DNA of 64,000 bases from Thermotoga neapolitana DSM 4359 (GTDB taxonomy: Bacteria > Thermotogota > Thermotogae > Thermotogales > Thermotogaceae). The position numbers and the translations under genes are program-made. The stretch is from the NCBI RefSeq assembly GCF_000018945.1, contig NC_011978.1:776729-840728 (forward strand), given 5' to 3'. This document shows positions 1 through 64,000 of this stretch, piece after piece (the stretch's first letter is position 1; every line of letters starts with the position of its first letter). Under the pieces are notes generated by a model that saw only the letters and a list, made by a program, of their open reading frames with translations, was not told the origin of the DNA and ran no database searches.

Positions 1-826
1 TCTGACCAACAAGACCTTTGACAGCACCAGCTTTGACGAGTTCAAGTTCTGGAAGCAGAGTATCAAAGCCAACCACCAGCAGATCTTTCATTCTTTCGGG
101 ACCGCCAAGAGCGGAGATCACGGTTTCTTTTGGAGCAAAGAGAGGCCATCCACCGGACATGAACCAACCATCGAGGTCTGTGTATTTCCTGGTCACGTCC
201 CTGATGATCTGAATAGCCTTTGCTGAATCGTCGTCACACGGGAACGGGTCAGCCACATAGACGATCTCTCTTCCACTCTGTTTGGAGTATTCTTCGAGGG
301 CGTCTCTGAATCCTCTGATTCTCTCGTTCAGGTTGAGGGCCGCAAGACCACCGGTGAGTATGGCAAGTTTGATGGTCTTTTTCTCGGGCTTGTACTTTTC
401 GATAAGCTGTGCCATCAACTTTCCAGCCTCGTATCCTGCATTGTAGTTGTTGGTTCCTATGTACACGTACCTTCCACTGTCTGGTGAATCAGAATCGAAC
501 ATGATCACCGGTATTCCCTTGTCGAGTGCCCTTTTAACCACCACTTTTATCGCTTCTGGGTCGTTTGGAGAGATACCTATTCCGTCGACACCTTTCACAA
601 TGTAACTCAGGATCTTTTCTGCCTGCTTCGCAGCGTCTGCTTCAACGGGTGCGTCGAAGATTGCTTTGATCCCCAGTTTCTCTGCCGCGTCTCTCATCCC
701 GTTTTCAACTGCAAACCAGTATGGATTGTTGAGAGATTTAGGAGCAAGAAGAATGGTGATGTCTTCTGCAAAGACGAACACGGAGAGCGCAAGAAACAGT
801 CCCAGAAAAACCAGTCCCTTCTTCAT
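1..826 (-). CDS. Sugar ABC transporter substrate-binding protein, RbsB-like (C-terminus cut off by window)
   Basis: A secreted or membrane-held binding protein that captures a sugar for an ABC importer. The ATG at 826 follows a strong Shine-Dalgarno (GAGGAGGTG). The product starts with a signal peptide (MKKGLVFLGLFLALSVFVFA, cleavage before EDI). About 275 codons are present; the gene runs off the left edge. Motifs of the periplasmic-binding-protein type I fold used for ribose and xylose are visible: NNPYWFAVENG near the mature N-terminus, GVDGIGISPNDP, GIPVIMFDSDSP and IGTNNYNAG. These belong to the RbsB class, not the MalE class seen further along. The substrate cannot be told from sequence. 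Its ATPase and permease should lie outside the window. The 264 bases before it hold no gene, so it probably has its own promoter there. Confidence 0.85.
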   Translation of the reverse strand, partial: MKKGLVFLGLFLALSVFVFAEDITILLAPKSLNNPYWFAVENGMRDAAEKLGIKAIFDAPVEADAAKQAEKILSYIVKGVDGIGISPNDPEAIKVVVKRALDKGIPVIMFDSDSPDSGRYVYIGTNNYNAGYEAGKLMAQLIEKYKPEKKTIKLAILTGGLAALNLNERIRGFRDALEEYSKQSGREIVYVADPFPCDDDSAKAIQIIRDVTRKYTDLDGWFMSGGWPLFAPKETVISALGGPERMKDLLVVGFDTLLPELELVKAGAVKGLVGQ

Positions 827-1090
827 GAAAACACCTCCTCAACAGAGAGTGTAATTTAAATTTAACGTAGAATTATGCTGTTTTAGGAAATTGTCTTTTT
901 TTCAGTAAAAGAACAACACAGGTTATTAATTTCCAACGGAATCAAATTAACTCCTGCTATATTATCGCACATGGGGTCCTTTTTCTTCAAATTACTTTTT
1001 GACAAGAAAAAAGAAGATAGAAGGAGATTCCGTACCATAATCGGAAATAATTTGCTGTAAAAGTAAATAATCACCAAAAATGATTGGTTA

Positions 1091-1927
1091 TTAGCCCTTC
1101 ACCGCTCCGGCACTCAATCCCGCTATGATCCTGTTCTGGAATATCAGAACGAGGATGACAAGGGGAAGTGTGACTATGACAGCAGCTGCCATGAGTTGCC
1201 CCCAGGGTATTTCGTACTGAGATGCTCCTTTGAAGAGGGCAACTGCAACAGGGACGGTGTACAGACTCGGCTTTTGCATGAAGGTGAGTGCAAAGAGGAA
1301 CTCGTTCCAAGCTGCAATGAAGGTCAAAAGACCCGTTGCCACAAGTCCCGGTGCCGACATGGGAAGAACGATGGACCAAAGTGTTCTCAGTTTTGAAGCA
1401 CCATCGATGAAGGCAGATTCCTCAACTTCTTTAGGAAGTTCTCTGAAGAAACTCTGAAGTACCCAGACCGTCAGAGGAAGGTTCATGGCGGTGTAGGGTA
1501 TGATGAGACCTGTGTAGGTGTTTATCAGTTTCATGCTCCTCAAGATCAGAAAGAGAGAACCGAGGATCGAAACCTGCGGGAACATGCTCACCGCAAGAAT
1601 CAACGACATCACGATGACCTTTCCTCTGAACTTGAGTCTTGCGATTGCGTATCCGGCAAGCGACCCTACAACCAATGCCAAAACCGTGGTTATACCTGCC
1701 ACTATGATACTGTTTTTGATGTTTATGTGGAACGGTCTTTCCTTGAAGACCTTCACATAATTTTCAAAGGTGACTCTCTTTGGGAAAAGAGAGGGGTTCT
1801 TTTCGAAAAGATCCTGATCCGGTTTTATCGAAGAAACAAAAGCCCAGTAGAGAGGAAAAACACACCACACGAGAATGAAGGCAACGGCAACGTAAAGAAG
1901 TATCTTCTGTGTTAAGGAACGGCTCAT
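1091..1927 (-). CDS. Sugar ABC transporter permease, MalG type
   Basis: Inner-membrane permease of a carbohydrate ABC importer, 278 residues, the usual length for MalG-type subunits. The N-terminus is a membrane helix (residues about 9-30), followed by several hydrophobic segments. The cytoplasmic EAA loop that contacts the ATPase is clear near residues 170-195 (EEVEESAFIDGAS followed by LPMSAPGL). It is the last gene of a minus-strand operon: amylase, binding protein, MalF-type permease, this gene. Only 12 bases separate it from the gene before. No malK-like ATPase gene is in the operon, so a shared ATPase encoded elsewhere must drive transport (inference). The homologous binding protein suggests maltose or trehalose as substrate. 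Confidence 0.9.
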   Translation of the reverse strand: MSRSLTQKILLYVAVAFILVWCVFPLYWAFVSSIKPDQDLFEKNPSLFPKRVTFENYVKVFKERPFHINIKNSIIVAGITTVLALVVGSLAGYAIARLKFRGKVIVMSLILAVSMFPQVSILGSLFLILRSMKLINTYTGLIIPYTAMNLPLTVWVLQSFFRELPKEVEESAFIDGASKLRTLWSIVLPMSAPGLVATGLLTFIAAWNEFLFALTFMQKPSLYTVPVAVALFKGASQYEIPWGQLMAAAVIVTLPLVILVLIFQNRIIAGLSAGAVKG

Positions 1928-1939
1928 TTCTTTCCCTCC

Positions 1940-2821
1940 TCAATCGAGTCTCAATCTCAGAGACTTTATGTAGAGGATTGCAAAGATCGAAATGAGAACG
2001 AATATGAACACAGAGATCGCCGAACCGTACCCAAACCACGCACCGGTGAAAGCCCTGTCCATTAGAACATGTCTGTTGTACACGGCCAGGGTTTCCGTGT
2101 TCACCGCTCCCCTTGTCATGATGTAGACGACGTCGAACACACGCAGTGCATCGAGTGTTCTGAAAATCAAAGCCACCCCGATCGTGGGTGTTATGAGTGG
2201 AAGGGTGATCCTGAAGAATCTCTGCAGCGTACTGGCGCCATCTATCCTCGCTGCTTCGTAGATATCCTCAGGAATCACCTGAAGCCCAGCGAGTATCAGC
2301 AGAGCCATGAAAGGTGTGGTTTTCCATACGTCAACGAATATGATGGCCCACATAGCAAGCCCCGGAGTTCCAAGAATAGGAGTTCCAGGATCTATTATCC
2401 CCAGTTTTTCCCAGAGCCTTGACATTATTCCGAACTGATCATGAAACATCCATCTCCACATTTGAGAAGAAATGGCAGTTGGTATCGCCCACGGAACAAG
2501 CATCGCTGCCCTCACCATACCCCTCAGGGCGAACTTCTGGTGAACAACAAGGGCGATGAGAACCCCAAGAACAGTCTCCAGTGACACCGAAATGACAGTG
2601 AAAAAGATGGTGTTCTTCAATGCCATTAAAAAGCGTGTGTCCTGAAAGAGTCTGAAATAATTTTGAAGGCCCACAAATTTCCTTTCTATGCCGGGCCTCA
2701 ATCCAAAACTGTAGAAACTGTCGTAAAAGGTCTTGAAAAGAGGAAAAAATGCCACTATCGATATAACAAGGATTGTCGGCAGTATCATCCAGAACGCTGT
2801 CCAGCCGCTTCTTTTCTCCAT
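1940..2821 (-). CDS. Sugar ABC transporter permease, MalF type
   Basis: Partner permease of the MalG-type gene that follows; 293 residues, with a hydrophobic N-terminal segment (TAFWMILPTILVISIVAFF) and further membrane spans. The EAA loop reads PEDIYEAARIDGAS then LPLITPTIG near residues 190-215, the contact site for the nucleotide-binding subunit. It lacks the long periplasmic insertion of enterobacterial MalF, as is usual in thermophiles. The start at 2821 follows a GAGGAGG Shine-Dalgarno. A strong GC-rich hairpin lies just upstream, between the binding-protein gene and this one, and probably lowers permease expression relative to the binding protein. Confidence 0.9.
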   Translation of the reverse strand: MEKRSGWTAFWMILPTILVISIVAFFPLFKTFYDSFYSFGLRPGIERKFVGLQNYFRLFQDTRFLMALKNTIFFTVISVSLETVLGVLIALVVHQKFALRGMVRAAMLVPWAIPTAISSQMWRWMFHDQFGIMSRLWEKLGIIDPGTPILGTPGLAMWAIIFVDVWKTTPFMALLILAGLQVIPEDIYEAARIDGASTLQRFFRITLPLITPTIGVALIFRTLDALRVFDVVYIMTRGAVNTETLAVYNRHVLMDRAFTGAWFGYGSAISVFIFVLISIFAILYIKSLRLRLD

Positions 2822-2852
2822 GTTTTTTCCTCCTCGCTTCTTCTAAAGATAA

Positions 2853-2873
2853 GCGAGGGGGCGCCCCCCTCGC
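2853..2873 (-). other. Intercistronic hairpin after the binding-protein gene
   Basis: Perfect 9-bp inverted repeat (GCGAGGGGG / CCCCCTCGC) around a 3-nt loop, six bases past the stop codon of the 2879-4114 binding protein. No U-tract follows, so it is not a good intrinsic terminator. An mRNA-stabilising or processing element that keeps the binding-protein message in excess is more likely (inference). A similar hairpin sits at the same place in the mannoside operon (18043-18065). Confidence 0.75.
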
Positions 2874-2878
2874 ATCTG

Positions 2879-4114
2879 TCACTGGCCGAGTAAGAACTTC
2901 AGCTCTTTTGCGATGTTCTTTATCGCCTCTTCCGGTGTTGTCTGCCTCGTCAGAGCAGCGTGCACATACCTCTGAATTACATCGGACACTTCACTGTAGT
3001 TTGCAACTCTTGGTCTTGGAAGAGCGTTCAGGAAGACGCTGAGGAGTTCTACCATGAATGGAGCTGCTTCTTTGAGTCTTGGATCCTTGTAGACGGCTTT
3101 CCTTGTTGGGTTCTGACCAGCGTTTATTGCTTTGTAGAGCTGCTGCTCATAACTTGTGAGGAACTTTATGAGTTTCTTTGCCGCTTCTTTCTCTTCAGGA
3201 GAAGAGAAGCTGTTTATTCCAAGCATCCAGCCACCGAGAGTTGCCGCCCTTCTTCCGCCGGGTCCCATCGGAAGAGGTGCTACTCCAACCTTTCCTTTGA
3301 TTGGAGATTCGTCGCTGTTCACAAGGGACCACGCGTACGGCCAGTTTCTCATGAAGACTGCCTCTCCGTTCTGGAAGATTCTTCTTGCGTCTTCTTCCAT
3401 GTAGGTGGTGACACCCTCGGGCGTGACTTTGTGTTTGTAGATGAGATCAACCATGAATCGAAGTGCATCGACGGCCTGTGGCGAATCGATCACAACGTTT
3501 CCGTTTTCGTCCAGAACGTCTCCACCAAAAGACCAAAGGTACTCGAGGAAATCACACACGAGCCCTTCGTATCTTGCACCCTGCCAGACGAATCCGTGAA
3601 TACCTTCGGCCTGAGAGATCTTCTTTGCCATCTCAACGAGTTCATCCCATGTTCTTGGAGGATGATCGTAGCCGTACTTTTCGAGAAGATCTTTTCTGTA
3701 GTAAAGAAGGCCCGCATCGGTGAACCATGGAACTGCAACGATCTTTCCGTTGACTGTAGCAGCCATCACCGTTCCGGGGAGGAACTCACCGAGTTCGAAG
3801 TAGTCTTTATCGGCCGTCAGATCCTCGAGGAACGGTGCAAACTCTGCCGGCCAGATCACATCGAGCATGAGAACATCCGGGTCACTCTCACCGGCGGCGA
3901 AGTACGTGACATAGAGGTCGTGCCTTTCGGTTGAACTGTCCGGCATGGGTATGATCTCTACTTCGATGTCTGGATACTGCTGCTGGAACATCTCGATCTG
4001 CTTCTTCAAAACCTCAAGTTCTTTTCCGACCCCTCCAGATGTCATGGTGATCTTCACGGCGAAGAGACCACCAACCAGAAGAACAGCAAGAAGCAGAGCA
4101 AGAAACTTTCTCAT
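2879..4114 (-). CDS. Trehalose/maltose-type ABC transporter substrate-binding protein
   Basis: Extracellular sugar-binding lipoprotein-like or secreted protein, 411 residues, MalE superfamily (SBP family 1). The N-terminal signal sequence is MRKFLALLLAVLLVGGLFA. Stretches such as DAGLLYYRKDLLEKYGY, FVWQGARYEGLVCDFLEY, NWPYAW and GVAPLPMGPGG...ATLGGW closely resemble the Thermococcus litoralis trehalose/maltose-binding protein as I recall it, so the substrate is probably trehalose, maltose or a related alpha-glucoside. It lies 32 bases after the amylase gene, which fits uptake of alpha-glucan products. The start follows AAGGAGGTG. Two permeases follow it; a hairpin lies between it and them. 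Confidence 0.88.
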   Translation of the reverse strand: MRKFLALLLAVLLVGGLFAVKITMTSGGVGKELEVLKKQIEMFQQQYPDIEVEIIPMPDSSTERHDLYVTYFAAGESDPDVLMLDVIWPAEFAPFLEDLTADKDYFELGEFLPGTVMAATVNGKIVAVPWFTDAGLLYYRKDLLEKYGYDHPPRTWDELVEMAKKISQAEGIHGFVWQGARYEGLVCDFLEYLWSFGGDVLDENGNVVIDSPQAVDALRFMVDLIYKHKVTPEGVTTYMEEDARRIFQNGEAVFMRNWPYAWSLVNSDESPIKGKVGVAPLPMGPGGRRAATLGGWMLGINSFSSPEEKEAAKKLIKFLTSYEQQLYKAINAGQNPTRKAVYKDPRLKEAAPFMVELLSVFLNALPRPRVANYSEVSDVIQRYVHAALTRQTTPEEAIKNIAKELKFLLGQ

Positions 4115-4146
4115 GATAAGAACACCTCCTTTTGATAAGGATAATG

Positions 4147-6595
4147 CTATTTTTCGATTTTAATCCAGAGATCATCCATCACGTATGGATCTGTCTCTTT
4201 TCCACCTCCAAATATATAAGCTTTTGGTTCTTCTTCAAGAGGCCTGAACCTGTTTTCAACACCATCATAGTCCCATGTTGTAATGTAGATTTTCCAACCA
4301 GTGAATTCTTCTGGGAAACCAAGCCATTCACCTTTTACAACGATCTTTATCCATCCATCCGTTGTCAAGACTTCGGGAGAACCAAGTTGTGTACCAAATT
4401 TCCTTTCATCTGCTCCCTTTGAAGAGAAAATAGCGGAGCTCCAGCCCGTAATGAAAATTTCATAATCCCAATCTTCTATAACGTAATTCTGAAACGGCAG
4501 GATGCTTTTACCATCTTTTCTAGGATCATCAAGAAAAATCTGAAAACTCACATGATCAAACCCAAAGGGAGGATTCCAACTTGTGGTAATTTCTCTTGGT
4601 TTTATCCAGAGAATCAAATTGGGGCCCATGCGTTCAACTTTTGCAGCAACTATGTCCATCTGACGTTTGAAGGTTATGTCCGTTGGATATTCATACTTTC
4701 CGAAGGGACCATAATCATCATTAAGAGGGTCTGTCACCTCTGACAATTTTTCAATAGGTATTGACACTTCAAACCAGAGTTCTTTAGAATAAAGAACTTC
4801 CCTCGGAGTTGATCCGTAAACTTTTAAAACAACAAAGTGTTTTCCTGGGCCTATTCTATAGGGATCCAATGTATAACTGAACTTCCCACTTTCAAGTTTT
4901 ATTTTGTCTCCGATGGCTCGATACATACCATCTACGTATGCAAAAATCTTCTTACCATTCGTTTCACCAGAAATGATAACTTTCTCTTTTCCGACATTTA
5001 CTTCAGCGTTTAGCTTAAGATTAAGATCCGGTGGTTGTTTTCCAGACGTTTCAGATAGAACTTTATAGACCGTCAAACTTTTTGGAGGAACTCGAAAGAC
5101 AGTGGAATCCTGTTGAATAATCATCTGTGCTTTCCGGCCTGTTGAGAATACTTCTTCCACCTCAGGAAATGCGTCGGAATAGACCCTTATCCTTTCATCA
5201 TTAGATGTGTTCATAACAACAATCAATGTTTCATGTTCATCTTCGATTTTGTAAACCAAAAGACCTGCTCCTTCTTTATTGGATAAAATTGTCTTTACAG
5301 TTCCGTATCTCGTTGCTGTATGGTTCTTTCTAAATCCAATTGCGCTTTTTATAAACTCATACATTGAGCCTTTTTCAAAGTGATCCCTACCACCTGACCC
5401 CCATCCACTCGCAAACATAGAAGCACGTGTTTCTTCGAAAGATTGTTCTGTCCCGTAGTAAATAACTGGTATTCCTGGTAAGGTCATTAGGAAAGCTATT
5501 GCCATTTTCAATGTCTTTTCGTCCGTCCCTCTGATAAATCGTTCCATATCGTGATTGTCGATGAAAGTAACCAAGAGTCCTTTTCTGAGCGTTTCGTTAC
5601 GCCTTTCTATTCTATAAGCAAGCCAGGAAGTGGGTTTCCCACCTTTTAAAACCCGCCGTATCTCTTCACAAAGTGGAAAATCAAGCATAGCGTTGAAACC
5701 ATGTTCAAAGTAACTCTCAATTTCTTTTTCTGCACTATCATCCAAAGGTGGTGAAGTAAGCCATGCTTCACCGAAAGCGATGAAATTTCTTTTCTGCTTC
5801 ATTACGCCATTTTCACCATTAAAGAAGTCATCCCAAAAATCTTTAGGAACATACATAGCGGTATCTACTCTGAAACCATCCACTCCTACTTCCCTTATCC
5901 AGAAGTTGTAAGAGTCTTTCAGTGCTTCTCTAACCAGAGGGTTTTCGGTGTTTAAATCATCCAGGCCAGAAAGTTGATAGTACAGTTTCTGATGAAGATC
6001 ACTGTAATTAGTGATGTCAGGTGTCCAGTGGTAAACATTCATTTCTCTCTGTTCTGGATCGTTGTAGTTATTCATATTGAATGGAAACTGTGTTGGTGCA
6101 GAAGTAGGAATACTATCCTTGTTGAGTTCAAACTTTCCATCTTTAAATCGGAAATAATTCCCAACATGGTTTACAACTATATCCTGAATAAGGACCATTC
6201 CCCTTCTTTTTAAGCTCTTCTGAAAGACTCTTGTACGTTTCAAGATCTCCAAAATGTTCATCTACTTCTTTAAAATTTCTAGCCCAGTATCCATGGTAAC
6301 CTCCATAATTTACCCATGGATCCCACCATTGGTTAGCAACTGGTGGGGTGATCCAAATTCCATCGACCCCTAGCCCCTTTATGTAATCTAATTTCTCTAT
6401 TATCCCTTTCAAATCTCCTCCGCTATATTTTGATGGATTACTTGGATCATACTCACCATAACCTTGATCATTGTTCATAGGATCACCGTCGTAGAATCTG
6501 TCTATCATGATTTCATACAATACAACGTCATGCCAAGAAGTAGCAAATAAAACAGCAGTTAGAATCAAAAGAAACAGAACCAAACACTTTCTCAT
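4147..6595 (-). pseudogene. GH13 alpha-amylase family enzyme, split by a single-base frameshift
   Basis: One GH13 gene in two frames. The first frame (start 6595, Shine-Dalgarno GGAGGG) gives a signal peptide and the barrel N-terminus up to SLSEELKKKG. Homology resumes one frame over with GMVLIQDIVVNHVG. The shift falls at the GGGG run at 6200-6203; removing one G restores a protein of about 815 residues. All four GH13 regions are then present: DIVVNH, GFRVDTAMY (nucleophile Asp, about residue 243), AFGEAW (acid/base Glu, about 275) and FIDNHD (about 345). The C-terminus looks like a glucodextranase-type (DOMON-like) binding module. The rest of the gene is free of stops, so inactivation is recent, or this is a sequencing error or a slippage site. 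It heads the alpha-glucoside ABC operon. Confidence 0.85.
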
Positions 6596-6795
6596 TGAAA
6601 TATCCCTCCTTCAGTGGTGTGGTTGAGTTAACTGACGGTATAATCAAATTAACCTAATAGATATTTTGCCAGACTCATAGTTTCAATGCAAACGAGATAT
6701 CGGGAGAAAACAGGAGATTTTTTTCGTTAAATGAAAATAATCGGGGATAATCGCCCGGGATGGACAGATAGGAAGGAAAATGAGGTATCAAAAAG

Positions 6796-6819
6796 AAAGG
6801 GCGGATTGCTCCGCCCTTT
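6796..6819 (-). terminator. Intrinsic terminator of the cbpA-bglA unit
   Basis: Perfect 9-bp stem (AAAGGGCGG / CCGCCCTTT) with a 6-nt loop directly after the bglA stop codon, followed on the minus strand by CTTTTT. Confidence 0.88.
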
Positions 6820-8154
6820 TCAATCTGTTAGTCCGTTGTTTTTGATCACGTTCGAGTACCAGTATCCACTGTCTTTTATGATCCTCTTCTGTGTGTTGTA
6901 GTCCACGTACACTATACCGAACCTCTTCGAATATCCTTCCGCCCACTCGAAGTTATCAAGGAGTGACCACACGAAGTAACCCTTCAGTGGGACTCCATCC
7001 TGGATTGCTCTCCAGACCTGTTCGATGTGGGCTCTCAAGTAATCTATCCTGTTCTGGTCGTGAACTTTTCCGCCCTCACTTACCACGTCGTCGAATGCAG
7101 CTCCGTTCTCTGTGATGTACACCTCCTGTGGGTTGTACTCTTCTTTGACACCTTTGAGAATCCAGTAGATACCCTCAGGAACGATCTCCCATCCCATGGC
7201 GGTTTTGGGAAGGTTTCTTTCGACGAAGGACACCCTGGCCGGTGAGTTCGGATCGTATTTCACCATGTGACCTGAATAGTAGTTCAGCCCAACGAAGTCG
7301 ATCTCCTGTTTTATCTCTTCCATGTCATCCTCATAGTTTCTGGGGAGGTACTCTCTTGCAAATTCCAGGACAAGATCCGGGTATTCTCCCCTGTAGATGG
7401 GGTTCAAAAAGAGCGGGTAGTTGTTGAACTGATGCATGAATCTGGCGGCTCTGATATCTTCTTCTCTCTCACTTGCAGGTTCGAAGTATCCGTTGTTGAA
7501 AACAATCCCTATCTTTCCGTCTTTCACCGTTTCTCTGAACACCTTCACGGATTTTGCGTGCGCTCTCAAGAGGTTGTGAACCGTATGGAATGCTACGTAG
7601 ATGTCTTTCATCCCAGGGGCATGGACTCCGTACAGATGTCCCACTATAGCGACGACCCAGGGTTCGTTCAAAGTGATCCAGTGTTTGACGCGGTCACCGA
7701 AGTTTTCAAAGAGAACCCTTGAGTACTCTGCGAACCAGTCGGCTATGTCCCGATTTGCCCAGCCACCCTTCAACTGCAGAGAAAAGGGAAGGTCCCAGTG
7801 GTAGATGGTTATAAATGGTGTTATGTTCTTCTCCAGGAGGGTGTCTATGATCCTGTTGTAGAAGTCCAGACCTTTCTGGTTCACTTTTCCCGTTCCTTCC
7901 GGAAGGATCCTTGGCCAGCTGATGGAGAATCTGTAGGCCTTTGCACCGATTTTTTCGATGATCTCGATGTCCTCTTTCCATCTGTTGTAGTGATCGCAGG
8001 CCACATCTCCAGTGTCACCGTTTTTCACGTTTCCGGGTGTATGGGAGAAGGTGTGCCAGATGGACATACCTGCTCCGTCTGCAAGGGGAGAGCCTTCGAT
8101 CTGGTAGGAAGCTGTCGCAACTCCCCAGAGGAACCCTTCGGGAAACTTTTTCAC
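6820..8154 (-). CDS. bglA: Beta-glucosidase, glycoside hydrolase family 1
   Basis: Retaining GH1 enzyme that removes beta-linked glucose from cellobiose and other beta-glucosides in the cytoplasm (no signal peptide). The catalytic acid/base is Glu164 (TLNEPW) and the nucleophile lies in YITENGAAF near residue 349. Other family marks are GVATASYQIEG at the N-terminus and VWSLLDNFEWAEGY near the C-terminus. I place the start at a GTG at 8154, spaced six bases from GAGGTGAT, giving 444 residues (MKKFPEGF). GTG and ATG codons three and two codons upstream sit too close to that Shine-Dalgarno. It follows cbpA across a 102-base gap containing a terminator hairpin. The sequence resembles T. neapolitana BglA as I recall it. 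Confidence 0.96.
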   Translation of the reverse strand: MKKFPEGFLWGVATASYQIEGSPLADGAGMSIWHTFSHTPGNVKNGDTGDVACDHYNRWKEDIEIIEKIGAKAYRFSISWPRILPEGTGKVNQKGLDFYNRIIDTLLEKNITPFITIYHWDLPFSLQLKGGWANRDIADWFAEYSRVLFENFGDRVKHWITLNEPWVVAIVGHLYGVHAPGMKDIYVAFHTVHNLLRAHAKSVKVFRETVKDGKIGIVFNNGYFEPASEREEDIRAARFMHQFNNYPLFLNPIYRGEYPDLVLEFAREYLPRNYEDDMEEIKQEIDFVGLNYYSGHMVKYDPNSPARVSFVERNLPKTAMGWEIVPEGIYWILKGVKEEYNPQEVYITENGAAFDDVVSEGGKVHDQNRIDYLRAHIEQVWRAIQDGVPLKGYFVWSLLDNFEWAEGYSKRFGIVYVDYNTQKRIIKDSGYWYSNVIKNNGLTD

Positions 8155-8210
8155 GATCATCACCTCGCTCTTTGCTGTAGTTTGTTTGCCGAACTATTGT
8201 ACCCCAAAAA

Positions 8211-8232
8211 AAGAAGGGGATGGCCCCTTCTT
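8211..8232 (-). terminator. Terminator hairpin between cbpA and bglA
   Basis: Perfect 9-bp stem (AAGAAGGGG / CCCCTTCTT) with a 4-nt loop, followed on the minus strand by seven T's. A TACAAT box (minus strand, about 8197-8202) just past it may serve bglA separately. Expected result: cbpA message partly or wholly ends here and bglA is set independently or by read-through. Confidence 0.85.
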
Positions 8233-8256
8233 CAAAGTTTGAAACATGAGGGAAGA

Positions 8257-10698
8257 TCATCCCATCAGAACTTCTACTCTGTGCACTTTTCCATCGTTGA
8301 AAACTGGCAGGACCTGTCCCTCAATTTTCTTTCCGTCGACGATTATCTCCTTTACACCTTTGGAAACGTGGTGGGGATTTTTCACCGTTATCTCGTAGGT
8401 TGCTCCCCTGAACCTTCTTGTGATTTTGAAGCCGTCCCAATCTTCAGGTATGCACGGGTCCACCATGAGGCCATCGTAGGTGGGCCTTACTCCCAGAATG
8501 TACTGAGTTATCGCAACAAAGCTCCATGCCGCTGTTCCTGTGAGCCAGGAGTTTTTGGCTTCTCCGTGTCTTGGTGCATCTTTTCCTGCCACCATCTGTG
8601 CGTAGACGTAGGGCTCTGTTCTGTGGATTTCACTTATGTCTTCCAGATAGGCGGGAGTGATCTTTCTGTAGATCTCAAAGGCTCTGTCTCCTCTTCCAAT
8701 GACAGTTTCTGCTATCGCTACCCACGGATTGTTGTGACAGAATATACCAGCGTTTTCCTTGTAGCCCGGTGGATAACTCGAGATCTCACCTAGTTCTATG
8801 TAGTATCTGCTGTAAGCGGGCTGCTGAAGAACAAGGCCGTAAGGTGTGTCGAGGTGCTCTTTCACTGAATCAAGTGCTTTCTTTGCGTATCCGTTTTCCA
8901 CTCCTATTCCCGCCATCACGCACATTCCCTGTGGTTCTATGAAGATCTTCCCTTCTTCACATTCTTTACTTCCCACTTTCCTTCCAAAGGCATCGTACGC
9001 CCTGAGGAACCACTCTCCGTCCCAGCCGTACTCCAGAGTGGTCTCTATCATTTTCTTCACGTGTTTTTCTGCCTCTTTTGCTTCATCCTCGAGTCCGAGT
9101 CTTCTGCAGATCTCCACGAACTCTTTTCCAGCCAGAACGAACAGTCCTGCTATGAAGACGGATTCTGCTACCCTTCCATCGAGGGCGTTGACGGTTGTCT
9201 GGAAGGATTCATCTGGATTTTTGGAAAAACAGTTCAGGTTGAGACAGTCGTTCCAGTCCGCCCTTCCTATGAGTGGAAGACCATGTGGACCGAGGTTGTT
9301 CACGGTGAAGTAGAAAGATCTTTTCAGGTGTTCAAAAAGCGTTGCCTTTTTGTCTGGATCGTTGTCAAACGGAACCTCTTCGTTCAGAATGCTCCAGTCT
9401 CCCGTTTCCTTGATGTACGCACTGGTTGAGAGAATGAGCCAGAGGGGATCGTCGTTGAATCCTCCACCGATTTCGTTGTTTCCCTTTTTTGTGAGCGGCT
9501 GGAACTGATGATAGGTGCTTCCGTCTTCAAACTGGATGGAGGCAAGGTCGAGAATCCTCTGTCTTGCCTTTTCCGGTATCATGTGGACAAATCCAAGTAT
9601 ATCCTGATTTGAATCTCTGAAACCTATACCCCTGCTGATTCCGGATTCAAAGTAGGAAGCGCTCCGCGCGATGTTGAAAGTGACCATGCACTGATACTGG
9701 TTCCAGATGTTCACCATCCTGTTGAGTTTTTCATCGTGTGTTTCCACCTGTATTCTTCCAAGAAGTTCATCCCAGTATTCCTTCAGTTCCTTCAGAGCGC
9801 GTTCAACGTCTTCACCTGTTTTGAACCTTTCTATCATTTCTTTTGCACGCTTTTTGTTTATCACCCCGGGTCTTTCCCATTTTTCCTCTTCGGGATTTTC
9901 TACGTAGCCGAGTATGAAGATGAGTTCTTTTTCGCCAAGAGGTGGGATCTCAAGTTCAAGATAGTGAGATGCAATGGGTGCCCAGCCACTCGCCACGGAG
10001 TTTCTGGGATTGCCCTCCACAACCGCCTGAGGAGCCTCAAAACCGTTGTAAAGACCCATGAATGACTCCCTGTCTGTGTCGAAACCATCTATCGAATGGT
10101 TCACGGAGTAGAACGCGTAGTGGTTTCTTCTTTCTCTGTACTCTGTTTTGTGGTATATCACAGAACCTTCTATCTCCACTTCTCCGGTGCTGTAGTTTCT
10201 CTGAAAGTTCGTCATGTCATCGAGGGCGTTCCAGAGACAGAACTCTATGAAGGAAAAGAGTTTGATCCTTCTTGGTCGTTCCGTTCTGTTTTGAAGTACA
10301 AGATGATGGACCTCTCCTGTGAAATGCCTTGGAACAAAAAAGGTGATGGTCGCTCTCAGACCGTTTCTCTCCCCAGCGATCTTCGTGTACCCAAGGCCGT
10401 GTCTTGCTTCAAAGAACGAAAGATCTCTCCTCACCGGCATCCAGGTGGGAGACCAGAAATCTCCGTCTTCTTCTCTTATGTAAAAATACCTTCCTCCAGC
10501 GTCTGTTGGCACGTTGTTGTACCTGAACCTGGTGATCCTTCTGAGCCTTGCATCTTTATAGAAACAGTAGCCCCCCGCCATGTGGGAGATGATGGAAAAG
10601 AAATCTTCTGTCCCCAGGTAATTTATCCACGGATAGGGTGTCCTGGGAGTTACTATGACGTATTCTCTGTTTTTGTCATCGAAGTAGCCGAACTTCAT
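8257..10698 (-). CDS. cbpA: Cellobiose phosphorylase, glycoside hydrolase family 94
   Basis: Cytoplasmic enzyme that splits cellobiose with phosphate into glucose 1-phosphate and glucose, saving ATP. It has 813 residues, typical for GH94 cellobiose phosphorylases. The family arrangement is visible: an N-terminal beta-sandwich ([22 protein letters not shown]), then the (alpha/alpha)6 barrel with [10 protein letters not shown] carrying the catalytic Asp, GSTYHQFQP, and [10 protein letters not shown]. The C-terminal [11 protein letters not shown] is also characteristic. The start follows GAGGTGATAGC. It pairs with bglA downstream, giving phosphorolytic and hydrolytic routes for cellobiose. It has its own promoter with an operator-like palindrome in the spacer (10732-10759). 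Confidence 0.96.
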
Positions 10699-10731
10699 GC
10701 TATCACCTCTCTGAGGCTTTTTATCGTGAGT

Positions 10732-10759
10732 ATTCTAATGTGAAAATGTTTTCATTCAA
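10732..10759 (-). promoter_or_regulatory. cbpA promoter with a palindrome in the spacer
   Basis: On the minus strand TTGAAT, 16 bases, TAGAAT. The spacer contains the inverted repeat TGAAAA-N2-TTTTCA (10741-10754), well placed to be a repressor operator. No regulator gene for it is in the window. Confidence 0.6.
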
Positions 10760-10951
10760 AATCCAAGGAAGGAAAGCCACGAGCAAGTATCGATGAATAT
10801 TGTCGAAAAGAAACCATTTTCTTCTGATTCTGCTTTGTTTTAATTTCTGGATGGTTTATACAAATTCAATGTTGTTAGTTTATTGAGATGACAAAATGTG
10901 CTTTTTAAAAAGACATTTATTCTCACAAGAAAAACATTTCGTTGCTCAAAA

Positions 10952-10980
10952 TTGACTTTTTGCTAATCTGGAGTTAAAAT
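10952..10980 (+). promoter_or_regulatory. Promoter of the DUF4382 lipoprotein gene
   Basis: TTGACT, 17 bases, TAAAAT, ending 24 bases before the start codon at 11005. The 306-base divergent space 10699-11004 holds this promoter, the cbpA promoter and AT-rich sequence; I see no gene in it. Confidence 0.75.
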
Positions 10981-11004
10981 ACTTCAACGAAAGGAGGTGA
11001 AACC

Positions 11005-11937
11005 ATGAAGTACGCTCTCTGGGCAGTTTTGTTTCTGGGACTGATATCTGGATGTGTGCTTTTCACCACAGGAACGAACATAACAAAAGTTCCTGTGTAT
11101 CTCACAGACAACCCATCCTTTGATATTGAACAGTTGCAGGTGAAGATTTCCGATGTGACGTACCACTACTCACTGAACGGAGAGGGGTATGACGCCACTG
11201 CCACCCTGCTGGAAAACGAGTTCGATCTTCTCTCACTTGCAGGAACTGAAGTACAGTTTTTCGAAATGGAACTGCCCGAAGGTGCCGAACTCGATTGGAT
11301 CAGACTCTACGTTGACGCTGCAACCGCTGTTGTAAACGGTCAGAGCGAAACCGTCAACATTCCCTCCAGGAAGATTAAGATCATAAAGCCTATCATAGTG
11401 CAAAGTGGTGATGAGATCGTTCTCGATTTCGATGTGGCAAGATCCCTTCGAGTTGTTCAGGGAAAAAATCAGTACATACTCAGACCGGTCATTGTTCCAT
11501 ACCACAGAGAAAGACACGAATACGAACACGGCCCAGGTGAAGGTGAAGAGTACAGATACAGGTACGAAGTTGAAGGAGAGCTTAAGGAGACACTGGCGGG
11601 AACCACATGTCTTGTTGCTCTCTTTGAAGGAGAGACAAGTTCTGCTACACTCGTTGATCTTGAAATCACAGACGACGATTTCTCCTTCGAGGAATTGAAA
11701 GAGGCAACTTACACCCTTTACGTGTGCGAGTTCACACTTCCGGAAACAACGGACACCGGTGAATCCTCCGAAGAAGAATTTGAAGTAGACGAAGACGAAG
11801 TGGAAAATGTGAACAGCGAGATCCAGAACTGGCTTTCAGATTTGACCTCGGTTGCATCTGTAGTCTTCTACCTGAACGATTCAACGATCACGTACATTCA
11901 AAACTCTGCCGATATAGAACTCAGGCTGGATGATTAA
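11005..11937 (+). CDS. DUF4382-type lipoprotein
   Basis: Envelope lipoprotein of unknown function, 310 residues. The N-terminus is a lipoprotein signal with lipobox ISGC (Cys17). The following part (KVPVYLTDNPSFDIEQLQVKISDVTYHY, about 28-55) has the pattern of DUF4382, a beta-rich domain found in many bacterial lipoproteins; LDFDVARSLRV near residue 145 and YILRPVI also fit. The last 60 residues are strongly acidic (an EESSEEEFEVDEDEVE-type stretch). The start has an AAAGGAGGTG Shine-Dalgarno and a near-consensus promoter. It is a lone plus-strand gene in a minus-strand sugar region, convergent with the small gene at 11996-12175. I do not know its function. Confidence 0.8.
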   Translation: MKYALWAVLFLGLISGCVLFTTGTNITKVPVYLTDNPSFDIEQLQVKISDVTYHYSLNGEGYDATATLLENEFDLLSLAGTEVQFFEMELPEGAELDWIRLYVDAATAVVNGQSETVNIPSRKIKIIKPIIVQSGDEIVLDFDVARSLRVVQGKNQYILRPVIVPYHRERHEYEHGPGEGEEYRYRYEVEGELKETLAGTTCLVALFEGETSSATLVDLEITDDDFSFEELKEATYTLYVCEFTLPETTDTGESSEEEFEVDEDEVENVNSEIQNWLSDLTSVASVVFYLNDSTITYIQNSADIELRLDD

Positions 11938-11995
11938 AATGGGGGAGGGACGCCTGGGAGGTCTGAGATACTGAAAGGTAGGAAATGAGAGTTTT

Positions 11996-12175
11996 TCAAA
12001 CTTCCACTGGTTCTTTCTCTTTCCTTCTCCTCCTTCTGGAGGAGACTTTTTCTTCTTCTTTTGCTCTTTCAAGGAGTTTTTCTTCGAGTTCGATGGCTTT
12101 GAGGTTTTCAAGGGCCTTCTTTACTCTTTCTTCGTGAATCTCCCTTATAACTTCTGGTGGCAGGAACATCATCAT
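11996..12175 (-). CDS. Small basic helical protein, 59 residues, function unknown
   Basis: A short gene supported mainly by its start: AAGGAGGTGATACT precedes the ATG at 12175, as strong a Shine-Dalgarno as any in the window. The product starts MMMFLPPEVIREIHEERVKK, continues as a charged helix rich in Glu, Lys and Leu (about residues 10-43), has a five-arginine run near residues 47-51 and ends KEKEPVEV. It has no membrane segment or cysteines. It is convergent with the lipoprotein gene and lies downstream of the mannoside operon terminator. A perfect TTGAGAA-CAT-TTCTCAA palindrome lies about 90 bases before the start. I do not recognise a family; nucleic-acid or protein binding through the basic patch is only a guess. 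Confidence 0.65.
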   Translation of the reverse strand: MMMFLPPEVIREIHEERVKKALENLKAIELEEKLLERAKEEEKVSSRRRRRKEKEPVEV

Positions 12176-12262
12176 AGTATCACCTCCTTCTCAAGTTGTC
12201 ATGGTCTTATTGACATTCATTTCTTCCGTCCTGGTATTTTTATAACATAAGTGTGATACAAA

Positions 12263-12279
12263 TTGAGAACATTTCTCAA
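12263..12279. promoter_or_regulatory. Palindrome upstream of the 59-residue protein gene
   Basis: TTGAGAA-CAT-TTCTCAA: perfect 7-bp arms, 3-base centre, in an AT-rich gene-free stretch between the mannoside operon terminator and the small gene. It looks like an operator for a dimeric regulator. The regulator is unknown. Confidence 0.5.
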
Positions 12280-12335
12280 AAGAATCCCTTAAGTTATTTT
12301 TTATGGGAGATTACGTAGAATTAGTTAGGTTAAAC

Positions 12336-12362
12336 AAAGAGCGGGAAGAAATCCCGCTCTTT
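12336..12362 (-). terminator. Terminator of the mannoside operon
   Basis: Perfect 11-bp stem (AAAGAGCGGGA / TCCCGCTCTTT) with a 5-nt loop, 20 bases after the alpha-mannosidase stop codon. The T-run after it is short (TTTG). Confidence 0.8.
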
Positions 12363-12382
12363 CAAAGGCAAAAGAAGCCTTC

Positions 12383-15300
12383 TCACTCCACAACGAACGT
12401 GTAGATTTTGAACGGTCGGTAACTCAAGGGGAAAGAGACCTCTTTCCTTTCCTCTTCCAGAAGGTTTGTCAGATAGATCTTTCCTTCCCAGGGGATCTTA
12501 ATCGAGAGTTTACCGGATGTTCCGAAGATCTCGACAAGTCTTATGACGATCTTTCCTTTCACCTTTCTGAGTGAAGTGAGTTTGAAATTCTGTGGAGAAA
12601 CTTCCAGAAAAGAAGAGGGAATGTTCAACCTTCCAGAAACGGCAAGAAGGGGTCTGTTCAGTTCTTCTGCTTCTCTCACAACGTCTCTCAGGTCATCACC
12701 GGGGTGAACATATATGGAGTAGGTGAACTCGTGTTTTCCTTCATCGCAGAGAAAATCCGGAAAGATCCCGGCTTTTATCAGAGAAACTGCCATAACGTTC
12801 TGATGAACACTTCCACCGTACTTTCCATCGTTTAGAATGGAAACACCAAAGTCTGTTTGCGAAAGATCCATCCACCTGTGGAAGGGCACTTCAAAGCGCG
12901 CCTTTTCAAAACTGGTGTTTCTGTGTGTGGGTCTTTCTATAAAGCCACCTGAGATGTCAAACCTTGCTCTTCTCGACAGAACGGTGGTGGGAAAGTACGC
13001 CCTCAAAAGGGCCCTTCTTGTGTGCCAGTCTATCTTTGTTTCTATATCGAGCCTTCTGCTTTTTCTGTAAAGGATGTAGTATTGTGTGATCTTGCTGCCT
13101 TCTGCCTCGTATTCGACACGTACCACCTCTCGAACAGGACCGAACTCTACTTTTTCCACGCTTTTTGCTTTCAGGGTGTATCCTGTCTTTTCCACACCCT
13201 CTGCTATGTCCCAGTTGTCCCAGTAGGGAGGAATGTTTTTGTGGAGTTTCAAGATGTTTCCTTTTTCCTCGAAGATGTACCTGTCCAGTTCTTTATCGTA
13301 GATCTGTATCGTTCCATCTTCCTTCACTTCGACCCTCATGTACTCATTTTCCATGAAAAGACTTTCGTCTTTCCTTGCGGGCTTTTCAATTGTGCTCTTC
13401 TGAACCTCCAGCTCTATCTTTGAGAAAGGAGCGATCTCTGTGTCCAGGAAGTACACGTACTTTCCATCGTGTGTTCTTTGTTTCAGAAGGACTCTGCCCT
13501 GGAAGGAAAGATAAAGATTAAGATCTTCGTTGAGTTTAAAACAGAACCTCTTCGGGAAAGACGAAGCGTTCAGAAGGGTCAGAGTGTTTTCGCCCTCGAC
13601 TCGAAGAGAGTCTATGGACTCTCTGACGATCTTTTCTGCTCTTTCTTTCACGAAGGTCAGCTCTTTTTCTGCGTCCTCATAGACCTCTCTTATCGAAGAA
13701 CCAGGAAGGATATCGTGAAACTCGTTTCTCAAGACAGCCTTCCAGAGATCGTCAATTTCTTCGGAAAAGTCTCTATCGGAGAAGGCAGATATCAACTCTG
13801 CAAGATAAAGACCGTCTTCTGCTTCTTTGTGGAGTTTCTTCACCCTGGACTGGGAGGTGTACGTTCCTCTGTGGACTTCAAGGTACAGCTCTCCGTCCCA
13901 CACGGGAAGGTCTCCATCAACGTTCATTTTCTCAAAGAAACTTCCGACCGTTCCCATTTCAAGATGCGGAATTCCCGGGATCTGATTCATTATCCTGTAG
14001 TTTTCGAGCATCTCCTCGGTTGGTCCTCCTCCACCGTCACCGTGGCCGAAAGAGAGAAGCACCCTGTTTGTCAGATCCTTCTGTCTGAAGTTGCTCCAGG
14101 TTTTGCAGATGGTGTCTGGATCTATCTTTCCGTTGTATCCTTCGTTTGGATTTTTGAAACTGAAGTACAGAACCTCTGAGCCGTCTATTCCCCTCCAGCG
14201 GCACAGATCGTACGGGAACTCGTTCGTATCGTTCCAGTTGAGTTTGGTGGTAACAAAGTACTCTATTCCCACATCTCTCAGAATCTGAGGAAGGACCCAG
14301 GAAAAGCCGAACACATCCGGCAGCCAGCAAACCCTGCTTTTTTTACCGAACTCTTTCTCAAAGAACTTCTGTCCATAGTAGAACTGTCTTATCAGGGACT
14401 CCAGTGAAGGAACATTGCAGTCTGACTCCACCCACATGCCTCCAACAGGCTCCCATCTTCCTTCTTCAACGAGTTTCTTAACCTCTTCGAAGAGTTCAGG
14501 CGAGTTTTTCTTGAGATCTTCATACATCTGAGCAGAGGACTGGGTGTAGACGAACTCCGGATACAGTTTTGAAAGTAGAACAGAATTTGCGAAGGTGCGA
14601 AGGATCTTTCTTTTCGTCTCTTCAACCGGCCAGAGCCAGGCATAATCTATGTGGGCATGTCCCACAAGGTGAACGATCCCGGCACTCGGATGCTCTTCTT
14701 TGAGTTTCTTCAGCTTCTCTTTGAACCTTTCAAACTCGTCCACTATGCTTTTTCTCAACTCGTCTGGAAGCAGTGCTCCAAAAAACTCCCTGAACTCAGG
14801 TGTACTCCAGGTGTTTTTGATTTCGTCTTTTATTCCAGGATCCATAGGGGCAGTTTTCAGATATGTTTCTGTGTCCCTTGGAATCCATATCTTCGAGAGA
14901 AACTCTTCGGAGATATCTAAAAGTTTCTTCGACAGGGCCTTATCTTCTATCACTTCTGCTGTTTTTATGACAAGTTCCAGTGTCTTTACCACTCTCATCA
15001 ACTCTTCATCGATGATCGTGAAAAACGCTTCGCTGAACACCGGTTTTTTTGGTTTTCCAAAGAGCCCCCTTGGCATTACCTGAGCCTCTATTGTGTGTGG
15101 TTTTCCATCGGCAAGAAGCGTGATGTTCAGCGTCCTGTGATACTCGTTGATTTCACCGTAGGGCTTCCCATCTACAAGAACAAGGGTCTCTCCGCCGAAC
15201 CAGAGTTCCAGATAGGCCCTTTGTCTTTCAGCGACGGAGAAGGGTTCCAACTCTTTCCTGAACCATACAGGAGCGGAGTTGAAGTTCCACTCAAAAGGGG

Positions 15301-15415
15301 GAATGACGGTTTTTTCCTCTGAACCGTCGGAAAAAGACCAGTCTTTCAGTTTTTCTTTCCTTGAGATGGTGTAGGGAACCATTTCTGAAAGCATTCTCCA
15401 CAGTTTTCCCTTCAC
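12383..15415 (-). CDS. Alpha-mannosidase, glycoside hydrolase family 38
   Basis: Zinc-dependent retaining alpha-mannosidase, 1010 residues, cytoplasmic. Residues about 245-265 carry the GH38 start GHAHIDYAWLWP with the zinc ligands His and Asp. GGMWVESDCNVPS near residue 355 contains the nucleophile Asp, LSFGHGDGGGGP near 465 is a conserved binding loop, and RNEFHDILPGSS near 575 gives a further zinc-site His. The C-terminal half is the beta-sandwich region of the family. It is the last gene of the LacI operon, 15 bases after the GH130 gene. With that phosphorylase it should strip alpha-mannose from imported mannosides. Gene order suggests it corresponds to T. maritima TM1851 (recalled). Confidence 0.95.
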   Translation of the reverse strand: MKGKLWRMLSEMVPYTISRKEKLKDWSFSDGSEEKTVIPPFEWNFNSAPVWFRKELEPFSVAERQRAYLELWFGGETLVLVDGKPYGEINEYHRTLNITLLADGKPHTIEAQVMPRGLFGKPKKPVFSEAFFTIIDEELMRVVKTLELVIKTAEVIEDKALSKKLLDISEEFLSKIWIPRDTETYLKTAPMDPGIKDEIKNTWSTPEFREFFGALLPDELRKSIVDEFERFKEKLKKLKEEHPSAGIVHLVGHAHIDYAWLWPVEETKRKILRTFANSVLLSKLYPEFVYTQSSAQMYEDLKKNSPELFEEVKKLVEEGRWEPVGGMWVESDCNVPSLESLIRQFYYGQKFFEKEFGKKSRVCWLPDVFGFSWVLPQILRDVGIEYFVTTKLNWNDTNEFPYDLCRWRGIDGSEVLYFSFKNPNEGYNGKIDPDTICKTWSNFRQKDLTNRVLLSFGHGDGGGGPTEEMLENYRIMNQIPGIPHLEMGTVGSFFEKMNVDGDLPVWDGELYLEVHRGTYTSQSRVKKLHKEAEDGLYLAELISAFSDRDFSEEIDDLWKAVLRNEFHDILPGSSIREVYEDAEKELTFVKERAEKIVRESIDSLRVEGENTLTLLNASSFPKRFCFKLNEDLNLYLSFQGRVLLKQRTHDGKYVYFLDTEIAPFSKIELEVQKSTIEKPARKDESLFMENEYMRVEVKEDGTIQIYDKELDRYIFEEKGNILKLHKNIPPYWDNWDIAEGVEKTGYTLKAKSVEKVEFGPVREVVRVEYEAEGSKITQYYILYRKSRRLDIETKIDWHTRRALLRAYFPTTVLSRRARFDISGGFIERPTHRNTSFEKARFEVPFHRWMDLSQTDFGVSILNDGKYGGSVHQNVMAVSLIKAGIFPDFLCDEGKHEFTYSIYVHPGDDLRDVVREAEELNRPLLAVSGRLNIPSSFLEVSPQNFKLTSLRKVKGKIVIRLVEIFGTSGKLSIKIPWEGKIYLTNLLEEERKEVSFPLSYRPFKIYTFVVE

Positions 15416-15430
15416 ACTGAAAGCCCCCTG

Positions 15431-16321
15431 TCATTCTCTACACCACTTCATCACTTTTTCCACGGGAATTGTGGCAAGGGCGATGCAGTTGTCCGCTGCT
15501 CCGTAGTACACGTAGTAGTAGCCGTTGTATTCTATCATCGCATCGCTGAAGACCACGTTTGGAACGCCGCCGAATTTTTCCCAGTCTTCTTCTGGCTCAA
15601 GGATCGGCTCTTTCGATCTCTTTATCACCTTTGTGGGATCCTCCAGGTCAAGCAGCATGAAACCAAGGCGATAGATTGGCCGGGAGGTTCCCGTGTTTTG
15701 AACACCATGGTACAGGACAAGCCAGCCGTACTCGGTCTTTATCGGAGGGGCACCAACTCCTATCTTCAGGTCATCCCACATTCCCTGACGAGGAGATGCG
15801 ATCTTCACGAAGTTGTCCCAGTGTACAAGATCGTCTGAGAAGGCAAGCCACATATCAGGTGGTATTCTGTGGAACATGACGTACTTTCCGTTGATCTTCT
15901 CCGGAAACAGAGCGGCATCCTTGTTGTCTATGTCCGGTATCACAACCCCATATCTTTTCCAGGTGATGAAGTTCTTTGTCGATGCCATGGCGATTCTCAC
16001 GCCACGAGGCGAATAGGCAGTGTAGACCATGTAATATTCATCACCAATTTTCGTGATCCTGGGATCTTCCACTCCGTAGAGCTCGTCGTCACTCTTTGGT
16101 GAGAAAACGGGCTTTTCGAACTTGTTGAAGTGGATTCCGTCGGTGCTCACAGCGTAGCCAATCCTTGATACCATGTCCTCTCCCTGGGCTCTGTAGAGCA
16201 TGTGGAAGAGTTCTCCGTCGTACACCACAGCCGGGTTGAAAACAAAGCGGCTTTCCCAGAGAAAGTACGGAGAAGGTTCCAGAATGGGATTCGCCGGGTG
16301 TCTTTCGAGTTTGAGTTCCAT
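15431..16321 (-). CDS. GH130 family mannoside phosphorylase
   Basis: Likely splits beta-1,4-linked mannosides with phosphate to release mannose 1-phosphate; 296 residues, a five-bladed propeller fold typical of GH130. Visible marks are HPANPILEPS at the N-terminus, FNPAVVYDGELFHMLYRAQ, GVEDPRITKIGDEYYMVYTAY (the conserved catalytic-region Asp sits in VEDPR), KDAALFPEKINGKYVMFHR and GGVPNVVFSDAMIEYNGYYYVYYGAAD. Known GH130 members act on mannosyl-glucose, mannobiose, longer mannooligosaccharides or mannosyl-GlcNAc; the residues seen do not decide which. Its place between a mannoside-type transporter and a GH38 enzyme suggests a mixed alpha/beta mannose substrate, as in N-glycan cores (inference). 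Confidence 0.9.
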   Translation of the reverse strand: MELKLERHPANPILEPSPYFLWESRFVFNPAVVYDGELFHMLYRAQGEDMVSRIGYAVSTDGIHFNKFEKPVFSPKSDDELYGVEDPRITKIGDEYYMVYTAYSPRGVRIAMASTKNFITWKRYGVVIPDIDNKDAALFPEKINGKYVMFHRIPPDMWLAFSDDLVHWDNFVKIASPRQGMWDDLKIGVGAPPIKTEYGWLVLYHGVQNTGTSRPIYRLGFMLLDLEDPTKVIKRSKEPILEPEEDWEKFGGVPNVVFSDAMIEYNGYYYVYYGAADNCIALATIPVEKVMKWCRE

Positions 16322-16333
16322 GCTCTCCCTCCT

Positions 16334-17152
16334 CTACTTGAAAGACATAGAGATTCCCTGCAAGAATTGCTTTCTGAAGATCAAAAAGATAAGAACCATG
16401 GGTATCGTCTGAATCACAGACCCTGCCATCAGCGGACCAACGTAGGCGGCGTACTCATGGTTGAAGGTGGCCAGAAGAACAGAAAGCGGCATTTTATTGT
16501 AGTCTTTCACCACCATGAGGGGCCAGAGGAAGTTGTCCCAGATTCCTATGAATGTGAAAAGACCCACGATAGAGAGGGTGCTTCTCGAGAGGGGAATCAT
16601 CACTTTAAATATTATCCACAAGGTGCTCGCACCGTCAATCTTTGCAGCTTCTATGTAATCCTGTGGAATCGTTTTGTAGGACTGCGTGATCATAAAAAGA
16701 CCCCACGCACTCATGAGAAAGGGAACGATCATGGCCGGGTAAGTATTGTAAAGGCCAAGTTTTCTTATCAACACAAAGAGAGGAATGATGAACATGAACC
16801 CCGGAAAGAGCATCTGAAAGATAATGAAGTTGAATACGGCATTGCTTCCTTTGAATCTGAGTTTTGCCAGACCGTATCCGATTATTGCAGAGGTCAGGAC
16901 CACAGAAAGAGTCACAGTGACCGTGACAAAGACACTGTTCAGGAAAGCCCTCAGAAAGGGTCGTTCCATCTTTTCTGCCATTGTGAATATGTATTCGTAA
17001 TGTTCAAGAGTTATTCTTGTTGGAAAGAACCTCGTGAAGATCTCTTCTGCTGGTTTTATCGATGAGAGAAACAGCCAGATATATGGATAGATCCATATCA
17101 AAGCAAGGACCAACATCACCCCGTGGAAGATAACCTCCTTAACCTTCTTCAT
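16334..17152 (-). CDS. Sugar ABC transporter permease, MalG type (mannoside operon)
   Basis: Membrane permease, 272 residues, with an N-terminal helix (VIFHGVMLVLALIWIYPYIW) and further hydrophobic spans. The EAA loop PQDYIEAAKIDGAS lies near residues 170-185. Its start overlaps the stop of the MalF-type permease by four bases, so the two are translationally coupled. It ends 12 bases before the GH130 gene. It forms the transmembrane channel with the preceding gene; no ATPase gene is present in the operon. Confidence 0.9.
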   Translation of the reverse strand: MKKVKEVIFHGVMLVLALIWIYPYIWLFLSSIKPAEEIFTRFFPTRITLEHYEYIFTMAEKMERPFLRAFLNSVFVTVTVTLSVVLTSAIIGYGLAKLRFKGSNAVFNFIIFQMLFPGFMFIIPLFVLIRKLGLYNTYPAMIVPFLMSAWGLFMITQSYKTIPQDYIEAAKIDGASTLWIIFKVMIPLSRSTLSIVGLFTFIGIWDNFLWPLMVVKDYNKMPLSVLLATFNHEYAAYVGPLMAGSVIQTIPMVLIFLIFRKQFLQGISMSFK

Positions 17153-18021
17153 ACTATGGTCACCTCTTTTTCAATGACCTTTCTGATGAAGATGACTATC
17201 GAGAAGTTTATGAGAGCGGTCATGACCGCTATGGTTGTCGCGTAACTGGGATTTATCCTCTGAAAGGCGGTGTTGTACATGTAAAGCATGAACGTGAGAG
17301 TTCTGTTCATGGGACCTCCACCCGTGATCATGTATGGTTCGGTGAATATACCAAAGGAGAGGTTCACAGCCAGAATCAAAACCGTCACGATGGCAGGATT
17401 CAGGAGAGGAAGTGTGATCTTCCAGAATCTGATCCATGGAGTTGCACCATCCAGCTCTGCTGCTTCATATATGGACTTTGGAATGGCTTGAAGTCCTGAG
17501 TAAAGAATGAGGCCGTAGTATCCAACGAACTTCCAGGTGACCATGATGGCTATTGTCAGCATTGCAAGCTGTGGATCGGTGAACCACGGTATCGTGATAC
17601 CGAAGGTGTTGTACAGGAACCTGTTTATCGGTCCCACCTCTGAAAAGATCCTCTGGAACATAATGGAGTAGGCAACACCTGAAGAGACATAAGCGACTAA
17701 GAAGCTGAGAGTCACAAAGGTTTTGAAATATTTCATTCTGTTCAGAGCGAGTGCAAACAGGATAGAAGCAACGAACACCATGGGGATGAAGTAAGAAAGA
17801 AAGTTCATCGTGTTCAGAAAAACTCTCCAGAACATCTTGTCTTCAAAGATCCGGAAGAAGTTCTGAAGGCCAATGAATCTGGGAGATCCCACGAACTTCC
17901 ATTTGGAAAAAGCAAGAATCAACATCCAGACGAACGGATAGCCCCAAAATATCGCCGTGTAGAGAAGATATATCGATATCAAACTCCAACCCAATCCCGC
18001 TTCCTTCTTTTTTAGCGACAT
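17149..18021 (-). CDS. Sugar ABC transporter permease, MalF type (mannoside operon)
   Basis: Membrane permease, 290 residues, partner of the MalG-type subunit after it. The N-terminal span LISIYLLYTAIFWGYPFVWML and EAA loop PKSIYEAAELDGATPW (about residues 190-205) are clear. It begins 39 bases after the binding-protein gene, and a hairpin overlapping that gene's stop codon lies in between. Substrate assignment rests only on the neighbouring GH130 and GH38 enzymes. Confidence 0.9.
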   Translation of the reverse strand: MSLKKKEAGLGWSLISIYLLYTAIFWGYPFVWMLILAFSKWKFVGSPRFIGLQNFFRIFEDKMFWRVFLNTMNFLSYFIPMVFVASILFALALNRMKYFKTFVTLSFLVAYVSSGVAYSIMFQRIFSEVGPINRFLYNTFGITIPWFTDPQLAMLTIAIMVTWKFVGYYGLILYSGLQAIPKSIYEAAELDGATPWIRFWKITLPLLNPAIVTVLILAVNLSFGIFTEPYMITGGGPMNRTLTFMLYMYNTAFQRINPSYATTIAVMTALINFSIVIFIRKVIEKEVTIV

Positions 18022-18042
18022 TCTATCCCTCCTGATGAAAAA

Positions 18043-18065
18043 GGTGAGGGGATGTCCCCCTCACC
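18043..18065 (-). other. Intercistronic hairpin after the mannoside binding-protein gene
   Basis: Perfect 9-bp stem (GGTGAGGGG / CCCCTCACC) with a 5-nt loop, overlapping the stop codon of the binding-protein gene. No U-tract follows. Same position and character as the hairpin at 2853-2873. Confidence 0.75.
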
Positions 18066-19317
18066 AGAGAAGTGCGTTGATCTCTTCGACGGCTCTTTTC
18101 AGTGCTTCTTCGGGGGTGGCTTTCAGGTACATGAGAGGCTCAATCAGGTACGTGGTCATGGTGTTTTGGACATCAATCGTGTTGGTGATCAGTGCTGGAG
18201 GAACAGCGTATGCAACCGCTTCTGCTATCTTTGCAAAGTATGGATCCTTCATGTACTCGGCAAACACAGGATTCGTTCCAAGATCTTCTCTGGCTGGCGG
18301 CATGTGGGTGAGTTCGATCCATCTTGCATCGTTTTGGGCATTGGAGAAGACCCATTTGATGAACTCGAACGCTTCTTTCTTATATTTGCAGTGTTTGAAC
18401 ATCACAAGTCCCTTGGTATCGGCGAACGTGTAGACAGGTTTGTCTTCGGGATAGTTGTCTGGAACAGGAGGAGGTGTCATCACTATGTGTGGGTAGACGT
18501 CGGGATAGTGCTCTTTCGTGTAGCTCAGATGCCACGGTCCCATGATCTGGCCAAGGATCGTGCCGTTTTCAAATGGATCCTGTCCCAGATCTACAGCAGT
18601 CCAACTGTTCTTGAAGAGAGTGTAGATAAACTCAGCAACGGCCTTTCCGTACTCATTGTCGAAAACTGCTTTTCCGTTTTCGATGTAGGGTTTTCCGCCG
18701 CTTGCTGCGTAGTAGAACGTGATGAAATCAAACCATCTGTCCCACCAGTTTCTTCCGGCTACGGCTCTTATAACGTACCTTTCCTTGGGAACGACCCATT
18801 TTCTGGCTACTTCGTAAACTTCAGAGTAAGTTCTTGGAGGCTTCTCGTAACCTAGTTCCTTCAAAAGATCTCCTCTCCACCAGAAGAGCATCGGGTTAGA
18901 GTAAATGGGGATCACGTAGTAGTGTCCGTTGAGTTTCCAGCCTTCGAGTATGTTTCTCATTTTCCTTGCGTCTGCAAGTTTCCAGAACTCTTCTCCGAAC
19001 TCCTCATCGAAGGCAACCAGAACATCCAGTTCCTCTGCAAGTTGAGCTGCAAAACCACTGAAGATGTTGGTACAGATATCGGGGGCGTTTCCGGCAGCGA
19101 TGGCGTTCAGGATGGCCTCCTCAGAACTTCCTGCCGCTGGTATGACGGACCATTCGATCTGAACATCCGGATGCTCTGCGTTCCACTTTTCAACGAGGGC
19201 TTTCCAGAAGGCTTCCTGGTTTGGATTTGGAGCCGTCCAGAACACGATCTTTTTGACATCAGCGAGTGCAAAGACCGAAAGAGCTACCAGAGTGATGAAA
19301 AGAACCCTTTTCCACAT
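18061..19317 (-). CDS. ABC transporter substrate-binding protein (mannoside operon)
   Basis: Secreted sugar-binding protein of the MalE superfamily, 418 residues. The start is the ATG at 19317, after GAGGAGGGATCTTT; an upstream in-frame ATG at 19350 precedes this Shine-Dalgarno and is unlikely. The signal peptide is MWKRVLFITLVALSVFALA, and the mature protein begins DVKKIVFWTAPNPNQ. Tryptophan-rich stretches (AGRNWWDRWFDF, GPWHLSY) suit carbohydrate stacking. It lies 29 bases after lacI, and one of the two operators lies 113 bases before its start, inside lacI. The probable ligand is a mannoside (from neighbours only). Confidence 0.9.
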   Translation of the reverse strand: MWKRVLFITLVALSVFALADVKKIVFWTAPNPNQEAFWKALVEKWNAEHPDVQIEWSVIPAAGSSEEAILNAIAAGNAPDICTNIFSGFAAQLAEELDVLVAFDEEFGEEFWKLADARKMRNILEGWKLNGHYYVIPIYSNPMLFWWRGDLLKELGYEKPPRTYSEVYEVARKWVVPKERYVIRAVAGRNWWDRWFDFITFYYAASGGKPYIENGKAVFDNEYGKAVAEFIYTLFKNSWTAVDLGQDPFENGTILGQIMGPWHLSYTKEHYPDVYPHIVMTPPPVPDNYPEDKPVYTFADTKGLVMFKHCKYKKEAFEFIKWVFSNAQNDARWIELTHMPPAREDLGTNPVFAEYMKDPYFAKIAEAVAYAVPPALITNTIDVQNTMTTYLIEPLMYLKATPEEALKRAVEEINALLW

Positions 19318-19346
19318 AAAGATCCCTCCTCTATAGAAGGTTGAAG

Positions 19347-20333
19347 TCATTTTGTGCTTTTTCTCTTTACAAACTGAGTGAAGACAAGTGTTCGAAGAGG
19401 ATGGGGATTCACCTTTGTCAACAATTCGTGTAAGCGCTTACATGCAACACAACCCATTTCGTATTTGAACACCCTCAAAGTGGTCAGCGGTGGATCGAAA
19501 TTTTCTGCGTCAACAATATCGTCGAAACCTACAACGGAAACGTCATCTGGAATTTTCAAGCCATGTTCTTTGAGTCGTTTGATCACCCAGAAGGCAATGC
19601 TGTCGTTGGATGTAAAAATGGCCTCGGGTATTCCGTAAGAGTTCAGCATTATATCTACAATTTTTCTTGTACCTTCTTCTGTATCATCGCATTCATAAAA
19701 ACGAGGCATCAGACCGGCTTTTTCCATGGCGTCTTTGTAACCGTCGTATCTCATCTTGAAACCATACGGTTGAAGCGGTCCGTGAATGTGTACGATCTTT
19801 TTGAACCCTCTGGATATGAGGTAATTCGTTGCGTAAACAGCACCGTCGTATCCATCACTTATCACACAATCCACTCTTTCACCGGGTATGTAATGATCCA
19901 CGAGAACAAAGGGTTTCTTCTCGGATTTCGCCTCTCTTATGAACTCTCTTGTGACGTCTCCACCAACGAATATGTATCCATCTGTGTCGGTGTACTTTGA
20001 AAATTCCTCGAGAAATTTCAATTCCACTTTTATCCCCAGTTTCTCACAATTTTCCTCTATGGCTTTTATTATCACTCCGTAGAACTCACCGAGAATACCG
20101 CTGGTTTGAAGGGGCGAAAGAATTCTTTTGCTGGCGAAAATATAAGCGTGGAACAGTTTTCCCTTCGAAGCGAGGATTTTCGCCGAGATTTCTGGCCTGT
20201 ATCCGAGTTCTTCTATTGCTTTCCAGACTCTGTATCTGGTTCTTTCAGAAACGTACCCTGATCCGTTTATCACCCGTGAGACCGTGGCGATGGAAACTCC
20301 TGCAAGTTTTGCAACATCTTCTATTGTTGGCAA
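19347..20333 (-). CDS. LacI-family transcriptional regulator of the mannoside operon
   Basis: Local repressor, 328 residues. Residues 1-50 are the LacI helix-turn-helix and hinge (TIEDVAKLAGVSIATVSRVING, then YVSERTRYRVWKAIEELGYRP); the rest is the periplasmic-binding-protein-like effector domain (DGYIFVGGD, GERVDCVISDGYDGA, VVGFDDI). The start codon is TTG at 20333 with AGGAGGTG six bases upstream. The perfect 14-bp palindrome TGTAAGCGCTTACA, a typical LacI-family operator, overlaps its promoter start region and recurs inside this gene near the 3' end. Autoregulation and control of the mannoside genes follow naturally. The effector is probably a mannose-containing sugar (inference). Confidence 0.93.
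   Translation of the reverse strand: MPTIEDVAKLAGVSIATVSRVINGSGYVSERTRYRVWKAIEELGYRPEISAKILASKGKLFHAYIFASKRILSPLQTSGILGEFYGVIIKAIEENCEKLGIKVELKFLEEFSKYTDTDGYIFVGGDVTREFIREAKSEKKPFVLVDHYIPGERVDCVISDGYDGAVYATNYLISRGFKKIVHIHGPLQPYGFKMRYDGYKDAMEKAGLMPRFYECDDTEEGTRKIVDIMLNSYGIPEAIFTSNDSIAFWVIKRLKEHGLKIPDDVSVVGFDDIVDAENFDPPLTTLRVFKYEMGCVACKRLHELLTKVNPHPLRTLVFTQFVKRKSTK
19430..19443. promoter_or_regulatory. Intragenic LacI-type operator
   Basis: TGTAAGCGCTTACA, identical to the copy at 20347-20360, here within lacI codons for Cys-Lys-Arg-Leu-His. It lies 113 bases upstream of the binding-protein start and 917 bases from the first copy. It could be a roadblock or second operator for the operon, or part of a loop. 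Confidence 0.75.
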
Positions 20334-20346
20334 TCTCTACACCTCC

Positions 20347-20360
20347 TGTAAGCGCTTACA
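20347..20360. promoter_or_regulatory. LacI-type operator at the lacI promoter
   Basis: Perfect palindrome TGTAAGCGCTTACA, five bases downstream of the -10 box, so it covers the expected transcription start. It directly adjoins the lacI Shine-Dalgarno. Confidence 0.85.
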
Positions 20361-20365
20361 TAACC

Positions 20366-20395
20366 TTTATACAAAAAATGCCCATGTTAAATCAA
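20366..20395 (-). promoter_or_regulatory. lacI/mannoside operon promoter
   Basis: On the minus strand TTGATT, 18 bases, TATAAA; the operator follows immediately. Confidence 0.65.
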
Positions 20396-20491
20396 GCTCC
20401 ATTTTTTGCAAATATCTGTCAATATATCCAAACAGGAGAAATTATTCCGTTTTATGATCAAAAATCGCAATTTTACAAAAAAAAAAATAAA

Positions 20492-20509
20492 AGCCCCCTT
20501 GCGGGGGCT
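20492..20509 (-). terminator. Terminator of the recA-RNase Y operon
   Basis: Perfect 7-bp stem (AGCCCCC / GGGGGCT) with a TTGC/GCAA loop, just after the RNase Y stop. On the minus strand it is followed by TTTTATTTTTTTTTTT, a very strong U-tract. Confidence 0.93.
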
Positions 20510-20512
20510 TTT

Positions 20513-22039
20513 TTATTTTGCGTAAGCAACGCTTCTTTTTTCTCTTATGACCACTACCTTAAGCACACCTGGATATTCTAGTTCCTCCTCTATCTTCTTT
20601 GAGATGTCGTAAGCGAGTTTTTCGGCGAGTGCATCGTCCACCTTGTCCGGTTCAACTATCACCCTTATTTCTCTTCCCGCCTGAATAGCGTATGCCTTTT
20701 CAACATACTTGAAGCTCTTTGCAATTTCCTCGAGTTTCATGAGTCGCTTGATGTAATTTTCCAGGCTTTCTCTTCTTGCACCTGGTCTTGCGGCAGACAG
20801 TGCATCGGCGGCTGCCACGAGCACCGCTTCTGGTGTTCTTGGATCTTCTTCTCCGTGGTGACTGAGTATCATGTTGATGATGTCTTCTTTTTCACCGTAT
20901 CTTCTGGCAAGTTCTGCCCCTATGGTGGTGTGTGATCCTTCGAGTTCCTGATCCACCGCTTTTCCTATGTCGTGGAGCAGTCCACCTCTTCTTGCTTTGT
21001 CGGCATTCAAACCGAGTTCCGAAGCCATGTAGCCAGCAAGAAGAGCCACCTCTATGGAATGGTTCAAAACGTTCTGACCGTAACTTGTTCTGTATTTGAG
21101 TTTTCCAAGGAGTTTCACGAGTTCCGGATGGAGTCCCATAACTCCTGCTTTGAATGTGGCTTCCTGTCCTGCCTCCTTTATGGCCTTCTCAACTTCCTGT
21201 TTTGCCTTTTCGTACATCTCCTCTATCCTTGCAGGATGTATCCTCCCATCTGCTACGAGTTTTTCCAGAGTGATGCGGGCGATCTCCCTTCTGAGTGGAT
21301 TGAAACAGGAAAGCACAACCACTTCTGGTGTGTCGTCTATTATCAGATCGACGCCTGTGATCTTCTCAAAGGTCCTGATGTTTCTTCCTTCCCTTCCTAT
21401 GATTCTCCCTTTCATATCATCGGATGGAAGAGAAACGGTGGAAACGGTGATTTCTCCCACGTAATCCGGCGCGTATCTTTGTACGGCAAACGCTATGACC
21501 TTCTTTGCTTCTTTTTCGGCCTCCTCTTCTACCTGCTCTTTCATTTCTTTGTAGAGCTTTGCAAGATCGTGTTCGTATCTCTGTCTCGCTTCCTCCAGAA
21601 TCAACTCTCTTGCCTCCTCAACGGTCATACCCGCGAGTTTGTTGAGTTCTTCGTCTATTCGTTTTTCCTTTTCTTCCACTTCTTTCATCTTCTCTTCCAG
21701 TTTTGCTTTCATTTCCTCGATCTGGATTTCTCTCTTTTCCAGATTCTCTTCCTTTCTGGTGAGAAGTTCTTCCCTTTTTAGAAGCCTTTCCTCGAGTGAT
21801 CTGAGTTCTTCTTCCTTTCGTGCTCTTTCTCTTTCGAACTCTTCCCTCAATCTGTGAACTTCTTCTCTACCTTCCACAATGGCCTTTTTCTTTATCTCGT
21901 TTGCTTCCTTTTCTGCTTTTTCAAGGATGGACTTTGCGTCTTTTTCTGCCTTTTTGAGTTTTTGATTTATCTGATAGCTTGCGATTAGATATCCCACCAG
22001 AAGTCCTCCGACACCTGCGAGTACATACCACAACATCAT
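20513..22039 (-). CDS. rny: Ribonuclease Y
   Basis: Membrane-anchored endoribonuclease that starts mRNA decay, 508 residues, standard length. Layout: N-terminal membrane helix ([20 protein letters not shown]), a long charged coiled coil (about 25-180), a KH domain with [15 protein letters not shown] near 215, then an HD domain with LLHDIGKA near 355 carrying the metal-binding His-Asp. The C-terminal [16 protein letters not shown] is also typical. It overlaps recX by four bases and is the last gene of the long operon before a strong terminator. Confidence 0.97.
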
Positions 22040-22506
22040 CGTTCACCTCCATCTATTTGATCGAGAATTTCCTCGATGTGAGAAATCTCGAACCCTCTTT
22101 TGTAGAGGTAGTCTTTCATTTCCTGGCGACTTTCAAAACGTGTCTTCAATCTCTTCAGCTCTTCAGGAAAATCTATTTCAGAGAGAGCTCTTTCTATCGC
22201 CCTTTCGGATGTTTCTTCGTCTACTCCGAGTGATCTCAGTTTCATCTTCACTATCTTTGGTCCAAAGAGCTTCAAGCGCATCTCGTCCACTGCAAAAAGA
22301 TAAGCAGCCTTCTCATCGTCGATGTAGCCTTGCTTTTTCAATGTGGCGATCGTGTTTTCAACCTCTTCATCAGAAAAACCCTTGCTTTTCAAACGATTTC
22401 TCAGTTCGTTTTCAAACCTGACGCGGTATTTTAAGAGTCTCAAAGCGTACTTAAGAGGATTTGTCTGCTTTCTCTGGTTCCTTCTCCGTTTGCCGTAGTA
22501 AGCCAT
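22036..22506 (-). CDS. recX: Regulatory protein RecX
   Basis: Modulator of RecA filaments, 156 residues, all helical. Typical RecX marks are [24 protein letters not shown], then [24 protein letters not shown], and repeats of the same three-helix unit to the C-terminus. The N-terminus is basic ([10 protein letters not shown]). The start at 22506 lies 56 bases inside recA, with GGAGAATAAAGG before it, so the first 18 codons share sequence with the 3' end of recA. It overlaps RNase Y by four bases downstream. Confidence 0.92.
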
Positions 22507-23506
22507 ATTTTTCCTTTATTCTCCTTTCGATTTCCTCCGCTATTTGTGGATTTTCCTTGAGGAACTGAACGACGTTGGATCCGCCCTGTCCCAAAGAGAC
22601 TTCTTCTCCTTTAAGAGTGGTGTAGTAGTACCAGCTGCCCTTCCTGGTTATAACACCTTCGTCCACCCCGATATGGAACAATTCGTACTCCCTGTCGATA
22701 CCTTTTCCGTAGATGATGTAGGTTTGAGCTGTCTTGAACGGAGGTGCCACTTTGTTCTTCACGATCTTTACGTTCACCACGTTGCCTATGACGTCTTTTC
22801 CTTCCTTGAGTGCTTCTCCTCTTCTGACCTCGAGTCTCATGGTTGCATAGAACTTCAGGGCAAGGCCACCGGTTGTAGTTTCAGGGCTTCCAAACATGAC
22901 GCCTATCTTCATCCTTATCTGGTTTGTGAATATGACAACTGCTTTCGATTTGTTCACACTCCCTGCGATCTTCCTCAGTGCCTGTGACATGAGACGTGCC
23001 TGAAGTCCCACCTGCATGTCTCCCATGGCACCTTCTATCTCGGCTCTGGGTACCAGTGCGGCGACGGAATCAACAACGATGAGATCCACAACACCGCTTC
23101 TCACGAGTTCGTCCACTATCTCGAGTGCCTGCTCTCCGTGATCAGGCTGGGAGATGAGAAGGCTCTTCAAATCCACACCAAGATTTTTCGCGTACACGGG
23201 ATCGAGGGCGTGCTCTGCGTCTATGAAAGCGGCCACACCACCCATCTTCTGGGCTTCCGCTATAGCGTGAAGTGCCAGCGTGGTCTTTCCGCTGGACTCC
23301 GGTCCGAAGATTTCCACGATCCTTCCCCTTGGGTATCCTCCAACGCCGGTTGCGATGTCGATCGCGATGGAACCCGTCGGAATGACCTCCACAGGCTGGA
23401 CCTGGGTTTCGTCACCCAGTATCATTATGGAACCCTTGCCGAAGTTTTCTTCTATCCTCTTCAAAGCCTTCTCCAGTACACTCTTTTTCTGCTTTTCCTC
23501 AGCCAT
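22451..23506 (-). CDS. recA: Recombinase RecA
   Basis: DNA strand-exchange ATPase for recombination repair, 351 residues. Walker A is GPESSGKTT (near residue 68), Walker [11 protein letters not shown], and the DNA-binding loop region holds [22 protein letters not shown]. The C-terminal tail is charged ([11 protein letters not shown]). It overlaps thpR by eight bases upstream and recX downstream. No promoter or LexA-type box is visible directly before it, so it seems expressed as an inner gene of a housekeeping operon; that is unusual next to stand-alone SOS-regulated recA genes. Confidence 0.98.
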
Positions 23507-24062
23507 GTCTGATCAATCCTCCTTCGAAATGACATTCGTAAAGTGCTCTGTAAATAGGACCTGAAGGTGTCAGTGTGGAGGAATAAATCTTAAAACTGTC
23601 CACCGCCACCTCAACGGGGGAAAAATCGATGTCTTCAACCAGTTTTTCCCACTTGTCAGGATAGTACTTTACTCTGCCTATGGTGATGTGAGGTATGAAC
23701 TTCTCTTCAAAGGAAAAACCGTGATGTGAAAGTTCATTTCTCAGCTCCTCGTACAACCTGTTGAGACGGTCTGCGTTTTCCACTCCAAGCCAGAAAACCC
23801 GGGGGGCTTTCCCCCTTCTGAAATATCCGAAACCTTTCACCGTGAAGGAAAACGAAGGAAACCCTCTCACACGCCTGCAAAGATGCTCTGCTATCTCAGA
23901 AACTTTCTGTTCAGTGACTTCTCCAAGAAAAAAGAGGGTGAGATGCAAGTTTTCTTCAGAAACCCAACTTGCACCGAAACCTCTTCTCATGAGTTTTTCA
24001 ATAACTTCGGAAGCCTGTTTTTTGACCTCATCGTTCACATCGATGGCAATGAAGGTTCTCAT
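23499..24062 (-). CDS. thpR: RNA 2',3'-cyclic phosphodiesterase (LigT/ThpR)
   Basis: 2H phosphoesterase, 187 residues. Both catalytic HxTx motifs are present: HLTLFFLG near residue 42 and HITIGRV near residue 125. The family opens 2',3'-cyclic phosphates at RNA ends; the physiological RNA here is unknown. The start is the ATG at 24062, three bases after pgsA ends, and it overlaps recA by eight bases. It is part of the RNA and DNA maintenance run with RNase Y and RecA. Confidence 0.92.
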
Positions 24063-24065
24063 GTG

Positions 24066-24587
24066 CTATCCCTCCATATTCATAAATCTTGCAAGGTCCA
24101 TCGTGTACGTGATCCCGGACAGAATTGTTACCGCAAATGATATGATCACGAGTGACTGCAGAATCGGTGGTTCAAGAAATCCCAGTTTGAGAAGAAAAAC
24201 TCCTATCAGCACCACAAACTGAGATACGGTTTTCATCTTTCCTGTCCATCTGGCTGGAACGACGTTTCCCCTGCTCGCTGCCAGGATCCTGAGACCGTTC
24301 ACAAAGGTGTCCCTTGCAAAAACAGTCAGAACGTACCAGATCGGAAGAATATCCATCATCGAAACGGCTGTGGATATCACAAGGATCTTGTCTGCCACCT
24401 GATCGAAGACCTTTCCGAAGTCCGTAATCTGATTTCTCCTTCTTGCGAAGAAACCATCCAGATAGTCTGTGAACGCAGCAAACAGGAAAACAAAAAAAGC
24501 CAGAGCGTACCAGCCTTCCATGTAGAACCAGACAACAGGTATCGTCAGAACTGCCCTCAGAATGGAAAAGAAGTTCGCCAGATTCAT
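24066..24587 (-). CDS. pgsA: CDP-diacylglycerol-glycerol-3-phosphate 3-phosphatidyltransferase
   Basis: Membrane enzyme of phospholipid synthesis that makes phosphatidylglycerophosphate from CDP-diacylglycerol and glycerol 3-phosphate. The start is taken as the ATG at 24587, whose ATGA overlaps the rimO stop, giving 173 residues (MNLANFFSILR). The CDP-alcohol phosphotransferase signature is complete: DYLDGFFARRRNQITDFGKVFDQ then VADK, with all the conserved Asp, Gly and Arg residues (about 41-66). Several membrane helices follow. Confidence 0.93.
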   Translation of the reverse strand: MNLANFFSILRAVLTIPVVWFYMEGWYALAFFVFLFAAFTDYLDGFFARRRNQITDFGKVFDQVADKILVISTAVSMMDILPIWYVLTVFARDTFVNGLRILAASRGNVVPARWTGKMKTVSQFVVLIGVFLLKLGFLEPPILQSLVIISFAVTILSGITYTMDLARFMNMEG

Positions 24588-25876
24588 CGAGCAATCCCCC
24601 ACATGTCGTACTCATCGTGTTCTTCTATGGTTACTTCGAGAAAATCTCCCATCTCACCCCTTCCTTTTATGAAAACAACTCCGTCCACCTCGGGAGCTTC
24701 TGTAAAGGTGCGCCCTATCAGATAGCCGTTTTCTCTTCCCTCAACGAGTGCCTTCATACTTTTTCCCACGAACCTGTCCAGTCTTTCGTAGGAGATCTCT
24801 GCTTGAAGGAGCAGGAGTTCTTCCTGTCTTCTTCGGGCTGTTTCTGGATCGACTTTGTTTTTCAAAGAAGAAGCGACTGTTCCTTCCTCGTCCGAGTAAA
24901 CAAAAACACCGAGTTTGTCGAATTTTACCTCTTCCACGAATCTCTTCAACTCTTCAAAATCTTCTTCAGTTTCTCCTGGAAAGCCCACTATTACACTGGT
25001 TCTGAGAACAGCATCCGGGGCTTTATCTCTTATTCTCAACAACATGTTTTTCAACTCTTTAGAACTTCTGATCCTTCCCATGAGGGTCAGTATCCTGTCG
25101 CTTCCATGCTGAACGGGAACGTCGAAGTAGTTCACAACCTTTTCCAGTTTCAGGATGGTGTCTATTATCTCGTCCGTCAGGTGATCGGGATGAAGGTACA
25201 TGACCCTAATCCAGAAATCACCCTTTAGACTGTTCAGCCGTCTCAAAAGATCAGACAGGGCCTGTTTCCCGTAGAGATCTTCACCGTAAGAGGTCGTATC
25301 CTGGGCAACCAGGATTATTTCCTTTTTTCCCTCTGCAAGAAGATCTTCCACCTCGTGAACTATGTCTTCTACGCTTCTACTTTTCAGGTTCCCTTTGAAG
25401 GAGGGTATAGAACAGAAAGTACACTTTCTGTCGCAACCGTCGGATATTTTCACGTACGCGTAGGGCTTTTCCTCCAGATTTATCCTCTTTCTGTAACTGT
25501 AGACAGTCTCAGGGCGCTGTGGTACCAGATCCTCTCCGTTCTCGAGAAGCGAGACGATTTTTTCCGGTGCGACAACACCTATCCACTGGTCCACCTCTGG
25601 GATTTCTTTTTTCAGTTCCCTGTAGTATCGCTGAACGAGACATCCTTTCACAACGAGTCTGTAACCGTAATCCTCTTTTGCCTCGACGAACGAGAGGATC
25701 TCATCTATCGATTCCTTCTTGGCATCCTCGATGAAGGCACAGGTGTCTAACACGACAACGTCTGCTTCTTCCACGTTGTGGACTATCTCATGTCCTCTTT
25801 CTTTGAGAAGACCTGCCAGAATTTCACAGTCGGCTTCGTTCTTCGGACAGCCAAGTACCTTTATTCCAACTTTCAC
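24584..25876 (-). CDS. rimO: Ribosomal protein S12 methylthiotransferase RimO
   Basis: Radical SAM enzyme that adds a methylthio group to an aspartate of ribosomal protein S12; 430 residues. The N-terminal UPF0004 domain starts KVLGCPKNEADCEILAGLL with cluster cysteines. The radical SAM motif is CDRKCTFCSIPSFKG near residue 145. A C-terminal TRAM-like region (MKALVEGRENGYLIGRT, GVVFIKG) follows. The PKNEADCE form separates it from tRNA-modifying MiaB. Starts and stops overlap its neighbours by four bases on both sides. Confidence 0.95.
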   Translation of the reverse strand: MKVGIKVLGCPKNEADCEILAGLLKERGHEIVHNVEEADVVVLDTCAFIEDAKKESIDEILSFVEAKEDYGYRLVVKGCLVQRYYRELKKEIPEVDQWIGVVAPEKIVSLLENGEDLVPQRPETVYSYRKRINLEEKPYAYVKISDGCDRKCTFCSIPSFKGNLKSRSVEDIVHEVEDLLAEGKKEIILVAQDTTSYGEDLYGKQALSDLLRRLNSLKGDFWIRVMYLHPDHLTDEIIDTILKLEKVVNYFDVPVQHGSDRILTLMGRIRSSKELKNMLLRIRDKAPDAVLRTSVIVGFPGETEEDFEELKRFVEEVKFDKLGVFVYSDEEGTVASSLKNKVDPETARRRQEELLLLQAEISYERLDRFVGKSMKALVEGRENGYLIGRTFTEAPEVDGVVFIKGRGEMGDFLEVTIEEHDEYDMWGIAR

Positions 25877-26412
25877 TTCAGGATTTTCCTCCTCTTCTTC
25901 AGATAGATCTCTCTGATCTTTTCCAGATGCTTCTTGTACTCTTCTTCTCTGTAGTTCGGATAGGTGAACTCCATGTCTTTGAACTTTCCTCTCACGTAAG
26001 CAAGCGTCACTTCGGCGTAGATTCCCTTTCCTATGTAGATGCGGTTCCCCCAGTGCTTTGTTGACGCAAGAACGAACTGTGTATGGTGGATGTATCCTGG
26101 GTCGATGTTCACTTTTCTTTTTCCCTCTATGGAAAACATCTTCTCTATGGAGTTCGTCTCCAGTTTTATGTCTGCAAGTTGATAGGGGTGTATGAGTCTT
26201 TCAAAACTCACCAGTTTTCCCTTCAGGCCCTGTCCCATCTCTTCTGAATAGTAAAGTGTGTATTTTTCAAAATCGAGGTTGTCGGAAACATAATCCATTG
26301 GTCCAAATCTTTCCTCGAGAACAGGCTTTAACTCGTTGAACCAGTAATCTATGTGAGATGCGAATATGAACATGACCAGATTCACCAGATCCGGTACCTT
26401 CACCTCTCCCAC
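25873..26412 (-). CDS. DUF4416 protein
   Basis: Conserved protein of unknown function, about 179 residues. I prefer the GTG at 26412 (product MGEVKVPDLVNLVMFIF), eight bases after GAGGTGAGG; a longer reading from 26451 is possible but would overlap the RodZ-like gene by 52 bases. The pattern GxVKxPDLVNLVMFIFASHIDYW at the start and WGNRIYIGKGIYAEVTLAYVRGKF near the end fits the DUF4416 family. No catalytic motif or membrane segment is evident. It is placed between the RodZ-like gene and rimO, overlapping both. Confidence 0.8.
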   Translation of the reverse strand: MGEVKVPDLVNLVMFIFASHIDYWFNELKPVLEERFGPMDYVSDNLDFEKYTLYYSEEMGQGLKGKLVSFERLIHPYQLADIKLETNSIEKMFSIEGKRKVNIDPGYIHHTQFVLASTKHWGNRIYIGKGIYAEVTLAYVRGKFKDMEFTYPNYREEEYKKHLEKIREIYLKKRRKILK

Positions 26413-26975
26413 TGGACCCTCACCTCGAACTCTTTGAGTTTTATCTTCCACTCTTCAGATGCAGTTCTCAAGATGACCTCGCCCTGAGTCTCCACCGTGT
26501 ACTTTCCCTCCGAAAGTGGGATTGTTCCTTTCACCGTTTTGCCGTTTAGAATCACTTCATCTGAAGTGATCAGGTACGCTGGTGGTGTTCTCTGCAGTCT
26601 GAGATTTTCAAAGATCGCAAAAGCAAGAAGCATCACTCCTATCACCAGAAATGGAATCAGAACAAGGTTGTGACTTCTGCTTTTTTCCTCCTCTTTCTTT
26701 CTCTTCTCTTTCTTTTCTTGCGGTGCTACGTCACCTTTTCCCTCCTCGTACATTTTGAGCATCTCTTCTGGAGGGAGTTCTAAAAATTCTGCGTATCGTT
26801 TTATGTAGCTTTTGACATAGATTTCTGCGTCGAGATTTTGAAGATCTCCCTCTTCAATGCGTTTCAGTTTAGAGGGATTTATGTTTGTAAACAAAGACGC
26901 ATCAAGGAGCGTGATGCCTTTTTCTTCACGCTTTTTCCTGAAAATTTCCCCCATCTCTTTCCATTTTTCGCTCAA
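26400..26975 (-). CDS. RodZ-like helix-turn-helix membrane protein
   Basis: Likely cytoskeletal or cell-shape protein of the RodZ type. The TTG at 26975, six bases after GGAGGGAG, gives 191 residues. Layout: Cro/Xre helix-turn-helix (GEIFRKKREEKGITLLDASLFTNI, about 8-60), a Lys/Glu-rich linker, one membrane helix (NLVLIPFLVIGVMLLAFAIF, about 120-140), then an extracytoplasmic tail with a DUF4115-like beta pattern (LKEFEVRVQWER). RodZ proteins link MreB filaments to the wall machinery. The gene has a possible extended -10 promoter and 70 bases of space before it. Confidence 0.82.
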   Translation of the reverse strand: MSEKWKEMGEIFRKKREEKGITLLDASLFTNINPSKLKRIEEGDLQNLDAEIYVKSYIKRYAEFLELPPEEMLKMYEEGKGDVAPQEKKEKRKKEEEKSRSHNLVLIPFLVIGVMLLAFAIFENLRLQRTPPAYLITSDEVILNGKTVKGTIPLSEGKYTVETQGEVILRTASEEWKIKLKEFEVRVQWER

Positions 26976-27018
26976 AACAATCTCCCTCCAGACATCCGTC
27001 TGGTTCAAGGCTGAATCT

Positions 27019-27027
27019 ATTTTATCA
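27019..27027 (-). promoter_or_regulatory. Possible extended -10 promoter before the RodZ-like gene
   Basis: Minus strand TGATAAAAT, about 45 bases before the start; no good -35 box. A small CTTC-TGA-GAAG hairpin plus TTTTTT lies just upstream after the endonuclease V stop. Confidence 0.4.
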
Positions 27028-27045
27028 CAGTCCGGAAAAAACTTC

Positions 27046-27723
27046 TCAGAAGAGACCCTTCTTCAAGCGCTGGGTGTAGATGTGTGCCATTCTGGTGGGC
27101 TCTGGAAGTCTTCTTCCAGGTAAGGTGAACGACTTGACCAGCCTGATGGAACTTTCCACATCTATAAGATGGCCGGGGGAGACAAAGATGGGGGCACTTC
27201 CTTCCCTGGTCCTCATCACACAGCCTATTATCTCTTCGTTATCGTAGAGATAACTCCAGGAACATCTTCTGTTCTCCGGTTCTCTGTAGGTTCCATAGAG
27301 CCTCGACTTTGCTACACCGATCGTTGGTATCTCTATGAAGAGTCCCATGTGCGACGCGATACCGAGTTTTCTTGGATGTGCGATACCCTGTCCATCGAAG
27401 ACCACAACGTCTGGCTTCGTCTTCAGTTTTTCCCATGCTTTCAAAAACAGAGGGCCTTCTCTGAAGGCAAGAAGTCCTGGAATGTATGGAAAATCAACCT
27501 TTCCTCTCTCTGAGACGAGTTCCACTATCTTGAAGGTGGGATATTCCATCACTACGATCACAGCAAGTCCTTCTTCTCTTTTTGGAAACGAAAGATCAAC
27601 CCCCGCCACGTACTTCGGTTCACCCTCAAAGGGTTTGAAGAGAATCTTCTCTCTCAGAACATTCTGGATCTTCATTGCCTCTTCTGGGGATAGATCCCAC
27701 TCGTGAAGTTTTTTGTAGGTCAC
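27046..27723 (-). CDS. nfi: Endonuclease V (deoxyinosine 3' endonuclease)
   Basis: DNA repair nuclease that nicks next to deoxyinosine; 225 residues. The active-site residues of the well-studied T. maritima enzyme are all in place: GVDLSFPK (Asp43), FPYIPGLLAFREGP (Glu89, and the Tyr80 wedge region) and VVFDGQGIAHPRKLG (Asp110), then HMGLFIEIPTIGVAKSRLYG. It ends 70 bases before the RodZ-like gene and begins 6 bases after the LCP gene, as part of the same minus-strand run. Confidence 0.97.
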   Translation of the reverse strand: MTYKKLHEWDLSPEEAMKIQNVLREKILFKPFEGEPKYVAGVDLSFPKREEGLAVIVVMEYPTFKIVELVSERGKVDFPYIPGLLAFREGPLFLKAWEKLKTKPDVVVFDGQGIAHPRKLGIASHMGLFIEIPTIGVAKSRLYGTYREPENRRCSWSYLYDNEEIIGCVMRTREGSAPIFVSPGHLIDVESSIRLVKSFTLPGRRLPEPTRMAHIYTQRLKKGLF

Positions 27724-27729
27724 CTCTTC

Positions 27730-30663
<2,934 letters not shown>

Positions 30664-30667
<4 letters not shown>

Positions 30668-33045
30668 TTTTTGCCCTTTTTCTTTTTGTTCCTTTCCTCG
30701 TAAGCACCGTCGAGGAGTTTTTTCATCTTTTTCAGCTCACGATAGACAAGGTAGTTCACACTGCCCCTTTCGAACTTACCCGTTCTGGTGAGTTTTCCTG
30801 CTTTCATTCCCGTTACGATCTCTATCGCGTCGTCCACCGTCTCCACGGTCCATATGTGAAAGAGCCCTTTTTTCATGGCCTGAACGATTTCATCTTTCAA
30901 CACAAGATTCTTCGCGTTGGCCTTTGGTATGATCACACCCTGCTCTCCATCGAATCCCCGGCTCTTGCATGCCCTGAAAAATCCTTCGACCTTCTCGATT
31001 ATTCCTCCAACCGGCTGGACTTCTCCATGCTGGTTTATAGAACCCGTTACAGCTATTCCCTGCTTTATGGGAACTTTAGAAATGGCCGAAAGAAGTGCGA
31101 GTGCTTCCGCAAGAGAAGCACTGTCCCCTTCCACTTCACTGTAGACCTGCTCGAAACTGATGGATGCACTCACAGAGAGAGGAAATTCCTGGGCGTACCT
31201 GCTTCCGAGGAACCCTTCCAGTATCAACACCGCCTTGCTGTGGATTTTTCCACTGAGATCCGCTTCTCTCTGAATGTCCACAACCCCTGGTCTTCCAAGA
31301 TAAACCTTCGCCGTGATCTTCACAGGCACTCCAAAAGAGTAATCTCCAAGATCGAGTACCGTCAGGCCGTTAACCTGACCAACTTTTGATCCGGTTACCT
31401 CGATCATGAGATCGAATTTCTTTATCATTTCATCGTATTTTTCTTCAAGAAGATTCTTCCTTTTCTCCATCGCATCAAAGGCCCTGATGACGTGCGAGGA
31501 TGTGGTTACCGTTGAACCATCCATCCTTGCCAGTTCACCGGATTCAACTATGAGGTTCACTATGTCTCCAAAAACTGCGGAGAGTTTGGTGCTGTCTTTT
31601 GCGTGCCTCATGGCATACCAGATGACTCTTTTCACGGCTCCCTTGTCGAAATGAGGCAGGTTCTTCTCCCGGCAAACGGCAGATATGAAGGATGTGTACT
31701 TCTGGACGTTGAGTTCATTTCTGGGAATTTCCCAGTCGAACTCCGCCTTTATCTTGAACAGTTTCCTGAAATCCGGATCCAGTTCGTAGAGAAGTTCATA
31801 AAGATAGGGTGTTCCTATGACGACAACTTTCAGGTTGAGAGGGATTTTATCGGGCTTCAACGTGATGGTATTGGAAATTCCGAGAGTGGTTTCCAGGTTT
31901 TCCGCGCCGATTTGCCCTTCCAGGAGAACTCTCTTCAGGTTGTACCACACATAGGGTTGACTAAGGAGCCTTTCTGCTTCGAGGATCAAAAAACCACCGT
32001 TTGCCCTGTGAAGGCTTCCGGATCTTATCATCGTGAAGTCGGTCTGAAGGAATCCTCCTCTCACGTAGTATTCAATTTTTCCAAACAGGTTGGAGTACGT
32101 GGGATTTGTCTCGTAAATCACGGGGGCACCATCCAGACCGGAGTTGTCCACGATCAGATTCAGGGAGTACTTCCTCATGTAGATTTCTTTTCTCTCTTTG
32201 GCGTCCATTTTCAAAAAATCGATCAGGTTTTCCATTATGTCCTTCTTTATATCCTCCAGGAATTTCCTTATCGTTTCTCCTTCGAATTCGCTCTCCACTT
32301 CAGAAAAGAGGGGTTCTATAGCGAAAAGGGCTGTTCTTTTGTGAAACTCTTCGAGGGATTTTCTGAACTCTATATCCAGTTTTCTGATCCTGTAGAGTGT
32401 GCCATCGACAAGGTGTTTCAGTTTTATCTGTCTTTCTTCGATCTCCCTTTTTGCACTGTCTGGCAGAGCGTTTATTGCCTCTGGTGAAAGGGGTTTGCCA
32501 TCCACCACGGGGAGCATCACGACACCAGCGGGCGTCAGTTGAACCATGAAACCAAGTTCTCTTGCCTTTGCTTCAAGACTTTCCCAGAGTTCTTTTCTCA
32601 TACGAGAGAATCTTTCTTCCATTTCAGAAATCCTTCTGGCGAATTCTTCGCTCTCGAAGGCTTTGTTCAGAACTTCTACCACTTCGTTTATCAGATCCTC
32701 GAGCCTTTTCTTGAAAATCCTACCCTGACCTGGTTTGAAGGATATCGCCCTTGGTTCATAGGGATTTTCGAAGTTGTAAACGTAACCCCAGTCTTCTGGA
32801 ACGGGAAGGTTTTTTGCTGCATTCTGGAGCATCATCTGAACGAATGTGCGTCGTCCTGTCCCGGTAACACCGGTGACGAACACGTTGTAGCCTTTCTCTC
32901 TGATCTTTATTCCCATCTCTATGGCTTCTCTTGCTTTCTTCTGACCTATGAACCCTTCACTGGGAGGAATTTCCTCTGTGGTGCGGAAATTCATGAAGTC
33001 AAGGTCGAAATTGTTTATTTCCTCCGGTTTAAGTTTTCTGATCAT
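30664..33045 (-). CDS. LonB-type ATP-dependent protease (AAA_32/Lon family)
   Basis: Soluble Lon-like protease, 793 residues from the ATG at 33045 (MIRKLKPEEINNFDLDFM), following GGGGTGGC. The N-terminal P-loop is GVTGTGRRTFVQMML, about residues 55-70; the second Gly-Lys is Gly-Arg here (GTGRRT), a departure from the canonical GKT/S. NGGFLILEAERLL supplies the Walker B region. The C-terminal protease domain has the Ser-Lys dyad: Ser in EVEGDSASLAEALALL near 640 and Lys in VPIKQGIAVTGSINQHGEVQPVGG. It is distinct from the LonA gene at 51206. Confidence 0.9.
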
Positions 33046-33133
33046 AATGCCACCCCTTTTTTGCGTGATCACATTTTATTGTACAATATTCGAAGAGGAA
33101 GTGACTCAGTTGAAACGAGAAAGGGTGGGATTG

Positions 33134-33949
33134 ATGGGAAACGTCATAGTGGTTACTTCCGGTAAAGGAGGGGTGGGTAAAACCACCGTCACCGCCAACC
33201 TCGGATGTGCCCTTGCAAAACTTGGAGAAAAGGTCTGTCTTATCGATGCGGACATAGGCTTGAAGAACCTCGATATAGTACTTGGCCTTGAGAACAGAAT
33301 AGTTTACACGCTGATTGATGTGGTGAACGGAAAGGTCTCCCCCCAGGAGGCCCTGGTCAGACACAAGGTGCTGAAAAACCTCTACCTTCTTCCTGCCTCT
33401 CAGATAGCCACAAAGGAGATGGTCTCTCCTGAAGACATGAAATCGATTGTCAAAGAACTGGTGCCGAATTTCGACTACATAATCATCGACTCCCCGGCGG
33501 GTATCGAGAGGGGATTCAGAAACGCTGTAGCACCGGCTGAAAGAATCCTGGTGGTCACCACCCCGGAGGTTCCCGCTATCTCCGACGCAGACAGGGTGAT
33601 AGGACTTTTGGAGAACTTCGGCTTCTCGGATGATAAGATTCATGTCGTGATCAACAGATTCAAGCCACATATGGTGAAAAAAGGAGAGATGCTCACCACG
33701 GATGACATCAAACACACCCTCTCTCTGGAGATCATAGCCGTTATACCGGATTCTGAGGAGATCATCATCGCTTCTAACACTGGAACACCCGTTTCTTTGA
33801 ACGGAAATACCAGGATCTCCAAAAACTTCGAAAATCTTGCAAGGAGAATACGGGGAGATAGGGTGCCTCTGGAAGAAGATTTCGCAACCGTATCCAGGGG
33901 GTTCTTTGATTCTCTAAAGGATTTCTTCTCAAAATTCAAGAGGGGATGA
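33134..33949 (+). CDS. minD: Septum site-determining protein MinD
   Basis: Membrane-cycling ATPase for division-site placement, 271 residues from the ATG at 33134. Deviant Walker A GKGGVGKTTVTANLG at residues 11-25, YIIIDSPAGIERGF (Walker B/switch), and the C-terminal amphipathic membrane-targeting helix FFDSLKDFFSKFKRG. Longer readings to 32948 overlap the divergent LonB start and lack a Shine-Dalgarno. minE follows after four bases. minC is absent here. Confidence 0.96.
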   Translation: MGNVIVVTSGKGGVGKTTVTANLGCALAKLGEKVCLIDADIGLKNLDIVLGLENRIVYTLIDVVNGKVSPQEALVRHKVLKNLYLLPASQIATKEMVSPEDMKSIVKELVPNFDYIIIDSPAGIERGFRNAVAPAERILVVTTPEVPAISDADRVIGLLENFGFSDDKIHVVINRFKPHMVKKGEMLTTDDIKHTLSLEIIAVIPDSEEIIIASNTGTPVSLNGNTRISKNFENLARRIRGDRVPLEEDFATVSRGFFDSLKDFFSKFKRG

Positions 33950-33953
33950 TACG

Positions 33954-34229
33954 ATGAAGTTTCTGTTCTGGGAGTTTGGAAAGAAGAAAAAGAGCAGGGA
34001 TACCGCCAGAAAAAGACTGGAACAAATTGTCGGACAGACGAAGAGAAAGCAAATGAACATAACGGAGATCATTCCAAAGGAGGTCCTTGATAAAAACTCC
34101 GACAAGATAAAGGAGAGGATCGCAAGTTGGCTCTCTGAGACGTTCAACGTGGAAAAGGACAAGATAAAAATAGACCTGGAAGAAAGGGAAGGCCACGTTG
34201 TTATAATCACAAACGTGTTCTTCAAGTAG
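33954..34229 (+). CDS. minE: Cell division topological specificity factor MinE
   Basis: Partner that stimulates the MinD ATPase, 91 residues. The N-terminus MKFLFWEFGKKKKSRDTARKR matches the MinE membrane-targeting and MinD-binding pattern, with ARKRLEQIVGQTK then IPKEVLDKNSDKIKERIASWL and DKIKIDLEEREGHVVIITNV as the topological-specificity fold. Identity to proteobacterial MinE is low, so the assignment leans on position four bases after minD. Confidence 0.85.
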   Translation: MKFLFWEFGKKKKSRDTARKRLEQIVGQTKRKQMNITEIIPKEVLDKNSDKIKERIASWLSETFNVEKDKIKIDLEEREGHVVIITNVFFK

Positions 34230-34241
34230 GGGGTGTAAAAG

Positions 34242-34640
34242 ATGGTGAAGAAGTTGACGTTACGATCTTCCTCCCGTACTCAGTTCATCGATATCACATC
34301 AGAGGTTATTCGGGTGATAGAGGAATCGAAGGTGAAAAGCGGCATCTGTGTGGTCTTTGTTCCGCACACGACCGCAGGTGTGACGATGAACGAAAACGCC
34401 GATCCAAGCGTAAGACACGATATAATGACCACGCTTGGAAAACTCGTTCCTGCCGCGGCAAATTATACGCACCTTGAAGGAAACGCAGATTCCCACATAA
34501 AAGCTTCTCTCGTTGGCTCATCCGTTACACTCATAATAGAGAACGGCCGGCCGCTGCTTGGAACGTGGCAGGGGATTTATTTCTGCGAGTTCGATGGTCC
34601 AAGAACAAGAAGCGTTTATGTGAAAGTTATGGAAGACTAA
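34242..34640 (+). CDS. YjbQ/UPF0047 family protein
   Basis: Small secondary thiamine-phosphate-synthase-like fold protein, 132 residues. Signature: [23 protein letters not shown], then [22 protein letters not shown] and [25 protein letters not shown], with the conserved His, Glu and Asp. Its real role is unsettled; some members have weak thiamine phosphate synthase activity. It follows minE by 12 bases with GGGGGTG before the ATG, and its stop overlaps the convergent decarboxylase by four bases. Confidence 0.9.
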
Positions 34641-35797
34641 AGAAGACTTGCCTTCATTTTCTCTTCCAGAGAAATCTCCGTGAGTTCCTCCACGAACACC
34701 ATTTTCGGTGGTTCTATTCCGTTGAAATACGTGTTGTACTCCACCGTGTATGCTCCTGCATTGACAAAACAGACAAGATCGTTCAGGGTGATGGTTTTTG
34801 GGAGGAGAATCCTATCGTATATAACGTCAACACTGTCGCAAGTTGGCCCTGCAAGATGATACTCTTCCAGTTCGTCGTTTTCTTTTCCCAGCACTCTCAC
34901 TTCGTACTCGAAATTTTGCATGGTTTCGGCAAGACCATGGAACACACCGGCGTCCAGGTAGACCCACTTTTCTCCATTTCGTTCGCTTTTCAAAAGCACT
35001 TTCGTGACCAGCCAGCCGGCTTCTCCCACCATGTACCTTCCAGGTTCTGAGATGAGTTTCAATCCGTGAACGAACCATAGGTTTTCATCGATGGCTTCTT
35101 CGATGACTCTTCCTATTTCTTCCATCGTTGGAATGGGCTTTCTGTGTTGAACAGGAAATCCTCCACCGACGTTCAACAGAAAGAGATTCAATCCGGACCT
35201 CATGGCTTTTTTGAAGATCTTTCCAGCAACAGAGATTGCTTTTCTCCAGCTTTCAGGGTTCAGATTCTGAGACCCCACATGGAAACTCACTCCGGCGGGG
35301 ATCAGTTTCATCTTTGCTGCATAGAAAAGGAGATCCAGAGCGTGATCCGGGTCGGTACCGAACTTTCTGGAAAGGGGCCAGTCCGCATCGGATCCATCCG
35401 TTGCTATTCTCACGAAGATCCTGCTGCCCGGTGCACTGATCGCTACTTTTTCTATCTCCATTTCACTGTCAACAGCGAAAAGTCTGATTCCGTTTTTGTA
35501 CGCAAACGCTATGTCTTCTTCTTTCTTTATGGTGTTACCAAAACTCATTCGCTTGCCCGAAATTCCAAGGGCAAGGAGTTTTTCTATCTCTCCTTTCGAT
35601 GCTACGTCAAAATTGCATCCCAGTTTTGCCAAAAGCGAAAGAATACGGGGATGGGAATTTGCTTTCACAGCGTAGTAAATATCGGCACCCTTCAACGCTG
35701 CTTTCATTTCTAAGAATTTCTTCTCCACAACGGAAAGGTCAAAAAGAAGAAACGGTGTTTTGGTTACCTCAAGGGCTCTTCGCACCCAGTATTCCAT
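34637..35797 (-). CDS. PLP-dependent ornithine/lysine decarboxylase (fold type III)
   Basis: Makes putrescine or cadaverine, the first step towards polyamines that hyperthermophiles need in quantity. 386 residues, alanine-racemase-like barrel followed by a beta domain. The PLP lysine sits in [12 protein letters not shown] (Lys near residue 44). [16 protein letters not shown] (phosphate grip), [11 protein letters not shown] and [10 protein letters not shown] (catalytic Cys and Asp) are all present, followed by [16 protein letters not shown]. The specificity helix does not resemble that of diaminopimelate or arginine decarboxylases, but ornithine versus lysine cannot be told by eye. Confidence 0.9.
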
Positions 35798-35864
35798 TTC
35801 AGATCCTCCCTGAAGAGTTTTTGCATATAAAGAATAGTGGAAGATGTCCCCTTTAAAAAGTAAA

Positions 35865-35892
35865 TTTACGTTAAGATGATCTGACGTATAAT
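35865..35892 (+). promoter_or_regulatory. Upstream promoter P1 of the cold-shock gene
   Basis: TTTACG, 16 bases, TATAAT, about 135 bases before the csp start. The -35 end overlaps a 10-bp palindrome GTAAATTTAC (35860-35869). Confidence 0.5.
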
Positions 35893-35948
35893 GAACGATG
35901 GTATTACAAAATACGGTATCCTTACTTCAGGAAAGAAAAACAAACGTT

Positions 35949-35977
35949 TTGACAAAGCGCGTTCCGGGGTGTACACT
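35949..35977 (+). promoter_or_regulatory. Proximal promoter P2 of the cold-shock gene
   Basis: TTGACA, exactly 17 bases, TACACT. Expected leader about 44 bases, with a short CCGC-N5-GCGG hairpin (35987-35999). Confidence 0.8.
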
Positions 35978-36027
35978 TAGGAAGTGCCGCATTGAGCGGA
36001 AAGATTTTGAAAAGGAGTGATTTTTTC

Positions 36028-36228
36028 ATGAGAGGTACGGTTAAGTGGTTTGACTCCAAGAAAGGCTACGGTTTCATCACCATGGAGAACGGAGAAGACA
36101 TCTTCGTGCACTGGTCAGCGATCCAGATGGATGGTTTCAAGACCCTCAGGGAAAACGAACCTGTTGAGTTCGATGTCCAGCAGGGAACCAAGGGCCCTCA
36201 GGCTGTCAATGTGAGACCTGTTAGATAA
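36028..36228 (+). CDS. csp: Cold shock protein
   Basis: Single-domain OB-fold RNA chaperone, 66 residues, starting at the ATG at 36028 ([18 protein letters not shown]) after AAAAGGAGTGAT. RNP1 is KGYGFIT and RNP2 [33 protein letters not shown] completes the fold. It matches the classic Csp used in folding studies from T. maritima in size and motifs. Strong near-consensus promoter, strong terminator: a highly expressed monocistronic gene. Confidence 0.97.
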
Positions 36229-36249
36229 TCGAGGACGAAACCAATCCAG

Positions 36250-36279
36250 GCCCCGGTGTTCATCACCGGGGCTTTTTTT
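36250..36279 (+). terminator. Terminator of the cold-shock gene
   Basis: Perfect 9-bp stem (GCCCCGGTG / CACCGGGGC) with a TTCAT loop, followed by seven T's. Confidence 0.95.
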
Positions 36280-36281
36280 GA

Positions 36282-37718
<1,437 letters not shown>

Positions 37719-37751
37719 AATACATATGTTAAAACAAACAAGGGTGAGAAA

Positions 37752-38513
37752 ATGAGGTTGGCCTTTTTCGGTGATGTGCATGGTAATCTTGAGGCTCTGA
37801 ACGCTGTTCTGGAAGATATACAGAGAAGAGGTGTGGACGAGATCTTTTGTCTTGGAGACCTTGTGGGATACGGACCTGACCCTGAGGCAGTCGTTCAGTT
37901 GATAAGAGAAAAAAACATCAAAACTATCATGGGAAACTACGACGATGCGGTGGGTTATTCAAAGGAAAGTTGTGGATGTTCTTACTCACCGGGAAGAGAA
38001 ACTGAAGTGGGTGATATCTCACTCAACTGGTCCATTGAACGCACTTCCGAAGAGACAAAAGAATTCTTGAGATCCCTTCCAAAAAGAATGAGTTTTGAAG
38101 TCGAAGGAGTAAAATTTCTCCTCGTTCATGGAAGCCCCTTCAACGAACTCCTGGAGTATGTAAAACCAGACACTCCCTCCGAAAGGTTAAAAGAGATAGC
38201 CAGTAAAGTCGAAGAAAGCGTAATCGTAAACGGACACACGCATCTTCCCATGGCAAGATGGGTTTTGGGCAAACTCATCTTGAATCCTGGAAGTGCAGGC
38301 AGGCCGAAAGACGGTGATCCGAGGGCTTCATACATGATCGTAGATGTCAAAAGTGGTGTGATCTCTTTCGAAACGATCAGGGTAGTCTACGACGTGAAAA
38401 CCACCGTGGAAAAGATCGCAAAGAAGGGTCTTCCGATTGAACTTGCAACGGTTCTGGCACTCGGCCAAACGTTCGATATGGGACCAGGAAAAGTCACATT
38501 CACTCTGAAATAG
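37752..38513 (+). CDS. Calcineurin-like metallophosphoesterase
   Basis: YfcE/MJ0936-type phosphodiesterase, 253 residues, probably cytoplasmic. The full set of metal ligands is present: FFGDVHGN (Asp, His), CLGDLVGYGPDP (Asp), MGNYDDA (Asn), VHGSP (His) and VNGHTHLPM (His, His). NPGSAGRPKDGDPRASYMI near residue 180 is characteristic of the subfamily. The substrate is unknown; relatives split simple phosphodiesters. It starts 33 bases after gltX, probably co-transcribed, and overlaps the convergent radical SAM gene by 14 bases. Confidence 0.93.
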   Translation: MRLAFFGDVHGNLEALNAVLEDIQRRGVDEIFCLGDLVGYGPDPEAVVQLIREKNIKTIMGNYDDAVGYSKESCGCSYSPGRETEVGDISLNWSIERTSEETKEFLRSLPKRMSFEVEGVKFLLVHGSPFNELLEYVKPDTPSERLKEIASKVEESVIVNGHTHLPMARWVLGKLILNPGSAGRPKDGDPRASYMIVDVKSGVISFETIRVVYDVKTTVEKIAKKGLPIELATVLALGQTFDMGPGKVTFTLK

Positions 38514-39249
38514 CAAAGGCACAGCAGCCTTTGAACTTTCCAGATCCATCGACAGGTTTTGTCACAACATCGACGAGGTCTTTCACGATGCTTTGAAGTT
38601 CTTTCCTGTACGTACCCTTTGGTTGCATACAGCCTAGAATAACTGTTTTGAACAATTTTCTTGCTTTTTTGAAGATGCGAAGAATTTCTTTTGGATCCGG
38701 TGGGGAATACTTGCCAAATGGAGTGTTCGGTGTTGGAATGAAAACATTCAGAACAATGGAATCTGTTTCCTTCGAGAGGATCTCCAGTGCTTTTTCCTCA
38801 TGGCTGATCTGACCACCGAGTATCCCTATTGTGATGTGAAACACCACTTTCCTGTAGAAACGAGAAATGTTCAGAATGTCCTCAGGTGTAAGATCGAGTC
38901 GATAGATTTTCTTTAAAACGCTGGTATCTCCGAAGAAATCCATGGAAACCACATTAGCAAGTTCTCTTGCCAGTTGAGACTTCTGAAAACCCACATGGAA
39001 GTTGTAGAGAAGGTTATACTTCTTCTTGTATTCTTGCAATTCATCTTCATAGCGCTCAAAAGGAATGGAACCGTCGGGAAGCATACCACCACTTATCAGA
39101 AAACTTCTGTATCCTTTTTCCACATAAACTGGTATCTCCTCAACGGAGATCATGTGTTTCAGGTAATGAGCTTCGCAGTGAGGACAGTTCAGAGAGCAAA
39201 ACGTTCCCGTCACACTCACAGGGATCGTGTGGGATGGATCGACCGTCAC
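38500..39249 (-). CDS. Small radical SAM protein of unknown function
   Basis: Iron-sulfur radical SAM enzyme, about 249 residues from a GTG at 39249, six bases after GAGGTG; a TTG at 39282 is in frame but has no Shine-Dalgarno. The cluster motif CSLNCPHC (CX3CX2C) lies within the first 25 residues. SFLISGGMLPDGSIPFERY is the SAM-binding GGE-like strand region (here GGM). FHITIGILGG, IPTPNTPFG, LGCMQPKG and a C-terminal FKGCCAF give further cysteines, perhaps for a second cluster or the active site. I cannot name the reaction. It is a lone gene between two plus-strand genes. Confidence 0.82.
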   Translation of the reverse strand: MTVDPSHTIPVSVTGTFCSLNCPHCEAHYLKHMISVEEIPVYVEKGYRSFLISGGMLPDGSIPFERYEDELQEYKKKYNLLYNFHVGFQKSQLARELANVVSMDFFGDTSVLKKIYRLDLTPEDILNISRFYRKVVFHITIGILGGQISHEEKALEILSKETDSIVLNVFIPTPNTPFGKYSPPDPKEILRIFKKARKLFKTVILGCMQPKGTYRKELQSIVKDLVDVVTKPVDGSGKFKGCCAFAISE

Positions 39250-39325
39250 GGACAACACCTCGTTTTGTGGAAAATCGTACAAATGATACCATTATGAGGT
39301 TACAATTTGTCTGGGGGGTGATGGT

Positions 39326-40852
39326 ATGAGAAGGTATCTGGTACTGTTTCTTGTTCTTCTGCTCAGTGTGTTTCTCCTTGGTGTAAGACTCACCATTCTT
39401 CATGTAAACGACACCCACGGACATGCCTGGACGTTCGACGAATATCAAAATCCAGGAATAGGGGGACTCGCCGCTATTGCAACGATAGTAGAAGAGGTAA
39501 AAAGAGAAGTCGAAGAACAGGGAGGATACGTGATCTTCCTTCACGCAGGTGATTTGAACACAGGGGTTCCTGAATCCGACCTTCAGGATGCGATACCGGA
39601 CATCGTGGGCTACAACATGATAGGACTTTCTGCCATGGCTGTGGGAAACCATGAATTCGACAATCCGAGGGACGTTCTTCTCAAGCAGATGAAGTTCGCT
39701 GATTTTCCGTTTCTTTCCGCAAACATCTTAAAGGAAAACGGAGAGCCGTTCTTCACACCGTACATACTCAAAGATTTTGGCAAATTAAAAGTCGCCATAA
39801 TCGGTTTCACTACAGAGGAAACAACGATCCTTGAACCTCTTTATCTTGAGGATCTGAAGTTTGAAAACGCTCTGAAGGTGGCACAGAAGATAGCACCTGA
39901 ACTGAAAAACCAGGCGGATGTTGTGATCGCCCTTGCCCATCTTGACTGGGGAGAACCAAAAAAGGAAAATATCACCACAACACACCAGCTGGCAAAAGTC
40001 GATGGAATAGACGTAGTTGTAGCAGGCCACAGTCATGTTCTCGGCTCTGAAGTGGTGGATGAAAAGATAATAGTTTCTGCGGGTGAATATGGGAAATACG
40101 TGGGAAGGCTTGATCTGGATATAGAGGATGGAAAGATCGTAGCATGGCACTGGCAGGCCATCCCCGTTAATTTGAAGGCGTACAGAGACGGAAAGTATGA
40201 ATATGTTGGAAAACCCTATCTTGAGAACAGATACGTCGCGAAAGCGCTCGAATACTTCAGAAAAGTCGGCAACGAAAAACTCGATACTGTGATTGGAGAA
40301 ACGAAGATCTTCCTTGACGGTGAAAGGGAACACGTGAGATCGAGAAATACAAATCTCACCAATCTCATAACAGATGCTATGAGATGGAAAGTGAAAGCAG
40401 ACATAGCGCTCACAAACGGTGAAGGAATAAGAGCCTCTATAAAACCTGGAAAGATCACTGTGAGGGACATCCTCACAGTTCTCCCGTTTGGGAACACTCT
40501 TTATGTTCTGGAACTCACCGGTGAACAAATCATGAAAGTCCTTGAATACTCCGCCACAATACCTGAAGGAAAGGGAGCGTTCCTCCAGGTTTCTGGGCTT
40601 ACATGGAAGAGCAAAGATGGAAAAGTCGTGGAAGTTCTGGTGAATGGAGAACCCCTGGATCCGAAAAAAACATACAGGGTCGTGACGAACAACTACATGG
40701 CAGGAGGAGGAGATGGCTATACAATGCTCAAAGAATGGGGAGGCTACGACACAGGCTTCCTCATGTCAGACGCTGTCATAGAATACATACAAAACGTTTT
40801 AAACGGTGTGATAGAAGAGTACGATAACTCACAGAGGTACGTCAGAGAATGA
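39326..40852 (+). CDS. Secreted 5'-nucleotidase/UDP-sugar hydrolase (UshA family)
   Basis: Exported metallophosphatase that frees nucleosides and phosphate from nucleotides, 508 residues. The signal sequence is MRRYLVLFLVLLLSVFLLG. The metal centre is visible in ILHVNDTHGH, LHAGDLNTG, VGNHEFDNP and VVAGHSHV. The C-terminal 5'-nucleotidase domain has NTNLTNLITDAMRWK, NGEGIRASIKPGKITVRDILTVLPFGNTL and NYMAGGGDGYTML for substrate binding. It has its own terminator and borders the CRISPR-repeat intergenic region. Confidence 0.94.
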   Translation: MRRYLVLFLVLLLSVFLLGVRLTILHVNDTHGHAWTFDEYQNPGIGGLAAIATIVEEVKREVEEQGGYVIFLHAGDLNTGVPESDLQDAIPDIVGYNMIGLSAMAVGNHEFDNPRDVLLKQMKFADFPFLSANILKENGEPFFTPYILKDFGKLKVAIIGFTTEETTILEPLYLEDLKFENALKVAQKIAPELKNQADVVIALAHLDWGEPKKENITTTHQLAKVDGIDVVVAGHSHVLGSEVVDEKIIVSAGEYGKYVGRLDLDIEDGKIVAWHWQAIPVNLKAYRDGKYEYVGKPYLENRYVAKALEYFRKVGNEKLDTVIGETKIFLDGEREHVRSRNTNLTNLITDAMRWKVKADIALTNGEGIRASIKPGKITVRDILTVLPFGNTLYVLELTGEQIMKVLEYSATIPEGKGAFLQVSGLTWKSKDGKVVEVLVNGEPLDPKKTYRVVTNNYMAGGGDGYTMLKEWGGYDTGFLMSDAVIEYIQNVLNGVIEEYDNSQRYVRE

Positions 40853-40879
40853 GGTGGGGATTCCCCGCCTTTTATTTTT
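40853..40879 (+). terminator. Terminator of the 5'-nucleotidase gene
   Basis: GGTGGGG-ATT-CCCCGCC (7 bp with one G-U pair) directly after the stop codon, followed by TTTTATTTTTTTT. Confidence 0.9.
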
Positions 40880-41297
40880 TTTCTCATTCCTGAAGACTTA
40901 GTTTGAAAATTATAAGTGTACAACAACATAATTTTATTTACTAAACCAGGGTAAGTTCCATTTATTCACAAAGTAGGTGGTGATTGTAACTGGCACAGGA
41001 AGAAGGATGTGGAGTATGCAACTGTCGGTAACAAGAAAAATTCATGCGGGTTTGAGAGAAATGATGTATGCAAGAAAAATGGAATAGTGAGTGAGAAAGT
41101 GAAAAAAGATCTGAGAATATGCCTTCATCTGCGATCATGTATCTGGCATAAATAAAGAAACCACACACTTAGTTTCTAACCTTTTAAGGAGTACCTTTTT
41201 AAACAAACTTGTGAAAACAGGAACTAGACGATTTTCCCATAAAACACCTCAAAATGGCCTGACCTAGGCTCCCTTATTCCATTTTTCCAGACAGTAC

Positions 41298-41325
41298 TTG
41301 ACTGACCCTTTCTGTGTGTTAGAAT
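41298..41325 (+). promoter_or_regulatory. Distal promoter in the candidate CRISPR leader
   Basis: TTGACT, 16 bases, TAGAAT, on the same strand as the repeat, about 90 bases upstream of it. Confidence 0.5.
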
Positions 41326-41365
41326 CACCTGTGATGAAACACCTTCTGTATGTCCCCTTGTACTC

Positions 41366-41395
41366 TTGCTTTCTGAAAAGTCCTTGTGGTATAAT
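41366..41395 (+). promoter_or_regulatory. Leader promoter abutting the CRISPR repeat
   Basis: TTGCTT, 18 bases, TATAAT. Transcription would start near 41402, about a dozen bases before the repeat, as in active CRISPR leaders. Confidence 0.65.
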
Positions 41396-41413
41396 TTCTT
41401 TGAAATCCAATGG

Positions 41414-41443
41414 GTTTCAATACTTCCTTAGAGGTATGGAAAC
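41414..41443 (+). CRISPR. Single complete CRISPR repeat with no array
   Basis: A 30-nt unit beginning GTTTCAATACTTCC and ending GAGGTATGGAAAC, which I recognise as the standard repeat of Thermotoga CRISPR loci. Its ends pair (GTTTC/GAAAC, ATAC/GTAT) and it ends GAAAC, so the crRNA strand is plus, in line with the promoter upstream. The next 60 bases contain only short look-alikes of its 3' end (AAGTATAGAAAC at 41445-41456, AGATACGGAAAC at 41481-41492), no second full repeat and no spacer of normal length. No cas genes lie in the window. Either a collapsed array or a leader-repeat unit that never gained spacers. Confidence 0.88.
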
Positions 41444-41501
41444 TAAGTATAGAAACGAGGTACAGACTCAAAGAAAAACAAGATACGGAAACAAAAAACA
41501 A

Positions 41502-41525
41502 AAAGCGGGGAAAGATCCCCGCTTT
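41502..41525. terminator. Bidirectional terminator between the CRISPR repeat and pyrBI
   Basis: Perfect 9-bp stem (AAAGCGGGG / CCCCGCTTT) with a 6-nt loop, 18 bases after the pyrBI stop codon. On the minus strand it is followed by TTGTTTTTTG, ending the eleven-gene operon; on the plus strand it would end a transcript from the CRISPR leader. Confidence 0.88.
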
Positions 41526-41543
41526 GATTGCTTTTTAAAAAGA

Positions 41544-43127
41544 TCAAATGCTCCATATCTCTTCGAACGAGTGGGGAGTTTCACAGTACTCACAGACAAA
41601 TCGGCCGTTTTCATCTCTCACAAATGAGGGAGACACGTTCTCACCGTGTGCAGGATTTGTGATGCAGTTTTCGTTTTTGCACCGCAGTTCTTCAAAACCG
41701 TATATGGTGGGTGGCAGTTTTATTCTGTACTTTTCCACAACGGAACTGTTCTTTATGATGTTCACAGTCGTGTTCGGAGAGATCGCTGCGAGTTTCTTTA
41801 TCTCCTTTTTGGAAAGATATCGGTCGGGCAGACTGATGTATCCTTTGAAACTACCATCACTCGACCTGAAGATACCATCCGCACTGTCCACATCGTAGAG
41901 TTTCAAAATCTTCCTTATTTTGACGATCGTGGCGTAGATCTCCTCAGGTGTTTTTCCTTTGGCGATGTGATCTATCACGGTTCCATTTTCTATTGGTTTT
42001 ATTCCCCTCTTTCCGTCTTTTTGAACACCCTTTGTACCGTGCACGATGGGAGCCGGTATGATGAAATCTTCCTCCTTCTCCGGTGCTTTTTTCGACGTAT
42101 CGAAGGGAGCCTCAATAGCCCCACCGAACATGGAAAGAAGCACTATCCTCACCCAGTATCCGTTTCTTGCCTGCGTTTCCCAGCCGTTCAAAGGAAGAGA
42201 GTCGAGAAAGTTCGGTATGGTCGGATACAGTTTGTGTCGTGGAAGGGGATGGTAGAACTTCACACCTTCTGGTAGTTTCTCAAGAAATTCTTTTCTGAAC
42301 GTGACAGCCTCCCGCAAAAGATGAACCTTTTCAAGGATGTCTTCACCCATTCGTTCGAGTTGAAGCCGTGTGAAATACCACATCTTTGCCACATCTTTCT
42401 GGTTCAAATACTCTTCGATCGAGGAAAAGGTTCTGACTTCAAAGCCGTTCTTTTTCATTCTCTCGATGTAGTGCTCCGGCATCATGAGTTCTTCAGGAGC
42501 CACAAGATCCACCTTCACGTTTTTGAAGATCTTCAAACCGTTCACCTTCGAGTGGACTGTTCTTCCATGGAGCAGATCCCCAACGAGTGCCAGGTGTATG
42601 TAAGAGTTGTCGAAGTTGTTCTGTTCTAAAAACGTGTACTCGTCCAGAAGTTCCTGTGTAGGATGCTCGTGTTTTCCATCTCCTGCGTTTATGAAGGACG
42701 GTATCTCTATGCCGTTTCTGAGAGCAAACTCGGAGATCCTTCTTTCAAGGAGTCTGCAGACTCCCTCGAGTCTTGTCCTCACCACGAATATGGAATAATC
42801 ACTGTATCCTGTGAGCATGGCGAAGGTATCGGTGTAACTTTCCTGTTTGTTGAAGGAGGAGTGTTCAGAATCGAAGATGTTCACCTTCACGTTCGGCCCG
42901 GCATGAAACTTAGCGGCGTTTATGAAAGACTCCTTTGTTCTGGTACTTGGCTCGACGAAAACGATGTATATACCAACGTTTCTCTTTCTTATCCTGAAAT
43001 CTGACACATCCTCTCCGCTGTACCATCGCTTTTTCAGTTCCCTGGTTTTCTCGTAGAGAAACATCTGCTCTTCAACGCTCAGGTCCTCTATGACGGCGAG
43101 TGTTCTTCCAAGAAAGTCTCTCTTCAA
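41544..43127 (-). CDS. pyrBI: Aspartate carbamoyltransferase, fused catalytic and regulatory chains
   Basis: First committed step of pyrimidine synthesis: carbamoyl phosphate plus aspartate to carbamoyl aspartate. PyrB and PyrI are one chain of 527 residues, a fusion I recall for T. maritima. I place the start at TTG 43127 (MKRDFLGRTLAVIED), after GGGGAGG. Catalytic part: VEPSTRTKESF (about 55), DGKHEHPTQELLDEY, PLPRHK. Regulatory part (from about 375): KRGIKPIENGTVIDHIAKG, with the nucleotide-binding domain, then zinc cysteines CKNENC and CEYC. The fusion implies a fixed 1:1 ratio and allosteric control. It is the last gene of an eleven-gene run and has a terminator-like hairpin directly before it. 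Confidence 0.96.
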   Translation of the reverse strand: MKRDFLGRTLAVIEDLSVEEQMFLYEKTRELKKRWYSGEDVSDFRIRKRNVGIYIVFVEPSTRTKESFINAAKFHAGPNVKVNIFDSEHSSFNKQESYTDTFAMLTGYSDYSIFVVRTRLEGVCRLLERRISEFALRNGIEIPSFINAGDGKHEHPTQELLDEYTFLEQNNFDNSYIHLALVGDLLHGRTVHSKVNGLKIFKNVKVDLVAPEELMMPEHYIERMKKNGFEVRTFSSIEEYLNQKDVAKMWYFTRLQLERMGEDILEKVHLLREAVTFRKEFLEKLPEGVKFYHPLPRHKLYPTIPNFLDSLPLNGWETQARNGYWVRIVLLSMFGGAIEAPFDTSKKAPEKEEDFIIPAPIVHGTKGVQKDGKRGIKPIENGTVIDHIAKGKTPEEIYATIVKIRKILKLYDVDSADGIFRSSDGSFKGYISLPDRYLSKKEIKKLAAISPNTTVNIIKNSSVVEKYRIKLPPTIYGFEELRCKNENCITNPAHGENVSPSFVRDENGRFVCEYCETPHSFEEIWSI

Positions 43128-43146
43128 AATCAACACCTCCCCTTGA

Positions 43147-43161
43147 TAAAAAAACTCGCAC

Positions 43162-43175
<14 letters not shown>
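43147..43175 (-). promoter_or_regulatory. Attenuator-like terminator ahead of pyrBI, over the DHFR stop codon
   Basis: Perfect 9-bp stem (ACTCGCACC / GGTGCGAGT) with a 4-nt loop, then TTTTTTT on the minus strand. The DHFR stop codon (43162-43164) lies in the stem top and loop, so a ribosome finishing DHFR would block the hairpin. The pyrBI Shine-Dalgarno follows about 10 bases later. There is no room for a separate promoter. Confidence 0.75.
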
Positions 43176-45888
<2,713 letters not shown>

Positions 45889-45892
<4 letters not shown>

Positions 45893-46521
45893 AGTTTTCT
45901 CCCTCCATTGTTGATGAAGAATATCCTGTCACACACACTTTTTATGTCTTCCTCTATGTGTGAAGAAACGATTATCGTGATGCCTTCTTCTTTCAACCTT
46001 TTCAGCATCTCTCTCACAACGGTTGCAGATTCCACATCCAGTCCACTGGTGGGTTCATCGAGAATCACAAGTTCAGGTTCACCAAGAAGCGCCACCGCTA
46101 TTGCCAGTCTCTGTTTTATCCCCTTCGAAGCGTTCTGGACGATCGTGTTCAAAAAGGGTTCCAGCATGAGATCTGATATCAACGAATCCTTCACTTTGGC
46201 ACCCTTGAGTTGAGAAAAGAACATAAGGTTCTCATAAACGGAGAGTTCCTCCAGGAGGGAGGGAAACTCCGGAACGAAGGCTATCTTCTTGCGGACACTC
46301 TTGAGATCCTTGAGGGCATCTTTTCCAAAGAGGATCAGTCTTCCCTCGTCCGGTTTCAGGATGGTCGCCAGGATCTTTAAAAGAGTTGTCTTACCGGCCG
46401 AATTTTTCCCAACAACACCGAGGGACTCTCCTTTTTTCACGTGAAGGGAAACACCTTCCAGTATCTGTTTTTTACCGTAGGATTTTTTGATGTTCTCCGC
46501 AACGACAGGTTCGACTATAAT
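45889..46521 (-). CDS. ABC transporter ATP-binding protein, orphan, probable non-standard start
   Basis: ATPase subunit, about 210 residues. Walker A GKNSAGKTTLLK, signature-like NASKGIKQRLAIA (the LSGG motif is replaced by ASKG), Walker B ELVILDEPTSGLD and switch VSSHIEED. Clear family sequence continues upstream of the first GTG (46440): VAENIKKSYGKKQILEGVSLHV. No ATG, GTG or TTG lies in frame upstream within the next 70 bases; ATT at 46521, five bases after GGGAG, is the best start candidate. No permease gene adjoins it. It sits between the HEAT protein and nfnA with overlaps on both sides, so the partner is unknown. Confidence 0.8.
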
Positions 46522-47135
46522 CCCAACTCCCTTCTTTCGTTTTCGTCTATGAGTGAGGCAAGTTCTGGCTTTTTGTACAGTATCATCTCCACTGCCTTTC
46601 TGAAGAACTCTTTTTGATCTTCAGAAAACTCGTTGCTTTTCAGGGACCTCAGGAGTATCTTCAAAGACCTCTCGTTCGGTATGTGTGCCAGGACCATGGC
46701 CACCTGTTCGCAGAGTTCTTTTCTGTAGGAATCTTCGAACATGAGGTACTCCAGTTCCGGCAGGAACACCTCTCCCTCACCTATCTTTGCCAGCGCTTCG
46801 TATATCACAAGCAGGGCCTCTTCTGAGTCGTATTTTTCCATGAGTTCGTAGAGGATGTTTTTCATTCTCTTTTCTCCTAGATCTCCAAGGATATCCACTA
46901 TGTAGAGGTTCGTGATGTCGTTCTTCTCAAAGCCCTTTTCTCTTCTTTTCTGTATCTCGTTGAAGAGAAATTCCCTCGCTCTGTCTCCGAATCTGTAGAA
47001 CACCTCCGCGACGATCTCTTTCACCTCTGGATCCTCGTCCTCCAGTAGTTCTATCAGTTTTGGAAAAGCCTCTTCACCCTTTTCTTTGATGATCCTCTCT
47101 ATCAGTTCTTCTTTTTTTCTCCTTTCCTCATTCAT
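46515..47135 (-). CDS. HEAT-repeat protein
   Basis: Helical-repeat scaffold protein, 206 residues from the ATG at 47135 (MNEERRKKEELIERI), overlapping the sbcC stop by eight bases. Repeats are seen as EAFPKLIELLEDEDPEVKEIVAEVFYRFG, MKNILYELMEKYDSEEALLVIYEALAKIG and SLKILLRSLKSNEF. No enzymatic motif. Such proteins usually hold partners together; the coupling to SbcCD suggests, but does not show, a link to that complex or to the following ABC ATPase. Confidence 0.8.
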   Translation of the reverse strand: MNEERRKKEELIERIIKEKGEEAFPKLIELLEDEDPEVKEIVAEVFYRFGDRAREFLFNEIQKRREKGFEKNDITNLYIVDILGDLGEKRMKNILYELMEKYDSEEALLVIYEALAKIGEGEVFLPELEYLMFEDSYRKELCEQVAMVLAHIPNERSLKILLRSLKSNEFSEDQKEFFRKAVEMILYKKPELASLIDENERRELGL

Positions 47136-49689
47136 TCGACACAACAACTCCTTCCTCTATTCTCAGTTTTCTTTCGAAGGCATTCGAAAATTCCCTGTCG
47201 TGCGTTATCAGAACGATCACCTTGTTTAGTTTCTTCAATTCTTTCAAAACGGAGGCAACTTTTGCTTTGTTTTCTGTGTCGAGGCTTGAAAAGCCTTCGT
47301 CTATGAAGAACGCATCAAGCCTTCCGGAAGCAACTTCTGCCAGAGACATCGCAAGAGAGATCGCTATAAGGGAACTTTCCCCTCCAGAGAGTCCACTTGC
47401 CATTCTCTCTGTCCCTCTATCGTATATAACAAATCCTTTGCCAGAAACAAAATCTATTTCGAATCGACCGTTTGTCAGCACTTCCAGATAGGAATTTGTT
47501 CGCTTCAGAACAGCTTCGAGCACCTTTTCTGTGAAATACGAATAGAATTCATCTTTCCGGAAAAGAAGCCGCTTCAAAAGTCCGAAGTCTTCGAGCCTTT
47601 TTTTCAACTCGAGCAGTTTGCTTTCCAGTTCCTTTCTCTTTTCCTCTTTTGCTTTCACCTCTTCCAGTATGTGTCGTATGCTGCCCTCTTCTCTGTTCAA
47701 CTCGGAGAGTTTTTCTTTTATTTTCTCAAGATGATCCAGAATCTTTTTGTGTTCTTCCAGTATTTCCGGGCTCAGATCCTTTTCTTTTTCGATGTCTTCT
47801 TCGAGAAGACGGATCTCTGTTTCAACGGCTTTCAGCCTGTCTTCTGCGTTCTTTGGTTCTTCGTTCACCAGTGTCCTGAATTCTTCAACGCTTAGGCCTG
47901 CGTCTTCTAATCTTTTCATGAAATCTTCCTTCAGATGGGACAGTTCTGCCTTTGAATCTTCAAGTTCTCTTCTTTTTGCTTTCATCTCATCCATTATATT
48001 TCTGATCTGATCGTCAAACTGCTCGATCTTTGTTCTCTCTGAGATTATTTTCTCTGAAAGAATCCTGCACTCTTTTTCGAGTTCTTCGACAGCTCTTCTT
48101 CTTTCTTTGAGGGTTCTTTCCATTCCTTCTCTGTAACCAAGCCGGTTGAGATCTTCTTCCATCTTTTCTTTTTCTTTTCTCAATTCACTCAGATCTTTTT
48201 CTCTGATCATCAGAGATTCTTTTGTTTCCTCGATGGCCGATGAAAGGTTTTTCTTTCTCTCTTCAAGGATCACAATTTCACTTTCCAGAGAAGACTTTCT
48301 CTTTTCCATCTCTTCAAACTGTTCACGATCGAAGTCAACTGCCTTTGCCTTACCGTGGTACTCTCCACCACATACCGGGCATGTGTCTCCATCATTCAGT
48401 TGTGAGGCTATTTGATACACCAGCCATGCAAGATGGTTCTTCTTCAACTCAGCAAGGCTCTTCTTTGTTTCTTCAAGAACAGTTTTTTTCTCTTCAACTA
48501 TACCTTCAATGCGGAGAAGTTCTCTTTTCTTTTCTTCCAGATCTTTGTGAAGTTTTTCCACCTCTTCTTCTGCTTGCCTTATGGATTCAAGCGTTCTGAT
48601 CATCTTTTCCAGAATCGGTCGTGATCTCTCCAATATTTCCTCAGCCTCTTCCAACCCACGGCGAAGTTTCTCGGCCTGTTCTTTCTTGCGCGAAAGATCC
48701 TCTTCGTACAGCAAAAGCCTTTTTGATGCGTTTTCTCTTTCTGTTTGAAGTTTTCTGAGGCGCTCTACATATCTGTTTATCTCATCGGAAATGCGTTTTA
48801 GATTGCTTTCTCTGATGCGCAACTCTTCAAAGATGGGCTTGAGTTCCTTTGCCTTCTTTATTTTCCTTTCCTGTTTCACTTCTTCTTCCAGCCGCGTCTT
48901 CTCCTGAAGAAGTTTTTTCAGCCTTTCTTTCTTTTCCACTATCTCCCGGTATCGTTCAACAAGATAAGACAGCCTTTTTTCTTCACCTCGAAGTTTTTCT
49001 TCTTCATCCAGAAGTCTTTTCTTTTCACTCAACAGATCTGAGAGTTTTTTCTTCAAATCTTCCAGTCTGTACCTGTCGAGGTAACTGATGATCTCTGAAA
49101 GAAGTCTTTCGTAACCTGAGGTTTCCTGGTTCAGTTCGTTCATCTTTTTGTTGAGGGTGTCTTCCAGCCTTTTCAGGATGTCCTCGTCCAGAAAGACATC
49201 CGATATGATTCTTGATATCTCACCGGGGGTTGATTTTAGAAGTTCGTCGATCTTTCCCTGTGGGAGAAAGATCGTTTTTGTAAAGGTTCTGGAGTCCACC
49301 CCCAGTATCTCTTCGATTTTTTTTCTTACATCATCCACCTTCACCGCCTGTCTTGCTTTCTTTCCTTCTTCGAGCACTTCAACGAGGACAGCAGAATGTT
49401 TCTTTCTCACACCAGATTCTATTTCTCTCAGGACTTCATATCTTTTGCCTCCACGTTCAAAACGGAAGATCAACTGTGCTCTTCTTTCTGGAGATTCTGT
49501 GTTCACATAATCATAAACGTTTCTTCCGTACCTTATACCCTCTCCAAACAGCGCAAAGGAAATGGCTTCGAATATCGAAGACTTTCCGGCTCCGTTTGGT
49601 CCCTCTATGATCGTGATACCCTTTTCGAAGTTTATATCCACGCTTTTCAAACCGAGAAAATTTTTGGCCACAAGCCTTTCAGGTCTCAT
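47128..49689 (-). CDS. sbcC: DNA repair ATPase SbcC (Rad50-like)
   Basis: SMC-like ATPase of the Mre11-Rad50 type nuclease complex that trims DNA ends and hairpins; 853 residues. Walker A is GPNGAGKSSIFEA (about 30-40). Two long coiled coils flank a zinc hook DTCPVCGGEYHG near residues 435-440. The C-terminal lobe has LSGGESSLIAISLAMSLA and FFIDEGFSSLD (signature and Walker B). Its start overlaps sbcD by 11 bases. Confidence 0.96.
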   Translation of the reverse strand: MRPERLVAKNFLGLKSVDINFEKGITIIEGPNGAGKSSIFEAISFALFGEGIRYGRNVYDYVNTESPERRAQLIFRFERGGKRYEVLREIESGVRKKHSAVLVEVLEEGKKARQAVKVDDVRKKIEEILGVDSRTFTKTIFLPQGKIDELLKSTPGEISRIISDVFLDEDILKRLEDTLNKKMNELNQETSGYERLLSEIISYLDRYRLEDLKKKLSDLLSEKKRLLDEEEKLRGEEKRLSYLVERYREIVEKKERLKKLLQEKTRLEEEVKQERKIKKAKELKPIFEELRIRESNLKRISDEINRYVERLRKLQTERENASKRLLLYEEDLSRKKEQAEKLRRGLEEAEEILERSRPILEKMIRTLESIRQAEEEVEKLHKDLEEKKRELLRIEGIVEEKKTVLEETKKSLAELKKNHLAWLVYQIASQLNDGDTCPVCGGEYHGKAKAVDFDREQFEEMEKRKSSLESEIVILEERKKNLSSAIEETKESLMIREKDLSELRKEKEKMEEDLNRLGYREGMERTLKERRRAVEELEKECRILSEKIISERTKIEQFDDQIRNIMDEMKAKRRELEDSKAELSHLKEDFMKRLEDAGLSVEEFRTLVNEEPKNAEDRLKAVETEIRLLEEDIEKEKDLSPEILEEHKKILDHLEKIKEKLSELNREEGSIRHILEEVKAKEEKRKELESKLLELKKRLEDFGLLKRLLFRKDEFYSYFTEKVLEAVLKRTNSYLEVLTNGRFEIDFVSGKGFVIYDRGTERMASGLSGGESSLIAISLAMSLAEVASGRLDAFFIDEGFSSLDTENKAKVASVLKELKKLNKVIVLITHDREFSNAFERKLRIEEGVVVSNE

Positions 49690-50821
49690 TCCCTTTCACC
49701 TCTTCGAGTAATTCCTCAAAGAGCTTTATGAGATTCTCATGATCTTTCACGCGGGTCTTCACGTATTCTTTGAAGAGTTCAAAAAAGTCCAGTTTTGATA
49801 TCTCCTCCCTCACGTCATCCACACCGCTTTGAAACACCTTTTCGATTCTTTTTTCCACCTTTACCACGTTGTCGATCTCACCCAGAAGTTCGTGGGCCAT
49901 GTTGAGGGGATCTTCTTCGTAGGTGATCCTCACATAACCGGGAAAGGTCCGACAGAAATCCTTTATTTCTCTTCTGGCCGATGTGTCCAGTGTTCTGTAA
50001 AAGAGGGTTTTCAGAGGAAGCGGGTTGGTGTCAATTTTTCTGAAAACAGGCTCGCTGCCTTTTTTCACGACCACAAGCACGGCACCCTTTTCATCCTTTT
50101 CCTCACCGAAATCCAGTCTTATGGGAGACCCAGAGTAGATCATCAACGGTTGTTCCTGAACCACATGAAAGCCATGTAAATGCCCAAGAGCCACATAGTC
50201 AGCAAAGAACGGTATGAGGTTTCGATTTATCACGATTTCTCTTCCCTGTTCAGCGCCCGCGTAAGGCTCCAGTCCTTCCACCGTGAAATGACCCACAAAC
50301 ACGGCAAAATCCTCTTTGCCCGCCTCTTTGAGTTTTGCCAGTTTCTTCTCAAGCCACTGCCTGAAATCCCTTCCTCTGGAGATTTTCGCTTCGAGATCCT
50401 CCGATTCTTCTGGATATGGGAAGGGAAGGATCCTCACTTTCTGACCTCTTCCTGCAACAACATCCACGGGTTCTGGATATCTCAAAAAGACAAGGTCATC
50501 CGATAGAACCTGAAGCAGGTCTCCAAACGCCGTCAGGCCGCGCCAGTCGTGGTTGCCCAGAAGTACCACAACCGGTGCGATCTGCAGCATCTTCTTTAGG
50601 TACTCCATAACATCTTTCATCGCGGTGACACCGGGATTCGATCTGTTGTGAAGCAGATCCCCTGCCACCAGGAAAAGATCCACACCTTCTTTCCTTGCCT
50701 CTTCGATCACCCTATCCAGCGCTTCATTTATTTCGGCTCTACGGTCCCTGGGTTTTGAACTGCTCCAGGAAGTGAGACCAAAATGCCAGTCTGCGGTGTG
50801 GAGGATCTTCAGTTCTTCCAA
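49679..50821 (-). CDS. sbcD: Nuclease SbcD (Mre11-like)
   Basis: Manganese-dependent nuclease partner of SbcC, about 380 residues from TTG 50821 (MEELKILHTADWH), the start that matches T. maritima Mre11 as I recall it; GTG at 50830 is also in frame. Phosphoesterase motifs: LHTADWHFG, LVAGDLLHNRSNP, VLLGNHDWRG, FVGHFTVEG and ALGHLHGF, providing all metal ligands. The C-terminal helices that bind the SbcC coiled coil follow. It looks notably less similar to the T. maritima protein than its neighbours do. Confidence 0.95.
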   Translation of the reverse strand: MEELKILHTADWHFGLTSWSSSKPRDRRAEINEALDRVIEEARKEGVDLFLVAGDLLHNRSNPGVTAMKDVMEYLKKMLQIAPVVVLLGNHDWRGLTAFGDLLQVLSDDLVFLRYPEPVDVVAGRGQKVRILPFPYPEESEDLEAKISRGRDFRQWLEKKLAKLKEAGKEDFAVFVGHFTVEGLEPYAGAEQGREIVINRNLIPFFADYVALGHLHGFHVVQEQPLMIYSGSPIRLDFGEEKDEKGAVLVVVKKGSEPVFRKIDTNPLPLKTLFYRTLDTSARREIKDFCRTFPGYVRITYEEDPLNMAHELLGEIDNVVKVEKRIEKVFQSGVDDVREEISKLDFFELFKEYVKTRVKDHENLIKLFEELLEEVKGNET

Positions 50822-50822
50822 T

Positions 50823-51209
50823 TCAATCACCCGCCAGTTTTTTCTTGCACTCTTCTACGTAGAAATCTACTATTTTCTTGATCTCTTCGTTTTCTGTCAG
50901 ATTCGATACCTTTTCGAACAGAACAAGGGCCTCTCCGTAATTGGCAAGTTTGTACAGATCCTTTGCCTCTGCAAGAAGAGATCGTGCTTTTTTCTCTTTT
51001 AGAAGGTCCATTCCCTCTATTTTAAGTCCTTCTTTTTCGACGTAATCAGCGAATTTTTCGTAATCGGAAAATATGTAGAGTTCGTAAGCCTTCACCAGTT
51101 TTTCGGTGTACTCAACCCTTTCGTTGAGTGTCCTGTAAGAAAAGTACGTGATGGTGAAAAGAAGTGCAAATACCGTCAAAACGACCACGTAGAACACGTC
51201 TTTTTTCAC
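50823..51209 (-). CDS. Membrane-anchored TPR-like protein
   Basis: Protein of 128 residues, function unknown. Residues about 5-27 are a membrane helix ([21 protein letters not shown]); the rest is helical and looks like one or two TPR-like units ([32 protein letters not shown]). The N-in, tail-out topology is plausible. A GTG start at 51209 overlaps the lon stop (GTGA); sbcD begins one base after it ends. It may anchor or scaffold a partner at the membrane, but nothing in the sequence names it. Confidence 0.75.
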
Positions 51210-53569
51210 CCGAGCACTGCCTCCTTCAGAACATCCGTTATTTCCCTACAGAACACGATTTCCAGTCCGTTCAAATACTCCTTTGGTATTTTTTCAACGT
51301 CTGGTCTGTTGCGCTCTGGAAGGATCACCTTTTTTATCCCTGCTCTCTTTGCTGCGAGGAGTTTTTCTCTGATTCCTCCAACCGGAAGTATCTTTCCTCT
51401 TAAGGTGATCTCTCCCGTCATCGCCACGTCTTTTTTCACTTTTTTCCCTGTGACGGCAGAGTATAGAGCCACGGTGATGGTAATACCTGCTGAAGGTCCA
51501 TCCTTTGGCACGGCACCTTCGGGAACATGTATGTGTATGTCGTTTTTTTCGAAAACATCCCTGCATTCTTCTCCGCACATTTTTCTCACCACACTGAGAG
51601 CGATTTTAGCGGATTCTTTCATGACGTCTCCCATGTAACCTGTCAGTATGAGGTTTCCTTTGCCCGGAACAAGAAGACTTTCCACGATCAAAACACTTCC
51701 ACCTGCTGGTGTCCAGGCAAGCCCGGTGACAGCCCCAACCGTATCTTCTTCCAGCACGTCTTCCGCTCTGTAGACAGCCGGACCAAGTAGTTCCTCCACG
51801 TCCTTTGTTCCTATTTTCAGATGTTTCCTCTCTTTTTTTACAAGACTTTTTCTTACAACCTTTTCTATGATCCTTTCCAGATTTCTCACACCCGCTTCTT
51901 TTGTGTATTCCCTTATGATCTTCTTGATCGCACCGGGGGTGAATTCTATCCGTGACAGACCATACTGGTTTGCGATTCGTGGAACGATGTAATCCTTTGC
52001 GATGTGGTACTTTTCCGGATCAGAGTATCCCGGTATCTCTATGATCTCCATCCTGTCTCTGAGGGCCGGTGGGATCGTGTGGAGTACGTTCGCTGTTGTG
52101 ATGAAGAGGACCTGAGAAAGGTCAAACGGTATCTCAAGGTAGTGATCCACAAAATCTTTGTTCTGCTCTGGATCGAGAACTTCGAGAAGTGCCGAGGCAG
52201 GATCTCCCTGGAAACTGATACCCATCTTGTCCACTTCGTCCAGCAGGATGACCGGGTTTTTCGTTCCAACTCTTCTGATTATCTGGATGATTCTTCCGGG
52301 CATGGCACCAACGTAGGTTCGGCGATGCCCCTTTATCTCGGCTTCATCCCTCAGCCCTCCAAGGGACATTCTTCCGAATCTTCTTCCCATGGCCTCGGCT
52401 ATGGTTCTTCCAAGGGAAGTCTTTCCAACACCTGGAGGCCCGACAAGACACAGAATCGGTGCCTTGAGATTCTTTGAAAATTTCCTTGCAACGAGGTACT
52501 CCAGGATCCTCTCTTTCACCTCTTCCAGGCCGTAGTGATTCCTGTCCAGAATCTTTCTTGTCTCTTTCACGTCTATTCTGTCTTCCGTTGTAACGTTCCA
52601 GGGAAGGTTCAGCAACCAGTCCAGATAGGTCCTCACAACGGTGGCCTCAGCACTGTAGGGGGACATCTTCTCCAGTCTCTGGATTTCTTTCACTGCTTTC
52701 TCTTTCACGTACTCTGGATAGTCGCCCTTTTCAACTTTTTCGTAGAGTTCCCTGATCTCTACCTCTTCTTCCGCCCCCAGTTCCTCTTTTATGGCCCTGA
52801 GTTTTTCGCGCAGGACGTACTCTCTCTGTGTCTTTTCTATCCTGTCTTTTACCTTCTTTTCTATCTCCTCTTCTATTTCCAGTATCTCTATTTCCTTCAC
52901 CAGAATGGAGAGGACCTTTTCGAGGCGATGCAAGGGATGGACCGTTTCAAGGAGTTCTTGCTTTGTCTCAAGGGGAACGGGTAGAATGGAGGCCACAAAA
53001 TCAGCCAGCCTGTCTGGATCCTGCATTTCCTTCAACGTGACGAGGGTTTCCTGTGGAAACTTCCTGGTTAGGTTGAAGTACCTGATCGCCTTGTCCTTCA
53101 CACTACGCATCAGTGCTTCCAATTTTTTCGTCTTCCGGTATTTCACCTTCAAAACCTCAAGTCTCACCAAAAAGAAAGGTTCTGTGGAGATGAAATCCTC
53201 CACGCGGGCTCGTTCCAGTCCCTCAACCAACACTTTGAAGGTGTCGTCGGGAAGTTTCATTATCTGAAGAACCTTGACGATCGTTCCAACTCTGTAGAGG
53301 TCTTCAGGGCCTGGATTTTCAACGGACGGATCGATCTGGTTGACAACAAAGAGAAGTCTATTGTATTTTTCCATCGCCTCTTCGAGTGCAATGAGAGATT
53401 TTTCCCTTCCAACGTAAAAGGGAACGACGGTGTTCGGAAAGACTCCCAGACCGTTTCTCAGAGGAATACAGGGAAGGCTGTCTGGAATCTCTATATCTCG
53501 CTCCTGCTGTCTGGCGTATTTTTCAAGAACCTTGAAGCTCTTTTCCACCTCTTTTGACTGCTTCGACAA
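51206..53569 (-). CDS. lon: ATP-dependent protease Lon (LonA)
   Basis: Cytoplasmic quality-control protease, 787 residues. N-terminal substrate domain ([24 protein letters not shown]), AAA+ module with Walker [12 protein letters not shown] near 375 and Walker [10 protein letters not shown], then the protease domain with the catalytic Ser in [10 protein letters not shown] near 690 and Lys in [20 protein letters not shown]. The start is TTG 53569 with a strong GAGGAGGTGA six bases before it, so the ribosome site and first 15 codons lie inside tsaE. A different Lon-type protease is encoded at 30664. Confidence 0.96.
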
Positions 53570-54008
53570 GATAGTTCACCTCCTCAGGTATTGAGATTTC
53601 AACGTTCCTGGAAAGTTCATCCGCCACCTCGATCTTCACCTTTATCGCATCTTCTGGCCAGAAGTTTTCAAACAGGTCTCCCCATTCCACAACCAGCACT
53701 CCTTCTTCACTCTCCAGCACGTCTTCAACATCGAGAAGGAGAAACTCGGGATCCTTCACCCTGTAAAGATCAAGGTGGTATATCGTCTTCGCTCCGGGAT
53801 AAACGTTCATGAGCGTGAAGGTAGGACTCCTCACGATGGATTCATCCAGTCCAATCGCCCTGACCATTCCCCTCACAAACGTCGTCTTTCCTGCGCCGAG
53901 TTCACCTGACAGTACAACTACCTCTCCTCCCTTCAATGCCCCTGTCATCACCTCAGCCAGTCTTTTGAGTTTTTCTTCATCGAGATGTTCAAACACGAGT
54001 TTTTTCAT
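53523..54008 (-). CDS. tsaE: tRNA threonylcarbamoyladenosine biosynthesis protein TsaE
   Basis: P-loop ATPase needed with TsaB and TsaD for the t6A modification of tRNA; 161 residues. Walker A is LSGELGAGKTTFVRG (about 33-45). SPTFTLMNVYPGAKTIYHLDLYRV and VVEWGDLF complete the family pattern. Start ATG 54008 after GGAGG. First gene of the eleven-gene minus-strand run, divergent from the DUF72 gene with 66 bases between them. Confidence 0.93.
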   Translation of the reverse strand: MKKLVFEHLDEEKLKRLAEVMTGALKGGEVVVLSGELGAGKTTFVRGMVRAIGLDESIVRSPTFTLMNVYPGAKTIYHLDLYRVKDPEFLLLDVEDVLESEEGVLVVEWGDLFENFWPEDAIKVKIEVADELSRNVEISIPEEVNYLVEAVKRGGKELQGS

Positions 54009-54074
54009 CTTTCATTCCTCCATGTGTGTTGTACAATACATATTGAAGTATTCTTCCAGAAGGGGAAAGAACGG

Positions 54075-54860
54075 ATGGTTTATGTGGGAACGAGTGGTTT
54101 TTCCTTTGAAGATTGGAAAGGAGTAGTGTATCCTGAGCATCTGAAACCCTCTCAGTTTTTAAAATATTACTGGGCAGTACTCGGGTTTAGAATAGTCGAG
54201 TTGAACTTCACATATTATACACGACCATCGTGGCGCTCTTTTGTGCAAATGTTGAGAAAGACCCCTTCCGATTTCTATTTTACCGTAAAGCTTCCGGGAA
54301 ACGTGACGCATGTGCTCTGGAAAGAGGGAAAAGATCCGAAAGACGAGATTGAAAGCTTCGCGGAGGAGTTGAAACCACTCATCGAAGAGGGAAGGTTGAA
54401 GATGACCCTTGCCCAGTTTCCGTTTTCGTTCAAATATTCTTCCGGCAATCTGGAGTATCTGAAGCGGTTGAATGAGAGATTTCCATATCATCTTGCGTGC
54501 GAATTTCGCCACAGTTCCTGGGACAGAGACGATGTGTATCACTTCTTGAAGGAACAGAAGATAACCTTTGTGATAGTGGACGCACCGAAGATTCCGGGTC
54601 TGTTTCCTTACAGACCCATCGTGACAACGGATTATGCTTACTTCAGATTCCATGGGAGGAACGAGCGCTGGTTTGAAGCGGAAGGTGAAGAACGGTACAA
54701 TTATCTGTACAGCCGTGAAGAGTTGAGTTCTTTCTTGAACGATGTACTGAGTGTATCTCAGAAGGTGAAGGAAACGTATGTTTTTTTCAACAACTGCTAT
54801 AGGGGGCAGGCGGCGATGAACGCGCTTGAGTTCAAAAAGATGCTGGAGGAGAGAGTGTGA
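54075..54860 (+). CDS. DUF72 family protein
   Basis: TIM-barrel-like protein of unknown function, 261 residues from the ATG at 54075 (MVYVGTSGFSFEDWKG) after AGGGGAAAG. The family pattern is good: VGTSGFSFEDWKGVVYP, FRIVELNFTYYTRPSW, FYFTVKLP, YHLACEFRHSSWD, YFRFHGR and VYVFFNNCYRGQAA near the C-terminus. No proven activity is known to me for the family. It heads the plus-strand run leading to glmU. Confidence 0.9.
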   Translation: MVYVGTSGFSFEDWKGVVYPEHLKPSQFLKYYWAVLGFRIVELNFTYYTRPSWRSFVQMLRKTPSDFYFTVKLPGNVTHVLWKEGKDPKDEIESFAEELKPLIEEGRLKMTLAQFPFSFKYSSGNLEYLKRLNERFPYHLACEFRHSSWDRDDVYHFLKEQKITFVIVDAPKIPGLFPYRPIVTTDYAYFRFHGRNERWFEAEGEERYNYLYSREELSSFLNDVLSVSQKVKETYVFFNNCYRGQAAMNALEFKKMLEERV

Positions 54861-55159
54861 GTGCTCTGGATGATATACTGAACGTCCTTGAGGAATCTCA
54901 GGAAGACATCTTCGATCTCATGGAAAAACACATTCACTATCTCAGAAAGAAATACTCAGATGAGGAAATTCACGAGGCGCTTCAGATGATACTGTTTGCC
55001 ATGGAGATCTCACAAAAGCCGATTGTTCATCACGTTTTCGAGACTTTCCCCAGGGAAAAGAGGGTGTTCGTGGAGGACGAGATAACAAAAGAAGAGATCG
55101 AAGGATTCTTGAAGGGAGAACTGAACGAACTGGATATTGAAAAGAAAAACTGGTTTTGA
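54857..55159 (+). CDS. Small acidic helical protein, function unknown
   Basis: 100 residues, GTG start overlapping the DUF72 stop (GTGA). Predicted nearly all helical and acidic, with LDDILNVLEESQEDIFDLMEKH at the start and KEEIEGFLKGELNELDIEKKNWF at the end. No cysteines apart from none seen, no membrane span and no family that I recognise. It sits 11 bases before glmU and shares its transcript. Confidence 0.75.
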   Translation: MSALDDILNVLEESQEDIFDLMEKHIHYLRKKYSDEEIHEALQMILFAMEISQKPIVHHVFETFPREKRVFVEDEITKEEIEGFLKGELNELDIEKKNWF

Positions 55160-55170
55160 GAGGTGAAACC

Positions 55171-56505
55171 ATGAAGGCGCTCATCCTGGCTGCCGGAAAG
55201 GGAACAAGGATGAAGTCCAGAATACCGAAAGTTCTACACAGACTCTCCGGCAAATCCATGATAGAATGGGTGGTCGATACGGCGGGGAAGGTGGCCCAGG
55301 AAGTTGGTGTTGTTCTCGGTTTTGAAGCAGAAAAGGTCAGAAAACACCTTCCAGAATGGGTTAGGATTTTCATCCAGGAAGAGCAACTGGGAACAGCACA
55401 CGCTGTGATGTGTGCAAGAAGTTTTTTAGAACCAGACGATGATGTTATCATCCTATACGGGGATGTCCCACTGATAAGTGAAAACACCCTCAAGAGGATG
55501 ATCGAAGAACACAGAAAAGGAGCGGATGTCACGATCCTTGTGGCAGACGTGGAGGATCCTTCTGGATACGGTCGGGTTGTGGGGGACGGGGGAAGATACA
55601 GGATAATAGAGGAAGTGGATCTTCCGGAGAATCTGAAAGGAATCAAAACGATCAACACGGGTTTTTACGTCTTTTCTGGTGAGTTTCTCTTGGAAGTGCT
55701 TCCAAAGATCAAGAACGACAATGCGAAAGGAGAGTACTACCTCACAGATGCGGTGAACCTCGCTGAGAATGTTCGGGTTGTCAGAACAGCAGATCCTCTG
55801 GAGATCACAGGAGTGAACACAAGGAAAACCCTGGTCTGGCTTGAAGATCAGCTGAGAAGAAGAAAAATAGAAGAACTTCTCGAAAACGGTGTTACGATAC
55901 TGGATCCGAACACCACATACATACATTATTCGGTGGAGATTGGGATGGACACGATTGTATATCCCATGACCTTCATAGAAGGGAAAACGAGAATAGGTGA
56001 AGGCTGCGAAATAGGCCCCTTGAGCCGCATCGTGGACTGCGAAGTGGGGAACAACGTAAAAATAATGCGCTCAGAGTGCTTCAAAAGCGTGATAGAGGAC
56101 GATGTTTCCGTTGGACCTTTCGCAAGGCTGAGAGAGGGAACCGTTTTGAAGAAATCGTCAAAAATCGGAAATTTTGTTGAAATCAAAAAAAGTACAATTG
56201 GAGAGGGAACGAAGGCCCAGCATCTCAGTTACATAGGGGATGCTTATGTTGGAATGAACGTGAACATAGGAGCCGGCACCATCACGTGCAACTACGATGG
56301 AAAGAGGAAAAACCCCACTTTCATCGAAGACGAAACCTTCATAGGAAGCAACACATCACTGGTGGCACCTGTTCGTATAGGAAAGGGAGCCCTCATAGGA
56401 GCCGGATCTGTGATCACAGAAGACGTTCCTCCATACTCTCTGGGTCTGGGAAGAGCCCGCCAGATCGTGAAAGAAGGGTGGGTACTGAAGAGAAAGGAGG
56501 AATGA
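55171..56505 (+). CDS. glmU: Bifunctional GlcNAc-1-phosphate uridyltransferase / glucosamine-1-phosphate acetyltransferase
   Basis: Makes UDP-GlcNAc for the cell wall in two steps; 444 residues from the ATG at 55171 (MKALILAAGKGTRM). The N-terminal uridyltransferase has LILAAGKGTRMKS, IPKVLHRLSGKSM, EQLGTAHAVM and YGDVPLI. The C-terminal left-handed beta-helix acetyltransferase has NVNIGAGTITCNYDGKRK, FIGSNTSLVAPVRIGKGALIGAGSVIT. Shine-Dalgarno GAGAGGTGAAACC. The prs ATG follows one base after the glmU stop codon. Confidence 0.97.
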   Translation: MKALILAAGKGTRMKSRIPKVLHRLSGKSMIEWVVDTAGKVAQEVGVVLGFEAEKVRKHLPEWVRIFIQEEQLGTAHAVMCARSFLEPDDDVIILYGDVPLISENTLKRMIEEHRKGADVTILVADVEDPSGYGRVVGDGGRYRIIEEVDLPENLKGIKTINTGFYVFSGEFLLEVLPKIKNDNAKGEYYLTDAVNLAENVRVVRTADPLEITGVNTRKTLVWLEDQLRRRKIEELLENGVTILDPNTTYIHYSVEIGMDTIVYPMTFIEGKTRIGEGCEIGPLSRIVDCEVGNNVKIMRSECFKSVIEDDVSVGPFARLREGTVLKKSSKIGNFVEIKKSTIGEGTKAQHLSYIGDAYVGMNVNIGAGTITCNYDGKRKNPTFIEDETFIGSNTSLVAPVRIGKGALIGAGSVITEDVPPYSLGLGRARQIVKEGWVLKRKEE

Positions 56506-56506
56506 T

Positions 56507-57454
56507 ATGTCTTTTTCAAACGAGATGAAGGTTTTTGCTGGAAATTCTAACAAGCCTCTTGCAGAGAAGATAGCAAGGTACCTGAATCTTCAGCTCGGTG
56601 ACTGCGAGGTTGGCAGGTTCGCTGATGGGGAGATAAACGTCCGAATAAACGAGACAGTGAGAGGCCATGACATATTCCTCATTCAATCCACATCTCCCCC
56701 GGTCAACGAAAACTTGATGGAACTTCTCATCATGATCGATGCGTTCAAGAGGGCTTCAGCCAACACGATAGCCGTCGTTATTCCTTACTATGGATACGCA
56801 AGGCAAGACAGAAAAGCAAAGGGAAGAGACCCGATAAGTGCCAAACTGGTGGCAAATTTGATCACGGTGGCTGGAGCAACGCGAGTTCTCACGGTCGATC
56901 TTCACGCAGAACAGATTCAGGGATTCTTCGACATACCGGTTGACAATCTGTGGAGTTATCCTGTGTTTGCAGAAGAACTGCAAAAAAGAGAGGAGATAGT
57001 CCCCGAAGAGACGGTGGTTGTGTCTCCAGATGTGGGTGGAGTGAGAAGGGCAAGAAGAATGGCAGAACGACTGAAAACATCCCTTGCCATACTTGACAAA
57101 AGAAGACCGAGTGACAACGTGGCGGAGGTTGTAAACATAATAGGAGAAGTGAAGGACAAGGTAGTTATCCTTTTTGATGATATAATAGATACTGCCCATT
57201 CGATAGTGAAGGGTGCTGAGGCTTTGAAGAAAGCCGGTGCGAAAAAGATCATCGCCTGTGCAACACACGGGGTGTTCTCGGAGAACGCCCTCGAGAGAAT
57301 AGAGAATTCCCCGATAGACACCGTCTACATAACGGATACCATTTACCATGAAAGGCTGCCTGAAAAGGTTAAGGTTATCTCAGTGGCAAACCTGATAGGA
57401 GAAGCTATCATGAGGATCAGAAAGCATCTGTCGGTGAGCATACTCTTCAGATGA
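56507..57454 (+). CDS. prs: Ribose-phosphate pyrophosphokinase
   Basis: Makes PRPP from ribose 5-phosphate and ATP, feeding nucleotide, histidine and tryptophan synthesis; 315 residues. RFADGEINVRINETVRGHD, the ATP loop YYGYARQDRKAKGRDPISAKLVANL, the flag VDLHAEQIQGFF and the PRPP site VILFDDIIDTAHS are all complete. AAAGGAGG precedes the ATG. Pairing with glmU and bL25 in one run is common in Gram-positive-like gene orders. Confidence 0.97.
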   Translation: MSFSNEMKVFAGNSNKPLAEKIARYLNLQLGDCEVGRFADGEINVRINETVRGHDIFLIQSTSPPVNENLMELLIMIDAFKRASANTIAVVIPYYGYARQDRKAKGRDPISAKLVANLITVAGATRVLTVDLHAEQIQGFFDIPVDNLWSYPVFAEELQKREEIVPEETVVVSPDVGGVRRARRMAERLKTSLAILDKRRPSDNVAEVVNIIGEVKDKVVILFDDIIDTAHSIVKGAEALKKAGAKKIIACATHGVFSENALERIENSPIDTVYITDTIYHERLPEKVKVISVANLIGEAIMRIRKHLSVSILFR

Positions 57455-57476
57455 AGACCTACAGGAGGGAGAAAAG

Positions 57477-58124
57477 ATGGTAAGTCTAGAGGTCAGATTG
57501 AGAACACCGAAGGGCAAAAGAGAAGCAAAGCGCCTCAGAAGAAGAGGAGAAGTACCAGCCGTTGTGTACGGACCCGCAACGGATCCTATTCCCGTGAAGA
57601 TAAAAAGATCGCTGCTTGAAAAGGTCTTCCACACGATAACCGAAACCACTCCCATTCGTCTGGTTATCAAGGATGATGAGGAAAGGACCGTGTCTGAGAA
57701 GACCGTGTTCTTGAAGATGATCCAGAGAGACAAGGTCTCCGAAGCGATCGTCCACGTGGATTTTTATGAACCCGTCAAGGGTCACAGGATGAGGATCAAC
57801 GTTCCTCTCAAAGTGGTAGGAAAACCCGTCGGTGTGGAAAAAGGTGGCTTCCTTGAAGTCTACCATGAAGAGATCCCCGTTGAAACAGACCCCGACAGGG
57901 TACCACAGGAGATAGAAGTGGATGTTTCTTCACTGGATCTTGGAGATGTGATCCACGCAAGGGATCTGAAGCTCCCAGAGGGTGTGAAATGTCTTCTGGA
58001 AGATGAAGAAGCAGTGGTATCCATCCTTGTTCCTAAAGAAGTATCCATCGAGGAAGAAGAAGTAGAAGAAGAAGTAGCAGAACCGGAAGTAATAAAGAGG
58101 AAGGAAGAAGAGGAAGAAGAGTAA
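57477..58124 (+). CDS. rplY: Ribosomal protein bL25, CTC form
   Basis: Binds 5S rRNA in the large subunit; 215 residues, so the long CTC type with a C-terminal extension. N-terminal [28 protein letters not shown] is diagnostic, and the C-terminal domain has [19 protein letters not shown] and [18 protein letters not shown]. It ends in a strongly acidic tail ([14 protein letters not shown] then a Glu run). Pth begins on the very next base after the stop. Confidence 0.96.
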
Positions 58125-58685
58125 ATGGTCGTTGTGGGGCTGGGAAACCCAGGCCCACGTTATGCCTTCACGAGGCATAACGTGGGTTTCCTTTTTCTGG
58201 ATTACTTGAAAAGCAAAGGCTGGAAGTCGGAAAAATTTTTCGAGTGGAACAAGACAGAACTGGATGGCCACGAAATTGTACTTGTGAAACCGCTGACTTA
58301 CATGAATCTCAGCGGTGTTGCTATGCCTTATATAATGCGTTTCTTTCGAGTGAACGTGGATGATATAATAGTAGTGTACGACGATGTGAGTCTGAAGCTT
58401 GGAAAGATCAGGATCAGAAAGAAAGGTTCAGATGGTGGACACAACGGAATGAAGTCGATAATTCAGGCACTCGGAACACAGGAGATAAAGCGCATAAGAA
58501 TCGGAATAGGAGAGAAACCAGAGGGAATGAATTTGGTGGACTTCGTTCTGGGAGAATTTTCAGAAGAGGAATTCAAAGTACTTCAGAAAGTCTTTGAGCT
58601 TTCCAGAAATGCACTGGTGACAATTCTTAACGAAGGAATAGACAAGGCAATGTCCGTTTACAACTCTTTAGAGGTGAGAGTATGA
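58125..58685 (+). CDS. pth: Peptidyl-tRNA hydrolase
   Basis: Frees tRNA from stalled peptidyl-tRNA; 186 residues. [24 protein letters not shown] at the start holds the catalytic His; [38 protein letters not shown] complete the active site. It starts with ATG immediately after the bL25 stop and has no separate Shine-Dalgarno beyond the Glu-codon run (GAAGAGG), which suggests translational coupling. A perfect 13-bp hairpin followed by a pyrimidine-rich run lies 30 bases into the coding sequence. Confidence 0.95.
58154..58197 (+). promoter_or_regulatory. Strong hairpin with U-rich tail inside the start of pth
   Basis: CCCACGTTATGCC (58154-58166) pairs perfectly with GGCATAACGTGGG (58174-58186) across a 7-nt loop, then TTTCCTTTTT follows. 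A second stem, GGAAACCCA (58143-58151) with TGGGTTTCC (58183-58191), competes for the right arm. It has the shape of a terminator or attenuator but lies in coding sequence. Confidence 0.6.
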
Positions 58686-59080
58686 GATGCATGAAATGTG
58701 GTCAAAAAGCTTCCTATTTCTATCAAATAGATTTCGATGGTGTAGAGAAAAAGATCTCTTACTGCAAAAAATGTGTAGTCGAAGTTCTGAGAAACAGCGT
58801 GCCTCTCAGAAAGATTGCTGGTGTTCCGGACGAGACCCTCAAAAAAGGAAGACATGTTTTTGAAGATGAAATGGCTGTTTTCGTAGAGATTCCTGTCTAT
58901 GTGATGGAGCAGATGTTTGGAAAATGGCATCCACAGGAAAGGGAAGTCCTTCTGAACGAAAGGAAGATAGCGTTTCTTGAGCGAAAATTGAAGGAAGCCA
59001 TAAAGAACGAAGACTACAGGAAAGCGAGTCGATTGAAACAGCTGATCACTCAGATAAAGAGAAAGATGGATGTGAAATGA
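58682..59080 (+). CDS. McsA-like zinc-finger/UVR-motif protein
   Basis: Relative of the McsA/excinuclease UVR-domain proteins, 132 residues. The N-terminus has a zinc finger (CMKCG at residues 3-7, CKKC near 30), and the C-terminus a UVR motif ([25 protein letters not shown], about 99-125). In Firmicutes McsA works with an arginine kinase on stress proteins; no kinase gene is beside this one, so the role here is open. Its start overlaps the pth stop (ATGA). Confidence 0.85.
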
Positions 59081-59100
59081 AAGCCCCTCAAGGGGGCTTT
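59080..59100. terminator. Bidirectional hairpin between the McsA-like gene and the beta-mannosidase
   Basis: AAAGCCCC / GGGGCTTT, 8-bp stem and 5-nt loop, between two convergent stop codons. U-tracts on both sides are weak. Confidence 0.65.
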
Positions 59101-61463
59101 CATCTTTCTAGATAATCAAAAAGGGATTTCACATCGAAAAACCCACCTGGCTTTTTGAGAATGATCTTTTCTCCGGGCTCAAGGAACAGGAAGTCGTCTT
59201 CTGGCAGTTCCTCTGAGAGGATCTTGATACCGAAAGCAGGCCTTTCTGCTGTTATTTCGATTTCATTCTCTTTTTCAATCACCGAGATCCCCGGATCTGG
59301 AACGTCCATCTCTCTCCATTTCTTCAGGATCCTGTAGTTCTTGAAAGATCTGCCTTCTACCCTCACTTCTACAAAGAACACCAGATCATCCGAAGTGGAA
59401 ACGGTATCCACCAGGGTTACTGAATCTGCTGGTAACGTGACATCGTAGAACTTTTCAAACACCAGATCTCCTGACACTCTGTAGGCTGCAAATCTGACAC
59501 TGGCTTTTTTAAGCTCTCTGAGATCGCTCACAACAAAAAGACCCACCTTGCCATCGACTTTCTTCACAACCGGAAGCACGTCCGCGAAGAACCTTCTTGC
59601 GTAATAGTACAGTGCTTTTGGTCTTTTGAAGTAATCCACGGCAGACCAACTGAAAACAGGCCAGCTGTCGTTCAATTGCCAGAAGAGCGTTCCTGCCGTT
59701 TTGTATTTTCTGCTTCTCCAGTGTTCCACACCGAACTTGATCGCCTCTGCCTGATTGAGCTGAGACAGATAAACAAAACTTTCGAAGTCTCTGCAGCGGC
59801 CAAAGTTTCCGTAGATGAACCTGATGAGTCTTTCCTGCCCTTCGACCTGCTTGTTGTGTTTCAGCATTACCGGGTGAAATGGATCTCTTTCCTGTGGTTT
59901 TGAGAAGAATTCAATCGTCTTCATATGGGGGGCTCCCTGAAAACCGAACTCGCTTATGAACTTTCCGGTGTCTTTTTCGTAATGATCGTAGTTCATCCAG
60001 CCGCTCCATACGTTCCAGACGTGCCTGTCACCTTCTTTTTCACTGTTTGCCTTCTCTCCACCGTACGGGCTGGAAGGCCAGTACGGAGTTGCGGGATCTT
60101 CCTCTGCACATATTCTGGGAAAGTCGAAAAGGTAGAGTCTGTTTCCCAGATTGATACCGTCCACTTTTCTTGACATGTTACCCCATTCGTCAAATCCCCA
60201 GTTGTTCTCGTTGTTACCACACCACAAAACGATGGAAGGATGGTACCTGAGTTTTCTCACGATCTTTCTTGCCTCATCGTTTGCTAACTTTCTGAACCAT
60301 GGCAGATGATCTGGATATTCCAGACACGCGTACATGAAGTCCTGCCATACCATGATCCCAAGTTCGTCACACAGTTTGTAGAAATCTTCGCTCTCGTAGA
60401 TCCCGCCACCCCAGACCCTCAGCATGTTCATGTTGGCCTCTTTTGCCATCTTTACGAGTTTCTCGTAATCTTCTGTTTTCAACCATGTGAGGATGTTGTC
60501 CGCCGGTATCCAATTTGCTCCCTTTGCGAAGACTTTCTCACCGTTGATCTCGAAGATGAAAGTCTTTCCTTCACCATCTGGTTCCTGTAAAATCCTTACC
60601 TTTCTCAAACCGATTTTTTTCTCTTCCCTGTATACTTCTTTTTCCGATTCTTTCAGAATGAAGGTGAAATCGTAGAGGTACGGTTCTCCAACATTCCAAG
60701 GGTACCAGAGTTTCACGTTCTTCAGGCTGAAAACACCCTCGAAGAACTTTTCACCGTTTTTCTCCATCACCTGATAACTTCCCATCTTCTCGCCGTTTAC
60801 AAAAACATCGACTGAAAGATCCCCTTCTCCATAAACGAACCCGTTCACTTTTACCACGGCATCCTTTCCCTTCAGATCAACGAGGTAAGCGGTGGAGTCC
60901 TGAAGACGGGCTTTTCTGTACGTTTCAATGTAAACGGGTCTCCAGATACCACTCGTTACAATTCGAGCACCCCAGTCCCATCCGTAGGAGTACTGAGCTT
61001 TTCGAATGTAACCCCTGATGCTGTCCTCTGGACCACCCAGCACCCCGTAATTTTGTTCAAGGGTCTTTGGAACTTTCACAGGAGACTTTATGAACACCCT
61101 GAGGTGATTCTTCTCTTTCAGCACACCTTTGATGTCGAACCGATACTCCAGGAACATGTCTTCTGTGCTTCCAAGATACACATCGTTCAGGTAAACGTCG
61201 GCCAGTGTATCTATTCCTTCGAAGACAAGGTCGACCCTATCTTCGTCTAAGAGATCTTCCCGAAAGTTGAACTCTCTCTCGTAGATCCACTCTCTATCTT
61301 CGATTTCTTTAAAAAGATCTTCGTTGGTTCCCACATAGGGATGGGGAAGCAATCCCTCCCTGACCAGATCAGCCTGAACGACTCCCGGGACAAGCCCCAC
61401 AAGGGAGAATTCCCCCTTCGAATCTCTGATTTGCCATCTTCCGTTGAGATCGATTCGTCTCAT
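59100..61463 (-). CDS. Beta-mannosidase, glycoside hydrolase family 2
   Basis: Removes terminal beta-mannose from mannooligosaccharides; 787 residues from the ATG at 61463 after GGAGGGAGG. Layout: sugar-binding jelly roll with LNGRWQIRDSKGEFSLVGLVPGVVQADL, immunoglobulin-like domains, then a TIM barrel. Acid/base Glu is in VLWCGNNENNWGF near 430, nucleophile Glu in ISEFGFQGAP near 525. No signal peptide, so it acts on imported sugars. It corresponds to T. maritima Man2 as I recall. Divergent from lepA; not linked to the mannoside operon at 12383. Confidence 0.95.
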   Translation of the reverse strand: MRRIDLNGRWQIRDSKGEFSLVGLVPGVVQADLVREGLLPHPYVGTNEDLFKEIEDREWIYEREFNFREDLLDEDRVDLVFEGIDTLADVYLNDVYLGSTEDMFLEYRFDIKGVLKEKNHLRVFIKSPVKVPKTLEQNYGVLGGPEDSIRGYIRKAQYSYGWDWGARIVTSGIWRPVYIETYRKARLQDSTAYLVDLKGKDAVVKVNGFVYGEGDLSVDVFVNGEKMGSYQVMEKNGEKFFEGVFSLKNVKLWYPWNVGEPYLYDFTFILKESEKEVYREEKKIGLRKVRILQEPDGEGKTFIFEINGEKVFAKGANWIPADNILTWLKTEDYEKLVKMAKEANMNMLRVWGGGIYESEDFYKLCDELGIMVWQDFMYACLEYPDHLPWFRKLANDEARKIVRKLRYHPSIVLWCGNNENNWGFDEWGNMSRKVDGINLGNRLYLFDFPRICAEEDPATPYWPSSPYGGEKANSEKEGDRHVWNVWSGWMNYDHYEKDTGKFISEFGFQGAPHMKTIEFFSKPQERDPFHPVMLKHNKQVEGQERLIRFIYGNFGRCRDFESFVYLSQLNQAEAIKFGVEHWRSRKYKTAGTLFWQLNDSWPVFSWSAVDYFKRPKALYYYARRFFADVLPVVKKVDGKVGLFVVSDLRELKKASVRFAAYRVSGDLVFEKFYDVTLPADSVTLVDTVSTSDDLVFFVEVRVEGRSFKNYRILKKWREMDVPDPGISVIEKENEIEITAERPAFGIKILSEELPEDDFLFLEPGEKIILKKPGGFFDVKSLFDYLER

Positions 61464-61486
61464 AAACCTCCCTCCTTCCTTTTGAA

Positions 61487-61495
61487 TGTATATCA
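61487..61495 (-). promoter_or_regulatory. Extended -10 promoter of the beta-mannosidase gene
   Basis: Minus strand TGATATACA, about 25 bases before the start; no clear -35. Confidence 0.45.
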
Positions 61496-61517
61496 CAGAG
61501 AAGTTGAAAAAACGAAA

Positions 61518-61526
61518 TGGTAAAAT
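61518..61526 (+). promoter_or_regulatory. Extended -10 promoter of lepA
   Basis: TGGTAAAAT, about 38 bases before the lepA start; no clear -35. Confidence 0.45.
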
Positions 61527-61564
61527 TCAAAAGTGAGGTTAATTTCTCCGGAGGTGATCTGTGA

Positions 61565-63382
61565 GTGTACAGACCCGACCTGATCAGGAACATCTGTATA
61601 ATCGCCCACATTGATCATGGAAAGACAACTCTTGTGGACAGAATTCTCGAGATCACAAACACAGTGGATAAAAGGAAGATGAGAGACCAGTACCTGGATA
61701 TGATGGACATAGAAAGAGAGCGTGGTATCACGATAAAGGCCCAGCCGGTGAAGGTTATGTACACAGCCGAAGACGGGAACACCTACGAGATAAACATAAT
61801 CGATACACCGGGCCATGTGGATTTCTCTTACGAAGTGGGAAGAAGCATGGCAGCCTGTGAAGGAGCCGTGCTGCTTGTGGATGCAACTCAGGGAGTAGAA
61901 GCCCAGACCGTTGCGCACACCTATCTTGCCATAGAGCACGACCTGGAGATAATCCCTGTGATAAACAAGATAGATCTTCCAAACGCAAACATCGAAGAGA
62001 CAGCCCTTGAGATAAAGGATCTTCTCGGTGTGAAAGACGAAGAAATACTGCTCGTCAGTGCCAAGGAAGGTACGGGTGTTAGAGAACTTCTTGAGGCCAT
62101 AGTTAAAAGAGTTCCTCCACCTAAAGGGGACATCAACGGAAAACTCAAAGCACTCATATTCGACGCCAAATACGACAACTACAAAGGTGTTATTGTGCAC
62201 ATTCGTCTCTTCGATGGGCAGGTCAAGCCCGGCGATCGCATCATGACCTTTTCAAACAAAAAGGTCTACGAAGTGCAGGAAGTCGGAGTGTTCCTACCAG
62301 AGATGACACCAGTGGACGCACTCAGTGCGGGAGAAGTTGGATATGTGATAGCAGGTATAAAAGAAGTGGGAGACGCTCGGGTGGGAGACACCATAACATC
62401 CGCCGACGATCCGGTCGAAGAGCCGCTTCCAGGATACAGAGAGATAAAACCCATGGTATTCGCAGGGATGTTTCCAGGACTTCCAGAGTACTATGAGGAA
62501 CTCAGAAAAGCCCTTGAAAAGTTGAAGCTCAACGATTCTGCCCTGTATTTTGAACCCACCATGTCTCCTGCTCTGGGATTCGGTTTCAGATGTGGTTTTC
62601 TCGGACCTCTTCATATGGACGTTGTGAGAGAAAGAATAGAGAGAGAATTCGATCTGGCAGTCATTTTGACGGCTCCGAACGTCAGGTACAAAGTTGTTTT
62701 GAGAAACGGAGAAGAACTGGAGATCACCGATCCTTCAAAATTTCCGGAAGAGGGAGAAATACTGGAAGTGTACGAGCCCTACGTTGATCTTTCGATAATA
62801 ACGCCCACCGATTACATAGGACCACTCATCAACCTCGTTCAGAACGAAAAGAGAGGAGAACTCAGGGCAACAGAGAACGCCGGGAGAAATCGTGTGATAC
62901 TGAGGTTTGATGCTCCACTTTCTGAGATAATCTACGACTTCTTTGATAAAATGAAGGCAGTGAGCAGAGGCTATGCATCGATGGACTACGAATTCAAAGA
63001 GTACAGAAAAAGCGACCTGGTGAAAGTGACGATTCTGGTCAACAAAGAACCTGTCGATGCACTCTCTTTCGTCGTTCATAGATCGAAGGCTTACCCGGTG
63101 GCAAAAAAGATGGTGGAAAAACTGAAAGAGTTGATCCCGAGACATCAATTTCAGATACCGATTCAGGCAAAAGCAGGAGGCAGGATAATAGCAAGAGCCG
63201 ATATAAAAGCGCTCAGAAAGGACGTCCTCGCCAAGTGTTACGGTGGAGATGTGACAAGAAAGATGAAACTCCTGGAAAAACAAAAGGAGGGAAAGAAAAG
63301 ACTCAGGGAAATAGGGCGTGTTACCATTCCCCAGGAGGCATTCCTGGCCCTTTTGAAGATAGGAGAAGGTGATGAAAAGTGA
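61565..63382 (+). CDS. lepA: Elongation factor 4 (LepA)
   Basis: Translational GTPase that acts on ribosomes during stress and back-translocation; 605 residues. G1 [14 protein letters not shown]3 DTPGHVDF, G4 NKIDLPNA and G5 VSAKEGTG are complete. The C-terminal LepA-specific domain has [36 protein letters not shown]. The GTG start at 61565 follows GGAGGTGATCT. It overlaps the lipoprotein gene by four bases. Confidence 0.97.
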
Positions 63383-63843
63383 GATGGTTGCTTCTGATAG
63401 CGATCGTTTTTCTTCTCTCTGCCTGCTCGTTTTTTCAAATAGAGGTTCCACCTGATGCCTACTCTGTGGAGACCGCTCTTCAGATACTGGAGAATCAGGA
63501 GTACAGACTGGTAGACATCAAAGAGGTGGATCAATACAGGGATGTGGAAATGAAGGGAAAAGTGGCAATCTTCGAGTCGAAAACAGGAGATGTTTTGCTT
63601 CTTTATGCGTACAGGGGAGAAGATGCCAAGCAGGTGTGGAAGGCGGTAAAAAAGAAATCGGGGTTTCTCTCGGTGAGAAGCATCCTGGAACTGCCGAACA
63701 TGGGAAAGTTTTCCACGATACTGGACGGAAAAAGGATCGTCTCTTGGTGGAAAAAAAGATGGTTTTTCACCGTGGAAGGTCGAAATGGGGTTGACAAGTT
63801 TGTGAAGCACGTTTTCAGAGTGTACGGGGTGTTGAAAGAATGA
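63379..63843 (+). CDS. Putative lipoprotein, function unknown
   Basis: 154 residues with a lipoprotein signal: [16 protein letters not shown], lipobox LSAC, Cys16. The mature part is mixed alpha/beta ([25 protein letters not shown], then [12 protein letters not shown]), with no motif I recognise. It has a GTG start overlapping the lepA stop (GTGA), and its own stop overlaps the GDPD start (ATGA), so it is tightly coupled between the two. Confidence 0.75.
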
Positions 63844-64000
63844 TCGTGCTTGGTCACAGGGGCTACTCAGCGAAATACCTGGAAAACACTCTGGAAGCGT
63901 TCATCAAGGCCATCGAATACGGTGCGGATGGTGTGGAACTCGATGTGAGGCTTTCAAAGGATGGAAAAGTGGTGGTGTCACACGATGAGGATCTGAAAAG
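63840..64000 (+). CDS. Glycerophosphodiester phosphodiesterase (3' end cut off by window)
   Basis: Splits glycerophosphodiesters to glycerol 3-phosphate and an alcohol. Only the first 53 codons are here. [21 protein letters not shown] has the catalytic HRG, ENT gives the metal-binding Glu, and [24 protein letters not shown] carries the ELD metal site and the second catalytic His. This matches the start of the T. maritima GDPD (TM1621) as I recall it. Confidence 0.93.

What the first reader, a model, noticed from the sequence alone, without database searches (positions are those of the whole stretch)
41298..41525. Lone CRISPR repeat with its own promoter and terminator: a minimal or collapsed locus
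One perfect copy of the 30-nt Thermotoga CRISPR repeat (41414-41443) lies 18 bases after a TATAAT box (TTGCTT-N18-TATAAT), in crRNA orientation, and 58 bases before a strong terminator. A second upstream promoter (41298-41325) points the same way. There is no second full repeat, spacer or cas gene. This leader-repeat-terminator layout is either an array that lost its spacers by repeat recombination or a naive locus ready to acquire. It could produce a short repeat-only RNA. The solitary-repeat state next to an intact leader is rarely described.
Basis: partly seen in the sequence, partly recalled or inferred. Interest (0 to 1): 0.78.

Follow-up and report, generated by a model that had tools for sequence, protein, structure and literature searches.

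The report
Collapsed CRISPR array with one repeat
This is what remains of a CRISPR immune-memory array in a heat-loving Thermotoga after all its stored spacers were lost: a leader, one perfect repeat, a scrap of the old end repeat and a terminator. It is a clean natural example of a known but seldom documented event, in a strain that has also lost most of the matching immune machinery.

Summary
Window 41414-41443 is a perfect, solitary copy of the genome's 30-nt CRISPR repeat, and about 300 bp upstream is a true leader, homologous to the leaders of all seven other 30-nt arrays in the genome (75-92% identity).

The 'collapsed array' reading is supported and the 'naive locus' reading is not. The same trailer and gene (pyrBI) follow arrays of 2-30 repeats in five of six other Thermotoga genomes. 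The trailer keeps a 13-nt stub of a degenerate terminal repeat. Published coordinates of strain RQ7 (same species) put a 5-spacer array at the equivalent position. Most likely, recombination between identical repeats deleted every spacer.

Two points go beyond the finding. First, the locus is a chimeric junction: its leader-side and trailer-side flanks belong to two different, oppositely oriented arrays in relatives, so array-array recombination shaped it before the collapse. Second, the 30-nt arrays are largely orphaned here. The csm operon is deleted after truncated csm1, no RAMP genes remain, and the cas1 present belongs to another lineage with its own 29-nt array. Genomes in that state have the fewest 30-nt repeats.

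Collapse to one repeat and CRISPR-linked rearrangement in Thermotoga are both known kinds. Transcription and spacer uptake here are untested.

The parts
41102..41413 (+). CRISPR leader (homology to the other seven leaders; homology to the 961-kb leader reaches further, to about 41054). Carries a ~50-bp deletion near 41270, shared only with the 961-kb leader
   Evidence: genus search and leader alignment
41298..41325 (+). distal promoter-like element TTGACT-N16-TAGAAT; its sequence is largely conserved in leaders across the genus
41366..41395 (+). proximal promoter TTGCTT-N18-TATAAT, conserved in the other leaders with N17; one inserted base here
41414..41443 (+). the single full CRISPR repeat, perfect copy of the 30-nt family
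41444..41456 (+). 13-nt stub of the degenerate terminal repeat (TAAGTATAGAAAC)
   Evidence: aligned to the G004 C5 terminal repeat and trailer
41457..41501 (+). trailer, homologous to the trailer of the G004 array; holds a second eroded half-repeat at about 41482-41492
41502..41525 (+). terminator-like hairpin, 10 pairs; listed by the scan on both strands
39326..40852 (+). leader-side neighbour, 5'-nucleotidase family; in relatives it flanks the leader of a different array
41544..43136 (-). trailer-side neighbour, fused aspartate carbamoyltransferase (PyrBI); flanks the trailer of an array in five of six other Thermotoga genomes

Best explanation
A once longer CRISPR array that lost all its spacers. 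Its last full repeat was a perfect copy, because the degenerate terminal repeat had already shrunk to a 13-nt stub, so the first and last full repeats were identical. Recombination or replication slippage between them deleted everything in between and left leader-repeat-stub-trailer-terminator. The site was formed earlier by recombination between two different, oppositely oriented arrays, which joined the leader side of one to the trailer side of the other. The collapse went uncorrected because in this strain the 30-nt arrays are largely orphans: their csm effector genes are deleted and the cas1 present belongs to another lineage. The locus probably still makes a short RNA and may still be able to accept a spacer. 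Shown: leader homology, shared trailers, stub, chimeric flanks, csm deletion, cas1 lineage difference. Inferred: the recombination mechanism, the order of events, relaxed selection, and any residual activity.
For: The leader is homologous to all seven other leaders of the genome (alignment). The pyrBI-side trailer follows arrays of 4, 13, 23, about 30 and 2 repeats in G001, G002, G003, G004 and G006. The G004 trailer aligns to this one from inside its degenerate terminal repeat onward. Strain RQ7 locus #6 (5 spacers, 1,090,312-1,090,681) lies 215 bp from the position predicted by interpolating the offsets of the other shared arrays. Chimera: the leader-side flank groups with G002:940034 and G003C6:16873, the trailer-side flank with G001:1631790 and G002:1171790. 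Recombination at arrays: the 271-kb and 311-kb arrays have reciprocally exchanged flanks relative to G004, and two G004 arrays, one of them at the pyrBI trailer, share four consecutive spacers. Orphaning: no RAMP gene in G000; csm1 474 aa against 721 in G004, with the following csm genes missing between collinear flanks; Cas1 only 41-47% identical to that of G001/G003/G004/G005, against 87-91% to G002/G006; RAMP matches and 30-nt repeat counts correlate over seven genomes (rho 0.95, permutation P 0.002, not corrected for phylogeny). Literature precedent: single-repeat collapse in Legionella and the prediction that an unpolymorphic trailer repeat allows collapse.
Against: The RQ7 match rests on published coordinates, not on sequence. 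No shared spacer links the site to its relatives, so deletion is not shown directly, and growth of the RQ7 array from one repeat is not strictly excluded. A similar stub directly follows a perfect repeat at two other loci as well (961 kb, 1152 kb), so it shows an ancestral terminal repeat but not when the spacers were lost. The correlation with cas loss rests on seven related genomes, one of them a 150-contig draft (G006).
Confidence: 0.86

Rival explanations
1. Naive locus: a leader plus one repeat seeded here by recombination or conversion from another array and never filled, kept as a ready acceptor.
For: A solitary leader-adjacent repeat suffices for naive adaptation in other systems; cas4, cas1 and cas2 reading frames are open in the genome; the leader is 92% identical to the 961-kb leader and shares its deletion, so sequence does move between loci.
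Against: The stub and second eroded half-repeat, and the homologous trailer with about 30 repeats in G004, show that an array stood here; RQ7 has a 5-spacer array at the equivalent position.
Confidence: 0.07
2. The collapse happened in the same crossover that joined the two arrays: the first repeat of one array recombined with the last repeat of the other.
For: The flanks come from two different arrays, and one repeat is exactly what such a crossover would leave.
Against: RQ7 appears to carry 5 spacers at the same junction, and another rearranged junction (U3-D16 at 739 kb) is shared with G004, which points to an older rearrangement and a later collapse. G004's own leader-side adjacency is unresolved because its contig starts inside the leader.
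Confidence: 0.15
3. A functional repeat-only RNA locus: the transcript is cut by Cas6 and the trailer acts as a pseudo-spacer or decoy.
For: Promoter, repeat hairpin and terminator are in line; two Cas6 genes are present; T. maritima CRISPR cassettes are transcribed.
Against: The single-repeat state appears specific to this strain, and the proximal promoter has a unique extra base between its hexamers. The leader carries the most private substitutions of the eight, though only 6 of 307 positions. No effector that uses 30-nt crRNAs is clearly intact.
Confidence: 0.05
4. Assembly or annotation artefact.
For: Arrays are repetitive.
Against: Spacers are unique, so short arrays do not normally collapse in assembly; the seven other short arrays of the same genome, with 2-6 spacers each, are resolved in the same contig.
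Confidence: 0.02

Closest known systems
Collapsed CRISPR arrays in Legionella pneumophila (types I-C and I-F; PMC7056967 and Rao et al. 2017 cited there)
   Same: all spacers lost, leader plus a single repeat left, explained by recombination between first and last repeats; collapsed locus considered refillable
   Different: Here the retained repeat is perfect, with a 13-nt stub of the terminal repeat after it, whereas in Legionella the product resembles the variant last repeat; this one is a natural state in a sequenced strain, at a chimeric array junction, with cognate cas genes decayed
CRISPR-linked chromosomal rearrangement in Thermotoga (DeBoy et al. 2006, Mongodin et al. 2005, as cited in PMC5637354)
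   Same: arrays act as recombination sites; flanks exchanged between arrays
   Different: the earlier papers could not be read here; whether they mention this junction is unknown
Solitary repeat units (SRUs) of prokaryotic viruses (reviewed in PMC8616872)
   Same: one CRISPR repeat without an array
   Different: SRUs are carried by viruses and resemble host repeats; this one sits behind a full leader at a chromosomal array site shared within the genus
Orphan I-F arrays in E. coli lacking I-F cas genes (reviewed in PMC8616872)
   Same: small array outlives its cas genes
   Different: those keep anti-cas spacers; here no spacer remains

Membership tests
CRISPR array (canonical) | at least two repeats separated by a spacer | tested here: not met
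   single full repeat, no spacer
CRISPR array (canonical) | leader homologous to other leaders of the same repeat family | tested here: met
Collapsed CRISPR array | single repeat directly behind the leader | tested here: met
Collapsed CRISPR array | array of more repeats at the orthologous site in relatives | tested here: met
   pyrBI-side trailer follows arrays in G001, G002, G003, G004, G006; RQ7 by coordinates only
Collapsed CRISPR array | terminal repeat or trailer retained | tested here: met
   13-nt stub and homologous trailer
Collapsed CRISPR array | lost spacers identified in a direct ancestor or sister strain | not testable with these tools
   RQ7 sequence is not held; this genome's arrays share no spacer with the relatives held
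Naive acceptor locus | gains a spacer when Cas1-Cas2 is active | not testable with these tools
   needs an experiment
Solitary repeat unit of viruses | lies in a virus or provirus, without leader | tested here: not met
   leader present; flanked by genes conserved at CRISPR sites across the genus

The most novel reading that the evidence does not exclude
Replacement of the adaptation module together with loss of the csm effector orphaned a whole family of eight dispersed arrays, which are shrinking in parallel and now act mainly as recombination sites; this locus would be the first to reach the single-repeat end point while keeping a leader that a returning cas module could refill.
Probability: 0.3. 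Interest if true: 0.55.

Novelty: new member of a known kind. Interest (0 to 1): 0.38.

Why it matters
Array collapse to one repeat has been seen in the laboratory and argued to be held back by terminal-repeat variation. Here is a natural case in which the last full repeat is identical to the others and the variant terminal repeat has been reduced to a stub, which fits that argument. The genus also offers a natural comparison of eight dispersed arrays of one repeat family with and without their cognate cas modules, which makes the question of how arrays decay after losing their machinery directly testable.

Tried and rejected
A recent crossover relic near the other half of the junction: the 697-kb site, where the displaced trailer-side flank now lies, holds no repeat with fewer than 13 mismatches and no leader match. 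Shared spacers between this genome's arrays and the other Thermotoga arrays fetched: none. An array at pyrBI outside the closest Thermotoga: none in G005 or in six pyrBI loci of more distant relatives. Leader similarity between the 29-nt and 30-nt families: none by blastn. DeBoy et al. 2006 is not held. The first Cas1 comparison had picked a wrong reading frame in three genomes and was replaced. A protein reading of ORF 41298-41627 was discarded: it runs through the leader, the repeat and the terminator.

Full report
What is there. The window lies at C1:776729-840728 of a 1,884,562-base genome. By length (from memory) this is Thermotoga neapolitana DSM 4359. That fits the published description of the sister strain RQ7: the paper puts the cas6-csm1 cassette 2285 bp upstream of array #3, and here csm1 ends 2285 bp before the 704,816 array. 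The repeat at 41414-41443 is exact and unique in the window. The genome has 36 copies of this 30-nt repeat within 3 mismatches, in seven arrays plus this lone copy. RQ7's authors report 8 loci for DSM 4359; that equals the seven multi-repeat arrays plus the 29-nt array at 713 kb, so the lone copy was evidently not counted.

The leader is real. A genus search with 41150-41560 matches the leaders of all seven other arrays (75-92% identity). The alignment runs through both promoter-like elements to the repeat. The closest leader is that of the 961-kb array, and only these two share a deletion of about 50 bp. The lone leader has a one-base insertion between the proximal promoter hexamers (18 nt instead of 17) and 6 private substitutions in 307 aligned positions, the most of the eight but only slightly. 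It is therefore not visibly decayed.

The array was longer. In G001 (T. maritima by size, from memory), G002 (T. petrophila by size, from memory), G003, G004 and G006, the pyrBI-side trailer follows arrays of 4, 13, 23, about 30 and 2 full repeats. No array stands there in G005 or in the more distant pyrBI loci. In G004, the nearest relative, the last repeat is degenerate (GTTTTAACACTTCCTTTGATGTATAAAAAC) and the shared trailer begins inside it. The lone locus keeps 13 nt of that end (TAAGTATAGAAAC) directly behind the perfect repeat. The 961-kb and 1152-kb arrays of this genome end the same way, with a perfect repeat plus a similar 13-nt stub. An array whose last full repeat equals its first is the one expected to collapse; a review states this argument, and Legionella provides experimental cases. 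Within the species, RQ7 locus #6 has 5 spacers at 1,090,312-1,090,681. Interpolating the coordinate offsets of six other arrays predicts 1,090,097 for the lone site. The RQ7 sequence itself was not available, so this is an inference from coordinates.

The site is a chimeric junction. Grouping all flanks by blastn, the leader-side flank of the lone repeat (5'-nucleotidase gene) belongs with arrays G002:940034 and G003C6:16873, whose trailer side is a different family. In G001 the 5'-nucleotidase gene likewise ends 227 bp before the end of the record, just upstream of the array at 412. The trailer-side flank (pyrBI) belongs with G001:1631790 and G002:1171790, whose leader side is again different. 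In G002 the two arrays are in opposite orientation, about 230 kb apart, so one inversion between them would produce exactly this pairing. The same genome shows a clear reciprocal case at 271 kb and 311 kb: both flank pairs are exchanged relative to G004 and G002. In G004 two arrays, one of them at the pyrBI trailer, share four consecutive spacers. RQ7's authors credit CRISPRs with large-scale recombination in Thermotoga, citing earlier papers not held here. The rearrangement probably predates the collapse: the U3-D16 junction (739 kb) is shared with G004, and RQ7 appears to hold spacers at the lone site.

Why it was not rescued. The 30-nt family looks orphaned in this genome. The csm operon is cut after a truncated csm1 (474 aa against 721 in G004), and the following csm genes are missing between flanks collinear with G004. 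No RAMP gene is found anywhere in the genome. The cas1 present sits in a type I-B (Cst-type) module beside its own 29-nt array and is 41-47% identical to the Cas1 of G001, G003, G004 and G005; in G004 that Cas1 sits in a Csh-type I-B module. The leader of the 29-nt array shows no similarity to this leader. The Cst-module cas3 is split by a frameshift. Over seven genomes, RAMP matches and 30-nt repeat counts go together: 0/36, 0/10, 3/65, 4/99, 6/107, 6/202, 6/197 (rho 0.95, permutation P 0.002). This is seven related genomes without phylogenetic correction, and G006 is a draft in 150 contigs, so it is suggestive only. Whether the present Cas1-Cas2 can use this leader is unknown.

How it most likely works. 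Best supported: a collapsed array with an intact leader, probably still transcribed into a short repeat RNA and possibly able to take a spacer, but without an evident intact effector. Shown: leader homology, trailer homology, stub, chimeric flanks, cas decay. Inferred: recombination between identical repeats as the deletion mechanism, the order of events and any residual activity.

Against known kinds. Collapse to a single repeat and CRISPR-mediated rearrangement in Thermotoga are both described. It is therefore a new member of a known kind, with an instructive setting. It is not a canonical array, because the two-repeat criterion is not met, and not a viral solitary repeat unit.

Noticed in passing
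L098:7108-10198 (G000 C1:701107-704197): csm1 is truncated and the following csm genes of G004 are absent, with collinear sequence resuming just after; looks like a deletion of several kb relative to G004
   Followed up: yes
L098:15207-17547 (G000 C1:709206-711546): cas3 of the Cst-type I-B module is split into two frames by a frameshift inside the helicase core; the G002 counterpart is intact at 765 aa
   Followed up: partly
G000 C1:271825-272186 and 311394-311756: two oppositely oriented arrays with reciprocally exchanged flanks relative to G004 and G002: a 39-kb inversion between arrays
   Followed up: partly
L054 (G004 C5) and L055 (G004 C4): two arrays share four consecutive spacers (numbers 7-10 in each) and identical aligned leader sequence, a sign of array-to-array recombination
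   Followed up: no
G000 C1:818142 and 961163 leaders: only these two leaders share a ~50-bp deletion and are 92% identical, suggesting conversion between leaders
   Followed up: no
G000 C1:272187-272247: the 271-kb array ends in a repeat with an internal 5-nt deletion (GTTTCAATACTTGAGGTATGGAAAC) after a 36-nt spacer
   Followed up: no
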